Virus record (IMG/VR): IMGVR_UViG_3300010370_000144
Span: 1 to 32,071 of that record
Source of the DNA: a virus
Length of the DNA: 32,071 bases
Strand: one strand, 5' to 3'
Part shown: piece after piece, positions 1 to 32,071 of the stretch
Position numbering within the stretch: position 1 is the first letter of the stretch
Layout: each line of letters opens with the position of its first letter
The notes under the pieces: generated by a model
The model's input: the letters and a program-made list of their open reading frames with translations, nothing else
Told to the model about the DNA's origin: nothing
The model's database searches: none
Translations under genes and position numbers: made by a program

Positions 1-3000
1 AACTATGATTTGTGCTCTGCCATCATCAAGAATTTTAATCACTGTTCCCAAACAAGACATATATTCTTGAAGTGTAACATCATTTTTATTTTTAGCTACT
101 CCAGTTATTTCTCCAGTTTCTGTTACACTTGGTATAATTAATTGACCTGGAGTTGCTCCATAAACATTGACTGGAACTTGACCAGAGAATGCGATTCTAT
201 CAATTCTTTGACGAACTTCTTCATATTCAACATCATATAATGCCTTTTGAGCTAAATAATCTTCCTCATTGTCAAAATCCCTTCTTTCTGGGCAAGGAAT
301 ACTAACTTCTTCGTGCCATGCATCTCCACCAACAAAAGAAGGATCCGTTGATTTAACTACAAAACTGATTGAATTGTTGTAAACATTAGTAAGAAGTCCT
401 GTTGTAGTAATTCCACAAATATCACCTTTGGCAATTGCAAAATCACCATCTTTGAACATATATTCTGCATAGTCAGCACCAGAAGCATTAAGAGTGCCAG
501 CAGCATTAAGAGATCTTAGGGTAACTGCCGCTCTTCTTATATAACCAGTGGCATTAGCAGCGTTGTAATTGATAGCTGACGCAGCTTCACGAATTTGAAA
601 ACTGTCCCTAGTGTTGTCAGCACAATAAAGGATGCTATTTGCATTATCAGAATTGGGACTGGTAAAGTTTGCTCTATCAGCATTAACCTGACTAGTTATA
701 GTACAGTTTCCACTGTCATCCATTTGTAGTGACCAAGAACCAGAACTATTCAGGAAACCAATTTGACTGGAGTTGGTTGCACAAACGTAACCACGAATTG
801 TTCCTGCATATTCATCACGGAATCTGAGCCAGTTTACTGATGTTCCTCCAGCAATATTCCACCCATCATCGTCATCTGAATAGAAGTGTTGAGTGGTTGC
901 TTCATTATAAAAACCTTCGCCAGAGTTATAGTTACGGAACCAATCATCCGCGTAGAAGTTAGTAGCGCGAACATTCTTACCAGAAGAATCCCAAGTATAA
1001 CCATCAAGAGTATCAGCATCTAAACCAGATCCAGCACCATCATTACCAGTGTGCCAGACTTGATAACTTGAAGAAGAAATTAATAGATTTCCTGCCCTGA
1101 ACGTTCCATCGACTTGAGGTACACCACTAGAATTATATTCGCCCCAGTTCATATAACCATTGGCACCCATCCAGAAGGACTTGGAAACTCTTCCAGCCCA
1201 GTGGAAGTTCAGGTTTGGAGAGTCTCTATCCTCCCCATCACCAGCACTCGCCGCACCTCTTTCACGAATAGAAATAGGAGAATTAAAGTAATCATCGTTA
1301 TTGGTCAAACTGGTGTAACAAGTCAGCATCGCACTGGACGTACCAGCAGCATCAGACCTTAAGAACTGAGAACTATCAAGACCATCAAGAGTTCCTGCAT
1401 CATAACTTGTAGAACCTTGAGGACCCTGTACACCTTGAGGACCCTGTGGACCTTGAACACCTTGAGGACCCTGTGGACCTTGAACACCTTGATTTCCTTG
1501 AGCACCTTGAGGGCCTTGAACACCTTGAGGACCTTGAGGGCCTTGAACACCTTGATTTCCTTGAGCACCTTGAGGTCCCTGAACACCTTGAGTACCTTGA
1601 GGACCTTGGACACCTTGAGGACCTTGAGGACCCTGTACACCTTGAACACCTTGAGGACCCTGTACACCTTGAGCACCTTGAGGACCTGTTGGACCTTGAA
1701 CACCTTGAGGACCTGTTGGACCTTGAACACCTTGAGGGCCTTGAGCACCTTGAGGGCCTGTAGGACCCTGAACACCTGTAGGACCTTGAACACCCTGAGC
1801 ACCCTGAGGGCCTGTTGGACCCTGAACACCTTGGGATCCTGTAGGACCCTGAACACCTGTTGGGCCTTGAGGACCAGTAGGGCCTGTTGGGCCTTGAGGA
1901 CCAGTAGGACCTGTTGGACCTTGTACACCATCAGTACCTTGAGGACCCTGAGGACCAGTAGGGCCTTGAACACCCTGAGCACCTTGAGGACCTGTAGGAC
2001 CTTGAACACCCTGAGGACCAGTAGGGCCTTGAACACCCTGATCACCCTGAGGACCTGTAGGACCTTGAACACCTGTAGGACCTTGTACACCTTGTATACC
2101 TTGATCACCCTGAGGGCCCTGAGGACCTTGGACACCCGTAGGACCTTGTATACCCGTAAGACCTTGAACACCCTGAGGACCTGTAGGACCTTGAATACCC
2201 GTAGGACCTTGAATACCTGTAGGGCCTTGAACACCCTGATCACCTTTATCGCCAGTTCTAGCAAAGGTAACAATTACATCTTCACTACTTGAGAATGAAT
2301 TTACGCCAGATAACTTAGTAACAGGAATTTTGAAGTATCCTGTAGCTTCTGTACTAGATCCATCAATACTAAAAATTGCAAAATCATCAGCATTAAGTCT
2401 ATTTGAGACTCTTACGTGACCCTTAATCGTTGATGTAGAATCATCAATTACTCTTAAGAAATCTTGAATATCGGTTCCATTATCATCGGTATCGTCAATA
2501 AACATCTGCGTTGCAGATGATAAAGTGAGATTATTAAACTTTACACCACCTGTTCCTGGGTCAGTATCACCAGTATCCGTAGAGAATGTATAATCAAAGG
2601 TGGCTCCACCAAAGTTACCATCAGGGCCTTGAGCACCTTGAGGTCCCTGAACACCTTGAGTACCTTGAGGACCTTGGACACCTTGAGGACCTTGAGGACC
2701 CTGTACACCTTGAGCACCCGTTGGACCCTGAGGACCAGTTGGACCCGTTGGACCCGTGTTACCCTGAGGGCCCGTAAGACCTTGGACACCTTGAGAGCCC
2801 TGAAGACCCTGAACACCTTGATCACCCTGAGGGCCCTGTACACCCTGAGGACCTTGAACACCTTGAGGACCTGTAGCACCTTGTACACCTTGAGGGCCTG
2901 TAGCACCCTGAGGGCCTGTTGGACCTTGTACACCCTGAGCACCTTGAGGACCCGTTGGACCTGTGTCGCCCTGAGGACCTGTAGGCCCTGTTGGACCTGT

Positions 3001-4236
3001 AGGACCTTGTACACCCTGAGCACCTTGAACACCCTGAGGGCCTTGAGGACCTTGAACACCTGTAGGACCCTGTATACCCTGAGCACCTTGTACACCTTGT
3101 ATACCTTGAGCACCTTGAGGGCCTGTAGGACCCTGAACACCTGTAGGACCTTGTATACCCGTAAGACCTTGAACACCCTGAGGGCCTGTTGGACCTGTAG
3201 GACCTTGTAAAGATGCATCAGGAATCGATTCCCATCTGACACCAGATCCAGTAGAAACTAGAACTGAAGTTCCAGCACCAGTGTTTCCAAATACGTCAAT
3301 CAGTGCAGCATCAAGTTCTACATTTCCTTGGAATGTAGAAACACCAGCTACCTTAAGATTTGGTGTATTAATAGTTTTTTCGTTGAACTGGATTTCACCA
3401 GCAGCAAAATAAACTCCATTGGGAACTAATGTAGATCCAACACCAACTGCATAGTTTGATAACCAGGCATCTGTTGTACCAGCGCCCATGGTATTACCCT
3501 TCACCCACATGAACTGTTTGTAGGTGTCGGGCAAGCTATTAATACCTGCGACTTGGAGTGGTACTAATGGATTTCCCTCTGTTGAAGCGACTGCAATACC
3601 ACCGTGGTTTGCAGTGGTATCAGTGGGATCTGGGTCTCCAGTTGTACCAATACCAAGAACAAGGTCCTTATCTTGGATATTTAAGTTTGTAACATTAATG
3701 ATGGTTTCTGTGCCATTAACCGTCAAATTACCTTCGATTACTACATTGTTGTGGAAGGTAGCTGAGGTATCATAAACATCAAACTGGGTTTGAACATCAA
3801 GAGTTTGAATGGTTGCAATACCAAGATTAAGACTTTCAGAAAGTCTAATAGATGCAATGCCAGATGTTGGTTGTGTAAGAGAAAAATTCTCATAGAAATC
3901 TAATGTGGTGTTTGTTCCTCCAGCACCTACATCACTTCCATCTTGTCTTACAAAAATGGCATCAAGAATACCCGCACCAACATCTGTAACTGGTTTCCAC
4001 GTCCAATTACCTGTTGGACCACCAGATGCTAAAACATAATTGGCAGTTCCAGCACTATCACTATTGTCGTAAATTCTTTCTCTAATTCTTACTTCACTAG
4101 CAACATCAAGATCCCTAGTTGCATTAGTTGTCCCAATGCCAACTTTCCCAGTAACATCAAGTACTGTATCGTTTTCAGTATAAGTTCCTATGCCAATAGA
4201 AAGATCTTTTTGACGCTTACTGAGATACTTTGACAT
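1..4236 (-). CDS. Tail fibre protein with two collagen-like domains (3' end cut by window edge)
   Basis: The frame is open from ATG at 4236 to base 1, giving at least 1412 residues with no stop, so the C-terminus lies outside the window. Residues 1-344 are a beta-rich shaft with the cyanophage fibre phrase [15 protein letters not shown]. Residues 345-540 and 662-941 are almost uninterrupted Gly-X-Y triplets (about 65 and 93), mostly G-P-Q, G-V-Q, G-P-T and G-A-Q, separated by a 121-residue globular insert. After [16 protein letters not shown] comes a mixed domain, then a C-terminal tip with [20 protein letters not shown] and EYMSCLGTV, a tip common in marine phage fibres. The likely role is a triple-helical fibre for host recognition. 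The shaft and tip assignment is family knowledge; the exact receptor role is inference. There is no strong ribosome site; the gene starts 10 bases after the previous stop. Confidence 0.85.
1414..2253 (-). repeat. Collagen-like Gly-X-Y repeat region 2
   Basis: About 93 consecutive Gly-X-Y triplets of the fibre gene (residues 662-941). At DNA level it is a run of near-identical 9-base units of the type ACCTTGAGG on the plus strand. Position X is mostly Pro, Val, Ala or Ile and position Y mostly Gln or Thr. The low complexity keeps several other frames open, which produces spurious ORFs on both strands. Confidence 0.95.
1559..1645. repeat. 87-bp perfect direct repeat, copy A
   Basis: Identical base for base to 2627-2713, 1068 bp away. 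The offset is a multiple of three, so both copies are read in the same frame of the fibre gene. The copies lie in different collagen-like domains. Confidence 0.9.
2617..3204 (-). repeat. Collagen-like Gly-X-Y repeat region 1
   Basis: About 65 consecutive Gly-X-Y triplets of the same fibre gene (residues 345-540), with the same unit types as the second region. It begins right after the phrase [10 protein letters not shown] and ends at GPDGNFGG. Confidence 0.95.
2627..2713. repeat. 87-bp perfect direct repeat, copy B
   Basis: Second copy of the repeat at 1559-1645. Matching stops at 2626 (g against t) and 2714 (g against a). Confidence 0.9.
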
Positions 4237-4246
4237 TGTTCAACTA

Positions 4247-4576
4247 TTAATTGAGGGTTTCTAAGATACTTGCAATAAATTTCAAATTACTGGCATCACT
4301 ACCAGATAATACTAATTTATCTCCGGCTTCTAGAACCAATTTACCTGCAAGAAGATTTGCAGTATCATTAGATCCAATCGGAAACTGTTTTAAAATCTCC
4401 GTATCAGTTCCACTTCTTCTATGGACAAAAGTAACATCTTCATCAGTTGCACCGATATTTGCAACCTGCGCAAGAAGAACAACTCCAGTATATCCAACTG
4501 GTGCAGTATAAATTTCTGTAGCTGACGTACTGACAACAGCAGTAACTGTTTGGAATACGTTAAGTGCTAGTGCCAT
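4247..4576 (-). CDS. Small virion structural protein (unrecognised family)
   Basis: 109 residues starting MALALNVFQTVTAVV, beta-rich and without membrane segments or cysteines. The start is well supported: an AGGAGGAG ribosome site lies eight bases before ATG, and it is written inside the last codons (L-G-G-D-stop) of the upstream gene. It sits between two fibre-type genes and is probably co-transcribed with them. Small proteins in this position are common in cyanomyoviruses and are usually counted as structural. I infer a role in the fibre or its attachment but see no motif that proves it. Confidence 0.75.
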   Translation of the reverse strand: MALALNVFQTVTAVVSTSATEIYTAPVGYTGVVLLAQVANIGATDEDVTFVHRRSGTDTEILKQFPIGSNDTANLLAGKLVLEAGDKLVLSGSDASNLKFIASILETLN

Positions 4577-4579
4577 TCT

Positions 4580-6442
4580 TTAGTCTCCTCCTAATGCTAG
4601 AATGAATGGTGTCATTGTTGAGAACAAACTCTTGGAATAAAACGTTCCAGAAATAGTTCCTGTTTGTTGATTAATCACAACACCATCACCAATTCTAAAA
4701 TTACCAGATTGGTCAGTTGAAGTGAAAACTACTAGGCCACCATTTCTACTATCAGTTTCATTTTCTTGAATTGGAACACCACCACTTTGAGGAAATGCTG
4801 TTGCAATAGTTACTCCAGCACCAATATATTCAAGAGAATGTCCAGATGCTAATACTCTACTCTGTTTAAAGAATGGAACACTGGTTCCAACACCAACTAC
4901 ATATGGAACATTATCGTTCAACACAATAGTACAAATTCCAGAAGATACTGGAGTGGAACTTAAAACAGAATAATATGTTGGAATAAGATTTGCAGTTCCT
5001 GTCGCAGTATTTATTCCAACATCAGGAGTGCCAAAGGTTACAGTTGGTGGAGTAGATGAATATCCTCTACCATTTGAAACCATTTCAACTTTGGTCACAA
5101 CACCATTTGTAACTTCACCAACAGCAGTGGCGGAAATACCCCAAGCTTCACCTGGAGCACCAAATGTAATATTAGTATTCTGGGTATATCCAGTTCCACC
5201 AGAACCAATGGTTACACCACCAACCGTGTAATAAAGATTTTCAAGATAAACAACCTGACCATCAAAAGGTCTTACAGCATTAATTGCAACAGTTCCTCCA
5301 GAACTGTATGTATGTGGAAGAGTTGAAGGTCCAACGTATACTGAGAAACTATTTGCAGCTCCAATTGATTGAACTTCAAAAATATACCCATAGTTACCTG
5401 ATGGATAAGTAACAATTCCAGGACCAGAGGGGCAAGTAAATGCAATACCTGCAATTGTAACTCCCATACCAACCGCAAAATTGTGGTTTGCGTCTACTGT
5501 AATGGTAGTTAAACCAGTAACATTGTCATAAATTGCATCAGTAACGTTAAGTGTTGGTACATTTAAGTCCAAGACAAAAGTATCACTATTTGCAGATGCA
5601 GATGCAGTAATAATACCAGTGTACTTCAGTGGTCCAACGCCATCTGCAACCAATCCATAGTTACCAAAGGATGAGTTGGAGTTTGTTAGATCACACGCAG
5701 CTCCACTACCACAGAAAATAGCAGTATCATTACAAATAGTAAAAATTGAAACTAACTGAGCGTAACCTTCGTTGGTTATAGAAACACCAATACCACCTTG
5801 ATTGTATTGGGTATATGAGTCAACTACCATTGATTTCGTTGGTCCGATTGCATCGAGACCATCAATTCTCATTCCGATGCTATTAGGAATAAAATTGGTA
5901 CAGTTTTGAATGTATGGTGACTGATCAAAATATCCTATTTCATCTGGATTAAACGCAAATATAGCCTTCCCTGAATTAAGAGTGCCCGTAAACGACATCT
6001 CTGCAAAATAATTTCCGTTGGAGACGTAGAATAAGTCTTCGCCGGCATTTTGTGGCGATACAGATACTTCCCTAAGACTATCAGCAATTACAGAAACTTG
6101 TGCTGGAATTTTAATTGGATTGTTTTCTACATAAGATCCAGCACTAACCTTAATAACAGTTCCTGTTGTTGAGATTGCGACTGCTCCTGCAATTGTTGCT
6201 TTTGCGTCTCCAAGTTTTTGTCCTGTGTTTGTATCACTTCCGTCTTTTGTGACATATACAATATTTGTTACTGTGGCACCTGCACCAATTCTAACAACAT
6301 CTGTAGCAATACCAGTTCTTTCTCTACGGGCGTAGAGTTCACCATCATTAGTGTTAAGAGCCAGTTCTCCTAAAGGCAACTGGCCAGTTGTTGGTACTTT
6401 TCCAGGTACAGAAGATCGTTTAAATTTGATGTTCGATGCCAT
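4580..6442 (-). CDS. Beta-rich fibre or baseplate structural protein
   Basis: 620 residues. The N-terminus (FKRSSVPGKVPTTGQLPLGE, then LALNTNDGELY) resembles the N-terminal attachment domain shared by phage tropism determinants and fibres. Residues 60-250 look like a pectate-lyase-type beta-helix (YVTKDGSDTNTGQ, then VIKVSAGSYVE). Residues 400-480 hold G-x-GY repeats (GSGGTGYTQNT, SNGRGYSSTPPT). Residues 527-600 hold a module (ASGHSLEYIGAG, then GGLVVFTSTDQSGNFRIGDG) that recurs in the 2027-residue neighbour. I infer a receptor-facing or baseplate-attached fibre. It is preceded by a late promoter-like box and a 16-bp palindrome. No enzymatic residues were recognised. Confidence 0.8.
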   Translation of the reverse strand: MASNIKFKRSSVPGKVPTTGQLPLGELALNTNDGELYARRERTGIATDVVRIGAGATVTNIVYVTKDGSDTNTGQKLGDAKATIAGAVAISTTGTVIKVSAGSYVENNPIKIPAQVSVIADSLREVSVSPQNAGEDLFYVSNGNYFAEMSFTGTLNSGKAIFAFNPDEIGYFDQSPYIQNCTNFIPNSIGMRIDGLDAIGPTKSMVVDSYTQYNQGGIGVSITNEGYAQLVSIFTICNDTAIFCGSGAACDLTNSNSSFGNYGLVADGVGPLKYTGIITASASANSDTFVLDLNVPTLNVTDAIYDNVTGLTTITVDANHNFAVGMGVTIAGIAFTCPSGPGIVTYPSGNYGYIFEVQSIGAANSFSVYVGPSTLPHTYSSGGTVAINAVRPFDGQVVYLENLYYTVGGVTIGSGGTGYTQNTNITFGAPGEAWGISATAVGEVTNGVVTKVEMVSNGRGYSSTPPTVTFGTPDVGINTATGTANLIPTYYSVLSSTPVSSGICTIVLNDNVPYVVGVGTSVPFFKQSRVLASGHSLEYIGAGVTIATAFPQSGGVPIQENETDSRNGGLVVFTSTDQSGNFRIGDGVVINQQTGTISGTFYSKSLFSTMTPFILALGGD

Positions 6443-6473
6443 GTGGCTCTCTCAATCGGTATTTACCTTTTCG

Positions 6474-6489
6474 TCCGATATATATCGGA
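6474..6489. promoter_or_regulatory. 16-bp perfect palindrome upstream of the 620-residue fibre gene
   Basis: TCCGATATATATCGGA is a perfect loopless palindrome between the stop codon of the small coiled-coil gene (6490) and the next start (6442). With no loop it suits a dimeric protein site better than an RNA hairpin. It lies just downstream of the late promoter-like box at 6501-6507, so it would be in the transcript leader. Its function is unknown. Confidence 0.4.
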
Positions 6490-6669
6490 TCAATCTTCAT
6501 TATTTATGATTTTTTTCTCCAAGATGGACAGAGTTTCTAATCCACCTTGAAGCCTTAGAAAATGTTCTTTTTTTCTAATTAGTTCACCTTCAATATGAAG
6601 AATTTCTTCTTTTACCTTTTCAATTTGTGTTTGAAAATCTGATTTAATTTCAATTAAATGATTGTCCAC
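6490..6669 (-). CDS. Small coiled-coil protein, GTG start
   Basis: 59 residues (MDNHLIEIKSDFQTQIEKVK and onward), too short for most ORF cut-offs. The start is GTG at 6669-6667, with GGAG about six bases upstream, inside the last codons of the 2027-residue gene, so the two genes overlap by 16 bases and are probably translationally coupled. Nearly the whole protein is a charged amphipathic helix (IEKVKEEILHIEGELIRKKE). Similar short helical proteins sit between large structural genes in cyanomyoviruses. The function is not known; a fibre assembly chaperone is a guess. The overlap, ribosome site and heptad-like pattern support a real gene. Confidence 0.65.
   Translation of the reverse strand: MDNHLIEIKSDFQTQIEKVKEEILHIEGELIRKKEHFLRLQGGLETLSILEKKIINNED
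6501..6507 (-). promoter_or_regulatory. Late promoter-like box (ATAAATA)
   Basis: ATAAATA on the minus strand, 58 bases before the 620-residue gene. T4-type phages use such boxes with gp55 and gp33 for late transcription. It overlaps the last codons of the small coiled-coil gene, so a chance match cannot be excluded. Confidence 0.4.
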
Positions 6670-9600
6670 GTTGCTCCAACTCCAACTGTAACTGTAAATC
6701 CACTGTCAACTGTAATTGGACCAACGGACATAGAGTTGAAGTTAACCCCATTGTGTGTCGCTGGAATGGTAACATTCTCACCGATGTTGGCCCTAGATTG
6801 TTTAATCACACCATATGTATCAACCCACTGAGGATCTCCATTAATTGCCATCTTACCAGCAAGATCAAAAGTGGCTCTTGGAATCGTAGAACCAATGCCA
6901 ACCATTGCGGTAGATCCAGCACCAACGAAAAATACAGAAGAACCAGCACCAACTTGGAACGAAGCTCTTCCAGATCCATTACCAATAAATCCTGCATCCC
7001 CAACAGCAACACCAAGGCCTGCGGCAGTTGTAAGACCAACGGCTTTACCTTCAGTGATTGGTTCTAAGTAACCAGAGGTAAGGACAGAACCACCAACTCT
7101 AAAGAATGAACCTGCGGAGATATTAATATCACCGTCAACATCCAGAGTATATGAAGCAGTATCTTTGTTAATTGCAACACTATCGGTAGAGTTGAATACT
7201 CTCAGTGCATGTCCACCAATAACAGCATCACCCGCGACAGACAGAGAACTCAGGTTACCAACAGCAGTCAAGAAGGAACTTGTAATTCCAGATCCAAGTT
7301 CATTACCACTCAGAACGTTTGTTCCACCAATCTTATATGCATCACCAACAGCAATGTCAACACCAGTACTGTCGATTGTGATGTTTTCAACTTCTACAGT
7401 ATCAAACCAACCAGTAGCCCATCTGTTTCCAGTAACACCAAGAGTATAAGTACTATCAGCTTCTGGAAGAATATTTCTAGAAGTGATAACTCCAACATTA
7501 TTGATACCAGTCGCAGTCAATCCAGCAACAGTAGAAACACCAGTAATTCTAAGGTTTCTACCAGTTAGTTCGTCATAAGATAGATCACCAGTTACATTCA
7601 GATTTCCAACGACGGTAAGGTTGTTAGAGAATGTTGCGGGTCCAGTTACAGTCAATGCAGAACCAACACTTGCATCACCAGTAACATTCCACCTTGCAGA
7701 TGTTCCAGCAACAGAAACATTAATAGTTTGGAAGTTTACGCTTTGGAAGGTTGTAGTTCCTGTAAAGGAAGAAATACCAGTTACCGATAAGTTATCAGCA
7801 ACAATCTGACCACGAACATCAAGACCATTTTGATCACCAATACGTGATGCACTGGTTGATCCAATACCTACAGTGTTAAGACTCAGTTGAGTTTCATCAC
7901 CTTCTGTTGAAATAAGACCAAATCTCTTCCAACCAGCGCTAGTAAATACCCAACCAAGGTAACCACCAGAAGTAGGAACTGAAGAGAATACAATATCACC
8001 TTCAATGCCAGATGTTGTTGGTTTAGAACCAGCAAAAGTGATTGTTCTAGCCTGAGAAAGACCAGCAGAAATATCAAGATATACAACTTCAACACCATCT
8101 TCGGATGTAGATGTCAATTTCTCAGATATCTGGGTTGGAGCATTCAGTTTAACAGTGGTGTTGTTTAATCCATCAACAATTAAACCTTCACGAATGTTGA
8201 CACTATCAAAGATAACGTCAAGTCTTCCACTAGTTGCGTCTGAGGTTGCATCAGCACCAGTTACAGTTGGAACTGGGATTTGGAATGTTGTCTCAGTGCC
8301 ATCAAGAGAACTTACTCTTCTGTTACCAATGTAGAAATCACCATTGTCATTCATACCAGTGTAGACAACAGATCCACCATTGTTTTGTAAAGATTGTGAG
8401 AGGAACTGTTCTTCTCTAGTTAAAACCCTATCTTGTTTTTGAGGAAGTCCTGTTGCGTAGTTACCAGGACCAAAACCAAGATACTCAAATGTATGACCAG
8501 ATGCACGAAGAATAGAATATCTTCTGGTCTCACAAGGAATGACACGGATCTTTTTAACTACAGATGATCCATCGTGAGGAGCACTTCTAGATCCAAGTTG
8601 ACCTCTCAGAACCGTAGCTTGGTTAGAAGAGAAGTCACTTGCAATTCTGATAATCTCACCATCAATTTGAACAAAATCACCTTTGTAGAAACCAGAACTA
8701 TCAGAAACTTCAAGTGTTGTAGAAGTTGTTGTGATACCAGAGGCACCCATTGTGGTGCTGATACCAATATAAAGTGGTACGTGTCTCTGTGCAATTGCTT
8801 CATTACCAGACTGTGTGACTCCACCTTGAGCGTTATAATTTACTGGCAGAACTTGACCACCAGAAACGTAACTATCAAGTGCAAAATCTTCGGTGAACTG
8901 GAAGGAGAAGGTATTAATACCAATTCTCTCTTTAACAACAAACTGACCATTATAAATTGTTTGAGCAACACCAACAATCTTGAATGTGTTGTTGACGTTC
9001 AATCCGTGAGGAACAGCTGTTGTTACAGTTACAATACCAGAAGCTCTATTAGTGTACTGAATTGTAGAAATTCTAGGAGCATCACCATTTACGAAGAAGA
9101 AACCAGTGTTAATACCCACAGATGAGGGTTGATAGATACCTGGGTCAAATCCAACGTTATATGTAACAGACTTTGATGTTAGTGCAGTAATTGTGTGAAC
9201 TCCACAATATCCAGAATTGTATCTGTTTCCACTAGTACCAACACCAACAACTTGAAGTGCATCACCAATATTGTTATTGATCTGACTTACTGCAACGGTA
9301 GCATCTGCATTACCAGCATTGATAGTCAGAGTGTTACCAACAACATATGCAGAACCACCATCAACAATGGTGACCCCAGTAACTGTCTGTGCGGCACTTA
9401 CAGTTACATTTGCGGTTGCACCTTCACCACTACCACCAGTCAAACTGACGTTGTAAAGTGTTGTAGAAACACCAGGACCATAACCACTACCAGCTGTTGG
9501 AGTTCCAAGAGAGATGATAGAGTTAAGGTTATGTTGAACATTTGTGAATATTGTGGAGACACCAGAAGCAGAACTTATAGCCCCAGTAACTCCATAACCA

Positions 9601-12600
9601 ATGCCATTTCCAACCAAGAAGTTGTTTGTAGATTCTTTTGTGATACTCTTCTTCAGATCATTAGTTACGATCTTACCAATCAAATTATTGACAGCGAAAC
9701 TAGACGCTGCATCTGGATCCATATTAAAGTTGTTTGCATCAAATTGAGGATACAAATCTTGAATTTGTTGATTAAACTTCTTATCGACAAATTCATTTAC
9801 TATTGGACTGATACTTGCGTCAACACAAACCAGATGATAAACACCATCCTGTTTGTTGTATTCGTGTGCTTTTAGTGTTTCTACACGATAAATCGATAAC
9901 GTATCTTTTAATGTCTTTCTTGCAACAACAGGAAGATTTTGGTCTCGAATAGATACGTTATCAATGAATGTTCCAGGATCGGGATCATTTACTCCGAAGG
10001 TAACCTCAAATCCCTTAGAACTTGTGATACCAGAGATAACTTTAGTGACGTTGTATGCAGAATTTGCAACTCCAACTGTATTTGTAGAACTCTTAACGTT
10101 GGAGAACTGAACTTTATCACCAACAACAAATCTGTGTGGTTTTTCAGTTACAACCGTAGTAATACCAGTATTAGTACTACGATTAATACTCTTCAAAATA
10201 CGGAGGTTTCTTTGAACCGTAACATTAGGAATATTATTTGTAAAATCAGAAGATGTAGTGACACCAACAGTATTTGATTCTTGGATTACATATCCAGGGA
10301 CAGGTGGTTTTGCATCCTGTACTTCCTTGGGAAGAACATATCTCAGTTTATAGATCTTGTCAGAGATAGATCTGGTGTCTTCTTTTCTTTCAAAAACAGT
10401 TTTCTGAGTTCTTGGACCAATAGCGACTTGATTATCTACAATCTTTTGCCATAATTCATTAGAAGATGTTGTAATTCCACCACGAACATACCAGTTATTG
10501 TTTTGTTCGTCAAACTGAATTGGATGACCAAAATCTCCAGGAAGTTTATCAGTTACTCTAGACTGAACGTGAAGAACACCACCCTGATTATTATCAAGTG
10601 TAATAAAGTTTCCGGCACCACCAAGAATGGCTTCATTTTCACTTCTTGCAATTTTAATCTTATCTGCAGTCAATGATTCATTTTGAGAATCATTTGTGAC
10701 CGCATAGTAGATAGTATTTGTATCAAGACCATCTGGCAGATGACCATCATCAGAGATGATACGAATACTCTCACCAGCATAAAGTTTGTGATTAGTGGTA
10801 AATGTGAGGGTACTATTAGTGATGCTATTAGCTGCACCAACTCTACCAACTCTATAAATTTTTGCACCAATATCACCCTCAGTACCATCAGGATTTTCCA
10901 TCCTGATTGGTGTTCTAAAGGTTCCAACACCAGCAATACTTACATAAAGGTGTTCGTTTTCAGTTTCATACTTACCACCAATTCTATATCCATCAATGAT
11001 GTTTGGAGGAAGAATATCTGGATCCGTAAATCCATCCAAGAACAATTTAGCAGTCGTTCCAACTCCAACAGGTGCAGTTGTCAGTCCAACGTTTAAAGCA
11101 AGCCATTCAACATTTTTATTTGTCTTAACCAAGTTCTGTGGAGGAACGATATGGGTGATAAAACCTCTATCGTCTCTACCAAATGCAGAATCCTTAAATC
11201 CACTAGAAACTAACGATCTTGCACCAAAGTTAGAGTTGGAGTTGGTGATAGACATATCACCACCATTGTCTGCAACATAATGTTGAGCAAAACCAATACC
11301 AAATACAGAAACTGTCTGAATAAAGGCATCATTAGAAACTTTAATATGGAAGTTTTCAAATGATGGTCTGTAAACAGAACTACTATTCAGATAAAGTGGT
11401 TTTAAACTTGAATCTGCAGTTGCAACATCATCATATTGTCCAGTGGTTGAATTATAAATTACAAACGCATTATCGTCTTTTTGTAGAGAGACGCCAGTAT
11501 ATTGTGCAACAACCATGGACTTAAAGCCAGTGGCTTTAGATCCATCAGCGTGCATACCACACATACCATAAGTTGATCTCAATGAGATGTTAAAGATGTA
11601 TGGAGAAGCACCAGATACCGTGTCAGTATCTGCAACTACTATCTCATCACCATCAAGACTTGGTAATCCATCAAGAGGAGGACTGCTAGTTTGATATGTA
11701 AAGATGCGTTCTGAGGATACACCAGTTACAACAAAGTTACCATTATAAATTGTTGGATAAGTATTAACACCAGAAACTCTAAACTGACTATCTACAACAA
11801 GCCCGTGAGCAGTAGAACAATCTACAGTAACTGTGGTTGATGTGTTTGTTTTAGATCCAGCTCCAGCACGAATACTAGTGATACCAACATTATTAGTGAA
11901 AACAGGACCAACAATCTCATATTCAGGCAACTTAGGTTGCATATCCTGAGTGCCTGGGAAATCTCCAAGAGCACGACCAGAAGTATCACCATAGGCCTGT
12001 TGGACCTTATGAAAATACATCTGAAGATCGGTAGTCGTCGATGAAGTACCGATACCAACACCATTTACACCATCAGCATACTCAAATGCAGTTAGTTTGT
12101 GGTGTGAAAAATTGGAAGCGTATCTGTTTGTTGTATAGTCCTTATAAACAGAACCCTTTGGATCACCATCAAGAATAGTGAACTGCCAAAGATAACATCC
12201 ACCAGTCAAACGGAAAATGGCAGATCTACTGACACCATCCTCAGTTGGATTTGGAACAAACTTTGGTCTAATTTCTGTCTTACGAAGATCGAGACCAACA
12301 AGAGAAACACCACGAGGAATGATTACACCACCCTCTGTGGAGTTATACTTATAAAGATCGTTTTCAGAATCATCTAAATTATAGTTACTTGTATTTGTTA
12401 ACTGAGAAAGGGTTTGTACGTTACCATTCCTATCTCTAAACAGAGCCGCGGCAGGATTAGAGGGATTTACAATTACGTTGAAACCTGGTCTATTATCAAT
12501 CTCATGAACACCAGGGTACAATATAATTGTTGTACGGGCAAACTTATCGTTGTTCTCTCCGATTTGATATGAAAATCTAGCTGCCTCAAGCAGTGCTCTC

Positions 12601-12737
12601 TGGATAGTTTTGAAAGGTTTCGTTAATGAGTTACCCTGATTTTCAATACTATCAGTTGCATCTAGATCAGTTGGATTAACATAGAGGGTGTTACCTTCAA
12701 CATTCTTCAGGAAATTCTCTAGTCTACTTAAAGGCAT
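6654..12737 (-). CDS. Giant virion structural protein (fibre or baseplate-fibre connector)
   Basis: 2027 residues from ATG at 12737, with a CAGGA ribosome site seven bases upstream. The N-terminus (MPLSRLENFLKNVEGNTLYV, then LTKPFKTIQRALLEAARFSY and TTIILYPGVHEIDN) resembles a right-handed beta-helix of the pectate-lyase type. The phrase FKDSAFGRDDRGFITHIVPP near residue 510 recurs in large cyanophage structural proteins. Residues 1350-1500 hold a SGFYKGDFVQIDGEIIRI domain followed by an ASGHTFEYLGFG module also present in the 620-residue gene. The last 500 residues are shaft-like beta repeats (FTGTTTFQSVNFQTINV and similar). The likely place is the baseplate periphery or a fibre. Which T4 protein it replaces cannot be decided from sequence alone. 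Confidence 0.8.
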   Translation of the reverse strand: MPLSRLENFLKNVEGNTLYVNPTDLDATDSIENQGNSLTKPFKTIQRALLEAARFSYQIGENNDKFARTTIILYPGVHEIDNRPGFNVIVNPSNPAAALFRDRNGNVQTLSQLTNTSNYNLDDSENDLYKYNSTEGGVIIPRGVSLVGLDLRKTEIRPKFVPNPTEDGVSRSAIFRLTGGCYLWQFTILDGDPKGSVYKDYTTNRYASNFSHHKLTAFEYADGVNGVGIGTSSTTTDLQMYFHKVQQAYGDTSGRALGDFPGTQDMQPKLPEYEIVGPVFTNNVGITSIRAGAGSKTNTSTTVTVDCSTAHGLVVDSQFRVSGVNTYPTIYNGNFVVTGVSSERIFTYQTSSPPLDGLPSLDGDEIVVADTDTVSGASPYIFNISLRSTYGMCGMHADGSKATGFKSMVVAQYTGVSLQKDDNAFVIYNSTTGQYDDVATADSSLKPLYLNSSSVYRPSFENFHIKVSNDAFIQTVSVFGIGFAQHYVADNGGDMSITNSNSNFGARSLVSSGFKDSAFGRDDRGFITHIVPPQNLVKTNKNVEWLALNVGLTTAPVGVGTTAKLFLDGFTDPDILPPNIIDGYRIGGKYETENEHLYVSIAGVGTFRTPIRMENPDGTEGDIGAKIYRVGRVGAANSITNSTLTFTTNHKLYAGESIRIISDDGHLPDGLDTNTIYYAVTNDSQNESLTADKIKIARSENEAILGGAGNFITLDNNQGGVLHVQSRVTDKLPGDFGHPIQFDEQNNNWYVRGGITTSSNELWQKIVDNQVAIGPRTQKTVFERKEDTRSISDKIYKLRYVLPKEVQDAKPPVPGYVIQESNTVGVTTSSDFTNNIPNVTVQRNLRILKSINRSTNTGITTVVTEKPHRFVVGDKVQFSNVKSSTNTVGVANSAYNVTKVISGITSSKGFEVTFGVNDPDPGTFIDNVSIRDQNLPVVARKTLKDTLSIYRVETLKAHEYNKQDGVYHLVCVDASISPIVNEFVDKKFNQQIQDLYPQFDANNFNMDPDAASSFAVNNLIGKIVTNDLKKSITKESTNNFLVGNGIGYGVTGAISSASGVSTIFTNVQHNLNSIISLGTPTAGSGYGPGVSTTLYNVSLTGGSGEGATANVTVSAAQTVTGVTIVDGGSAYVVGNTLTINAGNADATVAVSQINNNIGDALQVVGVGTSGNRYNSGYCGVHTITALTSKSVTYNVGFDPGIYQPSSVGINTGFFFVNGDAPRISTIQYTNRASGIVTVTTAVPHGLNVNNTFKIVGVAQTIYNGQFVVKERIGINTFSFQFTEDFALDSYVSGGQVLPVNYNAQGGVTQSGNEAIAQRHVPLYIGISTTMGASGITTTSTTLEVSDSSGFYKGDFVQIDGEIIRIASDFSSNQATVLRGQLGSRSAPHDGSSVVKKIRVIPCETRRYSILRASGHTFEYLGFGPGNYATGLPQKQDRVLTREEQFLSQSLQNNGGSVVYTGMNDNGDFYIGNRRVSSLDGTETTFQIPVPTVTGADATSDATSGRLDVIFDSVNIREGLIVDGLNNTTVKLNAPTQISEKLTSTSEDGVEVVYLDISAGLSQARTITFAGSKPTTSGIEGDIVFSSVPTSGGYLGWVFTSAGWKRFGLISTEGDETQLSLNTVGIGSTSASRIGDQNGLDVRGQIVADNLSVTGISSFTGTTTFQSVNFQTINVSVAGTSARWNVTGDASVGSALTVTGPATFSNNLTVVGNLNVTGDLSYDELTGRNLRITGVSTVAGLTATGINNVGVITSRNILPEADSTYTLGVTGNRWATGWFDTVEVENITIDSTGVDIAVGDAYKIGGTNVLSGNELGSGITSSFLTAVGNLSSLSVAGDAVIGGHALRVFNSTDSVAINKDTASYTLDVDGDINISAGSFFRVGGSVLTSGYLEPITEGKAVGLTTAAGLGVAVGDAGFIGNGSGRASFQVGAGSSVFFVGAGSTAMVGIGSTIPRATFDLAGKMAINGDPQWVDTYGVIKQSRANIGENVTIPATHNGVNFNSMSVGPITVDSGFTVTVGVGATWTII

Positions 12738-12774
12738 TTCGCTATCCTGCGGCGTACAAGATTTCTTCTCCTTA

Positions 12775-12781
12775 TATTTAG
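12775..12781 (-). promoter_or_regulatory. Late promoter-like box (CTAAATA)
   Basis: CTAAATATAAGG on the minus strand, 37 bases before the 2027-residue gene and between it and tRNA-Pro. The position suits a late promoter that separates the fibre genes from the tRNA transcript. Confidence 0.55.
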
Positions 12782-12793
12782 ACGATTATAATA

Positions 12794-12866
12794 TCGGGGT
12801 GAGAGGGCTCGAACCTCCGACCTCAGCTTCCCAAAAGCCGCGCGCTACCACCTGCGCTACACCCCG
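12794..12866 (-). tRNA. tRNA-Pro (TGG)
   Basis: A full cloverleaf can be drawn: acceptor CGGGGTG with CACCCCG, D arm GCGC/GCGC, anticodon arm CGGCT-TTTGGGA-AGCTG with anticodon TGG, and T arm GGAGG-TTCGAGC-CCTCT. The 3' CCA is not encoded. It is last in the minus-strand order of the tRNA cluster. Confidence 0.95.
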
Positions 12867-12870
12867 AAGT

Positions 12871-12895
12871 GGGTCGGATATGATGATCCCGACCC
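12871..12895. other. Hairpin in the tRNA-Pro/tRNA-Thr spacer
   Basis: GGGTCGG and CCGACCC are perfectly complementary across an 11-base loop. There is no T run, so it is unlikely to be an intrinsic terminator. A processing signal or a protective stem between tRNAs is possible. Confidence 0.45.
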
Positions 12896-12919
12896 GTATG
12901 ATAGACAATGCCTATCAAG

Positions 12920-12992
12920 AGCCCCCGACAAGACTTGAACTTGCGACATCGGCTTTACAAAAGCCGCGCTCTACCAGCTGAGCTACAAGGGC
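12920..12992 (-). tRNA. tRNA-Thr (TGT)
   Basis: Cloverleaf with acceptor GCCCTTG/CGGGGGC (two G-T pairs), D arm GCTC/GAGC, anticodon arm CGGCT-TTTGTAA-AGCCG with anticodon TGT, and T arm GCAAG-TTCAAGT-CTTGT. No CCA is encoded. Confidence 0.95.
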
Positions 12993-12995
12993 AAA

Positions 12996-13011
12996 TGGGT
13001 CATAAGACCCA
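12996..13011. other. Hairpin in the tRNA-Thr/tRNA-Leu spacer
   Basis: TGGGTC-ATAA-GACCCA forms a six-pair stem with a tetraloop directly upstream of tRNA-Thr on the minus strand. The same spacer shares GATCCCGACC (13020-13029) with the Pro/Thr spacer (12885-12894). Confidence 0.4.
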
Positions 13012-13058
13012 GGGGAGGGGATCCCGACCAGGGCGCTTTTAAAGTCATCCCGAGACTA

Positions 13059-13142
13059 TGGGACGAGGGGGACTTGAACCCCCACGGGAATACTCCCAAC
13101 AGATTTTAAGTCTGGTGCGTCTACCACTTCCGCCACCGTCCC
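13059..13142 (-). tRNA. tRNA-Leu (TAA)
   Basis: A class II tRNA of 84 bases with a long variable arm (GGGAGTATTCCC). Acceptor GGGACGG pairs with TCGTCCC, the anticodon arm is CCAGA-CTTAAAA-TCTGT with anticodon TAA, and the T arm is GGGGG-TTCAAGT-CCCCC. No CCA is encoded. Confidence 0.95.
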
Positions 13143-13145
13143 ATA

Positions 13146-13217
13146 TGGGAAATGCTAGATTTGAACTAGCGACCTCTGCGTTATCAGCACATTGCTCTAC
13201 CACTGAGCTAATCTCCC
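13146..13217 (-). tRNA. tRNA-Ile (GAT)
   Basis: Cloverleaf with acceptor GGGAGAT/ATTTCCC, D arm GCTC/GAGC, anticodon loop CTGATAA (anticodon GAT) and T arm GCTAG-TTCAAAT-CTAGC. The outermost pair of the anticodon stem is an A-G mismatch and there is one T-G pair, so the stem is weaker than usual. No CCA is encoded. Confidence 0.93.
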
Positions 13218-13224
13218 AAAAAAC

Positions 13225-13404
13225 CTAGAACAAACTAAGTTGATCTTCGTTATTTAAGACGTATGTAGAAGGATGAAATGCACAATACTCATTGAATGTG
13301 ATCTTCATCTCTTTCCAAGATAAACCGCAATTAGATGCGGCTTTTGGAACGTTCCATTTTGCGGAGAATAACATCTCCATTGACTTACGGGTTTCTGGTC
13401 TCAT
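13225..13404 (-). CDS. Small conserved-looking protein of unknown function
   Basis: 59 residues (MRPETRKSMEMLFSAKWNVP, then KAASNCGLSWKEMKITFNEY). It fills the space between tRNA-Gly and tRNA-Ile, so it is part of the tRNA transcript. The middle (NVPKAASNCGLSWKEMKITF) looks like a short helix-turn-helix type unit, which would fit a DNA-binding protein, but this is inference. The C-terminus is NNEDQLSLF. There is no clear ribosome site before ATG at 13404. Codon structure and lack of rare residues suggest a real gene. Confidence 0.6.
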   Translation of the reverse strand: MRPETRKSMEMLFSAKWNVPKAASNCGLSWKEMKITFNEYCAFHPSTYVLNNEDQLSLF

Positions 13405-13420
13405 GATTAAAATATTAGAG

Positions 13421-13491
13421 AGCGGGCGACGAGGTTCGAACTCGTGACAGGAGCTTGGAAGGCTCGCATGTTACCACTACACCACGCCCGC
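13421..13491 (-). tRNA. tRNA-Gly (TCC)
   Basis: Cloverleaf with acceptor GCGGGCG/CGCCCGC, D arm GTGT/ACAT, anticodon loop CTTCCAA (anticodon TCC) and T arm ACGAG-TTCGAAC-CTCGT. The outer pair of the anticodon stem is a C-C mismatch. The first 15 bases overlap the end of the upstream protein gene. No CCA is encoded. Confidence 0.93.
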
Positions 13492-13689
13492 AGTTTGTGA
13501 AACGAGAGGAGATGCATAAGAGACATCAACACCGAACTCATGACTAACATCAATAATACTCATAACTTGGTAAAACTCTTCAACGGTATCGCAAAGAACT
13601 TCACGTTCGTCACCAAGACTACTGGTGATGTAAAAAGCACGACGAGAAAGGTCGATAACAACTTTAGTTACAAACTCTTCTTCGATCAT
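13477..13689 (-). CDS. Small protein of unknown function ending inside tRNA-Gly
   Basis: 70 residues (MIEEEFVTKVVIDLSRRAFY and onward), with alternating beta and helical character and no membrane segment. ATG at 13689 has a strong GAGGGGG ribosome site seven bases upstream. The last codons and the stop (A-G-V-V-TAG) are the first 15 bases of tRNA-Gly, so RNase P cleavage of the tRNA would remove the end of this reading frame. It is first in the transcript led by the sigma70-type promoter at 13716-13744. I recognise it only as a type of small protein seen in cyanomyoviruses and assign no function. Confidence 0.75.
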   Translation of the reverse strand: MIEEEFVTKVVIDLSRRAFYITSSLGDEREVLCDTVEEFYQVMSIIDVSHEFGVDVSYASPLVSQTAGVV

Positions 13690-13715
13690 TGGGTGTCCCC
13701 CTCGATTACCTATGT

Positions 13716-13744
13716 ATAATACCAGGACCAGAGGTCCCTGGCAA
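13716..13744 (-). promoter_or_regulatory. Sigma70-type promoter for the small gene and tRNA cluster
   Basis: On the minus strand TTGCCA (13744-13739) and TATTAT (13721-13716) are separated by exactly 17 bases, each one base from consensus. The spacer contains the inverted repeat GGACC-AGA-GGTCC (13725-13737), which could be an operator or a hairpin ending the upstream transcript. The start codon lies 26 bases after the -10 box. This fits early transcription by host polymerase. Confidence 0.6.
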
Positions 13745-13755
13745 GGGGCCTTGTG

Positions 13756-14568
13756 TCACTTCAAGAAGAGGTCTGTGTAGAAACTGTCCGTAAAGGCGGT
13801 TAGGACACCAACTAATCTAGTTTTTTCTTCTTCAGCTTGTTGTTGGGCTCGTTTGACACCCCATTGTTCAAGTTGTGCTTTCCATCTTTGTTCTCTTATG
13901 GAATTTACAACACCAAGATATTTTCCAATTTCTCCTCTAAGTGTAGAGATCTCACCATCTTTTCTATCAATCTCATTTTGAACTGTAACACAAGTTGCAG
14001 AAGAACCAAGAGATACTCTAACACCAGCAGGATAAGAACTATTGTCCTGTGTAACAAACAAGAAAGTTCCTACACCAACACCAAAAGTATTACTTGCACT
14101 ACTCAATATAGAATTTGAAAGAGTAAATGGATTTGATGATGTACTGGAAAATCCCCAGATATTTGCAGTGACCGTATCATAATACTCAGTTGCATATCCA
14201 ATTAAACAACTTGTAATACCACCATACCAAGGGGTAACGGTAGAACCAATTCCACTGATTGATGTACCAATACCACAGCTACTGGTATCAACAATACCAC
14301 AATAAGTTACTGTACTAGTTCCTACTGCATCTGAAATGAGAACAATGATTTCATCCTTAAGTTGATTGATTGATTGTCCAATAGAAACAATCTTTGCATC
14401 AATACCATTAATTGCAGGATCAAAGGACGTTATAAGTTCATTAGTATAATCAATTCTTCCTTGAAGTGAAGATGTAGTATTAAATCCAATAATATCATTT
14501 TCCCTTTTGATACGTTCGTTAATATCTTTTATGACATACTCAGTTCTTGCATCATTAGTTTCTGGCAT
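13756..14568 (-). CDS. Probable virion structural protein with terminal coiled coils
   Basis: 270 residues. Residues 1-85 are helical and charged (IKDINERIKRENDIIGF), residues 90-190 are Gly/Ser/Thr-rich beta (CGIGTSISGIGSTVTPWYGG), and residues 195-260 are helical again (EIDRKDGEISTLRGEIGKYL and onward). This helix-beta-helix layout suits a trimeric fibre or connector. Start and upstream stop share a base (TAATG), so it is last in the hub operon 18297-13756. I do not recognise the family. Confidence 0.75.
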   Translation of the reverse strand: MPETNDARTEYVIKDINERIKRENDIIGFNTTSSLQGRIDYTNELITSFDPAINGIDAKIVSIGQSINQLKDEIIVLISDAVGTSTVTYCGIVDTSSCGIGTSISGIGSTVTPWYGGITSCLIGYATEYYDTVTANIWGFSSTSSNPFTLSNSILSSASNTFGVGVGTFLFVTQDNSSYPAGVRVSLGSSATCVTVQNEIDRKDGEISTLRGEIGKYLGVVNSIREQRWKAQLEQWGVKRAQQQAEEEKTRLVGVLTAFTDSFYTDLFLK

Positions 14569-15503
14569 TATTCTTTCCTCCCATAGTCGTGGCCAGAGAT
14601 TGAATATTGTGTTGGATCTCCAGGGTAATCAGATGGTGTTTCCCCATCATATTCAACAATCAAAGGTTCACCATCAATTCTAGCTGCCTCAATCTTATAG
14701 TAACAATGAATTGAGGATCCTTGATTGTTTTTAACCATCACTTTTCTTCCCCATTCAATCTTATCAACGTACAATTCTTGATAAGATCCAATAGGTGTTA
14801 AATGAACAGAAATTGTTTCTGGGTCAACTAAACCATCCCAGTATTCTGGAAGTTCAATCAAGTTAGATCCCTTAAGAGTTCCTCTAATATAGATTGCAGC
14901 TTCTGGACCTTCTACACAAATGTGACGAATACGTTTATTTGGTTTCTTTGGGTGTTTAATATCAAAACCTTTCCAAGCCTGGGAATTGATAGTGCCCTGA
15001 ATTGAACCAGTAACGGTTAAGTTACCAGCAATGGTCATATTACCAGCACTAGTTCTATTTGGTGCAGCTTCCTCGATATTTGGTTCGGACTTCGTTGTGC
15101 CTCCAGTTTCTACACCCTTTCCAACCTTGTTGAACGTTCCAAGGGTCTGTTTTAATCCAAAAGAGAAATCACTACCAAAAGCTTGTTGAAAATTGTAGGT
15201 ATTAAGAGTGCCATACATATTTGCTGCAACTGGTGCAATCACATTCATTCCAATTTGAGGATGAACGACGTGAATAGATGCTAATGATAAAGGACCCGAT
15301 GTTGGTGGGTTGGGACCAATATGCAAAGTACCCAAAGGAACAGGTGCTAAAGGAGCAACACCCATCTGCACTGGACCGTTAAGAATACTCAGTCCACCAT
15401 TAAGAGAAAGACTATAAGGTAATATTTGTGCCTTCGTAATTCCAGCAGCTACTTGAGACCCTACGGTAAACCTTGGTCCGTTAAGAGAAGAAAAACTAGA
15501 CAT
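14568..15503 (-). CDS. Virion structural protein with conserved C-terminal fibre domain
   Basis: 311 residues. Residues 1-100 are Pro/Gly-rich, residues 150-172 carry a shaft-like repeat (MTIAGNLTVTGSIQGTINSQ), and residues 180-300 form a domain with conserved phrases FDIKHPKKPNKRIRHICVEG, ELPEYWDGLVDPETISVHLT and DYPGDPTQYSI. That C-terminal domain is common at the ends of cyanophage fibres and in some giant-virus proteins. Its chemistry is not established to my knowledge. The start overlaps the upstream stop (TAATG). The role is likely at the tail tip or a fibre next to the hub. Confidence 0.75.
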   Translation of the reverse strand: MSSFSSLNGPRFTVGSQVAAGITKAQILPYSLSLNGGLSILNGPVQMGVAPLAPVPLGTLHIGPNPPTSGPLSLASIHVVHPQIGMNVIAPVAANMYGTLNTYNFQQAFGSDFSFGLKQTLGTFNKVGKGVETGGTTKSEPNIEEAAPNRTSAGNMTIAGNLTVTGSIQGTINSQAWKGFDIKHPKKPNKRIRHICVEGPEAAIYIRGTLKGSNLIELPEYWDGLVDPETISVHLTPIGSYQELYVDKIEWGRKVMVKNNQGSSIHCYYKIEAARIDGEPLIVEYDGETPSDYPGDPTQYSISGHDYGRKE

Positions 15504-16093
15504 TATATTCCAGAGAAAGATTTTGCAATGTTGGTAAGTGTATCGGTTAAAGATGATGTTCCAAAATCAGCCGCCTGAGCGAGGTTTAGAACACCAGAAA
15601 CAATTTCACCATAACCTTTACCAACCAAAGAAAAGTCTTTTGAAGCAAGAAGTTTAAGTTGTGTGCCTTCAAGTCTAAGATCGGGTGCCGTGATCGTTAT
15701 GTTTTTATTGGATTGCATCAAGATGTCGCCATCATTAGTATCACGAGTTCCATTGGCCTCAATGATAATATTATCCGCTTTTAAAATAAGATCTCCATCA
15801 AGGGCTTCAATGACAATATCACCATGTTTAGCTTGAATAATCTTCGCACAGTTCAGTGGGTCTTGAACATCTGTTTTAACCTTCTTGATATTCTGGCCCA
15901 AAGATTCAACCGATCTACCAGTTGCAACCATCTGATGATCTTCACTTGTGCCATTTTGATACCAACCATGACCAGAACCAAGATTGGTCAAAACACGGTG
16001 ACTTACAACACCGTATGGAGAGTTCATGCCACTCTCCATACGATATCTTCTCTTTTCGTCAATATCAAAATCGCCCTTTTCTGCGTTTGGCAT
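15503..16093 (-). CDS. Beta-rich spike-like protein next to gp5
   Basis: 196 residues. Residues 80-150 are regular short beta repeats (GDIVIEALDGDLILKADNII and onward), the style of the beta-helix or beta-prism spike of T4 gp5 and VgrG. Because the preceding gp5 lacks such a tail, I infer that the spike is encoded separately here. The first 30 residues are polar and contain two alternative ATG codons (M19, M23), the second with an internal GGAGAG site. A 12-bp perfect inverted repeat covers codons 18-28. The start overlaps the gp5 stop (TAATG). Confidence 0.7.
   Translation of the reverse strand: MPNAEKGDFDIDEKRRYRMESGMNSPYGVVSHRVLTNLGSGHGWYQNGTSEDHQMVATGRSVESLGQNIKKVKTDVQDPLNCAKIIQAKHGDIVIEALDGDLILKADNIIIEANGTRDTNDGDILMQSNKNITITAPDLRLEGTQLKLLASKDFSLVGKGYGEIVSGVLNLAQAADFGTSSLTDTLTNIAKSFSGI
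16012..16042 (-). other. 12-bp perfect inverted repeat around an internal start codon
   Basis: The arms CGTATGGAGAGT and ACTCTCCATACG are fully complementary with a 7-base loop. In the mRNA one arm contains GGAGAG and the loop contains ATG (M23 of the spike-like protein), so the hairpin could control an internal start. Confidence 0.45.
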
Positions 16094-18297
16094 TATTTAC
16101 TTACACAATTGATTACTTTAACGACCTTGGTTGGATCCAGAGGTTGAGACAATTCAGTTACCTTAGTAAACTTAAGAACTGCACTCAAATCTGCAGCAAT
16201 ACCAGTCTCACTATTTATTCTAATATCTGGAATTGAAGTAAATCCAGTGCCAGGATTGATAACTTCAACATCCAGAATCCTACCACCAATAATAATTGGT
16301 CTCAGTTCTGCGCCACCACCACCACCAGCAGCAACACCAGTATTGTCAACGACAGTGATTGTATCTCCAGGATTATATCCAAAGCCTGGATTTAGAACTA
16401 GAACGTCATCAATTTGACCGACTAGTTCATCAATCTGGTCCCCAGTGGCTGGCGTGCCTGGAATGACACCCTCAGTTGTAATTACATCACCAAAGTCATT
16501 GAGATAACCATATCCAGTATTTTCAATTATAATTTTCTCAATAGTACCATCATCCGCAATTACTGCAGAAGCTTGCGCACCGGCACCATTATTACACGAA
16601 TCTTGAATAGTTACATATGGTGGTTTTTCTGGAGAATAACCAAAACCAATATCGGTTACATTGACACCAATAATTTCACCAAGATTGTTGACAACTGCAT
16701 CTGCAGCTCCACCTACACCATCACCACCAAAGATCTCAACTGTCGGTGGACCACATTGCAAAACATCAGTAATACATCCACCAACTTGTGCTGCGACCTG
16801 ATCTGCAGTGGCTTGTTCTTCTGGTGTCAACGCAAAGATACTATCAACACCACTAGAAGCCTCATCTAACAAACCACCAACAGTCTGTGTTGTTTGACCG
16901 TTTTCATCAACAGAAGTAGTGATGTTTAGAATAGACATACTATTGAAGATTGCATTAGCATCATCCCTTTCTTGTTGGGTTGGACCATATGCATTACTAA
17001 ATGATGAAGGAAGTGGACACTTTTTCTCATCACAACCGATGAACTTATAGACGATACCAATATAATTTAATGCCTCATTAATAATCGTATTTACATCACC
17101 AAGAGCACCACCAAGAGTTTGATTAAGAGTATCAAGAATTGGTCCAATTGCTTGCTCCATATCACTCTGGAGTTTGTTCATGAGTGCGCCCATGAACTCT
17201 TCTGCAGCACAAATAGGTACATTGACAATGTTACCGATAAGTGCGAATAGTAATTCTGTAATTGTCGTCAACAATGCCTTGATGAGATTTTCAAAGATAC
17301 AATAAATTGTATCCATGGTCTCTTTATTAGCCTCACCAAAAATAGGAACAAGTTCATCTGCAAGTGTGGTTCCAATAAAACTCTTAATACTATCACCAAT
17401 TAGTGAGAACAAATAATCACGAACCTTATCAAACACCCCAGTCATGATCTTTGCAATCTTACTAGCAATCAAGGTGATTTCAGCATTAAGATCAGTAAGA
17501 GCGTTTGTTACACCATTCACATAAAAATTTGCATACCCTTGCACAGTGAGAAGATACTCAGTGAGATCTGCAAGTGCATCAGTGATCTCTGCAATCGCAC
17601 CATCTTTTTTACATGTTGGTCTGGTAGTCTTTATGCCCAAGAAAGTATGATGTGCGGCTGCGGCATCACCAAGACCTTTTACCGTAGAAGGTTCGTTAGT
17701 TTTTGTGGGTCTAACAGTTACATCTCTTGTCAGTCTACCAGTAACAGGATCTCTTACATACGTGGGAGATTTATTGGTCGTTTCTGGAATTGGTTCCTTT
17801 GTAGCAATATTAGTACCAGCCTGTTCCCCTGTGGGAACTTGTTCCATTGAAGCTAAAACACCTGCACTATTGACATCCTTTGGTGCAGATCCTTTGAGTG
17901 GTGGTTGTTCATCGAACGCTCTCTTGTGTCTATAGAAGACACCAACAATGCAAGGTTTCTGTTCATCCTCTCCGTCCATCCAGAAACCAAAAACAGACTC
18001 ACCACCTTCTAACATGTGAGTGTGTTCTTTAAATCCATAACCAGAGGCCATCATTGGAGATACCAAAATGTTGGCCCAAGGAAGTTGGTTTGGATCTTTA
18101 ATATTATCGTGATATCCTACTACCTTTACTTTTACGCGATTATAATATACATCAATCTCTGGGTTGTTGGATTGTATTCCAACTTCTTTATCATTTGTAA
18201 GAAGTCCGCTACCAGCCCAAGCAGATCGGGGAGCGACAACCCCGATCCACCAGTGTACCTTTTTACCAAAATCAGCAGAACGCTCAAGTAAATCCAT
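16093..18297 (-). CDS. gp5: Baseplate hub protein gp5-like (OB-fold, no lysozyme domain)
   Basis: 734 residues. Residues 14-120 match the gp5 OB-fold pattern: HWWIGVVAPRSAW, then RVKVKVVGYHDN, LPWANILVSPMM and SVFGFWMDGEDEQKPCIVGV. In T4 this domain sits on the gp27 trimer at the tail tip. Residues 225-480 are mostly helical. Residues 520-720 hold four copies of a G-x-G-[YF] unit (IGFGYSPEKP, NTGYGYLN, NPGFGYNPGD, NPGTGFTSIP). The T4 lysozyme domain is not present; a lysozyme-like domain is found in the 525-residue tail protein instead. A late promoter box lies 20 bases upstream. Three downstream genes follow with one-base overlaps. Confidence 0.85.
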   Translation of the reverse strand: MDLLERSADFGKKVHWWIGVVAPRSAWAGSGLLTNDKEVGIQSNNPEIDVYYNRVKVKVVGYHDNIKDPNQLPWANILVSPMMASGYGFKEHTHMLEGGESVFGFWMDGEDEQKPCIVGVFYRHKRAFDEQPPLKGSAPKDVNSAGVLASMEQVPTGEQAGTNIATKEPIPETTNKSPTYVRDPVTGRLTRDVTVRPTKTNEPSTVKGLGDAAAAHHTFLGIKTTRPTCKKDGAIAEITDALADLTEYLLTVQGYANFYVNGVTNALTDLNAEITLIASKIAKIMTGVFDKVRDYLFSLIGDSIKSFIGTTLADELVPIFGEANKETMDTIYCIFENLIKALLTTITELLFALIGNIVNVPICAAEEFMGALMNKLQSDMEQAIGPILDTLNQTLGGALGDVNTIINEALNYIGIVYKFIGCDEKKCPLPSSFSNAYGPTQQERDDANAIFNSMSILNITTSVDENGQTTQTVGGLLDEASSGVDSIFALTPEEQATADQVAAQVGGCITDVLQCGPPTVEIFGGDGVGGAADAVVNNLGEIIGVNVTDIGFGYSPEKPPYVTIQDSCNNGAGAQASAVIADDGTIEKIIIENTGYGYLNDFGDVITTEGVIPGTPATGDQIDELVGQIDDVLVLNPGFGYNPGDTITVVDNTGVAAGGGGGAELRPIIIGGRILDVEVINPGTGFTSIPDIRINSETGIAADLSAVLKFTKVTELSQPLDPTKVVKVINCVSK

Positions 18298-18317
18298 TAA
18301 ATCCCAAGATTTTCAGT

Positions 18318-18324
18318 TATTTAT
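18318..18324 (-). promoter_or_regulatory. Late promoter-like box (ATAAATA) for gp5
   Basis: ATAAATAAC on the minus strand, directly after the cp12 stop codon and 20 bases before the gp5 start. The position in a non-coding gap makes it one of the better late promoter candidates here. Confidence 0.65.
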
Positions 18325-18325
18325 C

Positions 18326-18538
18326 TCAGTCATCATAAACTCTGCACTCAGATGCATCGGGATGACTGTCACAATATAACTCAAGTGGTGTGGGATCGTG
18401 TGTCTCACCAGGATGATTTTCTTTATAGGATTTCAGTGCTTCTAATTCTTCTTCCGTATGACGACGAGCCTGTGGCGAAATGGTAGGATCGCTCAGGAGT
18501 TCTTCATCTTGTTGGATGTGTTTGTCGATGTTTTCCAT
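18326..18538 (-). CDS. cp12: CP12-like Calvin cycle regulator
   Basis: 70 residues. The C-terminus (LELYCDSHPDASECRVYDD) carries the CP12 signature, with two cysteines eight residues apart (C56, C65) and the CRVYDD end that binds GAPDH. In cyanobacteria CP12 bridges GAPDH and phosphoribulokinase and switches off the Calvin cycle in the dark. Phage CP12 is a known auxiliary metabolic gene thought to push host carbon flow towards the pentose phosphate pathway. The N-terminal cysteine pair of many host CP12s is absent, and the usual AWDxVEEL region is replaced by HTEEELEAL. It sits alone between hub genes, with no ribosome site; TAAATAG at 18558-18564 might be a weak late promoter. Confidence 0.85.
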   Translation of the reverse strand: MENIDKHIQQDEELLSDPTISPQARRHTEEELEALKSYKENHPGETHDPTPLELYCDSHPDASECRVYDD

Positions 18539-18561
18539 TTTTATGTTTCGTATTGAACTAT

Positions 18562-19857
18562 TTAACTAGAAAGAAGATTTGTATCTTGTTTCTTACTCAT
18601 CCCATATGTGTCACGAATTAGTCTAAGATGAGTGAAAGCTTGATCAGGTTCCCATGAATGTCGAAGATCTTTAACAAGATACATCCCCGAACGATCATTG
18701 TCAATACCATTGTTACTATTCAACAAATTGACTTTCACTGGAGACCCGGCTTCCAATTTAACGTCCAGATTATATGGAATGGTAATTCTTAATGAAATAG
18801 TCTTCATTGACAAATACTTCATTCTGGATTGAGTTATAACCTTGTGTGGGTTGAATTCACCATTTCCAACATTGTCGTATGAGATCTTACCATCCACATT
18901 CATTGTTCCATCTACAAAAAACTGAACGGATTGAAATCCACCGTTTTCATTTATACCAAAATCAAGTTCATCAATACCATCACCAAAGTGAGTTTGTCTT
19001 TTTGCAACCTCATTCCAGTTTAAATTTTGACCAACTGGTTCTCCAAGAGAGAAGACATTATAATAGTTAGCTGCGTCATTATAGAGTCCTTTCTGCATCT
19101 GTTCGATAATATCCTGATCTCTTTCAAATCGTGGATTATAGATGTTGAAGTTTGATGTAGAGGCAGTTTCATCTATAACTTCAGATTGGGTAAATTCAAG
19201 AACACTCTCTTCTTTACTACGTTGAGCTAACGCATCAACACTCTTAAACATATATCCACCCTTAGTCATCCAGAATAAGAACCCAGCTCTATCCGTTCCA
19301 GTTCCATCAGTGCTACCCACTGTAGATAGAGATCTCTTACATAACCAATAGATTGCTTTGAATGGTGTCCAGTAATTACCATAGAATCCATCTGCATTTG
19401 CAGTGTCTTCAACAAAAATATTATTGGTTGTCTTTAGATTTGACAACAAGATTGTATTAACATGAGTACTAATCTTTGTAGTATTATCAAATCTTGTTGT
19501 CAGTCTATTCTGTTCGTTAAGGAACGCATCTGCATGAGTGAATAGAACACGGAACACAGTTGCAGTCGATGTCGTGTTTACTTCAGACATACCACCAATT
19601 CTAAGATTATCAAACTTCAAAATTCCACTTGGATGAGAGACACTCAAACTAGCTCTCTCAGTTCCTCTAGCTCTCATAAGTGATATAACTTTTTCCGTTG
19701 CAGCAAATGTTGCAACAACAGTAATTACTGGTTCAAAAATACTCTCACCATAATCAAGTGAAAGTAACGTTGTAATCTCACCACCGACCGAATATGGTAC
19801 ACCTTCGCGGCTATAAATCGTAAAGTCTTTTACTACTGCACTTTTGATGTAAGACAT
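18562..19857 (-). CDS. Probable baseplate hub subunit, gp27-like
   Basis: 431 residues, mostly beta, with the phrase YWTPFKAIYWLCKRS near residue 170 and GYMFKSVDALAQRS near residue 210. A helix of this kind recurs in gp27 and gpD-type hub proteins. The order next to the gp5-like gene fits the T4 gp27-gp5 complex, and the length is close to T4 gp27 (391). The C-terminus (GSPVKVNLLNSNN, then GMYLVKDLRHSWEPDQAFTH) also has the look of hub proteins with a closing beta barrel. The call rests on context and a few motifs, so it is moderate. The start shares a base with the upstream stop (TAATG). Confidence 0.55.
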   Translation of the reverse strand: MSYIKSAVVKDFTIYSREGVPYSVGGEITTLLSLDYGESIFEPVITVVATFAATEKVISLMRARGTERASLSVSHPSGILKFDNLRIGGMSEVNTTSTATVFRVLFTHADAFLNEQNRLTTRFDNTTKISTHVNTILLSNLKTTNNIFVEDTANADGFYGNYWTPFKAIYWLCKRSLSTVGSTDGTGTDRAGFLFWMTKGGYMFKSVDALAQRSKEESVLEFTQSEVIDETASTSNFNIYNPRFERDQDIIEQMQKGLYNDAANYYNVFSLGEPVGQNLNWNEVAKRQTHFGDGIDELDFGINENGGFQSVQFFVDGTMNVDGKISYDNVGNGEFNPHKVITQSRMKYLSMKTISLRITIPYNLDVKLEAGSPVKVNLLNSNNGIDNDRSGMYLVKDLRHSWEPDQAFTHLRLIRDTYGMSKKQDTNLLSS

Positions 19858-21560
19858 TAGCCGACGATGTAATAGATTTCTTGAATTTCTACACTAGTAT
19901 CTATACCCAAGGAAGCGATATCCATTGATAGAGGAGTTGCTCTAACAGAACTTTGTGGTCCACCAGGCAAAATAGGTTGGTTTCCAGGAACACCAGTTGG
20001 ACCAACATCTAACGGTTTAATATTCAATGGGGACATTTTTGATGATCGTATTACATCACTAATTTTGTCACTATATTTCGAGAATGTTTCTTTTGGTAAG
20101 AGTTGTTTATTAAGTAACTCTTTGATCAATAAATCTGGATCTAATCCAACTTTCTTATGATAGTTCAGGATAAATCTAAAGGCTTCATCATCAATCTGTG
20201 TTGGAGCGTCACCAAGAAGTCCTATTTGTCTCAATATTTTTTCATACAATCCATAGTTAGGAGTTCCATCACCTTTTTTGGCACTCAACAAATAATCCAA
20301 AAAGCCATTTCTAACTTCAGGATGATTGAGTTGCATATAATTTCCAATAGTTCCAGGAGGTGCAAGACCCCTACCCTGAGTACTTTTCAAAACATCAATA
20401 GCATCATCAATCTGAGATGCACTGTACTTATATGGCCCAAATAGTTTATTTGGATCCACAGTTTTCTTCGAAACAGTAGTACCAGACTGACCAACGGCTT
20501 TCTTTGTAATCTCTTTAGCAGGTCGGACGATTGGCCCAGGTGGTGATGGAACAAGAGAGGATTGTGGCATCACCATACTCCCAAGAGTTTCCTGTTGGGC
20601 CCTCAAAGCTTCAGGCATGTCTTTGAACGCTTGTCTTCTTGCCGCCTCAGCTTGAGGAGACATTGGTGTTTCTAGTTGTTTAACTAGGTCATCCATTTGA
20701 GCCTGACTCGTTCTAGGCGCAACCTGGCTAGGTCTCAGTGGTTGAGGTTTTGGTAGTCTTAGAGGAGCTGGTTGAGGACCGATTGGAATGTCACCATATG
20801 TTGATAATCTGGTTGCGGCTGCAGTAGTTCCACCTTCTCCAAGTAATCTTTGTGCAAGTCTTTGAGATCCTGGGCCCAAAACTTTAAGTAAAGTTGGAGA
20901 AATAGCAACTAATCCTCTAAGTCCTGCACCACCAAATCCAGCGGTCGGGTCTATCGCCATCGCAGTTCCTGGTTTTTCTATCAGGAACTTTTCTAGATCC
21001 TTTGCAACTGTTGTAAGTTGTCTATCGAAAGATTTTGCAACCGCAAATTCAGGAATACCCTCAGGCCATCGACGTGGCCACCAGATAGGTGGCCATGGCC
21101 ATTCCCACTGAGGTTTTTCTCTAGTTTTTGGTTTTTCTTTTTCTTTTTCTTTTTGTTTTTGTTTTTGGGTCTGGGTTTGAGTTCTTGGTTGCGTCCGAGG
21201 TTGAGGAACTCTTACAGGAGGAGTTTTGGGAAATTTAGGAAACTTGATCCTTGGGAACTGAAATCCACCTTCAGGAATTAGTTGTCTATCTGGAAAGATG
21301 TTACCTGCTTCACCAAATTTCTCAGGAATGATTGGAATAACTGTCTTCAGTCTCCTATCAAGATCCATAATCTTGTTAAGATCTGAGTTTGTTTTTTTAG
21401 TATCTCTTCTTAATAAATCTACAATCTGGGATGTTCTTTGACTTGCAGTTCTTACAGAACTAGCCAAATTACTAATTTCCGTCCCAGTAGCACCACCCAA
21501 CTGATTTACAGCAGTGTCTCTTTGCGATGCTGTTAAGTCTGTTAATGGATTGAATTTCAT
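19857..21560 (-). CDS. Large tail-associated protein with low-complexity linker
   Basis: 567 residues, not recognised. Residues 1-75 are helical (heptad-like). Residues 113-168 are very unusual: a Pro/Arg/Thr/Gln run, alternating Gln-Lys and Glu-Lys, then a Trp/Pro-rich stretch (WEWPWPPIWWPRRWPEG). Residues 200-230 are Gly/Ala-rich and mildly hydrophobic, and residues 400-520 are helical. Near the end is SMDIASLG (residues 545-552), a motif also in the neighbouring 525-residue protein. The final IQEIYYIVG is hydrophobic. The position between hub and gp26-like genes suggests an inner tail or tape-measure-related role. There is no clear ribosome site. Confidence 0.6.
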   Translation of the reverse strand: MKFNPLTDLTASQRDTAVNQLGGATGTEISNLASSVRTASQRTSQIVDLLRRDTKKTNSDLNKIMDLDRRLKTVIPIIPEKFGEAGNIFPDRQLIPEGGFQFPRIKFPKFPKTPPVRVPQPRTQPRTQTQTQKQKQKEKEKEKPKTREKPQWEWPWPPIWWPRRWPEGIPEFAVAKSFDRQLTTVAKDLEKFLIEKPGTAMAIDPTAGFGGAGLRGLVAISPTLLKVLGPGSQRLAQRLLGEGGTTAAATRLSTYGDIPIGPQPAPLRLPKPQPLRPSQVAPRTSQAQMDDLVKQLETPMSPQAEAARRQAFKDMPEALRAQQETLGSMVMPQSSLVPSPPGPIVRPAKEITKKAVGQSGTTVSKKTVDPNKLFGPYKYSASQIDDAIDVLKSTQGRGLAPPGTIGNYMQLNHPEVRNGFLDYLLSAKKGDGTPNYGLYEKILRQIGLLGDAPTQIDDEAFRFILNYHKKVGLDPDLLIKELLNKQLLPKETFSKYSDKISDVIRSSKMSPLNIKPLDVGPTGVPGNQPILPGGPQSSVRATPLSMDIASLGIDTSVEIQEIYYIVG

Positions 21561-21566
21561 AACTTA

Positions 21567-23144
21567 TCAGGCAAACATTGCTTCATGGCCACTATTAATT
21601 AATCTCGGTTCAAGGGTGGGAACATCTCTCTGAGTTGCAAAAACACCAGGTTTTTGTGGTTCTGCAACTTGTTTCTTAACTCTTGCATCAATCACAATTG
21701 GAGCTCTTTGTGTTGGTCCAAGTTTTGCAACTTCCATCGATTTTGGTTTCACTGGATTCACTGTGTTCACTGCAATATCCATCGATCTTGGTTTCGTAGG
21801 AGAAACACCAACTGGTTCTCCAATCTTAATAGAATTTGGATCACCAGGAATTCCAGGAGCACCAGGTTTACTGGCATCTTTCATTGGTTGGCTTTGTTTT
21901 TTTTGTATCTCCTTTATTTGTTTAAGATAATCCCGATATATATCCAGTGACTGTCCAATGGTCCTAGTAGTTTGACCGTAGAATGGACCAAGACCTGACC
22001 ATTCTTCATTTAATTTTTCAAGATCTTCTCTGGTCAATGGTTTTGTTAGATCAACACCTCTCTTCTTGGCAGCAATTGCAATAATCAAAGCAGTTTGAGT
22101 TTTTTCATCAAACATTGTTTTTTCTGGATCAAGTCCAAGATATTTTTTTAAATCATTTACTGGTTCCAAGAACTGTCCAATACCAACTGCTGCAGATTGT
22201 CTTGTTTTTCTGGCTTGTTTATCATAGAACTTACCATACCCTTCAGCAAGAAATTTCTTCTGTAGAGCAGCAACTTCAGCGAAAGTCTTTTGGGTCAGAT
22301 CCCCTCCATATTGACTTCCACCAAAAAATGTACTTGGTCCCTTTTCACCAAGAGTTCCTTCAACTCTTCGAATCAATGCAACTGCAGCTTTAGCTTCTGG
22401 ATCATTAATGGGAATTTTACTAATATCCATTGGTTTTCCAGAACTTCCTGTTCCTCCAGGACCAGGAGGATCACCAAAAATACTTGGAAGTTTTAATCTA
22501 AGTCCATCAATGAAGTTATCTATATCAGACCTAAGAGTATCAATAAAATTCATAGCATTAAAAAGTGTTGCCAAAATACCACTTGCAAGTAGAGAATCAC
22601 CAAGTTGTTTAGGTTGAATATCGAGAGCGCCCATAACAGCACTCCCAGTTCTAGCAAATAAGGATTCTCTTCTACTGGCCGCCCTTCTCTGTGATCTTAA
22701 CTTATCTCTCTCTACAATCTCTTCTTGTTTACCTTTGACTACTTCTTCTCTATATTTTGATTCAATTGATGCTTTATCAGCTAAAGCCCTTTGAATATTT
22801 GAAATATTACTATTAATTCTTTCAATTTCTAAAATAATGCCACCAAGTCCACGAACAATCTGACCTCTGGGTGCATCAATAACTTCAGGTACAACGGTAG
22901 CTGAAGGAACGAAAGAAGTTTGAGTTTGAACTAGTGGTTCTGGAATGAGGATGTTTGGTGCATCATCATTTTGGTAAGGATATCCATATTCTTCGGCACC
23001 AAGGAAAGCAACGGCTCTACTCCTTCTTTCCTCTTCAGATAGTTGAATTACCTGAGCTGGAGAAGCTTTTTCTTGACCAAAGAAAGATCCAACAAGACCC
23101 TTGCCAGCTATGTTACCTATTTTGAATAGTGTTTGTAGTGACAT
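21567..23144 (-). CDS. Tail protein with lysozyme-like (transglycosylase) domain
   Basis: 525 residues. Residues 100-165 are a coiled coil, and residues 180-203 are hydrophobic. Residues 252-410 resemble the lambda R / GH104 lytic enzyme family: ALIRRVEGTLGEKG with E262 as the likely catalytic acid, then FFGGSQYGGD, SAAVGIGQFLEP, LGLDPEKTMFDEKTQ and AKKRGVDL. Residues 415-525 are a Pro-rich tail with PRSMDIA and PKSMEVAKLG. I infer a tail-borne wall-cutting enzyme used at DNA entry, replacing the lysozyme domain that T4 gp5 has and this gp5 lacks. It may also serve as part of the tape measure. The start overlaps the upstream stop (TAATG). Confidence 0.65.
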   Translation of the reverse strand: MSLQTLFKIGNIAGKGLVGSFFGQEKASPAQVIQLSEEERRSRAVAFLGAEEYGYPYQNDDAPNILIPEPLVQTQTSFVPSATVVPEVIDAPRGQIVRGLGGIILEIERINSNISNIQRALADKASIESKYREEVVKGKQEEIVERDKLRSQRRAASRRESLFARTGSAVMGALDIQPKQLGDSLLASGILATLFNAMNFIDTLRSDIDNFIDGLRLKLPSIFGDPPGPGGTGSSGKPMDISKIPINDPEAKAAVALIRRVEGTLGEKGPSTFFGGSQYGGDLTQKTFAEVAALQKKFLAEGYGKFYDKQARKTRQSAAVGIGQFLEPVNDLKKYLGLDPEKTMFDEKTQTALIIAIAAKKRGVDLTKPLTREDLEKLNEEWSGLGPFYGQTTRTIGQSLDIYRDYLKQIKEIQKKQSQPMKDASKPGAPGIPGDPNSIKIGEPVGVSPTKPRSMDIAVNTVNPVKPKSMEVAKLGPTQRAPIVIDARVKKQVAEPQKPGVFATQRDVPTLEPRLINSGHEAMFA

Positions 23145-23332
23145 TAACCTAAGCCGTGTTCCTGTTGATGTTTCAGTTTCTCTGCATCAAGGTAATTCTT
23201 CAACAAGGAAACGTAGATATCACGTTCCCACGGCATCATATTTTCAATCTCCGTCAAAGAGTATTTATGGTACTGCATCAACGAAAAGTTAAGTTGGTAG
23301 TATGACTCCGCTGTCATATGAGCCATACTCAC
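23144..23332 (-). CDS. Small tail chaperone domain (gp51/T-like), probably reached by -1 frameshift
   Basis: 62 residues if started at GTG 23332. The phrase YHKYSLTEIENMMPWERDIY, then VSLLKNYLDAEKLK, matches the small helical proteins that follow gp26-like genes and resemble the T half of lambda-type tail chaperones. Its first codons overlap the gp26-like stop (GTGA/TGA), and neither GTG nor the ATG six bases later has a properly placed ribosome site. A slippery heptamer at 23341-23335 and a stem-loop at 23299-23329 would carry ribosomes into this frame, giving a 299-residue gp26-fusion. Independent translation remains possible. Confidence 0.7.
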   Translation of the reverse strand: MSMAHMTAESYYQLNFSLMQYHKYSLTEIENMMPWERDIYVSLLKNYLDAEKLKHQQEHGLG

Positions 23333-23341
23333 CCGAAAAAA
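23299..23341 (-). promoter_or_regulatory. Candidate programmed -1 frameshift signal
   Basis: On the minus strand the gp26-like frame reads AGT TTT TTC GGG TGA. T_TTT_TTC (23341-23335) is a correctly phased X_XXY_YYZ heptamer. Five bases later AGTATGGCTC (23329-23320) pairs with GAGTCATACT (23308-23299), ten pairs including one G-U, with an 11-base loop. The -1 frame continues as R-V-S-M-A-H-M into the next ORF. Confidence 0.65.
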
Positions 23342-24042
23342 CTTGAGAGCCCCTCCAGAGTAACTTCACTTTCAACACCAGTGTTGGGATTTGTAACGGT
23401 AATGGTGTGTGCAAGTTTTGGCATCGTATCAAAGAACTTCTCAATCTTTTTGAACTGCGCAGAATTAAACTGTTCAACAAAATCAGTCAGTTCCTTCTTG
23501 GTACAATCTTTTGATTCCCAAGCCTCATCTTCACTAAAGACAATATCAATACACGATGCAACGATCTCAAAAGTTTTATCTACATCACTATCAAAATTAA
23601 AATTCTCATTGATGAATTGCTCAAGAGAAGGATACCTCATTCTCACAGTGTAGGTGTCATCAATCTTGATGTCTGTAGTATGAGACTTGTCCTTCTTGAC
23701 TTGGATCTCATCAATATAGACAGTTGTAGGAACTTCAGTCACGCCATCATCAGGACAGATGACAATCAACTCAACACTTTCACCAACAGACTTTGCACGA
23801 ATGTTGAGAAACAGATACTCAATATCAAAAGTAGGAAGTTGATCTACTTTGATACCTTTCGTTTGAATACAGTTTTTCAGGACATCTTTAATGGCTCTGG
23901 TGATGTCCTGAGTATTCCCACTCTCAATCGCAAGAATGAGAATTTTTTCTTCTTTGACTAGAAATGGTCTGTATTTAACCGTCTTTCCTGTTGATGGTAA
24001 AGTCAGTTCATACGAAGGTGTAACAATTGTGGGTAATGGCAT
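23329..24042 (-). CDS. gp26: Baseplate hub assembly protein gp26-like (T4 baseplate family)
   Basis: 237 residues (T4 gp26 has 208). The N-terminus (YELTLPSTGKTVKYRPFLVK, then EEKILILAIESGNTQDITRA) and FDIEYLFLNIRAKSVGESVE are the hallmark of the T4 gp26-like baseplate family, which acts in hub assembly and resembles the G half of tail assembly chaperones. Residues 85-130 form a beta region, and the C-terminal half is helical. The end carries the frameshift signal described at 23299-23341. A CTAAATA late promoter box lies 20 bases upstream of ATG. No strong ribosome site is seen. Confidence 0.85.
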   Translation of the reverse strand: MPLPTIVTPSYELTLPSTGKTVKYRPFLVKEEKILILAIESGNTQDITRAIKDVLKNCIQTKGIKVDQLPTFDIEYLFLNIRAKSVGESVELIVICPDDGVTEVPTTVYIDEIQVKKDKSHTTDIKIDDTYTVRMRYPSLEQFINENFNFDSDVDKTFEIVASCIDIVFSEDEAWESKDCTKKELTDFVEQFNSAQFKKIEKFFDTMPKLAHTITVTNPNTGVESEVTLEGLSSFFG

Positions 24043-24061
24043 AATGAGATGATCAGTGATT

Positions 24062-24068
24062 TATTTAG
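24062..24068 (-). promoter_or_regulatory. Late promoter-like box (CTAAATA) for gp26
   Basis: CTAAATAAATC on the minus strand in the short gap between the gp54-like stop (24074) and the gp26 start (24042). Its spacing to the start is almost the same as for the gp5 box. Confidence 0.6.
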
Positions 24069-24073
24069 AATGA

Positions 24074-24928
24074 TTATGCAGCTCCTGGCCCAAAACCAAA
24101 GTTTCCTTGGAAAGCCGGTGGAGTGACAACTTCTTCTCCCATTGGATTTATTCCAGGAACACCTTGTTGAGGTCCACCATATGTTCCACCCTGGTTATTG
24201 ATTTCATAAAGTTCCTGTGATGTTCCTGCACCTGTCAGTGAGGTTCCACCACCAGTTGAATCAAGAAGATTTTCTTCCCAGAGTTGTTGTTGTTTAAGAA
24301 TTGTTTCTGGTTGTTCTGCAATAGTAATATTGTGAGTAACGTATCTATCGTATCTAAAAGTCACGTTTAATTGTAATAGAGTTGATCCATTATAACTTAC
24401 TGGAGTAGATGCAATTGAATATGGCCAAGCGTTAATGAAAGTGTAAGCTATTGCACCAGCTCGAGGATCAGTAAAAGAGTCTTTGTTGAACTTATAGATC
24501 GACATGCGACATTTATAAAAAGTGGGATAACGCATACGCATAACGTTTGCGTTTGCACCAGTAGCAGCTTCTTTGAGTGGATTAATAAACTCAGTCCAAG
24601 TCTCAAAGAACTTCATTACATTGTAGTCTCTATCAACATAGAAAGTAAATGTAACATCATCAAAAATTCTAGTATGTGGAAATCTCTCCGTTACTCCTTG
24701 ACGATCTCCCGATATTTCTACGTCCGCAAAACTGGATCCAGGTAAAACTGCATCAGAAACATACAGTCCAAGATCTTCCGTTAAGAATCTGGCATCAAGA
24801 CCTCTTGAAACAGCCGCATCAGTCACAGATTTATTCAGTTCAAAGAAAGCCTGATAAGTATTATTGGTCGATACAGTTTGAAATCTAGACCTGATATCAT
24901 CTATTTGATAGTATTGTGGAATAGGCAT
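24074..24928 (-). CDS. Tail tube initiator, gp54-like (tube fold)
   Basis: 284 residues. The core has the T4 tube and tube-initiator look: RGLDARFLTEDLGLYVSDAV, LPGSSFADVEISGDRQGVTE, RFPHTRIFDDVTFTFYVDRD, FFETWTEFINPL, and a closing strand YTFINAWPYSIASTPVSYNG then LNVTFRYDRYVTHN. gp19 tube proteins are near 200 residues and gp54 near 320, and the neighbouring gp48-like and gp53 genes are baseplate, so gp54 is more likely than gp19. The last 70 residues are Gly/Gln/Pro-rich and probably disordered. It is transcribed away from gp4, with a late promoter box overlapping the gp4 start codon. Confidence 0.7.
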   Translation of the reverse strand: MPIPQYYQIDDIRSRFQTVSTNNTYQAFFELNKSVTDAAVSRGLDARFLTEDLGLYVSDAVLPGSSFADVEISGDRQGVTERFPHTRIFDDVTFTFYVDRDYNVMKFFETWTEFINPLKEAATGANANVMRMRYPTFYKCRMSIYKFNKDSFTDPRAGAIAYTFINAWPYSIASTPVSYNGSTLLQLNVTFRYDRYVTHNITIAEQPETILKQQQLWEENLLDSTGGGTSLTGAGTSQELYEINNQGGTYGGPQQGVPGINPMGEEVVTPPAFQGNFGFGPGAA

Positions 24929-24934
24929 TGGGCT

Positions 24935-24941
24935 CTAAATA
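24935..24941 (+). promoter_or_regulatory. Late promoter-like box (CTAAATA) for gp4
   Basis: CTAAATAGATATC on the plus strand, 25 bases before the gp4 ATG, in the 38-base gap between divergent genes. It is the only promoter-like element I see for the plus-strand operon. Confidence 0.6.
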
Positions 24942-24961
24942 GATATCAGCCAGTTAATAGT

Positions 24962-24968
24962 TATTTAT
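24962..24968 (-). promoter_or_regulatory. Late promoter-like box (ATAAATA) for the gp54-like gene
   Basis: ATAAATAAC on the minus strand, 33 bases before the gp54-like start. It includes the first two bases of the gp4 start codon on the other strand, so the two divergent promoters overlap. Confidence 0.6.
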
Positions 24969-25407
24969 GAGTTATAGCGGGAAGTACAAGCCTTCCAATC
25001 CAAAGAAATATAAAGGTGATCCAACTAACATCGTTTATAGGTCTCTTTGGGAAAGAAAATTTATGAAGTATTGTGATGATAATGAGAATATTCTTGAATG
25101 GGGTAGTGAAGAATTTTTTGTCCCATACAAAGATCCTGTGACAGGAAAGAAAAGAAGGTATTTCCCAGATTTCTACATCAAATACATCGATGCGACTGGC
25201 AAAATGCGTCGAATGGTTGTAGAGATCAAACCATCAAAACAGTGTAGAGAACCAAATCCAAATCCTCCAAAGAAAACGAAGGCTTGGATCAACGAAGTTT
25301 ATACCTGGGGTACTAATCAGGCTAAATGGAAGGCATGTAAAGAATTCTGTGATGATCGTCTTTGGGAATTTAAGATCTTCACCGAAAAAGAGTTGGGTAT
25401 TAAATGA
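24967..25407 (+). CDS. gp4: Head completion protein gp4 (nuclease-like)
   Basis: 146 residues, close to T4 gp4 (150). The N-terminus SYSGKYKPSNPKKYKGDPTN and IVYRSLWERKFMKYCDDN are typical. A PD-(D/E)XK nuclease arrangement is visible: PD at 67-68 in RYFPDFYIKY and E86-x-K88 in MVVEIKPS. In T4, gp4 (also called gp50/gp65) finishes filled heads before tail joining. It starts the only plus-strand block, and its stop overlaps the next start (ATGA). Confidence 0.88.
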   Translation: MSYSGKYKPSNPKKYKGDPTNIVYRSLWERKFMKYCDDNENILEWGSEEFFVPYKDPVTGKKRRYFPDFYIKYIDATGKMRRMVVEIKPSKQCREPNPNPPKKTKAWINEVYTWGTNQAKWKACKEFCDDRLWEFKIFTEKELGIK

Positions 25408-25913
25408 GTATCGCATCTATCGTTAAATCTGAAGCAGGAGGAAAAAATCGCAGCCGCGATTGGTATCGCGGCACCTTGGCAAAAGTTCTACAGAACTATC
25501 AAGGCCCAGAATACGATGATCCAGATAACGATAGGGACCAATATGGTCCAGCAGAAGGAGGTGAATTATACTTCTTCAACTATATTGCAACCAAACCCAA
25601 TAGACTGAAGTATTACGACCAGTTTCCAGTTACATACATAATTAATACTTTTCCAGATGGTTTTCTGGGAGCGAACTTACATTACCTAGAACCAAAACTA
25701 AGAAAAGGTGTTGCATTATCTCTTCTAAATAGTGGAGATGGTGTAATTGTACCCAATAAAACCTTACATAGGTATTACTTTGGTGGGATACAAGGTAACA
25801 TAATGAGAGTTCCAGAAGCAGAGATGGCTGAAGTGTCACTGTTACCAACCGAAAAATTTGTTACTTCAAATGGAGTTGATTATCCATCCTACAGAGTATG
25901 GAGGGATAAGTAA
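25404..25913 (+). CDS. Conserved cyanomyovirus protein of unknown function
   Basis: 169 residues. The N-terminus is MSIASIVKSEAGGKNRSRDW, and the middle has GELYFFNYIATKPNRLKYYD and FPDGFLGANLHYLEPKLRKG. The YF/Y-rich pattern and position between gp4 and gp48 are features I associate with T4-like cyanophages, but I know no function. There are no cysteines and no membrane segment. It is coupled to gp4 (ATGA) and to gp48 (TAATG). An 8-bp perfect hairpin (25453-25472) begins 49 bases after the start. Confidence 0.7.
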   Translation: MSIASIVKSEAGGKNRSRDWYRGTLAKVLQNYQGPEYDDPDNDRDQYGPAEGGELYFFNYIATKPNRLKYYDQFPVTYIINTFPDGFLGANLHYLEPKLRKGVALSLLNSGDGVIVPNKTLHRYYFGGIQGNIMRVPEAEMAEVSLLPTEKFVTSNGVDYPSYRVWRDK

Positions 25914-27370
25914 TGGCTGTTATTAAGAATAGTTTTATCCAAGCATATAGGGGACAAACCTATTATTATACAGTAAATACAAGTAATAACACAGTTTCCT
26001 ACTATACAGCACCAACAAACGCTGCCTATACGAATAATACAGGATCTCTGATTTTTACAGAACAGATCAGTAGTCTACCATCAACCGCAACAACTGGTTC
26101 TAGCACAACCATAACGAATGCAAATCAGAATCTAATCAATTCGTATGGTCCAGGTTTTGTAAAAGGAGTAACTAAGACCACATTATACAACATTGAAAAC
26201 AACGTAGATCCTACAATCAGTCAGGCTGTTGGTGCAGAAGCTGCAAGTAGCTCCACTCCAAGACCAGAACCTGATAAAACGGTAACACCAGAAGGCACAC
26301 CCCCACCAGGACCAATAATAAATCCATTTGATACTGCACAAGAACAAAATGCAGAAAATGCACAAAATATTGAAATAACTGCCGCAACACTCCCTGCTGT
26401 TAAGAGTACTTTAAAATATCCAATAGATCTTGATACTAGTGTTCAGGATACTCTTCAAATTTCAATCTTCCAATATCAAGCAGCTAGAGGACTACCAGGT
26501 ATTGACACCGCAACTGATGGTGATAGGTTCTTAAGAACACAAAGTTTCACATCAGAAAATATAAGCAGACAAAAACTCATCAGTATCATTACACTTCCAA
26601 TTCCAAACGCTGTTGCTGACAGTAATGCAGTTTCGTGGGGTGGTGGAGAGTTTAGTTCCATCGCAGGACAAATGGGAACAGCTTTAACCGATGCCATTTT
26701 TTCTGGACTGGGCCCTGATAATGAAAAGAACTTTGTTGAACGTGTTACAGATGCAGCTAATACTGTGGGAGGTGCATTAGGAGGAACCATCCAAGGAGCT
26801 GGTAAAATTCTTAAGAACCCATATTTCCAAAGAAAGAAAATTCTTGATATCTTAGCTAAAGGTGCAGCTGCTCTTGGAGTGACTGTTGATGTCACTCAAG
26901 TTATCACCAGAGTTGGTGGTGTTGTAGAAAATCCCAACCTTGAATTGTTATTCACTGGTCCTTCACTGAGGGCTTTCACTTTCCAAGTTCGCCTCACACC
27001 AAGAAGTATAGATGAATCAAGAGAAATAAGACAAATTATCAGAGCGTTCAAACAACACTCTGCTGTCAAGAAGGGGGCCCAATTGAGGGCAGGATTTGAT
27101 GCAAGCAATCTCCTTCTTGGGACCCCTGATGTATTCGTTCTCAAATACATACAAGCGGGGACAAACCTAGAGATCAAAGGTGTAACCAAAATGAAAACCT
27201 GTGCATTGACAAATATCAGTGTCGATTACACGGGTGGAGTTGGTAGATGGGCTGCATATGATGGTGATAGTCAACCAATGACTAGTATTGTGACATTAAA
27301 TTTTGCAGAACTGGCACCTATTTACGATACAGATTACAACTCATTTGATGTAGAGGACGTAGGTTTCTAA
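25913..27370 (+). CDS. gp48: Baseplate tail tube cap gp48
   Basis: 485 residues, longer than T4 gp48 (364). The C-terminal third has the family phrases NPNLELLFTGPSLRAFTFQV, RLTPRSIDESREIRQIIRAF, LGTPDVFVLKYIQAG and TSIVTLNFAELAPI. Residues 100-150 are a Pro/Glu/Thr linker, and residues 240-310 are Gly/Ala-rich with amphipathic character. gp48 caps the baseplate and starts tube growth with gp54. A GGAGGG ribosome site lies seven bases before ATG, within the end of the upstream gene. It is coupled to gp53 by TAATG. Confidence 0.85.
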   Translation: MAVIKNSFIQAYRGQTYYYTVNTSNNTVSYYTAPTNAAYTNNTGSLIFTEQISSLPSTATTGSSTTITNANQNLINSYGPGFVKGVTKTTLYNIENNVDPTISQAVGAEAASSSTPRPEPDKTVTPEGTPPPGPIINPFDTAQEQNAENAQNIEITAATLPAVKSTLKYPIDLDTSVQDTLQISIFQYQAARGLPGIDTATDGDRFLRTQSFTSENISRQKLISIITLPIPNAVADSNAVSWGGGEFSSIAGQMGTALTDAIFSGLGPDNEKNFVERVTDAANTVGGALGGTIQGAGKILKNPYFQRKKILDILAKGAAALGVTVDVTQVITRVGGVVENPNLELLFTGPSLRAFTFQVRLTPRSIDESREIRQIIRAFKQHSAVKKGAQLRAGFDASNLLLGTPDVFVLKYIQAGTNLEIKGVTKMKTCALTNISVDYTGGVGRWAAYDGDSQPMTSIVTLNFAELAPIYDTDYNSFDVEDVGF

Positions 27371-28023
27371 TGTCAAACTATTTCAGACAACTTCCAAACT
27401 TAGACTATCCATCTTTACTCAATGATAGAGTAAGTAGTAGTGATACTGTTCGTGTAAAAAACCTTTTTAGAAGAGTAAAGATCAGAGAAGATTATTTCTC
27501 TAATTTGGTTATTTTTACAAAGTACAAAATTATAGGTGATGATCGTCCAGATAACGTAGCTGAAAAATACTACGGATCCCCAGATCTTGATTGGGTTGTT
27601 CTACTTGCAAATAATATCATTGATGTCAAAAATGATTGGCCAATGACAGAATATGACTTAAATGTCTATCTAAATGAAAAATATAACGAACAACAACTGG
27701 CAGAAATTCATCATTATGAAACTATTGAATTTAGAGACTTAAATAACCAACTGATCACTCCAGCTGGAAAAATTGTTGATGAAAGTTTTACAGTCGAATA
27801 TCTGAAAGGATCTCAAATTCAAAGAGTTTCTCCAATTCGTTCAATTTCTTACTTTGAGTGGGAAGTTCAAAAAAATGATGATAAAAGAAATATTAACTTA
27901 GTATCAACCAATTATGTTGGAACTCTTGTTGAGGAATTTAAACAAATTAGTACATATGATCGTTCTTCTCAATATGTCAACGAAAGACTGAAGAAGACTG
28001 AAAATATTAGAATCACTGGATAA
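27370..28023 (+). CDS. gp53: Baseplate wedge protein gp53
   Basis: 217 residues (T4 gp53 has 196). The phrase KYKIIGDDRPDNVAEKYYGS, then PDLDWVVLLANNIIDVKNDW, then MTEYDLNVYLNEKY, is characteristic of gp53, whose middle resembles LysM. gp53 joins baseplate wedges around the hub in T4. It is the last gene of the plus-strand operon and is followed two bases later by a strong bidirectional terminator. This gene is clearly AT-rich (one 60-base line near its end has 17 G or C). Confidence 0.88.
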   Translation: MSNYFRQLPNLDYPSLLNDRVSSSDTVRVKNLFRRVKIREDYFSNLVIFTKYKIIGDDRPDNVAEKYYGSPDLDWVVLLANNIIDVKNDWPMTEYDLNVYLNEKYNEQQLAEIHHYETIEFRDLNNQLITPAGKIVDESFTVEYLKGSQIQRVSPIRSISYFEWEVQKNDDKRNINLVSTNYVGTLVEEFKQISTYDRSSQYVNERLKKTENIRITG

Positions 28024-28025
28024 AG

Positions 28026-28064
28026 AAAAATCCCTGGCCGTCAAAATGGCCAGGGATTTTTTTT
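28026..28064. terminator. Bidirectional intrinsic terminator
   Basis: A 14-pair perfect stem, AAAAATCCCTGGCC (28026-28039) and GGCCAGGGATTTTT (28048-28061), with an 8-base loop. An eight-T run ends it on the plus strand (28057-28064), and the A run at 28026-28030 gives a T run for minus-strand transcripts. It lies between the convergent gp53 and small membrane protein genes. Confidence 0.92.
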
Positions 28065-28067
28065 CCA

Positions 28068-28301
28068 CTATTTTTGGAAATGAAGTTCGTTTTTCGTGGC
28101 CGGAACATCGTTCCAGTGTCTCACTACTCCAGCAACAATGAATACATTAGTGACCAAGTAACTAACAAATATACAGGTGCGTATAAGAGCAATAATATCT
28201 GCCTCTCGGTCATTTCGTCCATGTTTTTCACCTAACGATTTAGCCCACAACCTCCAGATTTTATTGTTGTGGACTATACTCCAGATTTTATTACCGATCA
28301 C
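28068..28301 (-). CDS. Small membrane protein of unknown function
   Basis: 77 residues starting at GTG, overlapping the gp32 stop as GTGA. Residues 37-60 (ALIRTCIFVSYLVTNVFIVA) form one membrane helix. The N-terminal part is basic (HNNKIWRLWAKSLGEKHG) and probably cytoplasmic, and the C-terminus is polar. A protein of this pattern next to gp32 is a recurring feature of marine T4-like cyanophages. The function is unknown. Transcription probably ends at the terminator just beyond its stop. Confidence 0.75.
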   Translation of the reverse strand: MIGNKIWSIVHNNKIWRLWAKSLGEKHGRNDREADIIALIRTCIFVSYLVTNVFIVAGVVRHWNDVPATKNELHFQK

Positions 28302-29230
28302 TCTTCAGCAAGTTTCTGGAAGTAAGACAGAGCATCATCTTCATCTTCATCACTGTAACCACCACCAACTGCAACAGGTTCACGGTTGAGGTTGTTCAGT
28401 TCGTTACGGAGACCATCGTCAAGATCACGAACAGGACCACGGAAGTCATCTTCGTCCTCAACTTCTTCAGCAACAGGACGACGGGTGGAAGTAGCGTTAC
28501 CCAGAACATTGTCCAGACGCTTCTTCAGAGTGTCGTAGTCCTTGAACTGATCTTGTGCAACCAGTTCTTGCAGAGAGAACTCTTTCTTCCAGAGAGCTTC
28601 AAGTGCATCATCATCACCATCAAGAAGTGCGGAAGGGCGGGCAAACTCAGAACTGTCATAGTTCCAATAACCTGCAACCTTCTTGATCTTGATCTTGAAG
28701 TCTGCACCCTGCCAGAAGTCAAAGGGGTTGATAGGATCTTCATCCTCAAACTCAGGTTGCATTGCAGCCATCACCTTGTCAAAGATCTTCTTACCAAACT
28801 TGTACAGGAAGACCTTACCTTCGTTCTGGGGATTGGCAGGATCCTTCACAACATAAATGTTGGAGTAGTAGGAAAGCTTACGTTTCTGTTTCCGTGCAGT
28901 CTCTTTGTCTGCATCGTTACCAGAGTTCCACAGACGGGTGTTGAGTTCAGACACAGGATCTTTTTGACCCAGAGTAGTCAGGGAGTTTTCGATGTACCAA
29001 CCACCAGGACCTTGGAAGGCATGGGTGTACATCTTCACCCAGGGAAGTTCTTCACCTTCGGGTGCAGGGAGGAAACGGACAACGGCATAACCGTTACCAG
29101 ACTTGTCCATTTCAGGTTTCCAGAGACGGTCATCACCACTGGAGGGGGAGTTCATCTTCTCAACTTCCTTGACCAATTTGGAAGTCAGTGAACCCAGTTT
29201 GGACTGTTTTTTAAGGTCAGAAAAAGACAT
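28298..29230 (-). CDS. gp32: Single-stranded DNA-binding protein gp32
   Basis: 310 residues from ATG 29230. Core phrases are GYAVVRFLPAPEGEELPW, GWYIENSLTTLGQKDPVSEL, KRKLSYYSNIYVVKDPANPQ, NEGKVFLYKFGKKIFDKVMA and VAGYWNYDSSEF. The N-terminal MSFSDLKKQSKLGSLTSKLV is the cooperative binding arm, and the acidic C-terminus (YSDEDEDDALSYFQKL) recruits replication partners. The protein has no cysteine, so the T4 zinc site (His plus three Cys) is absent. I chose 29230 over an in-frame upstream codon at 29308 because it has a GAGG ribosome site seven bases away and matches the family N-terminus. The gene is richer in G and C than its neighbours. Confidence 0.92.
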   Translation of the reverse strand: MSFSDLKKQSKLGSLTSKLVKEVEKMNSPSSGDDRLWKPEMDKSGNGYAVVRFLPAPEGEELPWVKMYTHAFQGPGGWYIENSLTTLGQKDPVSELNTRLWNSGNDADKETARKQKRKLSYYSNIYVVKDPANPQNEGKVFLYKFGKKIFDKVMAAMQPEFEDEDPINPFDFWQGADFKIKIKKVAGYWNYDSSEFARPSALLDGDDDALEALWKKEFSLQELVAQDQFKDYDTLKKRLDNVLGNATSTRRPVAEEVEDEDDFRGPVRDLDDGLRNELNNLNREPVAVGGGYSDEDEDDALSYFQKLAEE

Positions 29231-29231
29231 T

Positions 29232-29256
29232 GGATTACCTCGGATTGAGTTGGATT
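29232..29256 (-). promoter_or_regulatory. Leader repeats before gp32 (possible translational operator)
   Basis: AATCC on the minus strand occurs three times at exactly ten-base steps (29236-29232, 29246-29242, 29256-29252), flanking the GAGG ribosome site. T4 gp32 represses its own translation by binding its leader. A similar use here is inference. Confidence 0.35.
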
Positions 29257-29278
29257 TGGCCTTTGTGGTGGCAGAGTC

Positions 29279-29308
29279 ATCGTACCAGGGGAGGGACTCA
29301 CTTGTCAA
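29279..29308 (-). promoter_or_regulatory. Possible sigma70-type promoter for gp32
   Basis: TTGACA (29308-29303), a perfect -35 box, and TACGAT (29284-29279), four of six matches, are 18 bases apart. The element is at the very end of the upstream 113-residue gene, about 50 bases before the gp32 start. Confidence 0.4.
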
Positions 29309-29639
29309 GTCCCTTATCGACCATCTTACGCAAGTTTTTGATGGTCATATGCATATTGTTAAACAGGTCACCAGGATCCACCGAACCTGAGAACCCCAGC
29401 ATTTTAGCTGCGTTCACGATGTTCTCTTTGATTTGCAATGCTTCGGGATCATCAGAAAGAGAAACCCGCGTGTACATAATACGTTGTTTTTCAAGTAAGT
29501 TTTCTAACTTAGTAAGATGTTCATACTGATCTTCCTGCGACATGGCAGGAAACTTCATCGCATCTTTGTAGATTTCTTCTTGAAGTTCATTGATTTCTAC
29601 AAGTCCAGCACGAACTTGAGGACTACTTAGAAAACTCAT
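29298..29639 (-). CDS. Unknown helical protein between gp59 and gp32
   Basis: 113 residues, nearly all helix (VRAGLVEINELQEEIYKDAM, then YEHLTKLENLLEKQRIMYTR). It has no cysteine and no membrane segment. The start overlaps the gp59 stop (ATGA), so it is co-translated with the helicase loader. In T4 no gene of this type lies between 59 and 32; cyanomyoviruses often have one. The context suggests a replication or recombination accessory role, but no motif supports a specific function. Confidence 0.75.
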   Translation of the reverse strand: MSFLSSPQVRAGLVEINELQEEIYKDAMKFPAMSQEDQYEHLTKLENLLEKQRIMYTRVSLSDDPEALQIKENIVNAAKMLGFSGSVDPGDLFNNMHMTIKNLRKMVDKGLDK

Positions 29640-30229
29640 AGAACTTTCTCCTTCAGGATTTTTCTATAACGAAGCACGTCAATATTTAGAAATGAACCAT
29701 ACTTCTTAATTTTGAGGGAAACCGTACTCCAGATTGGATCATCCAGTTTCTTATCAAAGTGTTTTACGAAACCCAAAATCTTATCCAGAATGATTAAAGT
29801 CTCAATTGAGATCTCTTTTCGCAGATAAGACTTCAGGATTTTCGGATGTTGGCCTTCAGTATGGAAGTAACTGTCGAAATTATCTCTTGTAAAGATTGTT
29901 TCAACTTCGTTTCCGAATAGGTAGGACAAGGATTGGTTTCGTTTTTGCCATTCCTTGAAGTTGGTTTCTCCATTTTGAATAATCTCTCCTATCCAGACTT
30001 TACCAGGATCTTCACTAGAAATAAAGTTTGCAATGAAATACTGTAGGATTTCGTCATCATCTTTCTTCCGTGACATCCTCTCAAAAAAATATCTGTCACG
30101 TCTCTTGTTAAAAGACGCAACAGATGCACGGGATTTTCCACCGTATTTTACATAATCATAATTATCCTTGGTGAAATGTTGTTTCATCGCAAGATAGGTT
30201 TTGTAGCAATCAAATGGTGACACTTTCAC
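29636..30229 (-). CDS. gp59: Loader of replicative helicase, gp59
   Basis: 197 residues (T4 gp59 has 217). Matches to the family include CYKTYLAMKQHFTKDNYDYV, FNKRRDRYFFERMSRK, NFISSEDPGKVWIGEI, and ETLIILDKILGFVKHFDKKL ending with IKKYGSFLNID. gp59 binds gp32-coated forks and loads the gp41 helicase. Its location two genes before gp32 agrees with T4 order. It overlaps both neighbours by four bases (ATGA). Confidence 0.88.
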   Translation of the reverse strand: MKVSPFDCYKTYLAMKQHFTKDNYDYVKYGGKSRASVASFNKRRDRYFFERMSRKKDDDEILQYFIANFISSEDPGKVWIGEIIQNGETNFKEWQKRNQSLSYLFGNEVETIFTRDNFDSYFHTEGQHPKILKSYLRKEISIETLIILDKILGFVKHFDKKLDDPIWSTVSLKIKKYGSFLNIDVLRYRKILKEKVL

Positions 30230-30483
30230 AATGGCAATCGTGCGCGTGATGTACGTTTGAGGAAGTTGAGTTCAATGGCTTCAGCCTTGATCTTTTCTTT
30301 AAGTGGTTTACTGATCAACTTCGCAACTGATTCTAACTCAATCTTGTTATCTTCACAATAATGAACAATCGCATCAATATAATTCAGGTCATTATTGTCC
30401 CGAACCAGTTCTTCGATATCCTTAGTGAATTTTGTTTGACACAAGAACTTTTCTTTGAGTGCCTTATCCAGGTCTTTATTCAT
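30226..30483 (-). CDS. gp33: Late promoter transcription accessory protein gp33
   Basis: 85 residues from ATG 30483 (MNKDLDKALKEKFLCQTKFT, then LNYIDAIVHYCEDNKIELES and AEAIELNFLK). In T4, gp33 bridges RNA polymerase and the sliding clamp to activate late promoters together with gp55. The late boxes in this window would be its targets. The ATG overlaps the exonuclease stop by eight bases, and there is no ribosome site, so coupling is likely. An in-frame TTG at 30504 is possible but less likely. Confidence 0.82.
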   Translation of the reverse strand: MNKDLDKALKEKFLCQTKFTKDIEELVRDNNDLNYIDAIVHYCEDNKIELESVAKLISKPLKEKIKAEAIELNFLKRTSRARLPL

Positions 30484-31150
30484 TGGAGAGCTTATGAGTA
30501 ACAAATTCTTTAATGTAACGAACTAGAAGTTTAATATACTCGTCTTTGTTTCTTTTGTCAAATACTTTAACTTCACCAGAAGAAGTTGTCATAATTGTAA
30601 TCAACTTCTTAACTGGAATATCAGTCATCTCATAGTACATACATGCGTATGCAGTTTCCTGAACGAAGTAGTTCTCTAACCACTTCTCTGGTTTAATTTT
30701 GTCTGAAGTTTTAAAGTCAATGATAGCAAGCTCGCCATCGTACTCCGCAATACAATCAACACGACCAGCAATACCGAAATACTCAGAATAAAGGGTACGC
30801 TCAATAGCATGTATGTTATCAATGCGATCAAGGAACGGTTTGGCGGAGTGGAACATGAACTGAGTTGCTGGGAGGTGGTTATCCCAGAGGAGTTCCTTAC
30901 CTTCAAGATAAGACTGTGCCGCTTCATGAAAATCAGTACCTCTTGTCGTGGCTTTTTTTGTAATACGATTGGCTTCTTCTTCACCAATCTTCTTTCTCCA
31001 ATCAATAAATGTTTGACGATTATAGAAAGAGGTGACTGAAGTGATTGAAGGCACCCAGTCACCAGTTGGAAGAAGATAGAGACGACAACCGTTGGTTTCT
31101 TTTTTCTCTAGTTCAACATCACCCAGATAATTATGATAAGTTCTTTGCAT
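30476..31150 (-). CDS. PD-(D/E)XK exonuclease (RecB/Cas4-like)
   Basis: 224 residues. Catalytic pattern: H75 in GTDFHEAAQSYL, E117, D132 in GIAGRVDCIAEYDG, D145-x-K147 in LAIIDFKTSD, and Q164-x3-Y168 in VQETAYACMY. This layout is that of RecB-family exonucleases, close to the mitochondrial MGME1-type group. It is next to gp33, gp59 and phoH, so a role in DNA recombination, repair or host DNA degradation is likely. No Cas4-type cysteine cluster is present. The start shares a base with the phoH stop (TAATG). Confidence 0.85.
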   Translation of the reverse strand: MQRTYHNYLGDVELEKKETNGCRLYLLPTGDWVPSITSVTSFYNRQTFIDWRKKIGEEEANRITKKATTRGTDFHEAAQSYLEGKELLWDNHLPATQFMFHSAKPFLDRIDNIHAIERTLYSEYFGIAGRVDCIAEYDGELAIIDFKTSDKIKPEKWLENYFVQETAYACMYYEMTDIPVKKLITIMTTSSGEVKVFDKRNKDEYIKLLVRYIKEFVTHKLSNE

Positions 31151-31905
31151 TAGAGATTAAGGGCCATTTTCTTCATAATGTATTCACGAACCAAACCAGA
31201 ACGAACAATGTCATCTACACCAAATTCAACCATCGCAAAACTTTCATTCATTTGTTCGATGATCTTCATAAAGTCAAGGATACCATTACGTTCGTAGGTC
31301 TTTTGAAGGTCCGTTTGGGATGCATCACCACAGAAAATGATCTTGCAGTTTTCACCCACACGGGTAATTATACTATCAAGTTCGTGGAAATTCAAGTTTT
31401 GGGCTTCATCAATCAACAGAATTGAATCATCAAAAGTAGTACCACGAAGGAATGATGTAGACCAGAAAGAGATTGTTTCCTGAGACTTGAGATTACCATA
31501 GAGCATCTCAAAGTCTGCATCACTAGGCATTTCAAACATATACTTTACCATGTTCTTATAAGGGATCTGGTAAAGAGCCGACTTATCTTCATGATCTCCA
31601 GGAAGGAAACCAATCTCACGGGTTGCAACCAATGAACGAACGATGTAAATCTTTTTGTAAGGAGTGTACTCGTTCAGAACATCTTTGAGTGCATTGTAGA
31701 GTGCGATAAAAGTTTTACCCGTACCTGCACATCCATATGCAAACAAGTTTTTACCTTCGGCATATGCATCAAACAGTTTCTCTTGATTGGGAGTAAGCGG
31801 TTCGATATCTACTAAGAAGTCATTATTAATAGGTTTCTTTCGCTTCATCTGTTTGGATGTGTAACCAACACCGATGGGTTCAGAGGACTTCCTTTTTCTC
31901 GCCAT
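31150..31905 (-). CDS. phoH: PhoH-like ATPase
   Basis: 251 residues. Walker A is GCAGTGKT (58-65), and Walker B is ILLIDEAQN (162-170), followed by a sensor region KIIFCGDASQTDL. Residues 85-110 (IYIVRSLVATREIGFLPGDH) are typical. phoH is a frequent marine phage gene, often listed with phosphate starvation genes, but its job in phage is not settled; RNA- or DNA-linked helicase-like activity has been proposed. The N-terminus is basic (MARKRKSSEP). It starts two bases after the upstream stop. No Pho box is seen in the window. Confidence 0.92.
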   Translation of the reverse strand: MARKRKSSEPIGVGYTSKQMKRKKPINNDFLVDIEPLTPNQEKLFDAYAEGKNLFAYGCAGTGKTFIALYNALKDVLNEYTPYKKIYIVRSLVATREIGFLPGDHEDKSALYQIPYKNMVKYMFEMPSDADFEMLYGNLKSQETISFWSTSFLRGTTFDDSILLIDEAQNLNFHELDSIITRVGENCKIIFCGDASQTDLQKTYERNGILDFMKIIEQMNESFAMVEFGVDDIVRSGLVREYIMKKMALNL

Positions 31906-31906
31906 A

Positions 31907-32071
31907 CTAGAGTTTCTTTACTTTAGAACCAGGAGCTTGTGATGCTTTATGAAGGACATCATTCCAGCCTGGATTTCTGGAAATCAGTTTGTTCCTCCAA
32001 TCACCCACTTCTGTCGCCATGGGAGCAGTAGATGGATCAGACCAATCACGGGTCCAATCTGGATTATCCTT
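31907..32071 (-). CDS. C-terminal end of an unrecognised gene (5' end outside window)
   Basis: 54 codons plus TAG are open to the right edge. The visible end is polar and Trp/Asp/Lys-rich (DWTRDWSDPSTAPMATEVGD, then WRNKLISRNPGW). It is one base upstream of phoH and presumably in the same operon. Nothing in the visible part identifies a family. An internal ATG cannot be ruled out as the start. Confidence 0.6.
   Translation of the reverse strand, partial: KDNPDWTRDWSDPSTAPMATEVGDWRNKLISRNPGWNDVLHKASQAPGSKVKKL

Follow-up and report, generated by a model that had tools for sequence, protein, structure and literature searches.

A CP12 gene between baseplate hub genes of a T4-like cyanophage, and the genomic sites and late-type promoter motifs of its relatives

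The DNA considered here is an IMG/VR virus record of 32,071 bases, referred to throughout as the window, and its gene content is that of a T4-like cyanophage. Pfam and PHROG families identify gp27-, gp5-, gp26-, gp19-, gp4-, gp2-, gp48/54-, gp53-, gp32-, gp59-, gp33- and PhoH-like genes, the T4 names being our reading of the family descriptions. Between the gp27-like and gp5-like genes of the baseplate hub lies the small gene cp12, with a late-type promoter motif or a near-match to one on either side (Table 1).

Table 1. Features of the window that bear on cp12, with positions, strand and supporting details
Feature	Position	Strand	Details and evidence
cp12 coding sequence	18326..18538	-	ATG start, 70 codons, 70 aa; ORF call, Pfam, PHROG, tblastn
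C-terminal segment of CP12, residues 50-70 (TPLELYCDSHPDASECRVYDD)	18329..18391	-	Cys56, Pro60, Cys65; aligns with the tail of CP12 in solved structures
Predicted N-terminal helical hairpin of CP12, residues 4-41	18416..18529	-	no cysteines; Pro-containing loop DPTISPQ; AF2 model
GTTAAATA, near-match to the late promoter NATAAATA	18559..18566	-	starts 28 nt before the cp12 ATG; one base off (second base)
GATAAATA, exact match to NATAAATA	18318..18325	-	directly after the cp12 stop codon; starts 28 nt before the gp5 ATG
gp27-like baseplate hub protein, upstream of cp12	18562..19857	-	phrog_350, tail protein, E 1.2e-64; Foldseek
gp5-like baseplate hub / tail lysozyme, downstream of cp12	16093..18297	-	phrog_1922, baseplate hub subunit and tail lysozyme, E 4.9e-109
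gp33-like late promoter transcriptional regulator (T4-type late transcription system)	30226..30504	-	phrog_254, E 1.7e-30

The product of cp12 matches the Pfam CP12 profile PF02672 over residues 2-69 (E 1.1e-13; 52.1 bits against a curated cut-off of 22.7), a profile that also matches all 48 aligned CP12 members, and it falls within phrog_627 (E 1.1e-28), a family without a functional name. A sequence-only reading of the window had called the gene CP12 and had named a profile search as a possible refutation; the search instead places the protein inside the family. No NCBIfam family was matched, plasmid sequences gave no match, and in a scan of genome contigs the only match was a chance one to a Solobacterium MAG (37%, 43 aa), with no cyanobacterium. 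CP12 relatives are present in 372 of 50,697 phage records (tblastn, E<=0.01), and cp12 is under strong purifying selection (median dN/dS 0.037 for the 38 pairs with 0<dS<2, from 90 tried); the open reading frame is therefore not a chance one. It is a well-formed phage CP12 gene in a recurrent place, and the protein itself is an expected one.

The hub genes that the sequence-only reading saw on either side of cp12 are likewise supported by the families in Table 1. For the upstream neighbor, the AF2 model is of low confidence (mean pLDDT 55.7) and its rank 1 Foldseek match is 2z6b_D, from T4 (gp27-gp5)3 (E 7.5e-13); a sequence profile of the protein found no gp27 among PDB sequences, and the gp27 likeness comes from fold comparison only. 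The hub operon also contains a 567-aa protein, at 19857-21560(-), that has no Pfam or PHROG match at 0.001; in relatives, the protein at this place carries a hypothetical, endolysin or carboxypeptidase annotation.

Translation confirms the sequence features first noted for the protein: it ends in ECRVYDD, its only cysteines are Cys56 and Cys65, and it has no AWD. The missing N-terminal Cys pair and AWD had been taken as an oddity of this phage, a view that does not hold, because exactly two C-terminal cysteines and no AWD or WD are found in 97 of 97 phage CP12s (the window, 16 isolate loci and 80 IMG/VR loci). Within the phage copies examined, lack of the N-terminal pair is a trait of the whole family. 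In the window protein the CxxxPxxxxC element consists of Cys56, Pro60 and Cys65, and C56, P60, E64 and C65 are invariant in the 91 sequences that are 70 aa long. Other members of phrog_627, such as those of S-SRM01, S-T4, Syn9 (gp17) and P-HM2, resemble the window protein in belonging to a 70-75 aa class with two C-terminal cysteines and no AWD. The closest isolate CP12 is that of S-SRM01 (74% identical), but its gene is at another genomic site, and IMG/VR relatives reach 96% identity.

Canonical cyanobacterial and plant CP12s (6gfo/6gve, which we take to be T. elongatus CP12, and 6kez, presumably Arabidopsis CP12-2) have the C-terminal CxxxPxxxxC in common with the window protein. They also have an N-terminal Cys pair and AWD_VEEL, whereas the window protein has no cysteine before residue 56 and no AWD_VEEL core, and it lies outside the canonical N/C class. 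AWD_VEEL is the canonical element that contacts PRK (PMC11257934), and it is possible that this CP12 binds phosphoribulokinase differently. A review (PMC3906501) counts cyanophages as exceptions to the CP12 layout of three features, with a resemblance to the C-terminal region, and places at least one classical CP12 copy in every cyanobacterial group but the marine picoplanktonic one. The N-terminal pair is also absent from Synechococcus elongatus CP12, yet the ternary complex forms (PMC9406205), and in Synechocystis a CP12 mutated in the N-terminal pair still complements, while a C-terminal-pair mutant does so far less (PMC9623430).

At the level of structure, the C-terminal segment matches PDB sequences of CP12 tails (3zdf_C residues 3-23, E 3.7e-5; 6gfo_E, E 9.7e-6). 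The AF2 model of the whole protein, built from 48 sequences, has a mean pLDDT of 89.4, with helices at 4-16 and 22-41 and two short C-terminal helices. Its rank 1 Foldseek match is GAPDH with full-length CP12, at an E-value of only 0.27, and among the matches listed by VIA-align there was no CP12 chain, only unrelated generic hairpins with Z up to 5.3. The N-terminal helical hairpin is a prediction only, of a kind common among unrelated proteins.

We consider it likely that the gene encodes an ordinary phage CP12 with the C-terminal pair only, whose tail would inactivate host GAPDH, whose N-terminal part would lack a redox lock, and which would shift metabolism toward the pentose-phosphate pathway, with late-type transcription in a recurrent hub slot. 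From homology, we infer that the conserved tail (CDSHPDASECRVYDD) most likely folds into the photosynthetic GAPDH of the host and keeps the enzyme inactive. The N-terminal part, as a predicted hairpin that needs no disulfide, would have no N-terminal redox lock, and the upper half of CP12 would therefore depend less on oxidation. The expected effect is a lower Calvin-cycle draw on NADPH and ATP and a higher pentose-phosphate flux for phage nucleotides. CO2 fixation is reported to stop at ~4 h with S-PM2, which has no cp12, versus ~2 h with S-RSM4, which has the gene (PMC10452541); because fixation also stops with S-PM2, cp12 is not needed for the shut-off.

The place of cp12 among hub genes had also been read as an oddity, and it turns out to be recurrent. 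In 13 of 17 isolates, which were hand-chosen rather than randomly sampled, the gene lies between the gp27-like tail protein gene and gp5, in some of them accompanied by cpeT, tRNA genes or further inserts (S-T4, DSL-LC03, S-PRM1, S-SZBM1, S-RIM50, S-CREM1, S-SCSM1, DSL-LC02, P-SSM4, Syn19, S-SM2, S-RSM4 and Syn9). In print, a 2010 comparison describes cp12 positions as variable, 'near gp5' being among them (PMC3037559). The four isolates with cp12 outside the hub slot are S-SRM01, where its cluster is ~40 kb from the hub genes, S-TIM5, P-HM2, where it is beside talC, and P-TIM68. The gp27-gp5 junction is empty in P-SSM2 and in P-HM2, in which position 14775 marks both the end of the gp27-like gene and the start of gp5. 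In S-SRM01 and three further genomes (G001, G003 and G004) 25-78 nt separate the alignments of the gp27-like and gp5 proteins, with no cp12 there; the gap is shorter than the 213-nt gene, and there is thus no room for it.

The closest 80 of 248 IMG/VR loci were sorted by their neighbors (tblastn, E<=0.01), a small-gene cluster being recognized by a match to at least one cp12 neighbor of S-SRM01 or of its relative L026. On this basis 11 loci are at the hub, 67 are in the small-gene cluster and 2 (L029 and L087) are in neither; L093 (P-SSM4) also matched a small-gene query, but its annotation puts it at the hub. Close relatives therefore carry cp12 at two sites, of which we found no published statement.

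The late promoter of cyanomyoviruses has been given as NATAAATA (PMC2984593). Set against a T4-type late promoter (correctly spaced TATAAATA/NATAAATA), the motif before gp5 in the window is exact, whereas GTTAAATA, before cp12, differs at the second base; the gp27-like gene ends on the TAA within it. Of 20 hand-picked gene starts in the window, 7, including those of gp26, gp19 and gp5, have the shorter form xxTAAATA 22-45 nt upstream, against a random expectation of 0.23 on average, and none of 2000 draws reached 7. Because of this enrichment, and because a gp33-like regulator is encoded, GTTAAATA is a plausible candidate for a late promoter. In P-HM2 (NC_015284.1), by eye, xCTAAATA rather than NATAAATA precedes gp18, gp20 and PHM2_102, which suggests some variation in the second base of cyanophage late promoters. 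For phage Aeh1, CTAAATA is given as the putative late promoter, again with a different second base (PMC1524935).

Across the 24 hub copies, window included, the exact motif precedes cp12 in 4, the TAAATA core is present in 14, and 10 have no core within 18-50 nt. The window shares with L011, L033, L037, L043 and L055 a core 26-27 nt upstream of cp12 and, where cp12 stops, an exact NATAAATA before gp5. The motif takes in the TAA stop of the gp27-like gene in the window, L011, L033, L043 and L055, and also in S-RIM50, P-SSM4, Syn19 and S-SZBM1, where the motif is exact; the TAA is outside it in L037, S-CREM1, S-RSM4, S-PRM1 and Syn9. We infer that cp12 in the gp27-gp5 slot is most likely under late-type transcription, either from GTTAAATA or by read-through of the hub operon, and that gp5 would be served by its own late-type motif just downstream of cp12.

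The motif is clearest in the small-gene context. There, NATAAATA, exactly as in the late promoters of S-PM2 and Syn9, is located 27-34 nt before the cp12 ATG in all 67 testable copies (66 from IMG/VR plus S-SRM01). The set holds 46 distinct 60-nt leaders, and since the loci are related, the count represents conservation and not 67 independent events. Among the 26 small-gene loci of at least 10 kb, NATAAATA precedes cp12 in 26 of 26 and other ORFs in 2 of 578, the latter figure being depressed by any false ORFs or wrong starts among the mechanically called set (ATG, at least 60 aa, same strand). In 20 of the 26 loci the cp12 motif is the only one on its strand. The small-gene region (loci among L012-L090, and L001) is otherwise poor in late-type promoters. 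From these sequences, it would appear that many such cyanophages put cp12 under late-type control. Among the papers listed for cyanophage CP12, late promoters and late genes, no title or opening of an abstract describes a late-type promoter on cp12, although other papers may well contain such a description.

The arrangement can be compared with lambdoid morons, a moron being an ORF with its own promoter and its own terminator. Small-gene cp12 is alike in that it comes with a late-type motif of its own, and a terminator-like hairpin follows the gene in 28 of 68 loci, compared with 11 of 600 random stretches. The window copy is unlike a moron: such a hairpin follows none of the 24 hub copies, its own included, and its GC content (43.7%) is near that of the window (40.0%). 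In the hub context, cp12 is therefore not a moron by that definition.

There are also indications that cp12 has been exchanged among phages. By nucleotide identity, the nearest relative of the window cp12 is a small-gene copy, L013 (89%), while the hub-site copies L011, L033, L043, L037 and L055 are at 87%, 86%, 82%, 81% and 79%, respectively. The small-gene phage L026 has a cp12 that is 84% identical to that of the window, but its gp5 and gp27 are only 32% and 27% identical; L037, L043 and L055 have a backbone closer to the window (gp5 73-78%), yet their cp12 is less alike than that of L026. In a cp12 tree, the hub and small-gene contexts require at least 8 changes, and the starred branches alone force 2 to 3. 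This tree, of 210 nt, gives the window copy no firm position: the copy falls among 28 rows (23 small-gene, 4 hub including the window, 1 unassigned) with support of 90/89, on a branch that is not starred, and the bootstrap had not settled. Among 10 pairs listed with a value, dS for cp12 ranges from 0.76 to 2.5, and two more pairs are saturated. Because purifying selection inflates the amino acid identity of CP12 across backbones, the argument rests on nucleotide identity and context. As nucleotide identities cross backbone distance and the tree requires changes of context, the sequences indicate exchange of cp12 between sites as well as between distant backbones. The route could be either movement of the gene or conversion between two resident copies; no phage record has cp12 in two places (a single place in 372 of 372 and in 374 of 374). 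The best matches of the six hub leaders with a core to small-gene leaders are at 72-83%, against a mean of 62, a 95th percentile of 71.5 and a maximum of 75 for other leaders, which gives modest support to the idea that the promoter moved along with cp12.

We tentatively suggest, as a possibility that falls somewhat short of an even chance, that in T4-type cyanophages like the window and S-SRM01 cp12 is a small mobile unit of late expression (a late-type promoter plus the gene, often with a terminator), exchanged between distant backbones and two sites, with its late-type control kept or rebuilt. An implication would be that phage inhibition of the Calvin cycle matters late, when virions are built, and not only while nucleotides are made.

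There are other possible scenarios for cp12 at the hub. It may be a passenger, in a gp27-gp5 junction that tolerates inserts, with transcription that follows the hub operon and has no functional timing. This would fit the cpeT, tRNAs and 2OG oxygenase that the junction also holds in relatives, the inserts between tail protein and gp5 in S-SZBM1, S-RIM50, S-CREM1, P-SSM4, Syn19 and Syn9, the empty junctions of the six genomes named above, and the tight operon without a motif in L031, L032, L034, L036 and others. We consider the passenger scenario rather unlikely, however, because in the small-gene context every testable locus has a late-type motif for cp12 itself, where almost no other ORF has one. 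A further idea, that CP12 is part of the virion, enters with the hub and acts at injection, draws its sole support from the recurrent place between gp27 and gp5. It is highly improbable, given that 67 of the 80 closest IMG/VR relatives have the same protein encoded in a different cluster and that no structural feature of CP12 indicates a virion protein.

A different question is whether cp12 is a middle gene, as in P-HM2, with overlapping early and late elements, in which case NATAAATA would not signify a late peak. In P-HM2, cp12 has CATAAATA at -32, overlapping TTGACA, a sigma-70-like element, psbA has AATAAATA at -45, and the AMGs are published as exclusively middle (PMC5082946); since these two genes carry the motif and the AMGs are nevertheless middle, the motif alone does not mean a late peak. 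Overlapping early and late promoters were also proposed for middle transcription in S-PM2, although Q-PCR of a few genes showed no middle profile (PMC2984593). With hand-picked starts and grouping, the exact NATAAATA is found 18-50 nt upstream of 7 of 32 structural-module starts in P-HM2 versus 2 of 29 others (cp12 and psbA), and many P-HM2 late genes, such as gp5, gp19 and gp23, have no exact motif directly upstream. Against the comparison, P-HM2 cp12 adjoins talC and not the hub, and we regard a middle class for the window gene as possible, if somewhat doubtful. When cp12 is expressed, a question raised by the sequence-only reading from its place among late genes, is a fair question with a partial answer: many copies have late-type motifs in front of them, but the published class in P-HM2 is middle.

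The published model, derived from phages such as P-HM2 with cp12 beside talC, is that phage CP12 acts together with middle genes and feeds nucleotide synthesis. If the cp12 of hub-site and S-SRM01-like phages is indeed transcribed together with structural genes, the benefit must come later. For example, reductant and ATP might be held through assembly, or carbon fixation might be kept off after host transcripts decay. Syn9, a hub-site phage here, has a published transcriptome (PMC7238727).

Finally, we note that two other genes of the window, at 1359-2273(-) and 2541-3242(-), both match phrog_10175 weakly (E 8.9e-9 and 5.5e-6), and are perhaps tandem paralogues.
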